The translations under genes and the position numbers were made by a program. Shown here one piece after another: positions 1 to 49,818 of a DNA stretch of 49,818 bases (its first letter is position 1; each line of letters starts with the position of its first letter). The notes beneath the pieces are model-generated. The model was not told the origin of the DNA, did not search any database, and was given only the letters and a program-made list of their open reading frames with translations. The DNA is taken from positions 1 through 49,818 of the forward strand of contig JAGXSZ010000024.1 in NCBI GenBank assembly GCA_018333515.1, written 5' to 3'. Source of the DNA: Actinomycetota bacterium. Lineage in GTDB: Bacteria; Actinomycetota; Aquicultoria; Aquicultorales; Aquicultoraceae.

Positions 1-331
1 CAAATACTTAGGCGATGTGTTTCATAATCTATGCCAAACAGCGTGAGAGTACCGTGTTGGAAGGACACATGATGGTAGATCATGTGCACATGCTAATTTC
101 TATCCCACCGAAGTACTCGGTGTCCCAAGTGACAAGGTTTTATTAAAGGCAAGAGTGCGATTCATACGCCCTTGACTTTTGATGGGCGAACTCGCAATTT
201 CACCGGCCAGAAGCTTTTGGGCACGCCGGCTTTTTGTATCAACAGTTGGCCGGGATGAAGAAGTGATCCGCAAGTATATTAAGAAGCAGGAAGCAGAAGA
301 GCAAAGGTTGGATCAGCTTAAGCTGCTATAG
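1..331 (+). pseudogene. Degraded IS200/IS605-type transposase (TnpA, Y1 family)
   Basis: Three stretches in different frames together read like the C-terminal two thirds of an IS200-type single-strand transposase. In order they include VLEGHMMVDHVHMLISIPP, then GFIKGKSAIH and GRTRNFTGQK, then WARRLFVSTVGRDEEVIRKY and KKQEAEEQRLDQLKL before the TAG at 329-331. HVH is the family's metal-binding HUH motif and the Tyr in the VIRKYI segment is the likely catalytic tyrosine. At least three single-base shifts separate the pieces (near 40, near 140 and near 215) and the N-terminus is outside the window, so the gene cannot be functional. It sits next to other eroded mobile DNA. Confidence 0.88.
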
Positions 332-410
332 TCGCCTTTAGGCGGCCCCAGCTTTTAAGACCGCTTTGAGCGGTTCACAATTCAAGCCCCCGGCTTTGCC
401 GGGGGTATAT
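332..410 (+). mobile_element. Hairpin-rich right end of the IS200-type element
   Basis: Immediately after the transposase stop lie three short palindromes: 333-344, 361-373 (CCGC loop GCGG) and a strong one at 387-405, CCCCCGGC-TTT-GCCGGGGG. IS200/IS605 elements carry subterminal hairpins that the Y1 transposase recognises, and this hairpin just downstream of tnpA matches that layout. The exact element boundary and cleavage site are not determined. Confidence 0.6.
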
Positions 411-470
411 GACTCACCAGCTCAGCAGCCCGACATGTGCCCGAAACGCTGAAAAAGCGTAGGCACACGT

Positions 471-810
471 TTACCATTTTATGTATATCTTTTTGAAAAA
501 GAGCTGATTGAACATCCTTCGTGTCTGAGGGGAAGCTTCCATGTATGCCTTGTAGCAATTAGGAGCCATTTTTATCGTAAGTTCGATAACTTCTTCGACC
601 TCTTCATTCTTGGCTGTTAGCGCATCTAGTCTGGCTTCGACCGTTGATACTCTGAGCTGATTCGACTCTGCTCTTCTTTTAAAATCTCTACCGGAATTGC
701 TTCAGCCATATAAGCTTCCAAGTGATCTGGCTTGGATGGAATAGCCTTCTCGTTCATTGGTTTCGGCTTGTTCTTTTGTTGAAAACTCTAAGGTAGATGA
801 GGCAGTCCAT
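471..810 (-). pseudogene. Serine site-specific recombinase remnant with internal deletion
   Basis: Reading down the minus strand from ATG 810, the start gives MDCLIYLRV and, after removing one base in a T run, STKEQAETNEREGYSIQA. This is the classic N-terminus of large serine recombinases, including the catalytic Ser of the RVS motif. The frame then jumps to a C-terminal coiled-coil segment: AEAIPVEILKEEQSRIS, and after a further shift VEARLDALTAKNEEVEE, YKAYMEASPQTRRMFNQLFF and KKIYIKW, ending at the stop at 471-473. Several hundred residues of DNA-binding core are missing, so this is a deletion relic. Its start lies one base downstream of the HEPN gene stop. Confidence 0.8.
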
Positions 811-811
811 A

Positions 812-1273
812 TTAGTCCTCTTTATGTGAAAGTGAAACTATCCCAGCCGGTAAAACGGATTCAATTTCTTTAGCATATTCGCTTGCAAAGTCGATAACCG
901 TAAGCGCTTCTTTTTCTGAAATGAGTCCCTTTTGCCTGTAAACGGTGGCATTTCTTTTCTTGCGCATTTTCTGAAGCCTTCTTATCATCGGCTGTCTTTC
1001 CTTAGGCACAGTATGTTCAAGGAAGATGAAGGTGTTTACATGCTTATTTTCGCCACGGGGCCGATACCCAAGCTGGTTCATCCAGGCAAGGGTAAGTTGC
1101 AAAATTGCATTGTATGCAATAGCAAACGCCCAATCAAGGTCAGAATTGATAAGGTTCTTGGCCGTATTGATATCTCGCCTTGCGACCTTTAATAGATCGG
1201 CAATCTCTTCATCTGAGACTGTTACCGGCTCTATAATTCTAGCTTTGAGCAATTCGTCGTAGCTCATCCTCAC
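812..1273 (-). CDS. HEPN-domain protein, putative toxin partner of the upstream nucleotidyltransferase
   Basis: This 153-residue all-helical protein has a HEPN-like layout: four predicted helices and a basic RxxRN segment near residue 105 (MRKKRNATVYR). HEPN proteins paired with MNT nucleotidyltransferases are usually RNases with an Rx4-6H catalytic motif. Here the position after RNATV is Tyr rather than His, so catalytic activity is uncertain. The start is GTG 1273 or ATG 1267, and it overlaps the end of the nucleotidyltransferase gene by about 35 bases, as expected for a co-translated pair. AT-rich codon use suggests acquisition by transfer. It could also be a non-toxic HEPN companion. Confidence 0.75.
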   Translation of the reverse strand: MRMSYDELLKARIIEPVTVSDEEIADLLKVARRDINTAKNLINSDLDWAFAIAYNAILQLTLAWMNQLGYRPRGENKHVNTFIFLEHTVPKERQPMIRRLQKMRKKRNATVYRQKGLISEKEALTVIDFASEYAKEIESVLPAGIVSLSHKED

Positions 1274-1826
1274 CGCCTATGAGAAATATCTTATTATTCT
1301 TTAAAACATCCATAACAAAGGAATTATTTTTGGCGACACGCTCTTTCCACTCTTTGGGGTCAAAAACGGTGTAATTGACCTCTCGAATAAGTTCATGTTC
1401 GGCAGCGGTAACAACATCTGATAAGGCATCCATATCGGGATCACCGATTACCATAAGGTCGATATCCGATTTGGCATCTTCAAGGTTTTTAGCTACTGAG
1501 CCGTAGATAAAAGCAACATCGATATGACCTATTTTATCGAGGGCTTCTTTTAAGCGGTCAGCTAAACCAACCGTCTTAAAAATAATGCCTTTTAATTCAG
1601 GGTAAAGAGGGAAGCTTTTATCAACCCAATAAAACTTAATATTGCCCTCGCGCTCACTCTTCAGAAGGCCGATTAATTCAAACTTCTTTAGCTCCGTTTG
1701 GAGCGCCGAAGGCGGAACACCAAGCCGCTCGATGAGGTTCTTAAAGTAGAACCTCGCGTCGGGGTGGGTGAGAAAAAGCGTTAACAGTTTTACTCTTGTT
1801 TTTGATGTGATTAATGTTGATAGCAT
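1239..1826 (-). CDS. MNT-type nucleotidyltransferase with N-terminal winged-helix domain (antitoxin-like)
   Basis: The 195-residue protein begins with a winged-helix/ArsR-like DNA-binding domain (residues about 1-70, with VPPSALQTELKKFELIGLL as recognition region). It continues into a minimal nucleotidyltransferase domain with G109-S110, then ten residues, then D121-I-D123 (GSVAKNLEDAKSDIDLMV), the GSx10DxD signature of MntA proteins. In characterised MntA/HepT pairs this enzyme AMPylates and silences the HEPN partner. The gene lies directly upstream of, and overlaps, the HEPN gene. The fused DNA-binding domain suggests autoregulation. Base composition is lower in GC than the rest of the window. 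Confidence 0.85.
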   Translation of the reverse strand: MLSTLITSKTRVKLLTLFLTHPDARFYFKNLIERLGVPPSALQTELKKFELIGLLKSEREGNIKFYWVDKSFPLYPELKGIIFKTVGLADRLKEALDKIGHIDVAFIYGSVAKNLEDAKSDIDLMVIGDPDMDALSDVVTAAEHELIREVNYTVFDPKEWKERVAKNNSFVMDVLKNNKIFLIGGEDELRRIAQS

Positions 1827-2278
1827 AGTTATTTCCTATTACCTAGTTTTAGTATATATCGGTATCAATTTATGGTAACACGATAACTATTTAAGTCAAT
1901 AGTTTTGTAATTCTGCCAATTTACCCCTTGTACGCTTGAAGCAGTTTAAGTCGGAATTTGGTAAACCTCTCGGTTATGCTGTATTCCTCAACCAAGTTTA
2001 GGATTGCTGTTTGCATGATTTTATCAAGAAGTTAAATAGCTGATTGATTAAGTACTATTTAAATTCATTAGCTGTACTATAATCGTAGTTATTTTATAGT
2101 AATCGCAGCTCAGCGACACATTTTGCCAGCTTCTTTAGCGAATCGGAGTTTGAATAATGTCCACCACAGACGACCCATTAATGGTTTAAGAAAATGCATT
2201 TCGTAAACCTTTGTTGCTGATTAAACGCCATGCGCTCACAACATCCCCCGGTTCTGGTGCGAACGCGTTTGCGGCCGA
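1827..2278. other. Intergenic stretch without a recognisable intact gene
   Basis: This stretch is AT-rich. On the minus strand about 36 codons near 1918-2030 read as a helical fragment (containing ILNLVEEYSITERFTKF), but I see no start signal and do not recognise it. A split inverted repeat (AGCTG-ACTATA arms, 2070-2110) surrounds a TATAAT-like sequence. The region probably holds the promoter of the nucleotidyltransferase gene and more eroded island DNA. Confidence 0.4.
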
Positions 2279-2614
2279 TTAGGCATCATAATTACCCTCT
2301 TCTTCCAGTAACCGGTCGACCAGGTGGTCGACGATTCTTCGGTCGCGTCTGCCCAGTTCCTTTATCCGTGAGGCCAGCGTGGTTATCTCCGAGTCTTCTT
2401 TGGAGGCCGCCAATAGCCCGGCCTCTTTGAGCAATTGTTCCGAAGTCGTGCCGAGCGCGCCCGCTATTTTATCGAGCGTCGTTAGCTTTGGCGTTCGGTC
2501 TTTTATCTCTATATCGGCGATGGTGCCGCTCGAGACTCCGGCTTTCGCCGCCAGGTCTTCCTGCGATACGCCTCGCCTGGTTCTAGTTCTTTTGATAACA
2601 TTTCCGACACCCAT
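2279..2614 (-). CDS. XRE-family transcriptional regulator
   Basis: This protein has 111 residues. Residues about 5-60 form a Cro/C1-type helix-turn-helix (KRTRTRRGVSQEDLAAKAGV, then SSGTIADIEIKDRTPKLTTLDKIA), followed by a short helical tail rich in Asp/Glu/Arg that may dimerise. It is divergent from a second small XRE regulator across about 105 bases, so the two may share operators. Its target is unknown. A TATAAT box six bases upstream of the ATG suggests a leaderless transcript. Confidence 0.88.
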   Translation of the reverse strand: MGVGNVIKRTRTRRGVSQEDLAAKAGVSSGTIADIEIKDRTPKLTTLDKIAGALGTTSEQLLKEAGLLAASKEDSEITTLASRIKELGRRDRRIVDHLVDRLLEEEGNYDA

Positions 2615-2620
2615 ATAGTC

Positions 2621-2626
2621 ATTATA
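2621..2626 (-). promoter_or_regulatory. TATAAT -10 box positioned for a leaderless XRE transcript
   Basis: On the minus strand a perfect TATAAT is followed by only six bases before ATG 2614, so transcription would begin at or within a base of the start codon. No Shine-Dalgarno sequence precedes the ATG. The -35 region is weak (AT-rich). Confidence 0.5.
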
Positions 2627-2668
2627 GTGGTTAGTTCCTCAAATTTTTAATAAATTCCAAAGATAACC

Positions 2669-2697
2669 TTGCTTTATTGAGGGTATTAATATATATT
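2669..2697 (+). promoter_or_regulatory. Sigma-70-type promoter for the forward XRE gene
   Basis: TTGCTT (2669-2674), a 17-base spacer and TATATT (2692-2697) lie in the divergent intergenic region. Initiation would be about 15 bases upstream of the ATG at 2719. Confidence 0.5.
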
Positions 2698-2718
2698 AAA
2701 TATGGCGAGGATAGGCCG

Positions 2719-2952
2719 ATGAGATTAATAGTAAAAACTAAAATCTTAATAGGGATACGAATCCGCAAAGGATTAAACCAAACGGAATTGGCGGCAAGAG
2801 CGGGCATTACCGGCGGTTTCATGTCGCAAATCGAGAGAGGAATTTATAGGCCAAGCCCGCGCACGGCGTACCGCATCGCGGAGGCTTTGGAGGTCGGCTT
2901 CGACGAGATTTTTTCGCTTGCCGACCCTCAAAATAATAAGGACAGCCGATAA
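2719..2952 (+). CDS. Small XRE-family regulator
   Basis: The 77-residue protein is almost entirely one Cro/C1 helix-turn-helix domain (IRIRKGLNQTELAARAG, ITGGFMSQIERG, then YRIAEALEVGFDEIFSL). ATG 2719 is preferred over a TTG at 2677. The shorter product starts close to the domain, GAGG sits upstream, and a plausible promoter at 2669-2697 would put the TTG inside the promoter. Such single-domain regulators often act as phage-like or toxin-system repressors; the target is not visible. Confidence 0.82.
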   Translation: MRLIVKTKILIGIRIRKGLNQTELAARAGITGGFMSQIERGIYRPSPRTAYRIAEALEVGFDEIFSLADPQNNKDSR

Positions 2953-3014
2953 TTAATCGGCCGCCACAGAGAGATTTATTAAAACGACTCTACACATCGA
3001 GGAGTGGTCATCGG

Positions 3015-3311
3015 GTGGGGTTCATACGCAGCGGTATGGTAAACGTCGCTATCGCGGCGGTCAATCGATTTATGCGCGGGACGGCATCGGTCTCCACCAT
3101 GGGTGAGCGGATGTTCTTGAAGCGAAAGATGCGCGAGGCGCGGGTTCGTAACGATGTGATAGTCGGTATCTTAAACCAACGTCAAATCGAACTCATCAAG
3201 GAACTGACGATGGCGGCGAGAAAGAACGAGCGCGACCAGGCGAAGATAGACGCCATATTGGCCGAGTTTCTCGATATCGCGGAAAAAATAGATGAACTGG
3301 CGGCGCCTTGA
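3015..3311 (+). CDS. Hypothetical helical protein
   Basis: I do not recognise this 98-residue product. It is strongly helical and charged, with an amphipathic region from about residue 35 to the end (RKMREARVRNDVIVGILNQR and later) that could form a coiled coil. A GAGGAG sequence lies about ten bases before the GTG start; ATG 3036 is an alternative. Codon use (C/G in third positions) resembles the true genes of the window. It stands alone between the XRE gene and the next small ORF. Confidence 0.5.
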   Translation: MGFIRSGMVNVAIAAVNRFMRGTASVSTMGERMFLKRKMREARVRNDVIVGILNQRQIELIKELTMAARKNERDQAKIDAILAEFLDIAEKIDELAAP

Positions 3312-3483
3312 CGGCAACCGGCATCGAGACATCGCGGCGGCGTTCGGCCTGGAACATGTCTATTCAATACCAACCTTTAACACTTGAAGCTTGTGTGCCA
3401 AAGCGCCTATAATGTTTTCGACAGGTAAACATAAGTTCAAAGACCGGCGGTGTTTTTAGTGATGGATATTTAAGGAGGGTTCA

Positions 3484-3732
3484 GTGGGTAAAGAGGATTA
3501 TCTTCGCGTGCCGATAACGATGCCCGAGGAAATGTTTACGTTTCTTGAAGCCGTGAGTCTCAAATCGAAGGTCACCGGCGGCAGAAAGCTGGCGAACACG
3601 ACAATCGTTAGAGCCTGTGTCATGGCCATGATGAATCTCGATGTCGACGTCAACGGCGTCAAAGACGAAGAGGAGCTAAAGGAACGCATACTACAAGCGC
3701 AACAATTATATGGTAAATCGAAGAAAAAATAG
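3484..3732 (+). CDS. Small protein, possibly ribbon-helix-helix-like
   Basis: This 82-residue protein starts at GTG 3484 behind a strong AAGGAGG Shine-Dalgarno site. The beginning (DYLRVPITMPEEMFTFLEAV) resembles the beta-strand plus helix of ribbon-helix-helix DNA-binding proteins. A second helix (NTTIVRACVMAMMNL) follows, with a charged C-terminal helix ending in a Lys-rich tail. If the resemblance is real it is a small regulator or antitoxin, but there is no toxin gene next to it. The functional call is tentative; that it is a gene is well supported. Confidence 0.6.
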   Translation: MGKEDYLRVPITMPEEMFTFLEAVSLKSKVTGGRKLANTTIVRACVMAMMNLDVDVNGVKDEEELKERILQAQQLYGKSKKK

Positions 3733-3828
3733 TATAATTTTTTGACGGATACTACAAATACGGCACTTGACACGATTGTAACCTGGTACTAGCTGAGTGT
3801 GCTCGATAAGCACACAATGGAGGGGTCT

Positions 3829-4014
3829 ATGAACAGTTGCTGGGATATCAAAGGGTGCCCCGCGAGCCATTACATGGATTGCGCGGCATACAAGCAGCGG
3901 ACGAGTTGCTGGAAGATAAAACAAGGTTGTTGTTGCAGTACGTACGAAATATGTGAAAAGTGCGTGATCTACAAAAATCATGTGCGCAAAGGGCAAGATC
4001 TAGAAGCGGAATAG
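3829..4014 (+). CDS. Cys-rich small protein of the two-CW type
   Basis: The 61-residue protein has two Cys-Trp pairs (NSCWDIKGC and TSCWKIKQGCC) and about a dozen cysteines in total, ending with a CxxC (EKCVIY region). Pairs of CW motifs with regularly spaced Cys define a small family of probable metal- or Fe-S-binding proteins found mainly in anaerobes; the function is unknown. ATG 3829 follows GGAGGGG and removes an upstream extension that lacks Cys. A TTGACA at 3767-3772 may be part of its promoter. Confidence 0.7.
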   Translation: MNSCWDIKGCPASHYMDCAAYKQRTSCWKIKQGCCCSTYEICEKCVIYKNHVRKGQDLEAE

Positions 4015-4057
4015 TTCGAAGAACTGAACTTGGATAGTCGCAGACGGGAGTCGGGCC

Positions 4058-5149
4058 TTGTTTGCTATTGAGATAATAACGGACCTCGAGGATTTCAAGG
4101 CCCTCAAGGAAGAGTGGAACGCGCTCGCCGCCGAGGCGGGCATGTCGGTCTTTCAGACCTGGCAATGGTCTTGGCATTGGTGGCGGGAGAACGGTAAGGG
4201 GAAAAAGCTTCTCATCATAGCCGCGCGTGACGCTTCCGGGCTCGCGGCGCTGGCACCACTTTATATTACCTCCACATTTTTCGCTTTACCGTTAAAAATA
4301 GTCTCATTTATCGGCACCGAGGGTACCGATTACTTAGACGTTATCGCGGCGACGGCGCGCGATGACGCGGTTTCGGCTATCTTTAAAGAACTCCTTTCGC
4401 TCTCTATGTGGGACGCCGTCGACCTCCACCAGATTCCCCAATCGAGTCAGACCTGTGAGATAGTCCGGCTCGCGGTTGCGGATAATCTCAACGGCGAGGT
4501 ATTGGCTCAGGACAAAAGCTATACTCGCGCGCTCGATTCTACCTGGGAAGTCTTTCTTGCCGGCTTAAGCAAGAAATTCCGCACGAATGTCCGGTATTAT
4601 CGCCGGCGTCTGGAGCGGGATTACAGCCCGGTGATTCGACAGAGCGATTGTGAGAGTGTCACAGAGGACATGCGCCTCTTCTTCAAGCTTCACCGGAAGC
4701 GCTTTCTAAGCAAGAAGAAGCCCGGTGCTTATCTCAACCCTAAATTCAGGAGATTCCACTCCGAACTCGCGAGGGACCTTTGCGAGACGGGTTGGCTAAG
4801 GCTTTATATTCTCGAAGTGGACGGCAAGCCTGTCGCCGCGATGTACGGCTTTGCGTTTGGCGGCTCATTCTATTACTACCTCGGCGGTTTTGAGCCGGAC
4901 TGGGGGAGCCTGAACGTCTCTACGATCCTAATCGCGCAATCGATAGAGGACGCAATCGGGGAGGGTTTGGCGCGCTACGATTTTCTAAGGGGTGACGAGC
5001 CTTACAAGCAGAAGTGGGGTGCCGTCGCCTCCGGCAATCGCCGGGTCATCATAGGTCGAGCCGGCACAAAGTCGGGCGTTGTCAAGAAGATGCTCGCCAT
5101 GGAGAACGATGTCACTAAAAAGGCTAAAGAAATCATGGAAAAAGCATAG
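4058..5149 (+). CDS. GNAT-superfamily acetyltransferase (BioF2-like/FemAB-related)
   Basis: This 363-residue cytosolic protein has the double-GNAT look of the CelD/BcsL (PF13480) group. The N-terminal half ends in the FQTWQWSWHWW motif typical of this family. The C-terminal acyltransferase domain holds the SKKFRTNVRYYRRRLER, GWLRLYILEVDGKPVAAM and YDFLRGDEPYKQKWG segments. Members act in polysaccharide or cell-envelope modification, or resemble peptidyl transferases of cell-wall synthesis; the substrate here is unknown. The start is TTG 4058 with GGGAG seven bases upstream. It converges on the following cyclase gene with only about a dozen bases between. Confidence 0.82.
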   Translation: MFAIEIITDLEDFKALKEEWNALAAEAGMSVFQTWQWSWHWWRENGKGKKLLIIAARDASGLAALAPLYITSTFFALPLKIVSFIGTEGTDYLDVIAATARDDAVSAIFKELLSLSMWDAVDLHQIPQSSQTCEIVRLAVADNLNGEVLAQDKSYTRALDSTWEVFLAGLSKKFRTNVRYYRRRLERDYSPVIRQSDCESVTEDMRLFFKLHRKRFLSKKKPGAYLNPKFRRFHSELARDLCETGWLRLYILEVDGKPVAAMYGFAFGGSFYYYLGGFEPDWGSLNVSTILIAQSIEDAIGEGLARYDFLRGDEPYKQKWGAVASGNRRVIIGRAGTKSGVVKKMLAMENDVTKKAKEIMEKA

Positions 5150-5160
5150 GAGCGCTCCCG

Positions 5161-6270
5161 CTACCGCCGTTTCTTGACATCGATCGCGACCACCATGTCT
5201 CTGCCGCCTTGTTTTGCCTCATAGAGCGCCTCATCGGCCAGGCTGACCAATTCGTGCGCCGTTACGGCGTCCTTTGGGTATGAGGCGAGCCCGATACTTA
5301 TAGTCACGGGCGACCGCGATGGCGCCCCTTTCTCGACTTGATGCTTGGCCTCTAGTTTAATCGCCCTTCGCAAGCGCTCAGCGGCTTTTTGCGCCTGCCG
5401 TTTGTTCGATTCCGGCATGATGACGGCAAACTCGTCTCCACCATAGCGAACCGGTTGGTCGACGTCGCGAATGGTCCGCGCCATCACGAGTGAGACCTCA
5501 CCGAGAAGGGCGTCGCCCGCCCCGCGCCCAAAGGTGTTATTATAGTCGTTTAAGCCGTCGATGTCTACGAGGAGTATCGAAAACGACCTGCGGTAGCGCT
5601 TTGAGCGCTTTAACTCTTCGTGCAATATCTCTTTGAAGGATTCGTAATTAAAGAAACCCGTCAAGCGGTCGCGGCGCGCTAGTTGCTTCAGCTCGCTCTC
5701 GAAGCTGTTGATATAGTGCCCGGTGATGATCGAGACGAGTTTGTCGAAAGGACGATTTATCCGCCTCTCAAGTTCATAGAATTCGGTGACGGCGAAGTTC
5801 TCATCGCAAAATCGCCATATAATCTCTCGGAGCAAATCGAGTTCTCTAAGCAATTCGGACGGCTTGTAGTCTTGTTGTTGTCGATTTGCGCCGAACTCCG
5901 CGGCGGCCTCGAAAATGACCCCTCCGGCCTCGAAATCCTCGATCCTCTCGGGTGATTCGATTACCTTGGAAATTCCGCGCAGCAAGCTCGGGATATTGTC
6001 GACAAGGATCGTCTCGGTGATTCGCTCCCTGAAAGTATTGTCATCGGCCGATTCCATGCGCTCCATCCAGCTCTCCACTATCACCCAGATGTGGTCTCTG
6101 AACTCCGCCGCGACCTCTCTTAGCGGCAAGAGTTGGTCGGCGTTCCACTTAAGGCTCTGCAAGCGACTCCCCTCTCCATCAATAGGCGCACTGCTCGTTT
6201 CTCTGATACCCATTTTTGCCTCGGGGGAAACGCCTGCCGGCATGGTAGGGCTTAATCGTTCGGCTCTCAC
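5161..6270 (-). CDS. Diguanylate cyclase with N-terminal RsbR-like sensory domain
   Basis: In the long form the protein has 369 residues. Residues about 45-190 are all-helical and resemble the globin-like RsbR N-terminal sensor (KLVSIITGHYINSF end). Residues 195-365 are a GGDEF domain with the active-site GGDEF at 277-281 and an intact product-inhibition site RDVD (268-271) five residues before it, so an active, feedback-controlled cyclase making cyclic di-GMP is likely. No membrane segment is seen. GTG 6270 opens the frame; ATG 6213, preceded by GAGG, is an equally good start (350 residues). No effector gene is adjacent. Confidence 0.9.
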   Translation of the reverse strand: MRAERLSPTMPAGVSPEAKMGIRETSSAPIDGEGSRLQSLKWNADQLLPLREVAAEFRDHIWVIVESWMERMESADDNTFRERITETILVDNIPSLLRGISKVIESPERIEDFEAGGVIFEAAAEFGANRQQQDYKPSELLRELDLLREIIWRFCDENFAVTEFYELERRINRPFDKLVSIITGHYINSFESELKQLARRDRLTGFFNYESFKEILHEELKRSKRYRRSFSILLVDIDGLNDYNNTFGRGAGDALLGEVSLVMARTIRDVDQPVRYGGDEFAVIMPESNKRQAQKAAERLRRAIKLEAKHQVEKGAPSRSPVTISIGLASYPKDAVTAHELVSLADEALYEAKQGGRDMVVAIDVKKRR

Positions 6271-6320
6271 CGAAGGCCGCTCTATTCTCGAACCCGAAGC
6301 TATTTATCATGTGGAATAGA

Positions 6321-6349
6321 TTCAACTCTCAGCCCGATACGTGTAAAAT
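6321..6349 (+). promoter_or_regulatory. Sigma-70-type promoter upstream of the kinase
   Basis: TTCAAC (6321-6326), a 17-base spacer and TAAAAT (6344-6349) give a predicted start near 6356, about 95 bases before the kinase ATG. Confidence 0.45.
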
Positions 6350-6451
6350 AGTAGAGTGTTCGGTTTCGGTTGGCCCAGGCTCTACATCATTTTAAGATCG
6401 GCGCGGATAAAGACGCGCCAGTAGCAGTAATAGATAAGTTATCGGGGGCAT

Positions 6452-7936
6452 ATGCGCGGGCAGGTCATCAAGGGGCGTTACAGGATTGACAAACCCATAG
6501 GGCGCGGCGGCATGGCTACGGTCTACCGGGCGTTCGACACGGTGCTCAACCGTCCGGTGGCGGTAAAAATATTGCATCTCCGTTTTACGAACAACGGCCA
6601 TTTTGTCGAGCGCTTCAAGAGGGAAGCCCATTCCGCTGCCGGCCTCATCCACCGGAATATCGCCACCATATACGATACCGGCTATACCGACGGCATCTAC
6701 TATATCGTCATGGAATACGTACACGGAAAGACGCTCAAGGAACTGATCGATGAGCGCGCGCCGTTTTCCGCAAATACCATCGCCGATATCGCGCGCCAGG
6801 TAGTCGACGCACTCGCCCACGCGCATAGCAACGGTATTATTCACCGCGATATCAAGCCGCAAAACATATTGATAACCGCGGACAAAATCGTCAAGGTCAG
6901 CGATTTCGGAATCGCCCGGGCGCTCGCGATGCCCGGCCTCACACAGAACGGACGGGTGTTGGGAACCGCTCGCTATATCTCTCCCGAACAGGCGCGGGGC
7001 AAGCCGGCCGACCATCGTTCCGACCTCTACTCACTCGGTGTTATCCTCTACGAGATGGCCACGGGCGAACCGCCGTTCGCGGGGGACTCTTCCGTGGAGG
7101 TAGCCGGAAAACATGTCGCGGAGTTCCCCAAGCACGTGCGCGAGGTCAACCCGGAAATACCGATTGTGCTCGAGGTGATAATCGACAAACTCATGCGAAA
7201 AGAGCCAAGCGATAGGTATAAGTCGGCCGAGGCTCTCCTTGCGGATCTCGAATACTGGGACTCCAAGGAGACGCGCGACTTGATGCGCGCGGCGATTCCC
7301 AAACGTCTCGATCGTGCGAGGGCCCGGCGCGCCAAGAGAACGAGGCTTACCGGTTTCGCAAAGACGCTCATCGTCTTCGGTGCCTTTTCCTTTGCGGTCG
7401 TCGGCTATTATAGCGTAAGCGTTCAGGACCGGGCGGTGGTCGAGAAGGAGCCGACCGTGACGGTCGCGGCCGTCGAAGAGACCCGCGTCGAGACCGAGCG
7501 AATAGAAACACTCGTACCGGTGGAGGTCGTCGATTACGACCCCGGCGGCGACGGCGACGAGAACCCTTCGCTGGTAGCGCGAATCATCGACGGAGACGAT
7601 TCGACCGGCTGGTCTACGGAGAGCTATCACACCGCCGATTTCGGCAAATTAAAAGACGGGATCGGGGTATATATAGACTTCGGCAAACGCGTCGAGATGA
7701 GAGAGATGACGATTGTTTCTTCGGGCGGCTGGAGCGGAGCCGTAAAGGCTTCCGACGACGTTCTCGACTGGACGACCGTCAAGGAAATCGAAGGCGCTCA
7801 GCGAGAGATCTCGGTCACAATGGATGAAACCTACCATCGGTATTACCTGATCTGGATAACGGATTTGCCGCCGGCCGGCCCGGGTAAATATCGCGGCAGT
7901 ATCTTCGAGGTAAGGGCGCGGGGCAAAGTATACTAA
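6452..7936 (+). CDS. Membrane Ser/Thr protein kinase (PknB-type) with extracellular F5/8-type-C-like domain
   Basis: Residues 10-270 are a complete Hanks-type kinase: glycine loop GRGGMATVY, Lys39 in VAVKIL, catalytic HRDIKPQN, DFGIARA and GTARYISPEQARG. A basic juxtamembrane region is followed by one membrane span near residues 303-325 (TLIVFGAFSFAVVGYYSV). Outside are a Val/Glu-rich linker and a discoidin-like beta domain (about 365-494, with GDDSTGW and VYIDFGKRVEMREMTIVSS). Most PknB kinases carry PASTA domains; here a carbohydrate- or ligand-binding fold replaces them. Start ATG follows GGGGGC. The gene ends at a good terminator, so it is probably monocistronic. Confidence 0.93.
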   Translation: MRGQVIKGRYRIDKPIGRGGMATVYRAFDTVLNRPVAVKILHLRFTNNGHFVERFKREAHSAAGLIHRNIATIYDTGYTDGIYYIVMEYVHGKTLKELIDERAPFSANTIADIARQVVDALAHAHSNGIIHRDIKPQNILITADKIVKVSDFGIARALAMPGLTQNGRVLGTARYISPEQARGKPADHRSDLYSLGVILYEMATGEPPFAGDSSVEVAGKHVAEFPKHVREVNPEIPIVLEVIIDKLMRKEPSDRYKSAEALLADLEYWDSKETRDLMRAAIPKRLDRARARRAKRTRLTGFAKTLIVFGAFSFAVVGYYSVSVQDRAVVEKEPTVTVAAVEETRVETERIETLVPVEVVDYDPGGDGDENPSLVARIIDGDDSTGWSTESYHTADFGKLKDGIGVYIDFGKRVEMREMTIVSSGGWSGAVKASDDVLDWTTVKEIEGAQREISVTMDETYHRYYLIWITDLPPAGPGKYRGSIFEVRARGKVY

Positions 7937-7954
7937 CAAGATGGAAGAACGCGT

Positions 7955-7990
7955 CTTTCGCGGGGTCTGCCCCGGCAAAGATTTTTATTT
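7955..7990 (+). terminator. Rho-independent terminator after the kinase gene
   Basis: CTTT and CGGGG pair with CCCCG and CAAAG around a TCTG loop (7955-7980, one two-base internal mismatch), followed by ATTTTTATTT. Confidence 0.75.
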
Positions 7991-8107
7991 AGCAAAAGCC
8001 TTCTTCTTGCTATAATTATGACCAAGATTTGCCAAAAACGGAGGCGTTGGGCGAAAAGCCGCGCACGGGGAAGCATTCCGCCAAGGCGCAGCCCAATCGT
8101 GATGCTT

Positions 8108-8653
8108 ATGGAGCAGACACTCATTTTAAACGCGAGTACCGAGCCCCTGACATTCGTACCGGTTAAGCGAGCGCTTATTCTTTTGCTCAAAGAAAAGGCG
8201 GAGATAGTCGAGACCCATGTAAGCAAGCGCATAAGAACCGAGAAGAAAGAGTTTCCCTACCCGCTGGTCATTCGGCTCGTACATTATGTGGAGATACCGC
8301 GCCGCTTCAGGGCGCTGGTAAGCAATGCGGTGCTCTTCGCGCGCGACCATCACACCTGCCAGTATTGCGGCAGGCATAAACACGATTTGAAAAAGAAAGA
8401 GCGGCTCACGCGCGAGCACGTCAAACCGATATCACGCGGTGGTGTCGATACCTGGGAGAACGTCACGACGGCCTGCTCGACATGTAACCACAAAAAGAGC
8501 GACAAGCTGCCGTACGAGGCGAGGATGTACCCGAAGACGACGCCGTTCGAGCCTCGCTATATCGCATTGGTCTTGTTGAGCGAATCGATAGATGAAAAAC
8601 AGCGCCCCTATATCGAACCTTTTGTAAAGACGGTGTTTCGGACCTGCCGATAG
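8108..8653 (+). CDS. HNH endonuclease domain protein
   Basis: From ATG 8108 the protein has 181 residues. Homologues typically start with a short 'TLxLNAxxEPL' segment, matched here by QTLILNASTEPLTFVPVKRA. The HNH core follows: CQYCGRH (first Cys pair), LTREHVKPISRGGVDTWENV (His and Asn) and CSTCNHKKSDK (second Cys pair), so it is a zinc-stabilised beta-beta-alpha-metal nuclease fold. The family is widespread and chromosomal, and its role is not established. An upstream in-frame extension to 8018 is Arg-rich and overlaps a TATAAT box at 8011-8016, so it is discarded. No clear Shine-Dalgarno is visible. Confidence 0.87.
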   Translation: MEQTLILNASTEPLTFVPVKRALILLLKEKAEIVETHVSKRIRTEKKEFPYPLVIRLVHYVEIPRRFRALVSNAVLFARDHHTCQYCGRHKHDLKKKERLTREHVKPISRGGVDTWENVTTACSTCNHKKSDKLPYEARMYPKTTPFEPRYIALVLLSESIDEKQRPYIEPFVKTVFRTCR

Positions 8654-8695
8654 CGGTCGGGATAGCAAAAATGGGAAGGTTGGAGAGGATAAGAT

Positions 8696-9334
8696 ATGGA
8701 ACTCGAGCCGATTGGTGGAAGGATACGGGCACGCCTGGACGTCGTCAACAAAGGGCGTGAAATCGCGCTGCCCAAAGCGAGGCAGGTAATACGATTTTCG
8801 AGCGTGGCTATTAGAGCGATACATCGGGAAAGATTCGACGAGGCGCGAACCGGGCTCGACCAAGCTAAGGTTGCCCTGGTCGAAGCACAAAGGGCGCTCA
8901 AAGACTGCCCCGAAATTTACTACGCGGGCTTTTTGCAGGACGCGGAGAAAGAGTATAGTGAGGGTCGCGTGACGTTGGCGCTCGTCACCGGTGAGGAGCT
9001 TCCGACACCGGAAGCGCTCGAAATCGGCTTTCCGCCGTTTTTGTCGGGTCTGGGTGAGGCGATGGGAGAACTCCGCCGGCATATTCTCGATATCATTCGC
9101 AAAGGCAAACTCACCGAAGGCGAACGATTCTTGACTATGATGGACGATGTCTATTACTTCTTGATATCGTTCGACTACCCGGATGCTCTCACGCCCGGCC
9201 TGCGCCGAATCACCGACCTGGCCCGCTCGGTCATGGAGAAGACCAGGGGTGACCTTACGACTTCGATGCGCCAATATGAGCTGCACGACGCTTTGGCGCG
9301 AGTCGAAAATTCCTTCACGGCACGGACCGATTAG
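8696..9334 (+). CDS. Translin-family protein
   Basis: This all-helical 212-residue protein follows the translin pattern: an N-terminal helix with REIALPKARQVIRFSSVAIR, an acidic mid-region QDAEKEYSEGR, then FLSGLGEAMGELRRHIL, FLTMMDDVYYFLISFDYP and the terminal LRRITDLARSVMEKTRGDL. Translins bind RNA or single-stranded DNA as octamers; relatives (archaeal translin, eukaryotic Trax) carry RNase activity that depends on conserved acidic residues, which are plausibly present in the mid-region. Bacterial copies are sparsely distributed. GAGAGGATAAG precedes the ATG by a few bases. It stands between the HNH gene and a candidate structured RNA. Confidence 0.8.
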   Translation: MELEPIGGRIRARLDVVNKGREIALPKARQVIRFSSVAIRAIHRERFDEARTGLDQAKVALVEAQRALKDCPEIYYAGFLQDAEKEYSEGRVTLALVTGEELPTPEALEIGFPPFLSGLGEAMGELRRHILDIIRKGKLTEGERFLTMMDDVYYFLISFDYPDALTPGLRRITDLARSVMEKTRGDLTTSMRQYELHDALARVENSFTARTD

Positions 9335-9416
9335 GGGGATATTAACTTCCATTCGTACAATAAAATTTTACCGCAACGGCCTTTTATCCTAACGCTCACT
9401 TTGCTATAATTTTTCT

Positions 9417-9510
9417 TGCTGTCCCAAGAAGTTCGTTAGGCAACCTTACCGGAAAAGTGGTTTCTGTGGTTGGTAAGAGTCCCGAAAGGCTTCTTGGGAC
9501 CATTTTTTGG
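9417..9510 (+). ncRNA. Candidate small structured RNA or 5' regulatory RNA
   Basis: A perfect TATAAT (9405-9410) would start RNA near 9417. The arms GTCCCAAGAAG (9421-9431) and CTTCTTGGGAC (9490-9500) form an 11-bp closing stem directly followed by a T run (9503-9508). Inside, CTTACC (9445-9450) pairs with GGTAAG (9472-9477). GTTGGTAA (9469-9476) could instead pair with TTACCAAC downstream (9575-9582), giving a possible switch before the phasin-like gene at 9629. It is not tRNA, and I could not match it to a known riboswitch or to SRP RNA. Confidence 0.5.
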
Positions 9511-9628
9511 TTCATCAATCTCCGGCGAACAACTCTCGGTCACATTACGCTTGCTCGTCTTGGTATCCATAAGTTTACCAACACCTAAAATCGGGTAGCA
9601 AAGACTAAAATGGGAAGGAGGGGCCGGC

Positions 9629-9982
9629 GTGGCGGAGTTATTCGATTTTATCAGAAAAAGTCTGTTGTTGAGTGTGGGAGCGATTGCGTTTACAGCGGAA
9701 AAAGCCCAGGAGTTAGTCGATGAACTCGTCGAAAAAGGCGAAATCACGCGCGAACAGGGGCTCTCGATGATGAAAGACGTCGTCGAAAAGGGGAATCACG
9801 CGCGCAAAGAGCTGCGCCAAAACATCGAATCCGAGGTCAGAAAGGTTCTCGATCAAGCCGACATCCCTTCAAGGACCGATGTCAGAAACATCGAGGCCAA
9901 GCTCGACCGGCTCTTGCTGATGCAGAGGCGGCAGGCTTCACCGGACGAAGGGGCGGGAGAAGAGCCCGCCGAGGCGGTATAG
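9629..9982 (+). CDS. Phasin/PhaF-like small protein
   Basis: This protein has 117 residues. The hydrophobic helical N-terminus (LFDFIRKSLLLSVGAIAFTA) is followed by an amphipathic segment AQELVDELVEKGEITREQG and a long helix with Lys/Glu periodicity, ending in a Pro/Glu tail. This matches small 'phasin family' or PHA-granule regulator-like proteins that often occur without a PHA synthase; such proteins may bind membranes or other hydrophobic surfaces. GTG 9629 follows a strong GGAAGGAGG. The preceding structured RNA may control it. A terminator follows directly. Confidence 0.7.
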   Translation: MAELFDFIRKSLLLSVGAIAFTAEKAQELVDELVEKGEITREQGLSMMKDVVEKGNHARKELRQNIESEVRKVLDQADIPSRTDVRNIEAKLDRLLLMQRRQASPDEGAGEEPAEAV

Positions 9983-9993
9983 GCAAACCCAAG

Positions 9994-10022
9994 CAAAACG
10001 GCGCGCGAGCGCCGTTTTGTCG
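9994..10022 (+). terminator. Rho-independent terminator after the phasin-like gene
   Basis: An 11-bp perfect stem, CAAAACGGCGC / GCGCCGTTTTG, closes on a GCGA tetraloop (9994-10019). The T run is inside the 3' arm. Confidence 0.75.
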
Positions 10023-10450
10023 ATGCTCGATCCTATTGCTACACGAATTCTGTCGCAAACCGCATCGCTTGCGGTTTCCCATAGGCCTATTCGATAGTGC
10101 GCGATGCGGTTTGAAGGCGCGTTGTTTCATCCGACTATTGCCCGAATTACCGCCGCGCGGCATTAATTCGCCTTCAAGGGATAGATGGCCTTTACCGAGA
10201 ATGATAGAGAGACGCGATTTCTTGAGTTCTTAAAAAAACTACCCTGAGCACTGGATTTGTCGTCGAGACAGCTTCATGGGCTCTGATGTTTTTTGAGTGT
10301 AGAATAAGCGCTCGCACAATAAGCGCCTATTACATATAATACCAATAGGGGCTCGGTCGGAGAACCTCTTTTCCGCCATATCGCGCGAGAAGAGAGCGCA
10401 GGCGAATACCGCCTGGTTGAGGTTGTGTCCGGGTCTGGTTTCGCGGGACA
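10023..10450. other. Non-coding interval with nested inverted repeats
   Basis: AAACCGCATCGC (10057-10068) can pair either with TGCGGTTT (10070-10077) or, perfectly over 12 bases, with GCGATGCGGTTT (10101-10112). A further palindrome (CGAATTA ... TAATTCG) spans 10143-10170. A TATAAT at 10335-10340 is flanked by CCTATT and AATAGG arms (10326-10331, 10344-10349) and is a likely promoter for the next gene. No ORF with convincing coding character is seen. Confidence 0.5.
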
Positions 10451-10461
10451 ATGGAGGATAA

Positions 10462-10806
10462 ATGGAGGATAAAACCAAGGGAGGCAGAACTCTCGTCGAG
10501 TCGATTCTCGACTTGTTTGAAGTTAGTTCGACCTATCTCAGGCAGCAGGTCAAACAAGTAGTCGATGAGAGCGTAGCCGGACCCATCGGGATAGCGGCCA
10601 AAAAAGCCGCTTTTATCATACTGGCCTTTACGCTCTTCTCTATCGCCGCGATCTTTATCTCCGTCGGGCTCTTTCTACTCCTTGCGACGCTCGTCGGCTA
10701 TATCCTCGCATATTTGATCATCGGCGTAGTCCTCGTCATCTTCGGAGCGATTCTCGCGTGGCGGGCTATGGACAAAAAAACGCCAAAACTGCCGAAACGC
10801 AAGTAG
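10462..10806 (+). CDS. Holin-X-like small membrane protein (PF07332-like)
   Basis: This 114-residue protein has a soluble amphipathic N-terminus (residues 1-45), two adjacent membrane helices (about 48-72 and 74-98, rich in Ile/Leu/Val/Phe) and a basic tail KKTPKLPKRK. This is the architecture of the Actinobacterial Holin-X family; despite the name, most members are chromosomal proteins of unknown function rather than phage holins. The leader carries a duplicated 11-base unit, ATGGAGGATAA at 10451 and 10462, so the upstream copy supplies the GGAGG for the second ATG. Confidence 0.75.
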   Translation: MEDKTKGGRTLVESILDLFEVSSTYLRQQVKQVVDESVAGPIGIAAKKAAFIILAFTLFSIAAIFISVGLFLLLATLVGYILAYLIIGVVLVIFGAILAWRAMDKKTPKLPKRK

Positions 10807-11052
10807 GATTTCGGACATCCCATGGAGAAATAGAGTCGTTGGGAGGGGAGAGGCGAAGAGTCGCGTGTTGTCTTAACTAATCAATAAACTGCCAAGCGCG
10901 GTGATTCAGCCGGTTCCTGACAGATACGGCGCCAAATAAGATTCTTGTCGATACCGCTTCACGTTTTAGGCAGTGCCGTTAGCGGAACACGACTTGTTCT
11001 TAGCGCAAACGGGTAGAACAAAAGCGGATTATTTAAAATAGGAGGAGTAATA

Positions 11053-11946
11053 GTGTTCAAGACAAACAATGATTTAATGCTTCAAGCCAGGAAGGCCGGC
11101 TATGCCGTTGGTGCCTTTAACACCAACGATCTAGAGATCACGCAAGCGATCTTTAAAGCCGCCAAAGAAGAGAAATCCCCAATCATCCTGGCCGTCTCAC
11201 CTTCGGCGATGAAGTACGCGGGTGCCCGCAATATCGTCGCTATGGCGAAAATCGCCACCGAAGAGACCGGAGTTCCGGTTGCGGTCCATCTCGACCACGG
11301 AACCGAGTTCGAGCACCTGGTCAGTGCGGTGCAGGCAGGCTTCTCATCGATTATGTACGATGGCTCGAAGCATCCTTACGAGGAAAATGTGAGGCTGACC
11401 AAGGAGGCGGTCAAGCTCGGGCACGCGGTCGGCATATCGGTCGAGGGCGAGCTTGGGAGGCTCGTCGGAACCGAAGACCACATCACGGTAAGTGAGCGCG
11501 AAGCCTCGATGACCGACCCTGAACAGGCGCTCGACTACGTGGAGCGGACCGGAATAGACGCGTTGGCCGTCTCAATCGGCAACGCGCACGGCTGGTACAA
11601 GGGTAAACCGGAACTCGATTTCAAGCGGCTCGAAGCGATAGGCAAGCTAGTCGGCGACAAAGCCTTACTCGTCTTGCACGGGGCATCGGGCATTCCGGAT
11701 GAGGATATCCGCACGGCGGTTTCGCTGGGTGTAACAAAGATAAATATCGATACCGAGATTCGAGACGCGTTCAGACGCGGTGTCGAAGGGTTTATGAAAG
11801 CGAACCCCGATGTTATCGACCCGAGGAAATTCTTGAAACCGGCTATTGACGAGATGTATGAAATCGTCAGCGGAAAAATTAAACTTTTCGGCTCGTCGAA
11901 CGCGGCGACCGACTATATCGCGGCAGTGACCGGGAGGGCTGTTTAA
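11053..11946 (+). CDS. fba: Class II fructose-bisphosphate aldolase
   Basis: This 297-residue zinc-dependent aldolase cleaves fructose 1,6-bisphosphate to dihydroxyacetone phosphate and glyceraldehyde 3-phosphate in the cytosol. Metal and catalytic residues are visible: D81-H82 in HLDHGTEF, E133 in VEGELGRLVG, H179 in IGNAHGWYKG and H209 in VLHGASG, followed by the phosphate-binding KINIDTEIR. The length is normal for the family. GTG start with GGAGGAG upstream. The TAA stop shares its last A with the ATG of the phosphofructokinase gene, so the two glycolytic steps are translationally coupled. Confidence 0.96.
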   Translation: MFKTNNDLMLQARKAGYAVGAFNTNDLEITQAIFKAAKEEKSPIILAVSPSAMKYAGARNIVAMAKIATEETGVPVAVHLDHGTEFEHLVSAVQAGFSSIMYDGSKHPYEENVRLTKEAVKLGHAVGISVEGELGRLVGTEDHITVSEREASMTDPEQALDYVERTGIDALAVSIGNAHGWYKGKPELDFKRLEAIGKLVGDKALLVLHGASGIPDEDIRTAVSLGVTKINIDTEIRDAFRRGVEGFMKANPDVIDPRKFLKPAIDEMYEIVSGKIKLFGSSNAATDYIAAVTGRAV

Positions 11947-12971
11947 TGAGAATAGGCATGTTGACCGGCGGTGGAGATTCGAGCGCTATCAATGCCGCCA
12001 TACGCGCGGTTGTCCGCAGGGGCCTGGCCGGCGGACACCAGATTCTTGGTTTTAAGAACGGGTGGGCCGGTCCCATCAACGGTGATTACGTCGAAATGAC
12101 CGCTGAGATGGTCTCCGGTATTTTGCCGAAGGGCGGAACGATTCTCGGCACGTCCCGCACCAATCCCTTCAAAATCGAGGGTGCGGTCGATAAAATGCGC
12201 GAGAACATGAAGCGCCTCGGCATCGAGGCGATGGTTTGCATAGGCGGAGACGACACCCTCGGCGTCGCGCACAAGCTCAACCACCTCGACGAGCCGGTTC
12301 CGGCGGTCGGTATCCCCCAGACCATCGACAACGACATCAACGGGACCGATTACGCGATAGGTTTCCAGACCGCGGTCACGGTCGCGACCGAAGCAATCGA
12401 TAAGCTCCACACGACAGCCGAATCGCACCACCGCATTATGGTCGTCGAAGTGATGGGCCGGGATGCGGGACACGTCGCGCTCTACGCCGGACTTGCCGGC
12501 GGAGCCGATATCATACTCGTGCCCGAACATCGTTTCGACATGGACGCGATTATAGATAGGATAAAGAAACGCCGCCAGGGCGGTAAGACATTCAGCATAA
12601 TAGTCGTCGCCGAGGGCGCTAGACCCGAAGGGCGCGAGCAGGTCGTGACGTCGGAGAAGACCGACGCGTTCGGTCATGTGAGGCTCGGCGGCGTCGCCGA
12701 GCACCTTGCGGATGTTATCGAGGAGAAGACCGGTCTCGAGACCAGGTCGATGAACCTCGGCCACCTCCAGCGAGGCGGCATGGCGACACCGTTCGACCGC
12801 GTTGTCGCGACCGAGTTCGGCATCGAAGCCATCGAGCTTGTCGAGAAGGGCGAATTCGACCGGATGACTTCGATCCGGCACGGACATGTGACATCCATCC
12901 CGTTGGCGGAAGCGCTCACCTTGAGGCCGATAGATGAGCGGGTCTTCGAGATGGCGCAGATATTCTTTTAG
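11946..12971 (+). CDS. pfkA: 6-phosphofructokinase (PFKA family; phosphoryl donor uncertain)
   Basis: This 341-residue enzyme phosphorylates fructose 6-phosphate. Family motifs are GGGDSSAINAAIR (nucleotide/PPi loop, 8-20), GGDDT (100-104), IPQTIDND (123-130, catalytic Asp), MGRDAGH and the substrate-binding HLQRGG. Asp at the second position of GGDDT, where ATP-dependent enzymes have Gly, is the hallmark of PPi-using or mixed enzymes. The companion site, Lys in typical PPi enzymes and Gly in ATP enzymes, is Gln125 here. The donor therefore cannot be assigned from sequence. It overlaps fba by one base; pairing with aldolase fits a reversible glycolysis/gluconeogenesis step. Confidence 0.93.
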   Translation: MRIGMLTGGGDSSAINAAIRAVVRRGLAGGHQILGFKNGWAGPINGDYVEMTAEMVSGILPKGGTILGTSRTNPFKIEGAVDKMRENMKRLGIEAMVCIGGDDTLGVAHKLNHLDEPVPAVGIPQTIDNDINGTDYAIGFQTAVTVATEAIDKLHTTAESHHRIMVVEVMGRDAGHVALYAGLAGGADIILVPEHRFDMDAIIDRIKKRRQGGKTFSIIVVAEGARPEGREQVVTSEKTDAFGHVRLGGVAEHLADVIEEKTGLETRSMNLGHLQRGGMATPFDRVVATEFGIEAIELVEKGEFDRMTSIRHGHVTSIPLAEALTLRPIDERVFEMAQIFF

Positions 12972-13346
12972 TCTTAAGAGGATAACAGCCGATAGAGGCT
13001 GTATGCGACCTAAAGCACCTTCCTTAAGTTAACCCGGCGGCTAAACATAGCACCGGGTTAACTCGTTCTTAAAATCGGCTATAAGTCTCAGGGATTTTGC
13101 GACTGGAGCGGTCGATATGACCGCTCTCAATACAAACATGTTCTTAACCTTTAGGTTAGCATCGGTGAAAATTTTGCGATATTCGCCATAACACCGCTGG
13201 TAAACGCCTATAGTTCTTAATGACACGAGCTTTATCCCTGTTTGCCGGTCGCGAAACGGGTATAAATAGTTTAGCTTCGGGACAGGGCGCAAGGCGATTA
13301 CTTTAGGCTATTAATTGATATCGAGATATATGAGGAGGTGATAAGG
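12972..13346. other. Intergenic region with two hairpins upstream of hsp20
   Basis: Hairpin 13028-13062 (arms GTTAACCCGG and CCGGGTTAAC) could terminate the fba-pfkA transcript, although its T run is poor. A second one near 13107-13127 has arms GAGCGGTC and GACCGCTC. No CIRCE-type heat-shock operator is found. A TATAAA at 13261-13266 lacks a well-placed -35 box. No gene is seen. Confidence 0.5.
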
Positions 13347-13793
13347 ATGACAGCACTTCGCAGATGGGACCCCTGGCGGGAGCTTTCCAGGGTTCAGGAT
13401 GATTTGAGCAGCATGTTCGAGCGCGCTTTCGGTTCTGAAAGGAGAGAGCGGCTGATGCTTTCACACTGGATGCCCGATGTCGACATCTACGAGAAAGAGA
13501 ACAAAATCTACATCAGGATGGATATTCCGGAGATCAAACCCGAGGACATCGATATTTCTGTTGTCGACAATACCATGAAGATAAAGGGCGAGCGCAAGAT
13601 GACCGAGGAGGTCAAAGAGGAGAACTACTACCGGATGGAGCGCCGGTACGGTTCGTTCGAACGCCTCATAGAACTGCCGGTTTCGGTGAAGATGGATGAT
13701 ATCGAGGCTACCTACAAAAACGGCGTTCTCCATGTCGAGCTGCCCAAAGCCGAGGAGGCCAAGGCGAAAGAGATTAAAATCAAAGCCGCTTAG
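13347..13793 (+). CDS. Small heat-shock protein, Hsp20/alpha-crystallin family
   Basis: This 148-residue ATP-independent holdase has an aromatic N-terminal arm (RRWDPWRELSRVQDD), an alpha-crystallin domain (about 43-137, with MPDVDIYEKENKIYIRMD and ERRYGSFERLIELP) and the conserved YKNGVLHVELPK before a Lys-rich tail. ATG 13347 is chosen over an upstream GTG because a full-length anti-SD complement (AGGAGGTGAT) sits exactly before it. It is a single gene, convergent with the molybdopterin genes. It binds unfolding proteins in the cytosol. Confidence 0.95.
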   Translation: MTALRRWDPWRELSRVQDDLSSMFERAFGSERRERLMLSHWMPDVDIYEKENKIYIRMDIPEIKPEDIDISVVDNTMKIKGERKMTEEVKEENYYRMERRYGSFERLIELPVSVKMDDIEATYKNGVLHVELPKAEEAKAKEIKIKAA

Positions 13794-13907
13794 GGATTTT
13801 CGGTCGAAGGATTTGACCACCCCCGAAGAGAGCTAATAAACGGCGCCGCAGTCGGCAGCGGTCTTGAAAGACAGAACGGAGCCCTTGTTTTCTGGAGCGT
13901 TGAGCAT

Positions 13908-15833
13908 TCAGGGCCGTTGCCGTTTTCCGGTCTCCTCGACCTCATAACCGCCCATCGCGGCAACCTGCTCTTTAAACTCGTCCGTTCCGATGATTTTCAG
14001 CATTAATTGAATTTTTTCGTCCTCCAGGTACTCGCTGGGTATTACGAGGTCGTAGCGTTCTTTTGTTACCGGGATGAAATCGAGCGACAGGGCGTTGGCG
14101 GCGGCTTTGATACCGAGGCCCGCGTCGGCCGCGCCCGAGGCGACGGCAATCGCCACGTTCATATGCGTGTACTCTTCGTTAAGGTAACCCGCGATAGCGC
14201 TTGCCTCGATGCCGGCTTTGCCGAGTTCGTAATCGAGCAGGATACGGGTGCCGGAACCGGCCTGGCGGTTGACGAAGACGATGTCGCCGCGCGCAAGGTC
14301 GCGAACGCTTTGAATGCCTTTCGGGTTGCCGCCGGCGACCATGAAACCCTGCCACCGGTGGACGAGCGTGACCACTTCAACCGGAATCGAGGGCAGGTAG
14401 CGTTGGATATAGGAATGATTGTATTCGCCGGTTTCGGTATCGAGCAGGTGTGAGCCGGCGAAATGCGCGGTCTGCTTTCTGAGCGCGATAAGGCCCCCCA
14501 GGCTTCCGACATTGCTCGACGAGACCTGCACTCTACCGCCGGTCTCTTCTTTCAGCATGCTTCCTATTAAATCGATGGTCATATCGTGGGAGCCGATAAC
14601 GACCAGCCTTCCGTTGATCATCTCGCGCGAAGCGAGGAGTTCCGCCTCGGCCGCTTCTCCCTCGGATAAGCCGCCGGTCTCCTGTGGTATGCGGATAATC
14701 CCGTCGGCGCGCACGATCGATGAGAGAACCCCGGCGCCTCCGGCCAGCGGTGTGGCCGTGAGCGCGCCCCCGACGTCGCCGATTATCACCCGCACATGCT
14801 CTTCGAGGCCGAGTTTTGACGGTATCTTCCGCCCGACAGTGACGCCCACTTTCGCCAGCTCAGGCGGTTGCAGACCCTGGAGCATATAGAGTAGGGGTCG
14901 CACGAATTCCCTGAAAGCCACCGCCGCCGAGACCGGATATCCGGGAATGCCGATAACCGGCTTGCCTTCGACTTCGGCGAGTAACGCCGGTTTTCCAGGC
15001 ATCACGGTAACGCCGTGGACAAGGAGACGACCCATTTTCTCCAGGAGCGGGGGAGTGAAATCCTCCGAACCCGCCGACGAGCCCGCTATCATCATCACTA
15101 TATCGTATTCTTTTGAGAGCGCGTCTCTCAGGGTTGTTTCGAGCTTTCTCTCGATGTCGGATACGGGCGCGTGAATCTCCGCGGTCGCGCCGCACTCCTC
15201 GGCCATCGAAGCGAGCATCTGCCCGTCGACCTCGAGTATCGCGCCTTTGGGCAACGGGTCCGGCGCTTCTTCCGGAACGACTATTTCAGTCCCTGTGGGG
15301 ATGATTAAGACCCGGGGTCCGCGGATTACTTCCATGGAAAGGACACCGGCGGCGAGCAAAGCCGCCTGGTCGTAGGCGCGAACGCGATGGCGCGCTGAGA
15401 GAATTATCTCTCCCTTGACCATATCTTCGCCCGCCTTGCGGACGTTTCGCCACGGATACGCCGACTCCCGGATTTCCCATCCGTCTTTCGTAGCCTCGAC
15501 CTTTTCGATCATTATGACGGCGTCGGTCCCGTCGGGCATGGGGTCGCCTGTGTCGATTAAGACGGTATGGCCGCCTTTAGGGAGGGTGAGCGGCTTTTCA
15601 GGAAGCGCGCCAAAGGTCTCGGTAGCTTTGACCGCGATACCGTCCATAGCGGCCGCGTGATATGCCGGAACGGATTGCTTCGCGGTCACGGGTCGGGCCG
15701 ACACGCGCCCCAATGCTTTTCGCACCGCAATCGTTTCGGACCCAAGGAGGATATCCTTAAAATTACCGAATAGAATCGCTCTCGCTTCAGCCAAGGGCTT
15801 CAGGTTGCGATATACTCTCTTCGCTCGCTCCAT
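13908..15833 (-). CDS. MoeA-type molybdopterin molybdotransferase fused to a periplasmic-binding-protein-like domain
   Basis: The 641-residue fusion has a MoeA/gephyrin unit in residues 1-400 (AYHAAAMDGIAV, DTGDPMPDGTDAVIM, VLIIPTGTEIV, GKPVIGIPGYPVSAAV). Residues about 415-640 form a substrate-binding-like domain (LVVIGSHDMTIDLIGSML, VNRQAGSGTRILLDYELGKA, AVASGAADAGLGIKAAA) of the PF12727 type. It would insert molybdate or tungstate into molybdopterin; the extra domain may sense or hold the oxyanion. ATG 15833 follows AAGGA; an upstream TTG at 15872 lacks one. It is downstream of, and probably co-transcribed with, a second moeA. Confidence 0.92.
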   Translation of the reverse strand: MERAKRVYRNLKPLAEARAILFGNFKDILLGSETIAVRKALGRVSARPVTAKQSVPAYHAAAMDGIAVKATETFGALPEKPLTLPKGGHTVLIDTGDPMPDGTDAVIMIEKVEATKDGWEIRESAYPWRNVRKAGEDMVKGEIILSARHRVRAYDQAALLAAGVLSMEVIRGPRVLIIPTGTEIVVPEEAPDPLPKGAILEVDGQMLASMAEECGATAEIHAPVSDIERKLETTLRDALSKEYDIVMMIAGSSAGSEDFTPPLLEKMGRLLVHGVTVMPGKPALLAEVEGKPVIGIPGYPVSAAVAFREFVRPLLYMLQGLQPPELAKVGVTVGRKIPSKLGLEEHVRVIIGDVGGALTATPLAGGAGVLSSIVRADGIIRIPQETGGLSEGEAAEAELLASREMINGRLVVIGSHDMTIDLIGSMLKEETGGRVQVSSSNVGSLGGLIALRKQTAHFAGSHLLDTETGEYNHSYIQRYLPSIPVEVVTLVHRWQGFMVAGGNPKGIQSVRDLARGDIVFVNRQAGSGTRILLDYELGKAGIEASAIAGYLNEEYTHMNVAIAVASGAADAGLGIKAAANALSLDFIPVTKERYDLVIPSEYLEDEKIQLMLKIIGTDEFKEQVAAMGGYEVEETGKRQRP

Positions 15834-15897
15834 GGTAGTTCCTTTGTAATTATTTAGCACGCTCTTCCGCAATCAACCGACTCGAGTTTGTTCCTTT

Positions 15898-17130
15898 TTA
15901 AAATAAGTATACGTCGATGACCTCCCCGGCCGCCACGCCTTCGGCGTGAATCGGTATGACAAAGAAACCATCCGCTTTGACGAGGGTCGACATCATGCCG
16001 CTTTTTCCGAAGACGGGGCGCGCGACCAGGCCGTCCCGCTCTCGTTCGAGTTTTACCCTGGTGTATTCTTCCCGTCCATGGGGCGAATGAACCGATGTGG
16101 CGAGGACGGCGCTTATGCGTTGGCCGGTGGGCTCTTTCTTGAGTTCTTCGCCTTCGAGATATTTCAGAAACGGCAGCAGAAAGACTTGCGCCACGATGAC
16201 TGCCGATACCGGATGGCCGGGCAGCCCGAAGACGGGCTTGCCTTGCACCTCCGCCAGAAGCGTCGGTTTGCCCGGGCTTATGGCAATGCCGTGAGCATAT
16301 ATTTCCACCTCGGGAAAGCTATTTACTACTTCGACGATATGGTCGCGCTCGCCCACCGAGCTGCCGCCGGAGACGACGACCACATCCGCCGCCTCAAGCG
16401 CATTCGCTAGCGCGGATTTCAAAAGGTACGGTTCATCCCGGACAATACCGCAAGCTATCGGCACCGCGCCGACGCTCTCGACGAGTGCGCGAAGCGCGTA
16501 GCTATTGATATCCCGTATCTGCCCCGGTGAAGGCGTCTCCGTTACCGGGATGATTTCGTCGCCGGTCGAGATTATGGCGACCCTTGGTTTTTTAAAGACG
16601 GTGATTTCGGTAATGCCTAGACCGGCCGGCATGCCGACATCCTGGGGCCTAAGGCGCGTCCCCGCCGACAGTACGGTCTCACCTAAAGCGACATCGCCGG
16701 CGCGCTCCAGGATGTTGTCGGCCCTGGTCACAGGTCTTGTTACCTCGATTTCTCCATGACCTAAGGGGTTCGTATATTCCACCATGACGACCGCGTCGGC
16801 CCCCTCGGGCAAGAATCCTCCTGTGGGAATTTCCGCTGCCTGACCGGGGGCGACCGGCATATCGGGAAGCGACCCCATGGCGACGCTCCCGGCCACTTTC
16901 AGCAGGGCCGGCACCGCATCGGAGGCCCCGAAGGTGTCCTCCGCCCGGACGGCATATCCGTCCATCGTCGAGCGCGCGCGCGGCGGGAGTTCTTCCCGCG
17001 AGATTATATCCCGGCCAAGAACCCGTCCCAGCGCGTGCTCTAAATCTATTTGTTCCAACGTTAGCCTGGCAAACCCGGCCAAAGAATCGAAAATCTGTTG
17101 CGCGCTCGCGACTTTAAAAAATTCCGGCAA
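15898..17130 (-). CDS. moeA: Molybdopterin molybdotransferase MoeA
   Basis: This is a stand-alone MoeA of 410 residues with all domains: RARSTMDGYAVRAEDTFGA, IPTGGFLPEGADAVVMVEY, VAIISTGDEI, VVSGGSSVGERDHI and GKPVFGLPGHPVSA, then the C-terminal beta domain. It catalyses metal insertion into adenylated molybdopterin. TTG 17130 is supported by AGGAG eight bases upstream and gives the usual N-terminal 'F..V..A...' start. Sixty-four bases separate it from the fused paralogue, and the two may favour different metals (Mo versus W). Confidence 0.94.
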   Translation of the reverse strand: MPEFFKVASAQQIFDSLAGFARLTLEQIDLEHALGRVLGRDIISREELPPRARSTMDGYAVRAEDTFGASDAVPALLKVAGSVAMGSLPDMPVAPGQAAEIPTGGFLPEGADAVVMVEYTNPLGHGEIEVTRPVTRADNILERAGDVALGETVLSAGTRLRPQDVGMPAGLGITEITVFKKPRVAIISTGDEIIPVTETPSPGQIRDINSYALRALVESVGAVPIACGIVRDEPYLLKSALANALEAADVVVVSGGSSVGERDHIVEVVNSFPEVEIYAHGIAISPGKPTLLAEVQGKPVFGLPGHPVSAVIVAQVFLLPFLKYLEGEELKKEPTGQRISAVLATSVHSPHGREEYTRVKLERERDGLVARPVFGKSGMMSTLVKADGFFVIPIHAEGVAAGEVIDVYLF

Positions 17131-17208
17131 AGCTCATCTCCTAAGATACCGGGGACTCGGATTTAGCCGATCTTGTCCGACCTGGTCGGGTAAGAATGGA
17201 CGGTCTCT

Positions 17209-17355
17209 TTAGAATGTATTAGAACAAAACCACGTAGGCTCGAACTCTCTGGGGCCGACGTAGCCGAGATAAGAACGGAGCCTGTTGCTATTATAGGACA
17301 TCTCTATGTAATCGACGATACCCTGGTTTAGCCACCGCTCTCGTTGCGCAATCTT
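17209..17355 (-). pseudogene. C-terminal fragment of an IS3-type transposase (rve integrase)
   Basis: On the minus strand this short segment reads KIAQRERWLNQGIVDYIEM and then SYNSNRLRSYLGYVGPREFE. These are the C-terminal end of IS3-family OrfB transposases, with the widely conserved YN-x-x-RLHS-x-LGY-x-P-x-E/F pattern. The catalytic DDE core is absent. The relic abuts the VapBC operator and may mark the junction by which that module arrived. Confidence 0.75.
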
Positions 17356-17380
17356 TAGACGTGAAGTGGATATAAAATAG

Positions 17381-17414
17381 CTTACATTATACTGTATATA
17401 TAGTATAATGTAAG
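17381..17414 (+). promoter_or_regulatory. Long palindromic operator overlapping the vapBC promoter
   Basis: The arms CTTACATTATACT and AGTATAATGTAAG flank a short AT centre, giving a near-perfect 34-base palindrome. A promoter is embedded in it: TTACAT (17382-17387), 16 bases, TATAAT (17404-17409). This is the expected binding site for the ribbon-helix-helix antitoxin, alone or with its toxin. Confidence 0.75.
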
Positions 17415-17429
17415 AAGGTGGTGGTTTGT

Positions 17430-17678
17430 ATGCCGAAAAAGACATCTGAGCGCGTACAGTTATATTTAGAACCAGAGCAATACCAGTTTCTAGTAAGAGA
17501 AGCAAAAAAAGAAGGCAGCCTTGCGGCGGTTGTAAGAAAACTGATCGATGAGCGATTGAAAGGGAAGAGGCTTGAAGAAGACCCCATAAGGAGGCTTTCT
17601 GAATTAGCTGCCGAGGGTGGTCCGGAGGATCTCTCTGAGCAGCATGATCGATATATCTATGGTAAGGCGACGGAATGA
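17430..17678 (+). CDS. vapB: Ribbon-helix-helix antitoxin (VapB-like)
   Basis: This 82-residue antitoxin has an N-terminal strand ERVQLYLEPEQYQFLVREA and helix pair (GSLAAVVRKLIDERL) of the CopG/Arc fold. An acidic, probably unstructured C-terminus follows that would wrap the toxin (EDLSEQHDRYIYG). ATG 17430 is chosen because AAGGTGGTGG lies just upstream; a GTG at 17418 is inside that site. Its stop overlaps the toxin start by four bases (ATGA), and the operator immediately upstream indicates autorepression. Confidence 0.85.
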   Translation: MPKKTSERVQLYLEPEQYQFLVREAKKEGSLAAVVRKLIDERLKGKRLEEDPIRRLSELAAEGGPEDLSEQHDRYIYGKATE

Positions 17679-18082
17679 AGTCTATTTTTCTCGATACTTC
17701 CGGTCTTGTCGCTTTGCTTAGCTCAAAAGATAAGAATCATGCCGCCGCTGAGCGTTTTTGGGATTGGCTGTTAACGCAGCCCATGGCTGTCTATCTGACC
17801 GATTATATTTTTGATGAGACATATACGGCGCTTCGAAGCTGTTTGGGGCATAAAGTGGCTAGCGGTTTCGGCGAGTTGGTGTTTGAGAGTAGCGCGTTAA
17901 ACTTGATATTTATTGACGAGGGTTTGCTCAATGCGGCCTGGGAAGTTGCTCGTAAGTATTCGGATAAAACCTACAGTTTTACCGATTGTACCAGCTTTGT
18001 GGTAATGGAGAGGCTTGCGCTCGATGCGGTCTTTACTTTCGACCGTCATTTTGCTCAGTACGGCCTTACGGCAAAGCCTTAA
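17675..18082 (+). CDS. vapC: PIN-domain ribonuclease toxin (VapC-like)
   Basis: This 135-residue PIN-domain protein has the four expected acidic active-site residues: D7 (IFLDTSGLVALL), E48 (YIFDETYTAL), D104 (SFTDCTSFVVM) and D123 (AVFTFDRHF). Such toxins cleave RNA, commonly tRNA or the ribosomal sarcin-ricin loop, when freed from the antitoxin. The target here is unknown. It is translationally coupled to the antitoxin. The conserved acidic residues suggest it is active. Confidence 0.9.
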   Translation: MKSIFLDTSGLVALLSSKDKNHAAAERFWDWLLTQPMAVYLTDYIFDETYTALRSCLGHKVASGFGELVFESSALNLIFIDEGLLNAAWEVARKYSDKTYSFTDCTSFVVMERLALDAVFTFDRHFAQYGLTAKP

Positions 18083-18186
18083 GCTTAGGAGAAAACAATG
18101 GACCAAGCTACGGGGGCCGATCAACGAGAGCACAAAGAAATGCTTGAGGCATTCGAGCCGGTACTCTGTCAGCCTTGCATCGACTG

Positions 18187-18261
18187 GTGTCATTGCGAGG
18201 AGCCCCTTCGGGCGGCGTAGCAATCCCCGGAGATTGCTACCCTTACGGCTCACAATGACAC
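18187..18261. repeat. Dispersed palindromic repeat (GTGTCATTGCGAG type)
   Basis: The outer arms GTGTCATTG and CAATGACAC and the inner arms GTAGCAATC and GATTGCTAC make a long imperfect cruciform. Very similar units are scattered in intergenic DNA of many bacterial genomes. It lies between the convergent vapC and tauE-like genes and could help terminate both. Confidence 0.75.
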
Positions 18262-18312
18262 TTTTAAGGGGAGTTTTCACACGGTATGACGTCCCCCCTG
18301 ACCTGGCCCTAA

Positions 18313-19269
18313 TCAATTGAAAAAGTCCAGCACATATTTGAGGCCCGTGAAGATTATTATACCGCTAAGCATCCACTTTATGGCTCTTGCCGGGACATGT
18401 TTTTGACACCGCGCGCCCAGGTACATCCCGGCCATGCCTCCCAGCCCAAAAAGGGAGCCGAGCAAAAAGTCGGGCGCCACCGACAGCTGGGGATATAACG
18501 GCGCCATCGCCTGGTAGAAAGCTACGCCTGCCACCGACGTGACGAAGGTGCCCATCAGCGCCGCGCCGGCTACCGTGTAGACCGGAAGACCAAAAAAAGA
18601 GATCAGGAAGGGCGCGATGATGGCGCCGCCGCCGATGCCGTATATACCGCCGACGATTCCGATGACGAAGCTGAGGGCTAGAATCCCCCAGAACGCAATG
18701 TCGAACGACTCCCCGTAAAATGTGTAGCCGAGGCGTCTTCGATTAAAATGGGTAACTTCAATTCTTTGACCCGGACCCGGAGCCGCGCCGTCGGTTCCCA
18801 ATGTTGTGTGTCGATTATCGCGCGCGAGTTCCTGAAAGTGCTCGGCGCCGTTCATGCCCGAGTCGTCGGCGTTTTTTTGGAGCAGGTTGCGAGCCATCTT
18901 GAACCCTAGATAGAGCAAGACCCCCGCGGCAAAGAGCTTGAAGTTTTGGGGGTCGGTAAGGTAATTGACGCGCGCGTAAGCCCCGATGAGTACGCCCGGC
19001 AGTGACCCGGCGACCACAATCCAGGTCAGTTGCCACACCATGCGGCCCTCCCTTTGGTACCGGTAGACGCCGCTCGGGATGGCTACGATATTATACAACT
19101 GGTTGGTGGCGCTGACCGAGGGGTTGGTGTACCCGAGAAAGGACATTTGAAAAGGGAGCAGTAAAAAGGCCCCTGAGACACCTCCCATAGAGGTAAAAAA
19201 CGAAATCACAAAGGCGACCAATGGCGGAATCCAAAGCGCGACTTCGATTCCAGCGGTTTGAAAATACAT
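18313..19269 (-). CDS. Sulfite exporter TauE/SafE-family membrane transporter
   Basis: This 318-residue protein has about eight membrane spans in two groups. The first starts at residue 12 with PPLVAFVISFFTSMGGVSGAF and the second near 195 with LALSFVIGIVGGIYGIGGGAI. These two Gly-rich repeats define the family. A hydrophilic loop of about 45 residues (around 140-185) separates the halves. Members export organosulfur compounds, sulfite or similar anions; the substrate here is unknown. GGAGA lies six bases before the ATG. It has no functional neighbour. Confidence 0.87.
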   Translation of the reverse strand: MYFQTAGIEVALWIPPLVAFVISFFTSMGGVSGAFLLLPFQMSFLGYTNPSVSATNQLYNIVAIPSGVYRYQREGRMVWQLTWIVVAGSLPGVLIGAYARVNYLTDPQNFKLFAAGVLLYLGFKMARNLLQKNADDSGMNGAEHFQELARDNRHTTLGTDGAAPGPGQRIEVTHFNRRRLGYTFYGESFDIAFWGILALSFVIGIVGGIYGIGGGAIIAPFLISFFGLPVYTVAGAALMGTFVTSVAGVAFYQAMAPLYPQLSVAPDFLLGSLFGLGGMAGMYLGARCQKHVPARAIKWMLSGIIIFTGLKYVLDFFN

Positions 19270-19416
19270 CGATGCTCTCCTGAGATGTCTCCGGCTGGCG
19301 TGATTTATCTCCCGATTATATCAATAGCCTGCATAATTATTAATAGCTTGGCAGCTATGGGGGAGCCTATTTTGGGTGATTGATAGCGGCGGTGCTTCTA
19401 CTACATATACATCTAC

Positions 19417-21990
19417 TTATATCACCGTCGCCACCGAGCCGATGCCGCGCTCCTTGGTCACCTCGATGCGGGCGGGGAAGGCTTCCTTTAAATCGTCGAG
19501 ATGGGTGATGACGATTATTTTCTTGAAATTCTCCTGGATCGCGGTTATCGCTTCGATAAGTCTCTCCTTGCCCTCCTCGTCCTGGGTTCCGAAGCCCTCG
19601 TCGATGACGAGCGTCTCCAGACGAGCGCCCGCGCGGCGCGCTAAGAATTCGGAGAGGGCGATGCGCACGGCGAAGTTTATCCTGAACGCCTCGCCGCCTG
19701 AGAAGAGTTCGTACTTGCGCTCGCCGAGTTCGCCGTCGGTGATGATGAGGTCGAGCGTCTCGACCACCCCGCCGGTCTTCTTATCCTTCTGCGTGACGAA
19801 ACGCAAGCTCATTCGCCCGCCGGTCAAGCGATGGAGGAGCGAATTGGCCTCGTCCTCTATTTCGGGGATGGTGTTTTCGATGATGAGCGCCTGGATGCCT
19901 TTCTTACTGAAGATAAAGGCGAGCGTGTCGTAGATGCCGGTCTCGCGAGCCGCTTCCTTTCGCTCAACGGTAAGGTCGCTCTTTTGTCGCGCGAGTTTTG
20001 CGCAATTATCTATCTTAACCTGGGCGGTGGTTTTATTGGCCGTAGCGGTGGTTTCGACCGCTTTTTTCTCCGCGAGCGCCGCTTCGGTTATCAGGATTCT
20101 CGTCGAGATATCCGCCAGCTCCGCCAGCTCCGCCGCGAGCGCCGACGCGTTCTTCTCATCCTCACCGATGGCGCGGAGTTCGATATCCTTCCGCGCCGTC
20201 AGCGTTTTGATGGTCGCGCCGGTCGATTCTAAAGTCTGCTTGGCGTTCTCCAGGTTTGCTTTGAGCGTCTCGTTTTCGAGCAGGTCTTTCAAATTTTTCT
20301 TGACGCTTTGATGGAACTCGGGCGTGTAGGCGAGTTTGTCGATAGCGTCCAAGGCGCGTTGAAGTCGGTCGTGCTCGTCGCCGGCGAAGGCGTCTTGCGC
20401 GAGTTTGGGTTGGATATCGGCGAGTTGTTTACCGATGCCCGCTAGACTCTCGGCGGCGCCCTCAAATGCGCTAATCTCACCCTCAAGCTTACCCTTACTT
20501 GCTTGGAACTCATTCTCGCCTTTAACGTTGTCGCTGAGGCGCCTACCCTCGGCCTCGACTTCACGCATTTCACGCTCAGCACGCTCCTTACCTGCGCGGT
20601 CACGCTCGATATTAGCTTTAAGTTCGGCGATTTCTTTAGCCGCGCCGGCCTCGAGTGAGCGTCTATCCTTGTCGTCGAGCGGTTTCTTGCAGAGGGGACA
20701 GGAGTCGTCATCGGTCATGAGCGCGCGGCGGTTTTCGGCCTCGTCCAGCTTGGCCTTGTTCGCGGTTATGGCGGCGGCAAGCTTGGCCGTGGTCTCACGA
20801 AGTTCGCCGTATTTCTCTCGAAGCTCATCTATTTTCTTCTTGAGCGGCTCCATCTCGGCGAGCGAGCGCGTGACCTGAGCGAGCGCCGCCTCGACCGCGG
20901 GTTTCTTCGCCAGCTCTCTTTCGAGTTCGGTCTTGCGCCTATCGAGGTGCGCGATTTCCGACTCGAGGGCGCTTCTCTCCTTAGCGATTTTGAGGCGCGC
21001 CTCGTTGACGCTCTTCTCAAGTGCGGCGTGCTCCCGCGCGACGCCCGTTAGTTCTTCATCCTTCTGACGGAGTTCGATAAGTTTGGCGTAGCCCGCATCG
21101 ATAGCGGCTTCCTTATCCACAATCGCCCTTGCGCGCGAGGCGCTCGCCGAGAGCGACGCCAGCTCTTTATCGAGTTCCGCGATATTATCTTTGGCCGACT
21201 GTGTTCGCTCGGATATCTCAACGAGCCGGGCATTCTTTAGGTCGAAGAGTGTCTTTTTCTCGCGGAAGACGGCGAGCGCGCCCTCGACCTCCTCGATAGC
21301 GGCTTGCGCTTTGCCGAGTTCCTCAGTCGCCGCGCGCAGCGCAACCTTATAGCCAGGGAGGAACTCCAGCTCCTGCTGTATCGATGCGATTTTCGTGTCG
21401 ATGATTCTCAGGCGCTCGTTTTGCTCGCGCCGCTTCTCTTTGGCGAGCGCCTCGAGTTCGTCGTAGAGGGAGAGCCCGAGTATCTCGGAGAGTATCTCTT
21501 TGCGCTCGTTCGCGCTCTTGGCCATGAAAATATCGGCCTTGCCCTGCATGATAAAGGCCGAGTTTATAAAGGTCTCGTAATCCATCCGCAGGGTCTTGTC
21601 GATAGCGGCTTGGGTCACCGCAATCGTCTCGCCGGTAAGCGCCCGGGGGACGCCGTCGCCCTGGATTTGAAATTCGAGTTTGGAGACGCCGGTTTTTCCT
21701 TTACGGCTGCGCGAACGGATGACGCGATAGCGCTGTCCCTCGAGTTCGAACGAGAATTCGACCTGCATGTGCGCTTCTTTGTGGTGGATGAGGTCGTCGG
21801 TGCCCGTGCCGCGCTTATCCACCCCGCGAGCCTGCCCCCAGAGCGCCCAGGTGACGGCATCGAGCAGCGAACTCTTGCCGTGGCCGTTTGGCCCGCTGAG
21901 CACGGCCGTATGGATGGACGTGAAGCTCAACGGCTCGGCCATCTCTTTGTAGCTCATGAAGTTGGTCAGTCTAAGTTCGACAGGTATCAG
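19417..21990 (-). CDS. sbcC: SbcC/Rad50-type ATPase for DNA-end processing
   Basis: This is an SMC-like ATPase of 857 residues. It has Walker A GPNGHGKSS near residue 35, long coiled coils on both sides of a zinc hook CPLCKKPL, the ABC signature LFSGGEAFRINFAVRIAL, and Walker B LVIDEGFGTQDEEG. With SbcD it opens and trims DNA ends and hairpins. The start is best set at a CTG (21988-21990) that overlaps the SbcD stop as CTGA, giving L/M-IPVELRLTNFMSY, the usual SbcC beginning, with GGGGG upstream. No ATG, GTG or TTG fits, and the upstream open frame to 22425 is antisense-like filler. Confidence 0.93.
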   Translation of the reverse strand: MIPVELRLTNFMSYKEMAEPLSFTSIHTAVLSGPNGHGKSSLLDAVTWALWGQARGVDKRGTGTDDLIHHKEAHMQVEFSFELEGQRYRVIRSRSRKGKTGVSKLEFQIQGDGVPRALTGETIAVTQAAIDKTLRMDYETFINSAFIMQGKADIFMAKSANERKEILSEILGLSLYDELEALAKEKRREQNERLRIIDTKIASIQQELEFLPGYKVALRAATEELGKAQAAIEEVEGALAVFREKKTLFDLKNARLVEISERTQSAKDNIAELDKELASLSASASRARAIVDKEAAIDAGYAKLIELRQKDEELTGVAREHAALEKSVNEARLKIAKERSALESEIAHLDRRKTELERELAKKPAVEAALAQVTRSLAEMEPLKKKIDELREKYGELRETTAKLAAAITANKAKLDEAENRRALMTDDDSCPLCKKPLDDKDRRSLEAGAAKEIAELKANIERDRAGKERAEREMREVEAEGRRLSDNVKGENEFQASKGKLEGEISAFEGAAESLAGIGKQLADIQPKLAQDAFAGDEHDRLQRALDAIDKLAYTPEFHQSVKKNLKDLLENETLKANLENAKQTLESTGATIKTLTARKDIELRAIGEDEKNASALAAELAELADISTRILITEAALAEKKAVETTATANKTTAQVKIDNCAKLARQKSDLTVERKEAARETGIYDTLAFIFSKKGIQALIIENTIPEIEDEANSLLHRLTGGRMSLRFVTQKDKKTGGVVETLDLIITDGELGERKYELFSGGEAFRINFAVRIALSEFLARRAGARLETLVIDEGFGTQDEEGKERLIEAITAIQENFKKIIVITHLDDLKEAFPARIEVTKERGIGSVATVI

Positions 21991-23282
21991 TTTACTTGCC
22001 CCCGGTGGTAGAGTTCTTCGACTAATCTCCCGCCATATTCCATCAGCTCGTCGCTTCGCTCGCGCAAATCCTCGCGCGTCCTGATAAACTCCACGAGGGC
22101 GTCGACCGGAGTTTGCGCCTCCGTTAGGTGCGGGTTTCGAGTTCTTACGTCTTCGCCTACGGCCTCGATATTTATATAGGCGATGAAGTAAGCACCGGAA
22201 AGCGCCCCCAGTATCTCGTCTTTTCTTACTTGCTCTCTTAGGTGGGCGGGGACTTTGACCCGCACCCGAACGACCGCCTCGGACAACTCCCGCGCCTCGC
22301 AGGCCGCGCGGACCTCCGCTGTGGGGTCTTCGCTCGCGCAGTCGACGTCGATGGTGACGAAGCGGCGCGCCGGCGTCGTGATGAATTCGTAGGTCGTCGC
22401 GCCGCGCGCCAAATCGACCAGGCAAAAGCCCTTCTCCTCTTTTTCCTCGCCGAAGTCGACGCGGTCGATGCTCCCCGAGTAGACGAGGTGCGGGTAGGCG
22501 CCGCGGCTCAAATCCTGGAACTTGTGGATATGTCCGAGCGCGATGTAGTCGAACTCGGCACGCTGCACGGCGCTGGGTGTAATCGTTAGCTCGTTTCCCG
22601 CGAGGATACTGCGGTTCTCGTTGCCGACCGCGGCGGTCGAGAGGCTGGCGTGCGCGGTGAGTATCGCCGGGATGGCGGGGTCGACCCGGGCCGCCAGGTC
22701 CTCGATGAACGTCTCGACGGTCTGCGTTAAGAGGTCGTTTAAATCGGTAAGCGTCCTGTTCTTATACTCGACGTCTTGCTCCTTTAGGTTCGCGACAAGC
22801 TTGCTGCGCGAGAAGTGCGGCAACGCGGCGACCTGAACCGGACCTTGCTTGGTCTCGATGGTCATGAGTTCGGGCGTGCGCGCGACATAGACGCCGTCGA
22901 TTTCGAGCGCGTCGTATATGGCGAGCGCGTGCGCCTGTTTGTCCAGGTTGGGAAGGTCGTGGTTGCCGACGAGGAGAAGCACCTTTATCTCGGCGCGGGT
23001 CAGCTTGCGCACGGCGCGCGCGAACTCGCGCTGGAGCGTCGGGTTGGGTTTCTGGTTGCGGAAGGCGTCCCCGGCAAAGACGACCAGGGCGACATCCCGC
23101 TCGATGGCGGTTTCGACCAGGAAGTCGAGCGAGCGCAAAAAATCGATTACCCGCTGGTTGAGGCCGCTTTTCGCATCGGCGCGGCCGTAGTTTTCCATCC
23201 CCAGGTGGAGGTCGGCGAAGTGGAGTACCCTAATCGCCTTGCGAGCGGCGCAATCGTTTACAAGTGCAAGATTATTGCTCAT
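21987..23282 (-). CDS. sbcD: SbcD/Mre11-type exonuclease
   Basis: This 431-residue calcineurin-like phosphoesterase has metal-binding motifs in order: HFADLHLG (I), VFAGDAF (II), VGNHDL (III), LTAHASL (IV) and ALGHIHKF (V), followed by a capping domain. It is a dual-metal DNA endo/exonuclease working with SbcC. It follows herA at 60 bases and overlaps sbcC by four bases. The Shine-Dalgarno is weak, consistent with coupling in an operon. Archaeal NurA/HerA/Mre11/Rad50 clusters have the same content. Confidence 0.94.
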   Translation of the reverse strand: MSNNLALVNDCAARKAIRVLHFADLHLGMENYGRADAKSGLNQRVIDFLRSLDFLVETAIERDVALVVFAGDAFRNQKPNPTLQREFARAVRKLTRAEIKVLLLVGNHDLPNLDKQAHALAIYDALEIDGVYVARTPELMTIETKQGPVQVAALPHFSRSKLVANLKEQDVEYKNRTLTDLNDLLTQTVETFIEDLAARVDPAIPAILTAHASLSTAAVGNENRSILAGNELTITPSAVQRAEFDYIALGHIHKFQDLSRGAYPHLVYSGSIDRVDFGEEKEEKGFCLVDLARGATTYEFITTPARRFVTIDVDCASEDPTAEVRAACEARELSEAVVRVRVKVPAHLREQVRKDEILGALSGAYFIAYINIEAVGEDVRTRNPHLTEAQTPVDALVEFIRTREDLRERSDELMEYGGRLVEELYHRGQVN

Positions 23283-23341
23283 ATATTCTCGGTTTTAGTT
23301 CATAGTTCATGGTTATGGTTTGCTATCACTATTGACTGTCC

Positions 23342-24982
23342 TTAATCAAAGACGATTTCGTCATCGCCGAAGACACTCGCTTTCAGGGAATCTATCGATT
23401 TGCGCCGCTCGATTTCGTCAACGATGACGCCGGCTCCGACACGAAGTTCGTTACAGAAGAGACCGTACTCCTTCGCGTCGATGACGACGGGCATCGGCGG
23501 CGCGAAGCCGGTCAGCAAGAACTGGCGCGGCTCCAGGTTGTTTATCAAAACCTTGAGCGTCCCCTGGCCGGGCAAGCCGGTCAAGACTGCGTTGATGTCG
23601 CGCTCGTCACCGAGTTCGCCGATTATCCGCGTGCCGACCTGTGAGAGTATCTCGTCGTCGATGCCGCTCGGGCGCTGGTCTATCAATAGGAGCACCATGT
23701 TGTACTTGCGCATCTCGCGCGCGATGGTGCCGAAAATCGTCTGCCGCGCCACCGCCGGGTCGAGGAATTTGTGCGCCTCCTCGATGGTGACGACGAGCGG
23801 TTTGGGCCCTTCGATGCCCTCGGCGCGGGCGCTGTCGGTCTTGTCCACGTAGAGCCTGTGGAGCCGCCTGGTCAAGATGTTCGCGACCAGGATGTAGGAG
23901 AGCATCGAGTTGTAGCGCCCGAACTGGAAGACTATATGGCGCCCCGCCCTTATCTCGTTCATAATGCGCGCGACGGTGTCGTCGGCGACCTCTTTTCTAA
24001 TAAAGGGGAGGCGTTTCAAGCGGCTCAAGCAGCGGTGGAGCTTGCCGAGCGCCTGGTCGTTTACTTTTAGCTCCTCGACGACGAGGGAGAGTTCGCCCGC
24101 GTCCATCGCGAGGAACTTCGCCAGCCATTTGCTCTCGCCCCACGCGTCGTGGAGGCGGTACATCGTCTCGATACCGGCCTGGGTCAGGCCAAGTTCACCC
24201 GCGGCCAGCTCGAGGTCGGCTATTTCGATGATGCCGTAGGGTATCTGCACGTCGTAGTCGGGGCGGATTTTTCTGTAGAGCGGTGAGTCGGCGTCGACGG
24301 TAAAAATCGCGACCTTGCTCCCGAGGATCTGGCGGAGGCTCGGGTCGTCGGCGCCCGAGCCCTCGCTCGTGGCGCTCCAGCCGTATTCGCCGTGCATGTC
24401 GAAGATGAGGTTTATCGCCATATCGCTCTTGACCAGGTGCCCGAGTATCATCCGCGCCAGCACGCTCTTACCCGAGCCGCTCTTGCCGAAGACGGCGTTG
24501 CTCCGTTTGCAGAAGCGCTCTAAATTCAAGCAGACCGGCACCTCCATGAAGATGGGGGAGCCGATTTCCGGGTTGGTTAGCCCCGGTTCCCCGAAGATGA
24601 GCGAGATATCGTCGGCGGTCGCCTCGCAGACCGGCGAGAAGTGCGGCGGCACCGTTGTCGAGGGGCGCGGCCGGTCGCCGGCTTCGGGCTCCTGCGACGT
24701 GATGAGCATCGGTTGGAGTGAGAGCTTATAGAATGTATTGACGCCGGCGTGGACCATCTTCGAGAAGTCGTCGCGCGGCGGATTTAACAGGATATCTTCG
24801 TTTGTCGCCTCCAGGGAGACGTCTTTGAGCAGGCAGAAGAACTTGTTGAGCGCGCCGTCGACGACGATGAGGCGCCCCACGGAGACGCCCTCCACATTGA
24901 TGTCCTCGTCGAGCTTGGCTTCGAGGCCGCCGAGGAGTGAGCCGGCGATGATGCTGCCGATGTGCTTGGTCTTACCTGCCAT
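23342..24982 (-). CDS. herA: HerA-type hexameric DNA translocase
   Basis: This FtsK/HerA-superfamily ATPase of 546 residues has a beta-rich N-terminus (about 1-130), Walker A FGKSGSGKSVLAR near residue 170, Walker B-type PLVVTIEEAHKFLDP and the arginine-containing LLLIDQRPSGIDDEILSQVG. HerA pumps DNA through a hexameric ring and, with NurA, resects double-strand breaks in archaea. Start ATG 24982 overlaps the preceding HAS-barrel-like gene by 11 bases. It sits with NurA and Mre11/Rad50 in one operon. Confidence 0.92.
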   Translation of the reverse strand: MAGKTKHIGSIIAGSLLGGLEAKLDEDINVEGVSVGRLIVVDGALNKFFCLLKDVSLEATNEDILLNPPRDDFSKMVHAGVNTFYKLSLQPMLITSQEPEAGDRPRPSTTVPPHFSPVCEATADDISLIFGEPGLTNPEIGSPIFMEVPVCLNLERFCKRSNAVFGKSGSGKSVLARMILGHLVKSDMAINLIFDMHGEYGWSATSEGSGADDPSLRQILGSKVAIFTVDADSPLYRKIRPDYDVQIPYGIIEIADLELAAGELGLTQAGIETMYRLHDAWGESKWLAKFLAMDAGELSLVVEELKVNDQALGKLHRCLSRLKRLPFIRKEVADDTVARIMNEIRAGRHIVFQFGRYNSMLSYILVANILTRRLHRLYVDKTDSARAEGIEGPKPLVVTIEEAHKFLDPAVARQTIFGTIAREMRKYNMVLLLIDQRPSGIDDEILSQVGTRIIGELGDERDINAVLTGLPGQGTLKVLINNLEPRQFLLTGFAPPMPVVIDAKEYGLFCNELRVGAGVIVDEIERRKSIDSLKASVFGDDEIVFD

Positions 24983-25553
24983 CGCTTATCCTCCTGATGA
25001 TGCTCCGCGCTTTTTCGTACTCGTCCTTTAAGAGCTGGGCTATCTCCTGGCCGGCGCGGGTCAAAAACGCGCTGTCGTTTCCGCGCTCGGCGTAGGCGAG
25101 GCGAATCGAGGCGGCGGCCAGCTCCTCGACGGGGAGCCCCGGCAGCGCGTTGACGCTTCGGATGAACTCCAAATCCTCGGTGAGGTCGATGACCTCGCGG
25201 CTGTTGCACGGGTAGACGAAGCTGTGGATGCGCGGCGGGAAGGGCGGCAGGTACGCGCGGATGTAGCCGGCGTCGTCAAAGCCGATGACCGCCGCTTCGA
25301 ACTCCACCTTCAAAAACTCCGCAATCTGCGGCTGGCGCCTCAAAAGCTCGTCGCGCTCGATGCCGAAGGCCATGGCCCGCCGGTTCGGGTCGATGCTCGT
25401 CTCGTAGACGTTGAAGACCAGCCCGTAGATGGTCATCCCTTGGCTACGGGTTTTTATGAAGCTGCCGAAGTGCGGCAGTACCGACAGGTCGTCGTTTTGC
25501 GCGAGAATGCGCGTCGTCGACACCTGGATTATCTCTCCGATTCGTCCGCTCAT
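24972..25553 (-). CDS. HAS-barrel-like protein between NurA and HerA
   Basis: This 193-residue protein begins with a beta-barrel-like segment (GRIGEIIQVSTTRILAQ, FGSFIKTRSQGMTIYGLVFN), similar to the HAS barrel that normally forms the HerA N-terminus. It continues with a helical half (LTEDLEFIRSVNALPGLPVE, AQLLKDEYEKARSIIRRI). It lies immediately after nurA (stop and start adjacent) and overlaps herA. It could be an accessory or adaptor subunit of the HerA-NurA complex. The fold assignment is from pattern only. Confidence 0.65.
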   Translation of the reverse strand: MSGRIGEIIQVSTTRILAQNDDLSVLPHFGSFIKTRSQGMTIYGLVFNVYETSIDPNRRAMAFGIERDELLRRQPQIAEFLKVEFEAAVIGFDDAGYIRAYLPPFPPRIHSFVYPCNSREVIDLTEDLEFIRSVNALPGLPVEELAAASIRLAYAERGNDSAFLTRAGQEIAQLLKDEYEKARSIIRRISDGR

Positions 25554-26759
25554 CTAAATGAAGCCTCCCCGCTTACGAAGGACTTTGCGCGATTCAATAA
25601 CCGGCGCGCCCGCTTTTATCATCGCCCTCGATACCAGCTGGTCGAAGATATGCTTATCCGCCGCTTTTACCACCGCCTGCTCGTGGGCCTCGGCGATGGC
25701 GACGGGGTAACCCGCGCCTTTTTCCGCCTGGTCGAGGCAGACGGCGTGGAGCAGCTCGACCATCGTTTTGTCGCGTCCGACCCAAAGCGGCAGCTCAACG
25801 CGCGCGATTTCGGCGCCCGCGTTGAGGTAGAAGAAGAGGACGGTCTCGCCGCCGTAAGCTTTGAGAATCTGCGACCCGCTCTCGAAGAGAGCCGAGCGCT
25901 CGCCCGGCTTCAAGAGCCGTTTAAACAAGGTAGCGTCCGTGACTCCGTTTATCTTAGCACACGGCGGCGGCCCTTCGAAACCGGCCCCCGCGTGCGGGCA
26001 TTTGTCGCAGTCTACCGGCTCCGCCGCGCAGAGGCTCACCCGAATCGCGTTTACCACATCGGAACTACCCGGCGAGCTTATATAGCCGGCGAGCGGGATG
26101 CCGTGTTCTTTCGCATCACCGACGAGCCCCATGAACGAGGCGAACGACTCTTTCTTAAGGTCGCCCTCTTTGAGCCGGTTGAGACGGTCTGGATTGGTCT
26201 CCAGGTTCCAGAGGATGAGCGTGCCGTCGACGAGCGCGACCGCCGGCTTTTCGGCGCACCCCGCTATCATCTCGGACAGCGACTCGACCTCCATCTTCTG
26301 GCGTAGCGCCCCCAGGACACCGCCGGAGACCTCGCGTTCCTCACCGCCGAACGTGCGCATGACATCGCGTTCGTCGAAGAAGAGGGTGGGGTCGCTACCG
26401 AAGGCGTAGCCGTGAAAATCGCCGTAGCCGATTGAGACGCGCCCGATGTTTATCAAGAGTGAGTGGTGCGGCGCGTGACGGTCGGGGCATATTTGCGAGC
26501 CGTCGGTCGAAAGGACGGTGTATGATTCCGGCGCGGCGACCGGGCTAAAAACCGAAAACGGGCGCTCGCTCGTGGGCATGGCTACCAGCCACGAAGTCGT
26601 CGCGTTGTCGATTTTGCGCGCGAACGATTCGATATCTTGTGAGATGCGCGATATCTGCTCGTCGGCCGCGCCGAGCGCCGCCGCGATACCGCGCGCCCGC
26701 TCCGTCTGGTAGGAGCCGAGCGCCGCAATCTGACCGTACACTTTGTTGAGGTCAAGCAC
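25554..26759 (-). CDS. nurA: NurA-family 5'-3' nuclease
   Basis: From GTG 26759 the product has 401 residues. NurA motifs are visible: TVLSTDGSQICPDRH (first catalytic Asp, with the DGS), PAVALVDGTLILWNLE (second Asp) and IPLAGYISSPGSSDVVNAI, followed by the C-terminal nuclease strands. NurA dimers sit on the HerA hexamer and degrade DNA ends. An ATG at 26825 would add 22 basic residues without homologue-like character; GTG is preferred, with AAGGA upstream. This is the first gene of the five-gene end-processing operon. Confidence 0.87.
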   Translation of the reverse strand: MLDLNKVYGQIAALGSYQTERARGIAAALGAADEQISRISQDIESFARKIDNATTSWLVAMPTSERPFSVFSPVAAPESYTVLSTDGSQICPDRHAPHHSLLINIGRVSIGYGDFHGYAFGSDPTLFFDERDVMRTFGGEEREVSGGVLGALRQKMEVESLSEMIAGCAEKPAVALVDGTLILWNLETNPDRLNRLKEGDLKKESFASFMGLVGDAKEHGIPLAGYISSPGSSDVVNAIRVSLCAAEPVDCDKCPHAGAGFEGPPPCAKINGVTDATLFKRLLKPGERSALFESGSQILKAYGGETVLFFYLNAGAEIARVELPLWVGRDKTMVELLHAVCLDQAEKGAGYPVAIAEAHEQAVVKAADKHIFDQLVSRAMIKAGAPVIESRKVLRKRGGFI

Positions 26760-26952
26760 GCGCGACCATCCTTTATTTATCCAGAGAGGTAAAACCCGCC
26801 GCGAACGATTTATCAGACGGCACATAGGGCCTTACCCAAACAGCCGTTCGTATTATCGTAGCAGAAGGACAGGGAGAACGGTAGGGGAGATCTCGCTTAA
26901 GTTCGCGCGGCCGTCGTCGGGCGAAGTTAGGACGCACTGGAAACAACGTCCC

Positions 26953-27369
26953 CTAATTGAGCTGCTTGTGGCGCCCGGCCAGCTCCGCCAGCGTCTTCGC
27001 CCCCAAGACTCCATCGATAGCGCTTCGGACATCCCGCCAGACCTCGTGCGTCGCGCACGCTTTCGAGCGCGGGCAGAGCTTCGGCGCGTCGACACAATCG
27101 ACCGGCGCGAGCGGGCCCTCCAATGCCAGTATTATTTCGAGCAGAGTTATCTTCGACGCATCTTTTGCCAGCATATAGCCACCGTTAATTCCGCGGATAC
27201 TCCGGACAAAGCCCCCGTTTTTGAGTGCCGGGATAATCTGTTCCAAATATTTTACCGAAACTCCCTGGCGCCGCGCTAAGTCTTTTAAGCGGACCGGGCC
27301 GTTCTCGGCGTTGAGTGCCAAATCGAGCATCGCCCTGGCGCCGTAGCGGCTTCGTGTGGAAAGTTTCAT
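26953..27369 (-). CDS. Rrf2-family Fe-S regulator (IscR-like)
   Basis: This 138-residue winged-helix regulator starts MKLSTRSRYGARAMLDLAL with recognition region VSVKYLEQIIPALKNGGFV. It carries C92, C99 and C105 plus H108, nearly the same spacing as the IscR cluster ligands (C92, C98, C104, H107), so binding a [2Fe-2S] cluster is likely. Targets could be Fe-S biogenesis or redox genes, or the DNA-repair operon downstream. ATG 27369 follows AAGGGAG; the longer frame to 27420 is not needed. Confidence 0.9.
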   Translation of the reverse strand: MKLSTRSRYGARAMLDLALNAENGPVRLKDLARRQGVSVKYLEQIIPALKNGGFVRSIRGINGGYMLAKDASKITLLEIILALEGPLAPVDCVDAPKLCPRSKACATHEVWRDVRSAIDGVLGAKTLAELAGRHKQLN

Positions 27370-27694
27370 ACGCGCTCCCTTCACGAAAGGTCGATAGTCC
27401 AAAAAATTAGGGTTTTTCAACCGTGATTTCTTGACGAGACTTTCGTTGATTGATACATGTGTTACAATAAATCCTACTTGATATACGGGATTTCTTACTT
27501 AAGTCTAAGCCCTGTTGGCTTGTAAAGTCAACCAAGATCGAGTCATCTTAAGCTTATTTGACATAAAGGTCCCTAGCCGAAAATTTTCGAACAATTTCGA
27601 ATTGTCGTGCAGGATTTGTAGATCGTTCGGCGAACTTTCTTTATTTAGTCCTAGTTGAATAGGTAGTTTATTTGCGATAAGAACAGAAGTAAAA
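27370..27694. other. Divergent intergenic region and long leader of the alpha-glucan cluster
   Basis: This region separates the Rrf2 gene from the forward glucan cluster. It is AT-rich with TTGACG at about 27432 and TACAATA about 40 bases on, but no clean sigma-70 pair is placed. Short self-complementary stretches (AAATTTTCG, CGAATT) occur near 27580-27605. No gene is seen. Confidence 0.35.
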
Positions 27695-28975
27695 ATGTCA
27701 GCCATGGGGAAATCAACCAACATTCTAATGCTCGGGTGGGAGTTGCCGCCTCATCATTCGGGTGGTCTTGGACGTGCCTGTGAAGGAATGACCAAAGGCC
27801 TCTCGAAGCGTGATGTCGCGGTCTCTTTCGTGCTGCCAAAAGTATTCAAAAGCGCGACCTATTCCTGGATGGACGTTCACGACGCTTCCGGCTACCTCGC
27901 CGGCGGGTTCAACGGCGGCGCAAAAGAAGAGCAAGAGTGCCTCGAGTTCGTCATTCGCCACCAGTGCGCGCTGATGCGCGGCTATTTCGCGCCTGTGCAC
28001 AGCGGCGAAGTCCTCTGCAAACTCTGCTTTAAGGGCGGCAAAATCGCCGAGTTCTCCCATGTCGACCTCTACGCGAAAGGCGTGATGGAAATCGCGCGCC
28101 GCCGGAGTTTTCACGCTGTCCACGGCCACGACTGGATGACTTATCCCGCCGCTATCCTCGCCAGGAAAGTCGCGGCGAAAGCCGGCCGGAAGACCCCGTT
28201 TATCGCGCATGTTCACGCGACCGAAATCGACCGCCATGACGGCTCGCATATCTACCGCATCGAGAAAGAAGGGATGGAAGCGGCCGACCGCATCGTGACG
28301 GTCAGCAACTATACAAAATCCATTGTCGCGAAATACTACGGGATAGACCCCGATAAGATAAGCGTCGTCCACAACGGCATCGAGCCGCGCACCATCGAGA
28401 AGTACCCGCGCCACCCCCTCAAGCGGCGCCATAAGGTCGTTCTCTTTATCGGCAGGGTCACTTATCAGAAAGGGCCCGATTACTATGTGCGCCTGGCGAA
28501 AAAAGTCACCGACCAATATGATAATGTGAAGTTTCTCATGGTCGGCTCCGGTGACATGCAGGCTTCGATGATAGAGCTGGCCGCGCGCGAGAACCTCACC
28601 GGAAAACTCCTCTTCAGCTCGTGGATAGGGGACGACATGATGGACGCCGCTTATCAGATGGCCGATGTCTTCGTCATGCCTTCGGTCTCCGAACCTTTCG
28701 GAATCGTGCCTCTCGAAGCTATCCAGAACGGTACCCCGGTCGTCGTATCGAGGAACTCCGGTTTCGTCGAGGTTGTCAGACACTGCATAGCGGTCGATTT
28801 CTGGGACATCGACAAGATGGCCGAGGCGATAGCGGTACTCTTAAAACATGAGGGCCACGCGCGCAACATGGTACTAAAAGCACAAGACGAAATCGAAAAA
28901 CTGACCTGGGATGTCGCGGCCGAGAAGCTCTGTACGGTCTATGGGGATGCGATTAAGGAGGTCGGTTATGCCTAG
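27695..28975 (+). CDS. GT4-family glycosyltransferase, glycogen/starch-synthase-like
   Basis: This 426-residue GT-B enzyme has N-terminal MLGWELPPHHSGGLGRACEG (donor/acceptor Gly loop), a mid HVHATEIDRH and the C-terminal nucleotide-sugar site SEPFGIVPLEAIQNGTPVV with a catalytic Glu pair. It is likely to transfer glucose to an alpha-glucan, possibly with ADP- or UDP-glucose. ATG 27695 or 27704 may start it. Its stop lies inside the first codons of the GH57 gene, so this is the first gene of a tightly packed glucan operon. Confidence 0.88.
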   Translation: MSAMGKSTNILMLGWELPPHHSGGLGRACEGMTKGLSKRDVAVSFVLPKVFKSATYSWMDVHDASGYLAGGFNGGAKEEQECLEFVIRHQCALMRGYFAPVHSGEVLCKLCFKGGKIAEFSHVDLYAKGVMEIARRRSFHAVHGHDWMTYPAAILARKVAAKAGRKTPFIAHVHATEIDRHDGSHIYRIEKEGMEAADRIVTVSNYTKSIVAKYYGIDPDKISVVHNGIEPRTIEKYPRHPLKRRHKVVLFIGRVTYQKGPDYYVRLAKKVTDQYDNVKFLMVGSGDMQASMIELAARENLTGKLLFSSWIGDDMMDAAYQMADVFVMPSVSEPFGIVPLEAIQNGTPVVVSRNSGFVEVVRHCIAVDFWDIDKMAEAIAVLLKHEGHARNMVLKAQDEIEKLTWDVAAEKLCTVYGDAIKEVGYA

Positions 28976-30314
28976 TGTGTGCTGTTATTTCCATGTCCAC
29001 CAGCCGCTTCGCGTAAAGAAATATAATCTCTTCGACATCGGCGGCGAAGCGGACTATTTCGACGACAAGAAGAACTGCGAGATATTGCGGAAAGTCGCGA
29101 ACAAATGCTACTACCCGGCGAACAACCTCATGCTCGAGTTAATCGAGCGCTCGGAGGGCCGATTTAAAATAAGCTACTCCATCTCCGGTGTCTTCTTAGA
29201 CCAGGCGATGGAGTACGAGCCCAAAATAATAGAGAGCTTCCAGCGCCTCGCTCAGACCGGCCGCGTCGAGTTTTTGAGCGAGACCTACTACCATTCGCTC
29301 GCCTCGCTCTGCTCCGAGGAGGAGTTCTTCGAGCAGGTGCTCGACCATATGCTTCTCATAGTGAGGCTCTTCGGGCAGGTGCCGCAGGTCTTTCGCAATA
29401 CCGAGCTGGTCTACTTCGATTACTTGACGCACCTTATCCGCAAATTCCATTTCAAGGCGGTTCTGGCGGAAGGGTGGGATGCCGTTCTGGGTTGGCGCAG
29501 CCCGAATTTCGTCTACGAGACCCAGGGTTTTCCGGTCAAGCTGCTGCTCAAGAATTATCGCCTCTCCGATGACATCGCGTTCAGGTTTTCAAATAAAGAC
29601 TGGAAGGGATGGCCCCTGACCGCCGAAAAATTCGCGAACTGGGTACACAGCATCAACGGGAGCGGGCAGGCCATAAACCTCTTTATGGATTATGAGACCT
29701 TCGGGGAGCATCAGTGGGAGGATACGGGGATATTCAACTTTATGCGACACCTTCCGGAGGCTATTCTAAAACACCCCGATACGGATTTTGTGACCGTCTC
29801 CGAGGAGGCCGACCGGTACGAGCCGGTCGGCACGCTCTCGATGCCGCACCCGGTTTCCTGGGCCGATACCGAGCGCGATATCTCGGCATGGCTCGGAAAC
29901 GACATGCAAAAAGGCGCGCTCCGCGCGCTCTACGACCTGGAGGAGAAGATAAAAGAGACCAAAGACCTCGACCTCCTGAAAACCTGGCGCCAATTGCAGA
30001 CCTCCGACCATTTCTATTACATGTGCACCAAATGGTTTAGCGACGGCGATGTCCATAAATACTTCAACGCCTACGAGCGGCCGCACGACGCCTACATCTA
30101 CTTTACCAATGTTCTTGTCGATTTCGTGAGCAGGGTCGATGATAGGATGGCCGAGATATGCGCCCTACAGGCGTCCGAGATGCCTAAAATCGATTTCCAA
30201 GCCCAAATCGACAACCTTAAGCTTCCAATGCCCGGCATCGAGATGCCGATTCCCGCTATAGATTTACCTTTAGTCGGGCCAAAGTTGCCCGATATAAACG
30301 GTAAAACGCAGTAA
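28968..30314 (+). CDS. GH57-family alpha-glucan hydrolase/transferase
   Basis: From ATG 28968 the protein has 448 residues. GH57 motifs are clear: HVHQPLR (motif 1), the catalytic Glu region QVFRNTELVY, the AEGWDAVLGWR segment and the second catalytic residue in MDYETFGEHQW. The family retains alpha-1,4 bonds (amylase, 4-alpha-glucanotransferase, branching). Which activity applies is not decided by sequence alone. The frame overlaps the GT4 gene by eight bases. A Pro/Ile/Met-rich tail (about 415-448) is unusual. Part of a glycogen-type cluster. Confidence 0.9.
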   Translation: MPSVCCYFHVHQPLRVKKYNLFDIGGEADYFDDKKNCEILRKVANKCYYPANNLMLELIERSEGRFKISYSISGVFLDQAMEYEPKIIESFQRLAQTGRVEFLSETYYHSLASLCSEEEFFEQVLDHMLLIVRLFGQVPQVFRNTELVYFDYLTHLIRKFHFKAVLAEGWDAVLGWRSPNFVYETQGFPVKLLLKNYRLSDDIAFRFSNKDWKGWPLTAEKFANWVHSINGSGQAINLFMDYETFGEHQWEDTGIFNFMRHLPEAILKHPDTDFVTVSEEADRYEPVGTLSMPHPVSWADTERDISAWLGNDMQKGALRALYDLEEKIKETKDLDLLKTWRQLQTSDHFYYMCTKWFSDGDVHKYFNAYERPHDAYIYFTNVLVDFVSRVDDRMAEICALQASEMPKIDFQAQIDNLKLPMPGIEMPIPAIDLPLVGPKLPDINGKTQ

Positions 30315-30340
30315 TAATCGGTATATTTGGAGGCTTATAT

Positions 30341-32140
30341 ATGAGCGAGTCAACGCATTTATTCGAAGTTTCATGGGAAGTAGCTAATAAGGTCGGCGGC
30401 ATCTACACCGTCATCGAGTCCAAGTCCGGTCTGGTCAAAGAGGCGTATGGCGATAGGTATTTTCTCGTCGGCCCCTATCTTCCGGGCAAATCGGAGAGCC
30501 AGTTCATCGAAAAACCGATGCCGGCGTTTCTGGCGAAGGCGCGGAAAGATCTCGCGCCCGAGGGAGTCGTATTCCACTACGGAACCTGGCTGCTCGATTC
30601 GGAACCACAGGTATTGTTGGTCGAGTTTAAGAACGAGTTCGACAATATCGGCTATTTCAAAGGCAAGCTTTGGGAGTGGTACGGAGTCGACTCGATGTTC
30701 TCCGGCTACGACTACGACGAGCCGCTGGCGTTTTCCTGGGCGGTCGGTCGGGTCATCGAGTCCATCAAGCGAAACGGCCTCAAAAAAGAGGAAGTTATCG
30801 TCCACGCCCATGAGTGGCTGACCGGCGGCGTATTACTCTATTTGAAAAAATCCGACCTCGATTTCTCGACGATATTCACCACGCACGCGACGTTTCTGGG
30901 GCGCTGCTTAGCGTCGTCCGGCATCAACTTCTATGCCGAACTCGGTACCTTCGACGCCGACGAAAAGGCGCGAGAGATAGGGATTACCAGCAAGCACAGC
31001 CTGGAAAAGGCGACCGCGCTCCATGCGGACGTGCTTACGACGGTCTCCGGCATAACGGGCCGCGAGGCCGAGGCGTTCTACGGACGCAAGCCCGACGTGT
31101 TGTTGCCGAACGGCTTGGATATGGCGGCGTTTCCAGGTGTGCAGGAAATAACGTTCATCCACCGCGAATACCGCAAATACCTCCGCAAGTTCGTGCAATA
31201 CCATTTCTTCCCGCACCATACTTTCGACCTTGAGAACACGCTCTACTACTTCATCCTTGGCAGGTACGAGACCCGTTGCAAGGGCATCGACCTTTTCATC
31301 GACTCCCTGGCCGAGCTAGATCAAAAGCTCAAAGCGAAGCAGAGCGACAAGACGATAGTCGCGTTTTTCTACATACCGACCGGCACATCCGGCGTCAAGA
31401 GCGAAATCATCGAGAACAAGTCGGTCTATCAGCATCTGTGCCAGGTCGTCAACCATAACATGGAACGCATTTCCGACCGCGTAACGCGCGCCTACGCCGG
31501 CGAGCACTCGTTCAGCTGCGAATGGGTACTCGGCGAAGACTTTCTCGACAAGACCGTTGGCATACAGCGCCGGTTCAGGAGGCCGGGCAACCCGCCGCTC
31601 GTCACCCACAACGTCCATAATGAGGAGTACGACGAAATACTCAGCATGTTCAGGCAGAAGGGGCTTCTAAACAACGAGGATGACCGGGTTAAAGTCGTCT
31701 TTTACCCGACATACCTCTCCGGCGGCGACGGCCTCCTAAACCTGCAATTCTATAACGTCATGGCCGGTTCGCACTTCGGCGTCTTTCCATCGTTCTACGA
31801 GCCGTGGGGATACACGCCGCTCGAGGCGGGCGCTCTCGGTGTCGCCTCGGTCACAACCGACCTCTCCGGCTACGGCCTGGCGCTTAAGGAGCTTGGCCTT
31901 AAGAAGAAGCTTCCCGGCACCTACGTCATAGACCGGAGCACCTTCGATTACGATAGCGAAAAGAAAGAACTATTGTCTATTCTTTATGAGTACACTACAC
32001 TCGATAGCGACGAGCGGATGGAGCTGCGTCTAAACGCGAACGCTCAGGCGAAGAACTACGACTGGAAGCTGCTCGTCAGGCATTACTTCGAGGCGCATGA
32101 GATGGCGCTGAAGAAAAGCAAGGTGTGTGGAGCGGCATGA
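30341..32140 (+). CDS. GT3-family glycogen synthase (eukaryote-type)
   Basis: This 599-residue protein matches the fungal/animal GYS family rather than bacterial GlgA: start LFEVSWEVANKVGGIYTVI, VHAHEWLTGG, THATFLGR, LPNGLD, and the C-terminal FYPTYLSGGDGLLN with FPSFYEPWGYTPLEAG (catalytic Glu residues). GYS enzymes use UDP-glucose to extend alpha-1,4-glucan and need no glycogenin if a primer exists. The gene is 26 bases after GH57 and ends ATGA-overlapped with the GalT-like gene, which may supply its sugar nucleotide. GT3 is uncommon in bacteria. Confidence 0.92.
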   Translation: MSESTHLFEVSWEVANKVGGIYTVIESKSGLVKEAYGDRYFLVGPYLPGKSESQFIEKPMPAFLAKARKDLAPEGVVFHYGTWLLDSEPQVLLVEFKNEFDNIGYFKGKLWEWYGVDSMFSGYDYDEPLAFSWAVGRVIESIKRNGLKKEEVIVHAHEWLTGGVLLYLKKSDLDFSTIFTTHATFLGRCLASSGINFYAELGTFDADEKAREIGITSKHSLEKATALHADVLTTVSGITGREAEAFYGRKPDVLLPNGLDMAAFPGVQEITFIHREYRKYLRKFVQYHFFPHHTFDLENTLYYFILGRYETRCKGIDLFIDSLAELDQKLKAKQSDKTIVAFFYIPTGTSGVKSEIIENKSVYQHLCQVVNHNMERISDRVTRAYAGEHSFSCEWVLGEDFLDKTVGIQRRFRRPGNPPLVTHNVHNEEYDEILSMFRQKGLLNNEDDRVKVVFYPTYLSGGDGLLNLQFYNVMAGSHFGVFPSFYEPWGYTPLEAGALGVASVTTDLSGYGLALKELGLKKKLPGTYVIDRSTFDYDSEKKELLSILYEYTTLDSDERMELRLNANAQAKNYDWKLLVRHYFEAHEMALKKSKVCGAA

Positions 32141-33054
32141 GAAAAGATTATTTTAGGGACTTATGGACATTCATAGCCCCCGGACGCGCGCTCCGGCCCT
32201 TCGATCCGGATTCGGTGTGCGCAAGCGATAGCACGGGCTGTTTCTTCTGCCCGGGGAACGAACATACGACCCCGCCGGAGATCGACCGCGTCGCAAAGAA
32301 CGGCTCGTGGCAGGTGAGGGTCTTCCCGAACAAGTTTCCCATAACCGGCGGCGAGGATATCAGCGAGAACGGCTGGAAGACGGCCTCTTCACAGGGACAC
32401 CATGAGGTCATCGTAGAGACGCCCGACCACCACCAACGGCTCTCGCAGGTGACCCAGGGTGAGATGGTGTTGACCCTCAACGCTTATCGCGACCGCATCA
32501 AGGCGCTCGAGACGGACGCCGACGTCGGTTACGTCTCGGTCTTCAAAAACCAGGGACGCGAGGCCGGCGCATCGCTCGACCACTCGCACACGCAGGTGCT
32601 TGCGGTATCGCAGGTGCCCGCGCGTATTCGCGAGAAAGCGGACCACAGCCACAAGGGCAACTGTGTCTATTGCAAAATAGCCGGGTCCGAGGCACACTCA
32701 CCGCGCCTGGTCTTCGAGAACGCGCATTTTACGGCGTTCTGCCCGTTCGCTCCGCAATTCACGCATGAGCTGTGGGTTGTCGCAAAAGACCATCCGCGCA
32801 CCCTCGACGAACTATCCGAAGAAGCGATGGCCGATTTGGCGTCGATAATGCTGAAATCGCTCAACGCGGTCGAGAAGGTCAGCCCGAATTACAATATGAT
32901 GGTCTATTACGGGCCACGCGGGACCGACTTTCATTTCCACATCGAGATAGTCCCGAGGATACCGCACCAGGTCAAGGCCGGCTTCGAGATCGGCACCGAT
33001 TACGCGGTAATCACGACGCCGCCGGAAGAGACCGCCGCTTTCCTCAAAGGGTAG
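32137..33054 (+). CDS. galT: Galactose-1-phosphate uridylyltransferase-like (GalT/HIT superfamily) enzyme
   Basis: This 305-residue protein has the duplicated HIT-type fold. GCFFCPGNE and NCVYCKIAG are zinc-type Cys pairs, and the nucleotidyl-transfer site is LDHSHTQVLA (HxHxQ). A second His-rich site, DFHFHIEIVPR, is near the end. It exchanges UMP (or another nucleotide) between sugar phosphates. ATG 32137 overlaps the GT3 stop. In this setting it may charge glucose or galactose 1-phosphate for the synthase rather than serve the Leloir pathway, since no galK or galE is nearby. Confidence 0.85.
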   Translation: MRKDYFRDLWTFIAPGRALRPFDPDSVCASDSTGCFFCPGNEHTTPPEIDRVAKNGSWQVRVFPNKFPITGGEDISENGWKTASSQGHHEVIVETPDHHQRLSQVTQGEMVLTLNAYRDRIKALETDADVGYVSVFKNQGREAGASLDHSHTQVLAVSQVPARIREKADHSHKGNCVYCKIAGSEAHSPRLVFENAHFTAFCPFAPQFTHELWVVAKDHPRTLDELSEEAMADLASIMLKSLNAVEKVSPNYNMMVYYGPRGTDFHFHIEIVPRIPHQVKAGFEIGTDYAVITTPPEETAAFLKG

Positions 33055-33093
33055 TTGTGCATGGTCGCGAAATGCGGCGGTACTTCTGATAAC

Positions 33094-33142
33094 GTAGCTC
33101 AGCCCTTAAGGGCTGACCGTCAGGGCTAAAGCCCTGAGCTAC
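33094..33142. repeat. Dispersed palindromic repeat (GTAGCTCAG type)
   Basis: GTAGCTCAGCCCT and AGGGCT arms mirror AGGGCT and AGCCCTGAGCTAC around a short centre, giving a double-hairpin unit of 49 bases. Close relatives occur in intergenic DNA of many bacteria. It could stop transcription between the GalT-like and debranching genes. Confidence 0.75.
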
Positions 33143-33220
33143 GAGAGCCGGAAACGATACGAGAATAACGGGCGCGGGGCTTTAAGAAGCGCTGCGCCGC
33201 TTTTATTTAAAGGATACGAC

Positions 33221-35044
33221 GTGGACGTTGCGCATTTTTGCGGAGATAACGCGGTTGTGAAACGGGTCGAAGAGCCGGTCGCTTTTATTCTGGTAAACGA
33301 CCGGAAAGATTTTGCGACATTCTATGAGACGCCGCGGACGCGCTACGAAGGATTCTTTATAGCACACGGAGATACTTTCATAAAAACCCTATCGCGCATC
33401 GTAAAGCGCGGAGTCGCCGACCGTCTCGAATTCTACCACGACGAGAATGCGGCGGCGCGCCGTTATGGCGCTAAAGCCGAACTCTACTCGGTCGTTCCCG
33501 ACGAGCCCGTCCTCGTCTACGAAGCATCCGGCAAAGATACCCTCCTGGTCCGCCTCGACATGCGCGACCAGTTCCATATCCCGCAATGGGGCAGGGACTA
33601 TGTCATCGGTGAGCGGGGCGACGTCGTCGTCGTCCGCTACAGCGATGACCGTGTTACCGAGCCGGTGTATCTCGCAATTCTTCACGACGGCGTCTTCCGT
33701 TCGCTCGGCTCATGGGTTCCTCTCGAATACGGCCGTGACAGGCAGCGAAACTCCGAGCCCGCGCTCCTTTACGAGTATGAACTCGGAGAATTCAGCGCGA
33801 AGCGCCTCGTCTTTGCGTTCGCCGCAAACGAGGCGCAAGCGGTTGCGCGGGCCGAAAAATATTCGGGCTTCACACGTTTTGACCTTCTGAAGCGGGAGCG
33901 GGCAAAGATCGAGCGGGCGGGCAAGGATGTCGGCCACGCCGAGAAAGAGATCGCGCGTTGCGGGGCGCAGGACGCGCTCGACGCGCTCTTTATAGAGAAC
34001 CGGATGCTCGCCGGCATGCCCTGGTTTACCAAGGCGTGGGTGAGAGATGAACTTATATCGCTACCCGCCCTTTCGAAGGAGCGAGCGAGCGCGGTTATCG
34101 CGAAGTATATCCGCGGCGACTGGGGCGGCGGGCGCCTGCCGGTCATTTTCGGCGGTCACAACTGCTGCTCGGACGGGTTGGGCCTCTTGTCCTGGGCCAT
34201 TCTCTTCGGCGGGATTAAGCTCGATGATGAGGATAAACAAGCCCTTGCCTTTAAACTGATGCGCGCAATCGACGAACTCGAAGAGACCGAGAACGAGTAT
34301 GGTTTTATCCCGTCACATGAGCGGGAGAGCTGGATGGACAGCCTTGGGCGGACCGGTTATCCGGTCGAGACACAGGCGCTCTACAGTAAAATCCTCCAAC
34401 TCGGAGAGCTTCTCACCGAAAGCGACTATTACGAGAAGAAACGCGCGACGCTTCTTAAGAATGTCCATACCCACTACTTTATCGACGGGTATTTGCACGA
34501 CCGGCTTTACGATGAGACGATGAGGCCCAATGTCTTCTTGGCGGCGCTCTTCGCCCCGGAGCTTTTAACTAAAGCGGAGTGGGAGTCGTGTTTCGATAGG
34601 GTGCTGCCGGCGCTCTGGCTCGAGTGGGGCGGCCTCGCCTCGGTCGAGCCAGAGCACGAGTGCTTCCGCGACGTGTCGGCGGGCGAGCACGATACCAGCT
34701 ACCATAACGGTGACAGCTGGTTTTTTGTCAACAACATCGCGGCGCTGGTGTTGCACAACATCAACGCCGCCAAGTACGCCGAATATATCGATGCCATCCT
34801 CGATGCGTCGACCACCGAGATTCTCTGGCATAATTATGCCGGCTACCCCGGCGAGATAAGCTCGGCGCGCGCGCTCGAGTCGTGGGGATGCGGCCTGCAG
34901 GGGTTTTCCGCGGCCGCCTACGTCTATCTCGCCAACCGGGAGCCGATACGGCGCCGCTCACTCGGCTCACTCTTCGCCCAGCCCTCGAAGTGGCGGAAGG
35001 GCCGGCTCCAAAAGGGGCTAGCCGCCCCGTTTCATGTGTTCTAA
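33221..35044 (+). CDS. Glycogen debranching enzyme (amylo-alpha-1,6-glucosidase, GH133-like)
   Basis: This 607-residue protein has an N-terminal beta-sandwich (about 1-225) and an (alpha/alpha)6 barrel. The barrel is marked by AGMPWFTKAWVRDELISLPAL, GHNCCSDGLGLLSWAILF, FIPSHERESWMDSLGRTGYP (acidic active site) and YHNGDSWFFVNNIAAL. It removes alpha-1,6 branch stubs, completing glycogen turnover with the GH57 enzyme. GTG 33221 follows AAGGA. Its TAA overlaps the TAG of the reverse-strand cyclase by two bases, so the genes converge without any spacer. Confidence 0.92.
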   Translation: MDVAHFCGDNAVVKRVEEPVAFILVNDRKDFATFYETPRTRYEGFFIAHGDTFIKTLSRIVKRGVADRLEFYHDENAAARRYGAKAELYSVVPDEPVLVYEASGKDTLLVRLDMRDQFHIPQWGRDYVIGERGDVVVVRYSDDRVTEPVYLAILHDGVFRSLGSWVPLEYGRDRQRNSEPALLYEYELGEFSAKRLVFAFAANEAQAVARAEKYSGFTRFDLLKRERAKIERAGKDVGHAEKEIARCGAQDALDALFIENRMLAGMPWFTKAWVRDELISLPALSKERASAVIAKYIRGDWGGGRLPVIFGGHNCCSDGLGLLSWAILFGGIKLDDEDKQALAFKLMRAIDELEETENEYGFIPSHERESWMDSLGRTGYPVETQALYSKILQLGELLTESDYYEKKRATLLKNVHTHYFIDGYLHDRLYDETMRPNVFLAALFAPELLTKAEWESCFDRVLPALWLEWGGLASVEPEHECFRDVSAGEHDTSYHNGDSWFFVNNIAALVLHNINAAKYAEYIDAILDASTTEILWHNYAGYPGEISSARALESWGCGLQGFSAAAYVYLANREPIRRRSLGSLFAQPSKWRKGRLQKGLAAPFHVF

Positions 35045-36588
35045 GGATGCATGCCGGGAACCTTGACAGCGAAAGAATCATGCGGTCCGTGCGCGGGTAT
35101 GGTTTTACCACATACTTCAACCCTGTTTCTGCCCAGGCTCTTCGCCCTATAAAGCGCCACGTCGGCGCTGTTCACAAGACCATCTCTAAATGACGAGTCA
35201 TCAGGGTATGTCGCCACGCCAATCGAAACCGTAAGCTTTCCGTTAGGTTGACTCTCCCCGCCGGCGAAACTAAAGGCTTCTATGCCGCGCCTTATGCGCT
35301 CGGCCAAATAGGCGGCGCCTTCTTTATCCGTCGTCGAAAGAAGGACGCACATCTCTTCGCCGCCGTAGCGGTAGGCGATATCGGCGTCCCTGACCGATTT
35401 GCGAATCAATTCGGAGACCAGTCGCAAAGCTTCGTCTCCGGCTTGGTGCCCGTTTTGGTCGTTGTAGTCTTTAAAGAAGTCGATATCTATCATGGCGAAG
35501 GAGAGTTTATTGTTGTAGCGTTTTGCTCGGCTGAACTCATAATCGAGGTCTTGGTGGAGCTTTCGCAGGTTCCACAAGCCCGTTAGCGGGTCGGTTAGGC
35601 TTAGCTGACCGGTGGTGGCGTGTACTCTATCGACACTCTTTCCGACCCAAAACCAACCCAAGACAGAGAGAAGCAGAAACGGCACGAACACCAAGAATTG
35701 GTGGATGAACTCGGTTCCGGCTTGGCCTTTGATGTATTCGGTATCGACGCCCGCCCTGACATACCACGGCACCCTCGATGCCCGCTCAAAACCGAAAGCG
35801 CGCTCTACGCCGTCGGGTGAGCGAACTTTGTCTATTCCTTGTTTTAGTCCGAACATGTTTTTGAAGACGCGCTCCTTCGAGATATCTTTGCCGATAAATT
35901 TCTTAGGCTCGCGATCTCTAGCGACCACAATCCCGTTGTTGTCGATAACGCAGATCGTAATATAATCGGGGATTTCGGGGCCCATAAGCTTATCTTGGAG
36001 TTTGGTCAGGTCAAAAGCGGCGGCTACCAGACCGACCCGTTCTTCCGAGGGGTCGAATACCGGGTAGGTTATGTGGACGATAGGCATTTTCGTGACTCCG
36101 CAGAACCTGAAGTCGCCGACGGATATTCCCGAGGCCTCCATGCCGCGTTTAAAAAAGGGCAGCCCGCGCACGGAGTTGTCGTCATGTCCTAAGGGTTCGC
36201 CCCCGTTCATATCCCGGCGCTCCGCCATAACTCGCCTGATTCCGTTGGCGTCGACAAAGGAGAGAGAGTTATAATATGGATATTTAAGGAGGATTCTTTC
36301 GAGAAGTTCTTTTATCTTGGGGTAGTCCCGGTTGCGCGCACTCTCGTTGTTTGCGATTGGAATCAAGACCTCACCGGTCGAGGTTATATACTCATCTAAG
36401 CTTATGGCGATGTTTTTAGCGACCCTTAAACTTTCCTGCTGCGCTTCGTTCTCAAGGCGATTGCTTATCATAACAGCTTGATAAATCGAAAAGCAGAAGA
36501 ACGGCAGGAGCATAACGATGAGGAGGATCGATAATCGTCCCCTTAGCGATAGTTGGCGGTTATTGTTTTTGTTGTTTAAAGTTATCAT
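35041..36588 (-). CDS. Membrane diguanylate cyclase with extracellular Cache sensor
   Basis: This 515-residue protein has a membrane span near 18-40 (ILLIVMLLPFFCFSIYQAVM), an extracellular double-Cache-like domain (45-300, with VGDFRFCGVTKMPIVHITYPV and RVPWYVRAGVDTEYI), a second span near 305-325 and a GGDEF domain (about 350-500). The active site reads RYGGEEMCVLL, so the last residue of the motif is Met in place of Phe. An inhibition site RDAD is present five residues before it. Probably still active. It senses a small external ligand and makes cyclic di-GMP. Converges on the debranching gene. Confidence 0.9.
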   Translation of the reverse strand: MITLNNKNNNRQLSLRGRLSILLIVMLLPFFCFSIYQAVMISNRLENEAQQESLRVAKNIAISLDEYITSTGEVLIPIANNESARNRDYPKIKELLERILLKYPYYNSLSFVDANGIRRVMAERRDMNGGEPLGHDDNSVRGLPFFKRGMEASGISVGDFRFCGVTKMPIVHITYPVFDPSEERVGLVAAAFDLTKLQDKLMGPEIPDYITICVIDNNGIVVARDREPKKFIGKDISKERVFKNMFGLKQGIDKVRSPDGVERAFGFERASRVPWYVRAGVDTEYIKGQAGTEFIHQFLVFVPFLLLSVLGWFWVGKSVDRVHATTGQLSLTDPLTGLWNLRKLHQDLDYEFSRAKRYNNKLSFAMIDIDFFKDYNDQNGHQAGDEALRLVSELIRKSVRDADIAYRYGGEEMCVLLSTTDKEGAAYLAERIRRGIEAFSFAGGESQPNGKLTVSIGVATYPDDSSFRDGLVNSADVALYRAKSLGRNRVEVCGKTIPAHGPHDSFAVKVPGMHP

Positions 36589-36655
36589 TGGTTGTCCTTC
36601 GAGAAACTTCGTATTAATGTCATCGGTAAGATACAGATATAGTATTAAGAGTAAT

Positions 36656-36868
36656 ATGCTAAATAGCGCGATTTCTCCGCTTTATTATGGAGTAGAATAT
36701 GTTGCATGGCTCGAAATCCTTGAAGAGGGCGCGAATATCGTCAACATCGGCCCGCTAATCCCGGAAGCCGGCGACCACCGCGAGGTCGTCGCGAGATTGG
36801 CGTCAATCGGGGGTGTGAACGAAGTCAATTGGATGACAAGGCCGGCACTGCAAGCAAGCGATATATAG
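36656..36868 (+). CDS. Small protein of unknown function
   Basis: This product has 70 residues from ATG 36656 (a start at 36617 is also possible). C/G-rich third positions through EILEEGANIVNIGPLIPEAG and DHREVVARLASIGGVNEV show it is truly coding. I do not recognise the family. It overlaps the TTG start of the next gene by 40 bases, suggesting coupling or a misjudged start. Confidence 0.5.
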   Translation: MLNSAISPLYYGVEYVAWLEILEEGANIVNIGPLIPEAGDHREVVARLASIGGVNEVNWMTRPALQASDI

Positions 36869-37311
36869 TCAGCTCATGCCTGGCGGGCCTCGCGACCCGT
36901 TACGACGCCGCGGCGGCGCCCTGCGGCAGCGTCGAAGCCGCAGTCGAGCGGGGGGCCGCGATACCGTTCTGCCCCGAGCAGGGCGGCGGTCTTAAGACAC
37001 CGCGTACCCCCGCCGAAATAGTCGGAGGTGACGGCCACGATGTATTAAAAGGGAACGCCCGAGTCATTACCGGGGACGGCGAGGATGTGACCGAAGAGTT
37101 TGTCCGAGGGGCCAAGCAGATGCTGATTCTTGCCCGGCTAACCCATGCGTCCGCCGCGATTCTAAAGAGCGACAGCCCCTCGTGCGGCGCGGGGACTATA
37201 TATGATGGGACTTTTTCCGGTAATATGGTAGAGGGCGACGGTGTAGCCGCCGCGCTCCTTAGAGAGGCGGGCTTTGAGATAATTACCGAGAAAGAGTTTA
37301 AAGATGATTGA
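36829..37311 (+). CDS. DUF523-family protein
   Basis: This 160-residue protein carries the family marks IVSSCLAGLATRYDAAAAPC near the start, IPFCPEQGGGLKTPRTPAEI in the middle and AAILKSDSPSCGAGTIYDG later, with three conserved Cys-containing sites that suggest metal or thiol chemistry. The function of the family is not settled; it is sometimes fused to DUF1722 or MazG-like domains. The start TTG 36829 is weak. It overlaps the PHP phosphatase gene by eight bases, so they probably form an operon. Confidence 0.85.
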   Translation: MDDKAGTASKRYIVSSCLAGLATRYDAAAAPCGSVEAAVERGAAIPFCPEQGGGLKTPRTPAEIVGGDGHDVLKGNARVITGDGEDVTEEFVRGAKQMLILARLTHASAAILKSDSPSCGAGTIYDGTFSGNMVEGDGVAAALLREAGFEIITEKEFKDD

Positions 37312-38095
37312 CTACCACGTCCACACCGCCCGCTGCGGCCACGCCGACGGTGAGATGTCGGACTACGTCGCACAGGCGCGCAAAATCGGCCTGCGGGAAA
37401 TCGGCTTCGCCGACCATCTCCCGCTTCTCACCACGGAGGACCCCTCGCTTACAATGACCTTGGACGAGTTCTCGGGTTATGTTCAAGAGGTCCATAGTCT
37501 GGCGGGTGATGCCGACGGCATCATTGTAAAGCTCGGCATCGAGGCCGATTATCTGCCGGGCTTAGAGCGCGAAACAGCGGCCTTGCTCGCGTCGTGCGAT
37601 TTCGACTACGTCATCGGGTCTATTCACTTCATCGACGGCTGGGGATTCGATGACGGCCGCTATCTCGAAGGTTATGCCCAAAAAGATATTCACACCATCT
37701 ACGAAGATTATTTTAAGCTGGTGGCGCAAGCCGCGGGCTCCGGGATGTTCGATATCATCGGACACCTGGACCTCGTCAAGAAGTACGGTTTCCGGCCTGA
37801 AACGGATATAACGAGTTTATTAGAGGATACGGTCGCGGCGATAAAAGAGGCCGGCGTCTGTGTCGAGATAAATACGGCCGGCCTTCGAAAGCCCGCGGGT
37901 GAGGTCTACCCTAGTGAGGCTATCTTGGCGCTCTGTTCGAAAGCCGGGGTCCCGATAACGCTAGGCTCGGACGCGCACCGTCCCGACCAGGTAGGCATGG
38001 ATTTCGACCATGCGTTGCGCCTCGCTGTCGCGGCCGGGTACCGGCGACTGACCGTGTTCGACGGACGCGAGCGCGACTATATCGACATCCCGTAG
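37304..38095 (+). CDS. PHP-family phosphatase, histidinol-phosphatase HisK/HisJ-like
   Basis: This 263-residue protein carries the PHP motifs YHVHTARCGHA (I), IGFADHLPLL (II), GIEADYLPG (III), IGSIHFIDGW, IGHLDLVKKYG and LGSDAHRPDQVG (IV), providing ligands for a trinuclear metal site. It matches monofunctional histidinol-phosphatases that dephosphorylate histidinol phosphate in histidine biosynthesis. No other his genes are close, so a broader phosphoester role is possible. The start overlaps the upstream gene. Confidence 0.87.
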   Translation: MIDYHVHTARCGHADGEMSDYVAQARKIGLREIGFADHLPLLTTEDPSLTMTLDEFSGYVQEVHSLAGDADGIIVKLGIEADYLPGLERETAALLASCDFDYVIGSIHFIDGWGFDDGRYLEGYAQKDIHTIYEDYFKLVAQAAGSGMFDIIGHLDLVKKYGFRPETDITSLLEDTVAAIKEAGVCVEINTAGLRKPAGEVYPSEAILALCSKAGVPITLGSDAHRPDQVGMDFDHALRLAVAAGYRRLTVFDGRERDYIDIP

Positions 38096-38148
38096 TCCCG
38101 TCGGGGTGTCATCGATGGAATTTATCCGGTGGGAGGCCCGGTTATCAT

Positions 38149-39171
38149 ATGGCTAAAGCACTTGTATTGATGTCGGGCGGTCTCGACAGTATCCTCGCCG
38201 CGAAGGTCCTTCAGGAGCAGGGCGTCGAAGTCGAGGCCGTTACGTTTATAACCCCTTTTTTTACGGCTAAAGAAGCTATAAAAGCCTCGGCGATGCTAAA
38301 TGTCCCGCTTCATGTGGTGGACATTACCGACGAGCATCTCACGGTGCTCAAGGAGCCAAAGCATGGATATGGGCGGTTCATGAACCCCTGCATAGATTGC
38401 CACGCGCTTATGATAAGGCGCGCGGCGCGGCTTATGCGCGAGATTGGCGCCGACTTTATCGCCACCGGAGAAGTCCTTGGCGAGCGCCCGAAATCTCAAA
38501 ACAGAAAAGCGCTCGACGTAGTCGAGCACGAGTCGGGCCTCGACGGCTACGTGCTGAGGCCGCTCTCGGCCAAGCGCCTTAAGCCCACCGTCCCCGAGCG
38601 GGAAGGGCTCGTCGACCGGGACCGCCTTCTGGCGATAAGCGGCCGGTCGCGCAAGCCCCAGATGGCGCTGGCGGAGCGGTACGGCATCGAGGAATATCCG
38701 TCACCCGCGGGCGGATGTATCTTGACCGACCCTATGTTCTCCGTGCGCTTGCGCAACCTCTTTAGAATCGAGGGCCGGCCATCGGTCAAAGACATAAACT
38801 TAATCAAGGTCGGGCGTATTTTTCTTTCACCGGAAGGCGTTTTAATCATTGTCTCGCGCAATGAGCGGGAGAACGAGGTCTTGTTGGAGACCGCGGGCGA
38901 AGGGGATATATTCTTCGAGGCCGAAGGCTATCCCGGCCCCCTGGCCGTTGTTCCGAAGAGTGACGCGGGGGAGGAGACTATTTACCTAGCGGCCGCCCTC
39001 ACGGCAAAATACGGCAAAGCGAAAGCGGCCGGCGAAGTCGATGTCGCCACTTGGGTACATGGCTCGGGAGAGAAGCGCCTTATCCACATCGTCGACCCGG
39101 CGAACGCCGTCGAGGTGACCCCGGCGCAAGGCGATGAATTGGCCAAGGTCGCTAGGGGAAAGAATTCGTAA
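38149..39171 (+). CDS. PP-loop ATPase related to tRNA-thiolation enzymes (ThiI/MnmA-like) with NFACT-R-like C-terminus
   Basis: This 340-residue protein has the pyrophosphatase loop VLMSGGLDSILAAK at 6-19, NPCIDCHALM (Cys pair) and IATGEVLGERPKSQ, then PSPAGGCILTDPMFS (a further Cys). The C-terminal part (about 200-340) has VGRIFLSPEGVLIIVSRNERENE, like the NFACT-R_2 RNA-binding domain. It would adenylate and sulfurate a uridine or a similar substrate in RNA; the target is not known. GGGAGG lies before the ATG. Single gene between the PHP and MTA genes. Confidence 0.8.
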   Translation: MAKALVLMSGGLDSILAAKVLQEQGVEVEAVTFITPFFTAKEAIKASAMLNVPLHVVDITDEHLTVLKEPKHGYGRFMNPCIDCHALMIRRAARLMREIGADFIATGEVLGERPKSQNRKALDVVEHESGLDGYVLRPLSAKRLKPTVPEREGLVDRDRLLAISGRSRKPQMALAERYGIEEYPSPAGGCILTDPMFSVRLRNLFRIEGRPSVKDINLIKVGRIFLSPEGVLIIVSRNERENEVLLETAGEGDIFFEAEGYPGPLAVVPKSDAGEETIYLAAALTAKYGKAKAAGEVDVATWVHGSGEKRLIHIVDPANAVEVTPAQGDELAKVARGKNS

Positions 39172-39227
39172 GGGTCGCGGCGTTCGACGGCCGGCATCGG
39201 CGCCGTGGCTATAGCGGCACCGAAGTG

Positions 39228-39256
39228 TTAACAAGCGGTTGAAACTGCGCTAGACT
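39228..39256 (+). promoter_or_regulatory. Sigma-70-type promoter of mtnP
   Basis: TTAACA (39228-39233), a 17-base spacer and TAGACT (39251-39256) predict a start near 39263, about 48 bases before the ATG. Confidence 0.5.
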
Positions 39257-39310
39257 AAGGTGTAGTTCGCTTAAAAGATAGACAGCTAGAGCTGACCGAG
39301 GAGGCATGCG

Positions 39311-40114
39311 ATGATTGAGAAGAAAGCCGACATAGGCGTATTCGGCGGGTCCGGGTTTTACGCGTTTCTCGAAAACGTCGAGGAGCTGGCGATCGAGACA
39401 CCGTACGGCGCGCCGAGCGACAAGGTCGCTATCGGCAATATCGGCGGAAAAAACGTGGCGTTTATGGCGCGCCATGGACGAAACCACCAGTTGCCGCCGC
39501 ATATGATAAATTATAGGGCGAATCTTTACGCGATGAAGTCGCTCGGCGTCGAGCGCATCATCGGGCCGTGCGCGAGCGGAAGCTTGCAGCCCGAGATACG
39601 ACCGGGCATGTTCGTCATCTGCGACCAGTTCATCGACAGGACGAGCGCCCGCCGGGACACCTTCTATGACGGCCCGATATCGACGCACGTCAGCGCGGCC
39701 GACCCTTATTGCGAGACGATGCGCGATGCCGCGTACGGCATAGCTAGAGAGCGGGGAATACCTGTCGTCAACGGCGGCACGGTCGTCGTCATCCAGGGCC
39801 CGCGCTTCAGTACGCGCGCGGAGAGCAAGTGGTTCTCGTCGAACGGTTGGGAAGTAATTAATATGACCCAGTACCCCGAGGCATATCTCGCGCGCGAGCT
39901 GGAGATGTGCTATCTCAACATCTCGCTCATCACCGACTATGACGTCGGCCTCGAGGGCATGGCGGACGTACCGCCGGTCTCACACGAAGAGGTCGTCAAA
40001 GTTTTTACCGAAAACAACGACAAGCTGCGGGACCTCTTGTTCGCGCTCATCCCGAAGCTGCCCGAAGAGCGTGATTGCCTATGCTTCAACGCCTTGGATG
40101 GCGCGCGGTTCTAA
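39311..40114 (+). CDS. mtnP: S-methyl-5'-thioadenosine phosphorylase
   Basis: This trimeric-type nucleoside phosphorylase of 267 residues starts IGVFGGSGFYAFL (phosphate loop), with MARHGRNHQLPPHMINYRAN, IGPCASGSLQ, VVVIQGPRFSTRAESK and VINMTQYPEAYLARELEMCY. It phosphorolyses methylthioadenosine to adenine and MTR-1-phosphate in methionine salvage. A close homologue class prefers methylthioinosine, and the specificity residues would need modelling. A strong GAGGAGG precedes the ATG. No other salvage genes are adjacent. Confidence 0.93.
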   Translation: MIEKKADIGVFGGSGFYAFLENVEELAIETPYGAPSDKVAIGNIGGKNVAFMARHGRNHQLPPHMINYRANLYAMKSLGVERIIGPCASGSLQPEIRPGMFVICDQFIDRTSARRDTFYDGPISTHVSAADPYCETMRDAAYGIARERGIPVVNGGTVVVIQGPRFSTRAESKWFSSNGWEVINMTQYPEAYLARELEMCYLNISLITDYDVGLEGMADVPPVSHEEVVKVFTENNDKLRDLLFALIPKLPEERDCLCFNALDGARF

Positions 40115-40280
40115 AGCGCCCTAGTCGAGTGTGCGTCCGACACTACTGTTACGGTTTCAAAATGTTTGAGTCGGCTGTCTTATCGACGCGGTTACCGATA
40201 TTGAGCATACGGGCTCGATTTGCGCCTAAGATAAGATAAAAGACAGAGAAAGACAGAGAAAGTCGAGTTTTTAGCTAGAA

Positions 40281-40309
40281 TTAGCTTGTATCATTGGTTA
40301 CAATATACT
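40281..40309 (+). promoter_or_regulatory. rex promoter with Rex-operator-like palindrome in its spacer
   Basis: TTAGCT (40281-40286), 17 bases and TATACT (40304-40309) form a promoter. The 18-base TTGTA-N8-TACAA (40286-40303) fills the spacer. Rex sites are TTGTGA-N6-TCACAA, so this differs only at the inner positions. Binding here would repress rex itself. Confidence 0.55.
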
Positions 40310-40370
40310 TTGACTATACAAAAGATTGTAACATCACTAACCGACATGCGGATGCGTGCATGCTCAATAG

Positions 40371-41072
40371 ATGAGCGAGGTGTTGTTATTGAGCGATATA
40401 CCTGAAGGCGTAATCGAACGACTCTCAACCTATTTGAACTGCTTGATAAAGTTTGAGCAGAACGGAATAGAAACGGTCTCCTCGGAGAGGTTGGGCGAAT
40501 CGAGCGGTGTCAACCCCGCCGAGATTCGCCGGGATTTCACGTACTTCGGTACGTTCGGGAAGAAAGGTGTCGGCTACGATGTCGACACCATGATAAAGAA
40601 TATCAAGAGGATACTCGGCTCGGATGAGCCTCACAAGATAGCGCTGGTCGGCGCCGGAAACCTCGGCTCGGCTATCGCGTCGTACGAGGGCCTTTTGCAG
40701 CACGGTTTTCACGTCGCGGCCATCTTCGACAACGACCCCAAGAAAATCGGCACCAACATACGGAATCTTGAGGTTTTCAATATCAAAGACCTGTCGCGGA
40801 TTCTTCGCAGCGCCGGCATCGCGATAGGCATCATCGCGGTACCGCCCGCCGCGGCGCAGCCCGTCGCCGACCTCCTTGTCGAGGGCAATATCTCGGTCAT
40901 CTTAAACTACACGCCGGCGCTTATCAGAGTGCCGCCCGGTGTGCAGTTGCACAACACCGACCCCGCGCAGCAGCTTCTGCACACTCTCTACTACTTGTCG
41001 GCCAACGAGAAGGGTCTTACCAGGAGAAAGCGCTCGTCTGTAACGGGCCCAAAGCGGCGGAGGAAAACATAA
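40371..41072 (+). CDS. rex: Redox-sensing transcriptional repressor Rex
   Basis: This 233-residue protein has a winged-helix N-terminal domain (VIERLSTYLNCLIKF, then ESSGVNPAEIRRDFTYFG) and a Rossmann domain with ALVGAGNLGSAIASY as NAD(H) loop. The domain-swapping C-terminal helix follows, then a basic tail RRKRSSVTGPKRRRK that is longer than usual. Rex binds DNA when NADH/NAD+ is low and releases on NADH, controlling fermentation and respiration genes. The palindrome in its promoter suggests autoregulation. Downstream tatA is separated by about 130 bases. Confidence 0.95.
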   Translation: MSEVLLLSDIPEGVIERLSTYLNCLIKFEQNGIETVSSERLGESSGVNPAEIRRDFTYFGTFGKKGVGYDVDTMIKNIKRILGSDEPHKIALVGAGNLGSAIASYEGLLQHGFHVAAIFDNDPKKIGTNIRNLEVFNIKDLSRILRSAGIAIGIIAVPPAAAQPVADLLVEGNISVILNYTPALIRVPPGVQLHNTDPAQQLLHTLYYLSANEKGLTRRKRSSVTGPKRRRKT

Positions 41073-41199
41073 AATGTTGTTGTCCGCCGCATTTAAGTGT
41101 ATGATTCAGGTATCTCGGTGGAGCGGGGGCGAAGATTTAGCACGAACCGCTTTTTCAACTCCATCGACGTGAAACAAATAGCTGAGGAGTTGTGATTAT

Positions 41200-41460
41200 A
41201 TGTTTCCATTAGCACAGAGCCTGGTCATGCCTGCGATAATAAATTTCTTGCCGGGTCCCAGCGAATTGATCATTATTTTGATCATCGTCTTGATAATCTT
41301 CGGGCCGAAAAAGTTACCGGAGATGGGCCGCGCAATCGGGCAGAGCATAAGAGAGCTGAAGAAAGCTACCGACAACAAGGACGAAGCTAAAGACGAAAAT
41401 AAAGACGCGCCCAAAGACGAAGCTAAAGACGAGGCTAAAGACGAGACCGTAATCAAATAG
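41200..41460 (+). CDS. tatA: Twin-arginine translocase subunit TatA/TatE
   Basis: This 86-residue protein has a short periplasmic/exterior start, one membrane span (ELIIILIIVLIIF), the family hallmark FGPKKLPEMG, an amphipathic helix (RAIGQSIRELKKA) and a low-complexity acidic/basic tail in which KDEAKDE-like units repeat. It forms the protein-conducting part of the Tat pathway for folded, often cofactor-bearing, proteins. No tatC is in the window. The gene ends near a terminator at 41563. Confidence 0.93.
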   Translation: MFPLAQSLVMPAIINFLPGPSELIIILIIVLIIFGPKKLPEMGRAIGQSIRELKKATDNKDEAKDENKDAPKDEAKDEAKDETVIK

Positions 41461-41562
41461 CGGGCGCTCGCGCTTTGCCGACAACGATGTTGCGGTTATC
41501 GGTGACGTCCGCTAGCTATTATAGAGAAGGCTCGTATGCTTAGCATGCTATTAATCGGATAC

Positions 41563-41594
41563 AAGAGAGGCGATTGCGCCTCTTCTATTTATTT
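41563..41594 (+). terminator. Rho-independent terminator after tatA
   Basis: AGAGGCG pairs with CGCCTCT around ATTG (41566-41583), followed by TCTATTTATTT. Confidence 0.65.
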
Positions 41595-41924
41595 AGCAAC
41601 GCCTTAGGCAAACCCTCGGAGATCCCAAGACCAAAACCCCTGCTCCCACATGTTCTTTCGCATCGGCCTCGCGTTATGAGTTCTGTTTAGGCTTGGTCGG
41701 ATTGGGTAAAGAGGGGACGCAAGTCGAAGTGAGTTCCGCCAACCGGGATCATAGTTCTCGATGCGGTTTGATTTGACGCGCATGACTTTACGATGTGAGT
41801 GGGAGATAGCACCTGGTAGTTGGTGCAGGTCGCAACAGCGCGACTAAGCATCGGAAGCGCTTGAGTGTGTTGTTTTTGCGCTTGCTCGGTGATCAAACAA
41901 TATGGCGAAAGGCGGAAAATCCTG
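41595..41924. other. Intergenic region before the histidine kinase
   Basis: No conserved gene is visible; the open frames here have Cys/Phe-rich, noncoding-looking translations. A TTGATTTGACGC stretch near 41767-41780 might hold a promoter for the kinase, without a clean -10 box. Confidence 0.35.
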
Positions 41925-43019
41925 GTGGGAAAGATAGCTCTATCAGTCAGCGAAGTAGCATTAAAGCTCAAGCAGGTCGCCGAGCCCGCGCTGGACGCTT
42001 GGTCGAAATCGCTTAACGGCGCTGTCAGCGACGACTTGTTCGAGTTCTTCAAGCAAAGAATTCGCTTTGCGGTTAGCCGGCTCGATGATGGGATAACCGC
42101 CGAGCTAGTCAAATGCGATATGTCGCCGGCGGACGACGTAGTGGCGCCACAGGTACTTCTGCTAGACCGCCATGAGTACCAGGCCATTAAGGAAGAGCTT
42201 GCGAAAGCATTTCAAGCGCAGGTCAAGTGCCTGGATTTTGATACGAGCGAGGAAGAGCTTGCGGAGTACCAGGTAAAGTTGCTCATCCACGTACTCGAGG
42301 ATTCGATAGCCGTCAGTTTTTTGTCGGCGCTCTTCAACGTCGCCGACCGCTTAGAGCGCGAAAAAGCCCTGATTAGAAAAGCCTTAGGCGATGTGACCGA
42401 GACGCTCGAGAGAGACCGCCAAAGGCTCGCGTTCGACCTTCACGACGGCCCGGCGCAAGCCCTTTCGAGTGCTCTTCTCCAGGCGGATATGCTGGATGAG
42501 ATGCTCTCATCGAAAGAAGCGCACGCCGAACTCGCATCGCTTAAGTCTATTATCAACCAGTGCTTGCATGAACTGCGCACATCCATCTATTCTCTGAAGC
42601 CCCAATGCATGTCGCAGAAAGGTCTGATGGCTATCGTTAAAGGCTATGCTAAGCAGTTCTCCGCGAGAACCGGCATCGATGTCGCGGTGGTAGTTGAAAG
42701 TACGGAGCGGGCGGTCCCCGAGGTCGTGGAGGTCAACGTCTTCAGGGTCGTCCAGGAGGCCTTGAACAACGTTGCCAAACACGCGCGGGCATCGCGTGTC
42801 ACTATCACGATGGGGTTTAGTAAGACACATGTGAGTTGCCGCGTCGAGGACAACGGCATCGGTTTTGACGGTAAGGGGCCGACTAGCCGGGCGAGGGGGC
42901 TCTACGGATATGGTCTGACCAGCATGCGCGATAGGGTCGGACAGTTTCTCGGCGAGTTCGATATCGAAAGCCGGCGCGGAGCGGGCACGCGCGTCGTGTT
43001 TAGAATACCGTTGACTTGA
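41925..43019 (+). CDS. NarL-type (HisKA_3) sensor histidine kinase
   Basis: From GTG 41925 the protein has 364 residues with no membrane span, so it is likely cytosolic. Residues 1-150 are a helical sensory region. H173 lies in RQRLAFDLHDGPAQALSSAL, the HisKA_3 phosphoacceptor. The ATPase part has VVQEALNNVAKHARAS (N box), VEDNGIGFDGKG and GYGLTSMRDRV. It should phosphorylate the adjacent LuxR-type regulator. An upstream GTG at 41865 would add a Cys-rich, unlikely extension. The signal is unknown. Confidence 0.9.
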   Translation: MGKIALSVSEVALKLKQVAEPALDAWSKSLNGAVSDDLFEFFKQRIRFAVSRLDDGITAELVKCDMSPADDVVAPQVLLLDRHEYQAIKEELAKAFQAQVKCLDFDTSEEELAEYQVKLLIHVLEDSIAVSFLSALFNVADRLEREKALIRKALGDVTETLERDRQRLAFDLHDGPAQALSSALLQADMLDEMLSSKEAHAELASLKSIINQCLHELRTSIYSLKPQCMSQKGLMAIVKGYAKQFSARTGIDVAVVVESTERAVPEVVEVNVFRVVQEALNNVAKHARASRVTITMGFSKTHVSCRVEDNGIGFDGKGPTSRARGLYGYGLTSMRDRVGQFLGEFDIESRRGAGTRVVFRIPLT

Positions 43020-43120
43020 AAACAAAGAGTGCTGTCGGGTCAACCAATGGGCGGTAGTCTCAAGCTTGACGACCCGAAACTAAATCGTATGTATCCACTA
43101 ATATGGGAGGAAAACACGGT

Positions 43121-43753
43121 ATGGGTCAACTCAAAGTCATGATCGTCGAGGACCATCCCCTTATGCAGGCGGGCATCAGAAAAGCGCTGGAGAGGTGCGA
43201 TGATATGCAGGTGGTCGGTGAGGCGTCGACAGGAAAGCGGGCGGCTGAGATAGCCGACAATGTCGACCCCGACATCATCATCATGGATGTTAAGCTTCCC
43301 GACAGCGATGGTATTACCACGATGCAGGCGATAAAGACCCGGTGTAAGAGCGCCAAAGTCTTGATGTTCTCGGGTTTTGACGATGAGCATTATGTCGTCC
43401 GGGCGCTGGAAAGCGGCGCCAACGGGTATCTGCTAAAAAATATCGGAGGAAATGAGTTAGCCGACGCCGTGCGGCAGACGGCCAATGGCCTTAACCCGAT
43501 ATCTCCGCAGCTAACCGGTAAGGTCATCCCGATGGCCAGACAGAAGAGCCAGATTTGCGAGCGCTTGACCCCGCGTGAAAAAGAGGTTTGGCAACTTCTC
43601 TCCAACGGTGCTTCCAATGCTGAAATCAGCAAAAAACTCTACGTCTCAGAGAGCACGGTAAAATTCCACATCCGCAACATCTTCCACAAACTCGGCGTCA
43701 AAAACCGGGTCGAAGCGGCGCGAGTCGCATTCCATTCGATTGTCGCATCTTAA
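43121..43753 (+). CDS. NarL/LuxR-family response regulator
   Basis: This 210-residue regulator has a receiver with phosphoacceptor D56 (DIIIMDVKLPD), acidic pair E10-D11 and Lys in GYLLKN, then a LuxR helix-turn-helix (LTPREKEVWQLLSNGASNAE, then SKKLYVSESTVKFHIRNIFH). ATG 43121 is chosen for GGGAGG just upstream. It lies about 100 bases after its kinase and before the surface-protein genes, which it may control. Confidence 0.93.
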   Translation: MGQLKVMIVEDHPLMQAGIRKALERCDDMQVVGEASTGKRAAEIADNVDPDIIIMDVKLPDSDGITTMQAIKTRCKSAKVLMFSGFDDEHYVVRALESGANGYLLKNIGGNELADAVRQTANGLNPISPQLTGKVIPMARQKSQICERLTPREKEVWQLLSNGASNAEISKKLYVSESTVKFHIRNIFHKLGVKNRVEAARVAFHSIVAS

Positions 43754-44122
43754 GACGCCAGGGTATTGCGGTATATGCGTAACGCAGCCCTGTTAGCGTA
43801 AAACCCCTGTCTAACTGCTAAAACAAGCACCTATATCCCTAAAGTGCATTTACCGACCCCCCGGCCAAGCGTATGCGAAAGTATAAAATCCCAAAAATAT
43901 TTTTGGCCAGGTTTCTTAGCGCCTGATGTGCTGGAACTAGTCGATAGGTTAGTTGAAGACTGACCCTAAGTTAGGTATTGGGAAGCCTACTTTTTGGAAT
44001 ATAAGCGTTGAATCGTGAGCAAGGGGTGAGCGAGGGCGCACAGGAATATCACGCGCACCCCGGAATGCGCCGGTCATATTTGACGATTAATTAAGCTTTT
44101 ATGGATAGAGGGGGAACGTATT
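43754..44122. other. Long upstream region of the LPXTG surface gene
   Basis: This region has no gene of coding character. AT-rich patches include AAAAATATTTTT (palindromic, about 43894) and TTGACG at about 44076, but no complete promoter is assigned. GGAACGTATT precedes the ATG at 44123. Confidence 0.35.
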
Positions 44123-45010
44123 ATGAAAGCGACTAGGAAATTCTTCGGGCTCGGGATTATGGTCTATTTAGTTTTAGCGTCAGTGGCTTTGTTAGGCATG
44201 CTCGGAAGCGCGCTTGCCGGTGGCTCACAGTCGCTTGTGCTGGAAAACGCGGAAGGCGAGTCACTCACAGTGGGTAGCGTGAGCGCTGAGACGAATGGGA
44301 CGAATATTATAATAAACATCGTCACTGAAGCCGGGTATCCAATTGCCGATAAGAATACGGGCACTTTCCTGACATTCAGAGGCAATCCGGGTGGAATTCA
44401 ACGGGCGATGTCAGTCGGAAGACCCGCGGACACTCAGTACCTTACTTATAAATCCAGTCATCGCCATACCTACGCCATCCCGCTGTCGGAGATAAAAAAC
44501 GATGGCGTAGCGATTTGGGTCTCCGCCGATGTCATTGTCGACGGTCGCATAACCGGTACAAGAAAAGCTTATATCACTATCGTCTTTGAGATACCACCGA
44601 CCACCACAACAACAGCGCCGACAACAACCATATCGACCATTCCGACCACAACATCTACAATCCCGACCACAACATCAACGACGAAGACGACACAGCCTCC
44701 GGGCACGACCACCACGACCCGCGGTGTAGGAAATGGCGCCGTGACAACGACTACTGCCGGGGTTGGCAACGGCGTAATCACGACCACGACCACGGCGCCC
44801 GGTGTTACCGCTACGACCGTCGCGGGCGTGACGACTACCACGATTAAGCCGGTTGAGACAACCGTTCTGACAAAGGTGGCGAGAGCAAAGGTGACCAGAG
44901 AAGCCTTACCGTTCACCGGCACACAATCCAACTCGTACCTCGGGGGGCTATTGCTGATGTTGACGGGCGCCGGGTTATTCCTGGGGTCGCTTAAGAGATC
45001 GAACGGGTAG
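44123..45010 (+). CDS. Sortase-type (LPFTG) surface protein with Thr-rich stalk
   Basis: This 295-residue precursor has a signal peptide (about 1-33, ending LGSALAGG), a compact beta-rich domain (35-150) and a Thr/Pro-rich stalk (about 155-250) likely to be extended and glycosylated. L262-PFTG-266 is followed by a hydrophobic span (YLGGLLLMLTGAGLFLGSL) and KRSNG, a complete cell-wall sorting signal. Sortase would cut between Thr and Gly and link it to peptidoglycan. No sortase gene is in the window. It starts the surface-protein block. Confidence 0.9.
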   Translation: MKATRKFFGLGIMVYLVLASVALLGMLGSALAGGSQSLVLENAEGESLTVGSVSAETNGTNIIINIVTEAGYPIADKNTGTFLTFRGNPGGIQRAMSVGRPADTQYLTYKSSHRHTYAIPLSEIKNDGVAIWVSADVIVDGRITGTRKAYITIVFEIPPTTTTTAPTTTISTIPTTTSTIPTTTSTTKTTQPPGTTTTTRGVGNGAVTTTTAGVGNGVITTTTTAPGVTATTVAGVTTTTIKPVETTVLTKVARAKVTREALPFTGTQSNSYLGGLLLMLTGAGLFLGSLKRSNG

Positions 45011-45247
45011 CGGCAGGGAGTCGGGAGGCGGTTAAAAGGTTGACGGGGGCTGATCGCGCCCGCGACGACGGCAACATAGCCAAGCCATCAATAGTACACA
45101 GACATAATACTAACCATAAGGACAGCTCGATACTAGACCAAAGAGGGAAGCAGTTCCGGGGCAAGCGCGATACGATTGTATTAACAGAGATTCTTCAAGC
45201 AAGCAGCGCGATTTCAAAATGATTTAAGCAGGTTATGCAGGCAGAGT

Positions 45248-45685
45248 ATGCGAGACATGGGACTTGGGGCTATGAGCATCTGTTTAACACAAGAAAGTCA
45301 CGCAAAACTCCATACGGTTCGCGCCCTCGTCGTCGATGAAGACGCGGTCTACCAGAACCTGCTCTGTAAGTTACTCGTTACGAACGGCATGCAGGTAGTA
45401 GGCAGGGTGTCGCACCTGGACGAGGCGGTCGGTATGTACAAGGACGCCGCTCCCGATGTGGTGCTCGCGGATTTAAGTTCCGATGTCGAGTCGCGCGTCA
45501 CCCGGTTGTTTAAGATCAAAGAGATTGACCCCCTCGCCAAGATAGTGGTCTTCTCCATATTGAGCTTCTTCGGTGATGAGGCGCAGGGCGGGGACGGGCT
45601 GATCGACGCCCATATTATGAAGGGCTCAGCGGCGAGGGATATCGTGGGCACGATACAAAACGTGGTAGTCGGCGAGAAAACATAG
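45248..45685 (+). CDS. Stand-alone response-regulator receiver domain
   Basis: This 145-residue receiver has no output domain. ALVVDEDAV holds the acidic pair, DVVLADLSSD the phosphoacceptor Asp, KIVVFSIL the Ser position and AHIMKGSA the conserved Lys. Alternative starts at 45248 or ATG 45272 (MSICLTQ). With no effector of its own, it may act through protein contact, like CheY or Spo0F, with surface assembly or motility. Its position inside the surface-protein block is notable. Confidence 0.82.
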   Translation: MRDMGLGAMSICLTQESHAKLHTVRALVVDEDAVYQNLLCKLLVTNGMQVVGRVSHLDEAVGMYKDAAPDVVLADLSSDVESRVTRLFKIKEIDPLAKIVVFSILSFFGDEAQGGDGLIDAHIMKGSAARDIVGTIQNVVVGEKT

Positions 45686-45759
45686 CATAGACAACGGTTT
45701 TACTCGAGAGTGAAGCTAAAATACAGAGCTGATTCTTTGATGAAAGGAGGTGAAATATT

Positions 45760-46551
45760 ATGAAAAAATTACTAGTTTTGCTGCTTGCCTTGGCCGTGCT
45801 CATGAGCTTAAGCGGCGCCGCGTTCGCCGAAGGTTCTTGGAGATGGAAGAGCGGCTCCATGGTCAACGGGGATATCTATAAGTCCATTCTCTTTAAGAAC
45901 GAGGCGAAGACGAGAACCGGTGATGCGACGGCTATGGCGAATGGCAGCGCGACCGGCGTTGACTCTTGTTCCAGTGCGACAGCGTTAGACGACAAGTCGA
46001 CGGCTCTAAACGACAGCAAGAGAAGCGTGACCAATACCGGTAAGGCCGATGCCGTGACCGCACCGGCGGATGCCTTAAACCAGGTGAACAACTCCGAGAC
46101 GGAGACGATCACCGAGCAGGCCGAGACCCATTCCGATTGCTCTAAGGTTATGGAGATGACGACCTGCGGCGACGGCATGGCCCATGTCGACTCTAATCGC
46201 GACCACAGGTGCGACAAGTGTGGTTGCGAGTGCTGCCCGGCGGCGGTAATAGGCGACATCTGCATCGATGTCACCTACAAGAACAAGGCGGACGCTAGGA
46301 CCGGTGACGCGACAGCTATAGGTAACACGTCGATGACGATGGTCGATTCTTCCTCAAAGTCGCTTGCCACAGGCGGCGGCACGGCCAACAACAACGACAG
46401 CACGGTTGTCTCCAATTCAGGCGATGCGGACGCGACGAGCGGGCCGGCAATATCGACAAACCTGGCAAACAACAACGTTACGATCGATATCTTCAGAGGC
46501 GCGATGTCTACCAAGACATGCGATGTGGTCATGAGCTTTCTGGCCAAGTAG
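45760..46551 (+). CDS. Secreted two-module repeat protein with Cys-rich insert
   Basis: This 263-residue protein has a signal peptide (1-23, AAFA cleavage site). Two related modules (about 39-115 and 166-250) begin with NxAxxRTGDATA and continue with NxGxADA/SGxA/xN segments. A Cys-rich linker lies between them, with VDSNRDHRCDKCGCECC, which resembles a metal-binding HxDxxxDxxCDxC motif. The alternation of small residues (A-x-A, G-D-A-T-A) suggests stacked beta strands. A strong AAAGGAGGTGA precedes ATG. Its modules match those in the next gene. It ends at a strong hairpin. Confidence 0.75.
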   Translation: MKKLLVLLLALAVLMSLSGAAFAEGSWRWKSGSMVNGDIYKSILFKNEAKTRTGDATAMANGSATGVDSCSSATALDDKSTALNDSKRSVTNTGKADAVTAPADALNQVNNSETETITEQAETHSDCSKVMEMTTCGDGMAHVDSNRDHRCDKCGCECCPAAVIGDICIDVTYKNKADARTGDATAIGNTSMTMVDSSSKSLATGGGTANNNDSTVVSNSGDADATSGPAISTNLANNNVTIDIFRGAMSTKTCDVVMSFLAK

Positions 46552-46560
46552 TGCAACCGA

Positions 46561-46586
46561 GCAGGGAGGGCTTTAGCCCTCCCTGC
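46561..46586 (+). terminator. Strong GC-rich hairpin between the two repeat-protein genes
   Basis: GCAGGGAGGGC and GCCCTCCCTGC arms form a perfect 11-bp stem around TTTA. The T run is lacking, so it may pause or partly terminate rather than end transcription, letting gene dosage differ. Confidence 0.6.
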
Positions 46587-46635
46587 CCCAATTTACACGA
46601 TCCTAGTTTATGCCTCGATGAAAGGGGGTGGACCG

Positions 46636-49311
46636 ATGTTTAAAAGAAAATTATTAGCCTGTTTCTTGACGCTCTCGCTCATTGCGGGCGCGCTGGGCGG
46701 GCCGGCCATGGCCAATGCCGTGGAGAGTACGCCTACCGGTGGAGTCGTATACAGCGCACAGCCGGTGGGTGAGCCGGAGCCGATAAGCAATCCCCCGGCC
46801 GGTTCGAGCACCGGCGGGTATCTTTATGTGCCCGGGCCATTGATAGGTATGCGCCCGGCGCCGAGCGCCCCATGTACAACCGATGGGGTTCTTCTCGATA
46901 TCGGCAGCGAGGTCGATATTCTCGTCGAGAACCAGGCATCCGCTAAAACAGGGACAGGCACGGCGGCCGGCTCAAATGTCGACAACAGCACGTCCGGCAC
47001 ATCCAAAGCGGTGGCCCTAAACGATGCCGGTCAGGAGGTCTCGCCGAGCACGACAGGCGCATTGGCCGACAATAGCGTCGTTAAAGCGATAGCCAATACC
47101 GGAACCGCGACCGCCGTTACAGGTTTGGCGCAAGCCAGTAACACTTCACAGGATAATACGGCCACAGTCGCGCCGAAAACGGCGGTCGGCGTCGATGTTT
47201 TGGGCAAAATCGTCGATTCGGCGGTCGTCGTCAAGATACTGTATAAATACTGGGCAGGTATCACGGGCCTGGCCGATGCGACGACCGGAAACGGCGGAGC
47301 CGGCGGGCTCGAGGCCTCAAACTCGATAAACAGCGACGACAAAGCCGTGGCCAAAGGTGATGCCGCTTCCGTAAACGGCGGCGGTTCGTACGACGGCAGC
47401 GCCCTCGCCATCAACGAGTCGGATAATGTCATCGGAAATGACGGCTCAGCGCTGGCGGCATCCGGGAAAGCGAACGCCGACAACACAATGCTCGGAAACG
47501 ATATCTATGTCGCACCCGCCATCGACACGCTGATACGATTCTGCGGCGATATCATCCGGTCGAACGTGACCATCGAGTTGCTCTATAATTTTATGGCTAC
47601 GATTGCCGGCCAGGCCGTGGCGCGGAGCGGCGACGCGAACGCCATCGGCGCGGATGTCGTCAATATGATAGATAATTTTAGCAGTTCGAAAGCGGTCGGC
47701 GATGCTCCCGCGGTCGCGGGTGCCGGCGGCTACTCCGACGGCAGCGCGATGGCGGTTAACGATACGAGCAACGGCATCGACAACAAGGGTGAAGCAGCCG
47801 CAATATCGGGCCAGGCCGAGGCTTTGAACTCGATGTTGAACAACGATATCTTTATCGCGCCGGCTATAACGAGCGCACTAAATCTGCTCGAGTCGATTAT
47901 CGATTCGAATGTCGTTATCAAGATTACCTATAATATCTGGGCTATGATAACCGGAGAGGCGCAAGCCCGGACGGGTGATGTCGGTGCGTTCGGCGTTGCC
48001 GCTGATAATGCTATCAACAATGCGTCGAGCGCGACGGCTCTCGGTGACTCCGCAGTGCCCTCATCTTTTGGCGGCGGCTCCGGCTCGGCCAACGGTGAGG
48101 CGGTAGCGCTCAATACGACAGCGAATCAAATCGACAACGACGGCGCGGCGCTATCTTTAAGCGGCGACGCCAAAGCCGCGAACACGATGCTCGACAATGT
48201 CGTCAATCTCTCACCGGTGATCGACACCATCGTAATGGTAGTGCGCGAGATTCGGAACGAAGACTCGGTCGTCATCGAAATCGTCTACGATATTTGGGCG
48301 ACGTTGACGGGGTCGGCCAATGCCGCCTCCGGAAGCGCCACATCCTACGGCGCGTTTGGGGCAAACGTTATAGATAGCAGCTCCGATGCGTTTGCCGTCG
48401 CCAAAGTGACCTTCACTAAACCCGATGGTTCGGCGACCGCGCTCAACACCTCGGACAACATCATCGTAAACGACGGCTTGGGCCTTGCAGGCTCGGGTAA
48501 AGCCGATGCTTACAGTAATATCAGCAAGGCGGAGGTCTCTTTGACCGGCTACCTGGCCGAGCGGTGCTATATAGGCAACGATTATAGCGGGCCGATAGCG
48601 GTCGCAATCGGCGCTGCTATCCGGGAGCGGGCCGATGCGAAATCCGGAGACGCGACGGCATTCGGCGGCAAAGCCGATTCCGCCATGAAATCAAACGCGG
48701 TTTCAAGGGATATCTTTGGCTCGGGCGGTTTTTCGATAAACGAAAGCGATGCCGATATCTACAATATCGGCCGGGGCATTGCGATAACCGGCAGCGCGCT
48801 CGCGGTATCGGGCGAGGGGGCGCCAAACAACACGCAAAACAAGATTGTCATCGGAACGGGCCTACAGGGCGGCCGGCCTCAGGCGGCGGGCTTGGGTAGC
48901 CCGGTGGGCGGCACGCAGAGCGGCGGCGGGAGTGAACCGGCGCTCAGCTCCGCGGCGGCGTCCTCCGGTGATGATGGGCCATCTTCAAGCGGCGGTGTCA
49001 GCGGCTCTAGCGGCGGCGCAAACGGAGGCGAGCCCGCTTCGAGCGCTACGTCAAGCAGTGACGGTCGGGCGCTAGGCACATACAAGGATAGCGGCGCGCG
49101 CTCGATACTCGGAGCCGATTGGGGATGGGCCTCGGATTTGAAACCGTATGCGCGGGCGGTTAAGAACTATATCGACACAAAGCTTCTTGGAGATATGGGT
49201 CTGGCCGTCGCGGATACTGTTACTATTCCCTGGTGGTTACTGGTAATATTCGCCGGCGGCCTTGCTTGCTCATCAGGGCTTGCCTATAAACTCAAGCCAA
49301 AGCGAAGGTAG
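46636..49311 (+). CDS. Large secreted, membrane-anchored protein of six repeated GDA/AxA modules
   Basis: This 891-residue protein has a signal peptide (1-28, PAMANA). About six modules follow (near 92-196, 197-310, 311-425, 426-544, 545-652 and 653-745). Each has the plan V-I-x-I-x-Y-x-x-W-A-x-I-x-G-x-A-x-A-x-x-G-D-A, then a Ser/Asn-rich part, then G-x-A-x-A-x-N and I-x-N-x-G-x-A-x-A-x-S-G-x-A-x-A-x-N. The Ser/Gly/Ala-rich tail (746-860) ends in a C-terminal membrane span with KLKPKRR. ATG 46636 is preferred: AAAGGGGGTG lies before it. I do not recognise the family. It may form a stacked-beta surface filament. Confidence 0.75.
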   Translation: MFKRKLLACFLTLSLIAGALGGPAMANAVESTPTGGVVYSAQPVGEPEPISNPPAGSSTGGYLYVPGPLIGMRPAPSAPCTTDGVLLDIGSEVDILVENQASAKTGTGTAAGSNVDNSTSGTSKAVALNDAGQEVSPSTTGALADNSVVKAIANTGTATAVTGLAQASNTSQDNTATVAPKTAVGVDVLGKIVDSAVVVKILYKYWAGITGLADATTGNGGAGGLEASNSINSDDKAVAKGDAASVNGGGSYDGSALAINESDNVIGNDGSALAASGKANADNTMLGNDIYVAPAIDTLIRFCGDIIRSNVTIELLYNFMATIAGQAVARSGDANAIGADVVNMIDNFSSSKAVGDAPAVAGAGGYSDGSAMAVNDTSNGIDNKGEAAAISGQAEALNSMLNNDIFIAPAITSALNLLESIIDSNVVIKITYNIWAMITGEAQARTGDVGAFGVAADNAINNASSATALGDSAVPSSFGGGSGSANGEAVALNTTANQIDNDGAALSLSGDAKAANTMLDNVVNLSPVIDTIVMVVREIRNEDSVVIEIVYDIWATLTGSANAASGSATSYGAFGANVIDSSSDAFAVAKVTFTKPDGSATALNTSDNIIVNDGLGLAGSGKADAYSNISKAEVSLTGYLAERCYIGNDYSGPIAVAIGAAIRERADAKSGDATAFGGKADSAMKSNAVSRDIFGSGGFSINESDADIYNIGRGIAITGSALAVSGEGAPNNTQNKIVIGTGLQGGRPQAAGLGSPVGGTQSGGGSEPALSSAAASSGDDGPSSSGGVSGSSGGANGGEPASSATSSSDGRALGTYKDSGARSILGADWGWASDLKPYARAVKNYIDTKLLGDMGLAVADTVTIPWWLLVIFAGGLACSSGLAYKLKPKRR

Positions 49312-49345
49312 CACTAGAGGTTAGTGTAATCCGTTGAGACATAGT

Positions 49346-49379
49346 AAAAAGGGCCAAATCGGCCCTTTTTATTTTTTTC
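49346..49379 (+). terminator. Rho-independent terminator after the large repeat protein gene
   Basis: AAAAAGGGCC pairs with GGCCCTTTTT around AAATC, followed by ATTTTTTT. Confidence 0.88.
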
Positions 49380-49698
49380 GAAGCCTCGCGATAATACCTC
49401 TCGTAAGCTGCGGTTTTGCGTAGAGACGCGCGAACTCCGTCAAATTGCTATGATAAAATATTTTGCCTCTTCCGAGCAGGCAATCCTGACCGTTTGGTCA
49501 GGGCGGCCCGGAGCGGCCTCAGCGGGGCGCTTCGGCAATATTTAACCCCCTTTACCTGTGAATATTAAAAACAAGTGCGGCACGACAGCCTTAACAGAAA
49601 AATTCGGTCTTAAAGGTTAGAAAATCTCGATAAGCGGCAATATTTGTGAGCGTCAGCGAGAAATTAAGGGATAACAGTGGTGAAAGGAGGTGAATCTA
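49380..49698. other. Leader of the final surface gene, with hairpins
   Basis: A TATGATAAAAT stretch at about 49450 may be the promoter, leaving over 200 bases of leader. It contains the hairpin CCTGACC/GGTCAGG (49487-49504) and two copies of CGGCAATATTT (near 49533 and 49635). I could not match it to a known riboswitch. Confidence 0.35.
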
Positions 49699-49818
49699 AT
49701 GAAGAAAGCTTTAGCTATTTTGCTGCTTGTCGGGATTCTTGTCCTTAGCATGGCCGGCAGCGCCTTTGCCAACCCGATCTACCAGGGCGGCTGGGGCAAT
49801 TGGAATACCGCTATCAAG
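49699..49818 (+). CDS. Secreted protein, 5' part only, possibly related to the repeat proteins
   Basis: The frame runs off the window after 40 codons. It starts MKKALAILLLVGILVLSM with an AGSAFA signal-peptidase site, then NPIYQGGWGNWNTAIK. The strong AAAGGAGGTGA Shine-Dalgarno and the MKK...AAFA/SAFA start match the gene at 45760 closely. The mature N-terminus is Trp/Gly-rich (GGWGNW against GSWRWKSG), so a third subunit of the same surface system is likely. Confidence 0.65.
   Translation, partial: MKKALAILLLVGILVLSMAGSAFANPIYQGGWGNWNTAIK

Follow-up and report, generated by a model that had tools for sequence, protein, structure and literature searches.

A five-gene operon in an Actinomycetota bacterium encodes the NurA nuclease, a stand-alone HAS-barrel protein, the HerA translocase, Mre11/SbcD and Rad50/SbcC. 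We propose that it is probably a constitutive housekeeping operon for a three-component DNA-end translocase-nuclease that works with Mre11-Rad50, beside AddAB or perhaps instead of it. The core is the NurA-HAS-HerA trio, and the joining of mre11-rad50 to this core is characteristic of the lineage studied here and a few others. The operon resembles a housekeeping repair set rather than a defence island or a group of genes lately acquired from archaea.

Gene order and catalytic motifs of the operon

The genes run on the minus strand from 26759 to 19417 of the window, by which we mean the whole 49,818-nucleotide stretch of DNA that was analysed. They are tightly packed: the nurA stop directly abuts the start of the HAS gene, the HAS gene and herA overlap by 11 nt, 59 nt separate herA from mre11, and the mre11 stop and rad50 start overlap in CTGA. 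Because the five-gene order is found again in relatives, the arrangement is not a matter of chance. NurA, SbcD and HAS-type HerA are each present in a single copy in the genome. An Rfam scan of the window gave no match, and a promoter and terminator scan gave signal at chance level.

Table 1. Genes of the operon, in order of transcription, with window coordinates and basis of assignment
Gene	Coordinates	Strand	Basis
nurA	25554..26759	-	Pfam NurA 1.4e-26, catalytic residues, AlphaFold/Foldseek
stand-alone HAS-barrel gene, 193 aa	24972..25553	-	PF09378 across homologues, AlphaFold/Foldseek
herA	23342..24982	-	DUF87 2.2e-28, HAS barrel in relatives, alignment, tree
mre11/sbcD	21987..23282	-	TIGR00619 2.1e-40, motifs, single copy
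rad50/sbcC	19417..21990	-	AAA_23 3.5e-23, sbcc 2.3e-74, zinc hook 7.6e-4

The original prediction of a complete NurA, HerA, Mre11 and Rad50 set with an extra HAS-barrel-like protein is borne out at the level of individual residues and domains. The NurA domain (PF09376) scores 93.9 bits against a cut-off of 21, and D87, E158, D179, Y352 and H360 (numbered on the translation of window positions 25557-26762) are invariant in an alignment of 23 sequences; we take these to be the equivalents of the acidic metal-binding and Y/H residues of Sso NurA. The AlphaFold model of NurA (pLDDT 91) has Sso NurA (2ygk) as its top Foldseek match, with an E-value of 9.6e-11; a search of the PDB by sequence returned no usable match for NurA or the HAS protein. 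HerA scores 100.3 bits for DUF87 (cut-off 23.2), and its Walker A (GKSGSGKS) and Walker B (EEAH) motifs are intact in the alignment. The catalytic motifs of NurA and HerA, which were to be checked by close alignment, are thus both present.

Mre11 exceeds the TIGR00619 cut-off and retains the DLHLG, GD, GNHD and GHIH motifs; no further SbcD was detected in the genome. Rad50 contains Walker A, a CPLC zinc hook, an SGGE signature and Walker B. Its AAA_23 and SbcC_Walker_B matches lie above their cut-offs, and the zinc hook profile reaches 19.7 bits against a cut-off of 24.3, with CPLC visible in the sequence. The mechanical call places the rad50 start at 22425, which is incorrect; a comparison of 12 loci shows that the relatives share a start at 21990. 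At this position the window and a congener (L036) have an apparent CTG start (21988-21990), and the relatives have ATG, TTG or GTG.

The genes flanking the operon are common to close relatives only. An Rrf2-family regulator (26953-27420) lies upstream on the same strand and, among the loci compared, occurs near the operon only in two loci of the same genus (L036 and L037). A PIN-domain gene (17675-18082) is also close to the operon. A tandem pair of MoeA-type genes occupies 13908-17130; judged by sequence inspection, the C-terminal half of one of them (ORF 13908-15872) seems substrate-binding-like.

The HAS-barrel protein and its partners

The product of the HAS gene lacks an ATPase domain and has a helical C-terminal part. 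The window protein gives no Pfam match at 0.001, reaching E 0.002 for PF09378 (18.6 bits; Pfam cut-off 25.2), and 27 of its 34 homologues match this profile, the best at 2.3e-8. Its AlphaFold model (pLDDT 91.5) matches HerA chains in Foldseek with E-values down to 4.5e-7 and a probability of 1.00; defence HerA and TdpA chains are also among the structures it resembles. Because hhalign of the HAS-protein profile against the HerA profile detected no similarity, the assignment is based on Pfam matches across the family together with the predicted fold. HerA itself retains an N-terminal HAS barrel (PF09378 in 7/7 relatives, best 2.8e-7; window HerA only E 0.1), and therefore one barrel is supplied in cis and one in trans.

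The HAS protein follows one type of NurA. Of the 198 genomes sampled in the phylum, 15 encode it, and the same 15 give the strongest NurA matches. It accompanies the NurA type of the window in 15/15 genomes and is present in 0/183 of the others. We also read 11 genomes of other phyla that were picked because no HAS gene was seen beside their HAS-type herA. In all 11 the protein is encoded elsewhere, so the partnership is independent of operon linkage. The separated HAS gene lies beside nurA in four of the seven places read.

This NurA type carries a distinctive four-cysteine motif (C245, C252, C255 and C268 in the window). The pattern C-x(about 6)-C-x(2-3)-C-x(n)-C is present in 38 of 43 NurA matches of the window's type, two of the five exceptions being fragments of one broken gene, and is absent from all eight NurAs of other types. 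The conserved cysteines suggest that these proteins may bind a metal or an Fe-S cluster.

Conservation, linkage to mre11 and HerA ancestry

The order nurA-HAS-herA-mre11 is found in 10/10 complete genomes of the family. An arrangement that had been put forward as unusual is therefore standard in this family; we found no paper describing the family's gene order. The gene rad50 comes next in six family genomes (the bacterium's own, G020, G035, G072, G105 and G191), the contig ends before its position in three (G159, G048 and G083), and in G126 (L042) there is no rad50 within 3.3 kb after mre11. Candidatus Aquicultor secundus, the closest named genome, carries all five genes in the order seen in the window, and its HerA is 83% identical. 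We would assign the bacterium to the Aquicultor lineage within the Actinomycetota.

Outside the lineage, linkage to mre11 is uncommon. Elsewhere in the phylum, both genomes of family f15 have the full five-gene order; so does L057, a relative ranked as Actinomycetota by NCBI. Three f11 genomes were compared: in the first, mre11 lies 2.6 kb beyond herA, the second lacks an mre11 in the vicinity, and in the third the contig ends in herA. Among the best 80 HerA relatives, herA is followed by mre11 within 2.5 kb at only 7 of the 70 assessable loci; complete five-gene sets occur at L056, L057 and L063, and at L129 after a spacer. Even herA and the HAS gene lie apart in Cyanobacteriota. Two loci of the same phylum carry a nurA-herA-mre11-rad50 quartet that lacks the HAS gene (L052:2287-7452 and L053:4389-9712), so that two operon types coexist in the phylum.

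This pattern bears on whether the five proteins form one machine. The operon could instead encode NurA-HAS-HerA together with an ordinary SbcCD that acts on hairpins and blocked ends, two independent machines that share a transcript but do not cooperate physically; we regard this as possible but doubtful. The uncommon mre11 linkage outside the lineage and the missing rad50 in G126 count against a joint machine, and the separation of herA from the HAS gene in Cyanobacteriota, the f11 arrangements and the fact that the operon SbcD is the only one detected in the genome fit two machines as well. However, the position of mre11 is kept throughout the family and recurs in the f15 genomes and at L057, L058 and L063, the last of these from a Tectimicrobiota MAG. 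Archaeal Mre11-Rad50 also binds HerA, the three proteins co-precipitating in Sulfolobus (PMC2288612).

The original prediction also raised action against foreign DNA. A defence system in which NurA-HAS-HerA degrades invading DNA in the manner of HerA-DUF4297, SIR2-HerA or TdpAB, with Mre11-Rad50 as a helper, is unlikely. PADLOC gives weak matches for HerA and Rad50, the HAS model resembles defence HerA and TdpA chains as noted above, and an antiviral role for HerA-NurA has been proposed for Thermococcus kodakarensis (PMC12977600). Yet PADLOC matches neither NurA nor the HAS protein and has no substantial hit among the three neighbouring genes that were scanned; HerA falls far under the HerA_antiphage cut-offs, and no defence genes were seen among the neighbours scanned. 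The operon is moreover a single-copy feature of its genome, is present in every complete family genome, and has a HerA whose tree is sorted largely by phylum.

The HerA encoded here belongs to a group of its own. Against the NCBIfam HerA equivalogs (archaeal and anti-phage) it scores at best 76 bits, where the cut-off is 800, and it therefore represents a different HerA subfamily. A tree of 221 columns has a branch with support 100/99 that separates the HAS-type HerAs from those of Sso, Tko, the M. jannaschii plasmid, defence systems and other bacteria. Identity is 53-93% within the clade and 25-33% to those outside (about 27-33% between window HerA and archaeal HerA). The best 80 relatives, a sample from which phylum frequencies cannot be taken, include Chloroflexota, Cyanobacteriota, Melainabacteria, Gemmatimonadota, Latescibacterota, Armatimonadota, Dadabacteria (Thermodesulfobacteriota at NCBI), Tectimicrobiota and others. 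The Methanocaldococcus jannaschii plasmid has a herA-type gene of its own next to nurA (L154:2099-4929).

Recent acquisition from Archaea, which has been argued for Thermus and Deinococcus, is very improbable and we reject it for the window HerA: the gene content is that of hyperthermophilic archaeal clusters (PMC2288612), but HerA sits in a separate bacterial clade, with the branch support and identities given above. "Archaeal-style" thus describes the content of the operon and not its ancestry, given a distinct clade that extends over many phyla. Given the length of the separating branch, the thin sampling beyond the clade and the use of PDB rows joined from pieces of HMMER output, the tree is compatible with more than one root, and the HAS-type clade as a whole may have a deep archaeal origin.

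AddAB, proposed function and comparison with known systems

The operon was predicted to act without or beside RecBCD. In the genome, a gene for AddB (997 aa) lies immediately before one for AddA (1178 aa). Both products score under the NCBIfam equivalog cut-offs, but their sizes, domains and adjacent position are those expected of AddAB, and the genome is therefore not without such an enzyme. "Beside" accordingly holds for this genome. Five family genomes (the bacterium's own, G020, G159, G072 and G035) encode both AddB and AddA at full length. Neither was detected in G048, G083, G126 and G191, drafts that are 96-100% complete and of which three belong to one genus; all four retain nurA-HAS-herA-mre11. 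The failure to detect AddAB in these drafts suggests, short of proof, that they lack it, and "without" would then apply to them. G105 has no AddB and encodes a 1068-aa UvrD-type protein. A search for AddA-like helicases in other phyla, in genomes of unknown completeness, gave mixed results.

Published work provides a framework for how the trio could act. The HAS barrels of the HerA hexamer dock a NurA dimer and feed duplex DNA to it (PMC9960219, PMC12977600), and docking of NurA on HerA HAS barrels is described for D. radiodurans (PMC9960219). From the genes, motifs, predicted folds, co-occurrence and conservation described above, we infer a NurA-HAS-HerA complex that would process DNA ends and share this labour with AddAB. 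Mre11-Rad50 would recognize and open the ends, after which the HerA hexamer would thread duplex DNA toward the NurA dimer for degradation. The HAS protein could occupy the NurA docking site on the HerA collar, as an adaptor or a second collar, and could serve to couple NurA to the motor or to gate the DNA. The outcome may be either resection to a 3' overhang or full degradation; the authors of the T. kodakarensis study could not reconcile duplex degradation by HerA-NurA with resection (PMC12977600). The trio would operate beside AddAB in this genome, and perhaps in its place in relatives that lack AddAB.

More tentatively, NurA-HAS-HerA may be a widespread further bacterial end-processing machine in addition to AddAB/RecBCD and RecJ-RecQ. 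It would be a complex of three different proteins in which a separate HAS collar is obligate and NurA binds metal (Zn or Fe-S), and it would be able to replace AddAB. Bacterial NurA-HerA was described in 2023 as limited to a few bacteria, for example Deinococcus-Thermus (PMC9960219), and a 2026 paper ascribes this distribution to transfer from Archaea (PMC12977600). Against this published view stands a distinct bacterial type with a constant third component in many phyla; a literature search for NurA or HerA in Cyanobacteria or Chloroflexi found nothing relevant. If the trio does process DNA ends, it would lengthen the list of bacterial break-repair machines and give the free-standing HAS barrel a testable role. 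The HAS-type trio is open to testing in laboratory-grown organisms, cyanobacteria such as Picosynechococcus among them.

The operon shares features with several known systems and is distinct from each. The nurA/herA/mre11/rad50 cluster of Sulfolobus and other hyperthermophilic archaea has the same four enzyme families clustered, the NurA fold and the HerA motifs; the window differs from it in the extra HAS gene, the distant clade of its HerA and the four-cysteine motif of its NurA. Deinococcus and Thermus nurA-herA (HepA) likewise represent bacterial NurA-HerA, and in Oceanithermus sbcD and sbcC lie downstream of nurA-herA (hepA) (PMC5448004). The window has a stand-alone HAS gene, whereas the excerpted description of the Deinococcus, Thermus and Oceanithermus genes mentions none, and D. 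radiodurans HerA gives no sequence match to the window-type HerA profile at 0.001. The HAS-less bacterial quartet of a megaplasmid of Pontibacillus, a member of the Bacillota (L156), and of the two loci in the phylum of the window (L052 and L053) has the same four functions in the same order, but it has no HAS-family match, its HerA is 25-29% identical to that of the window, and its NurA is without the cysteine motif. AddAB and RecBCD resemble the trio in the role proposed for it at DNA ends and differ from it in their unrelated motor and nuclease, which in this genome are encoded at a separate locus.
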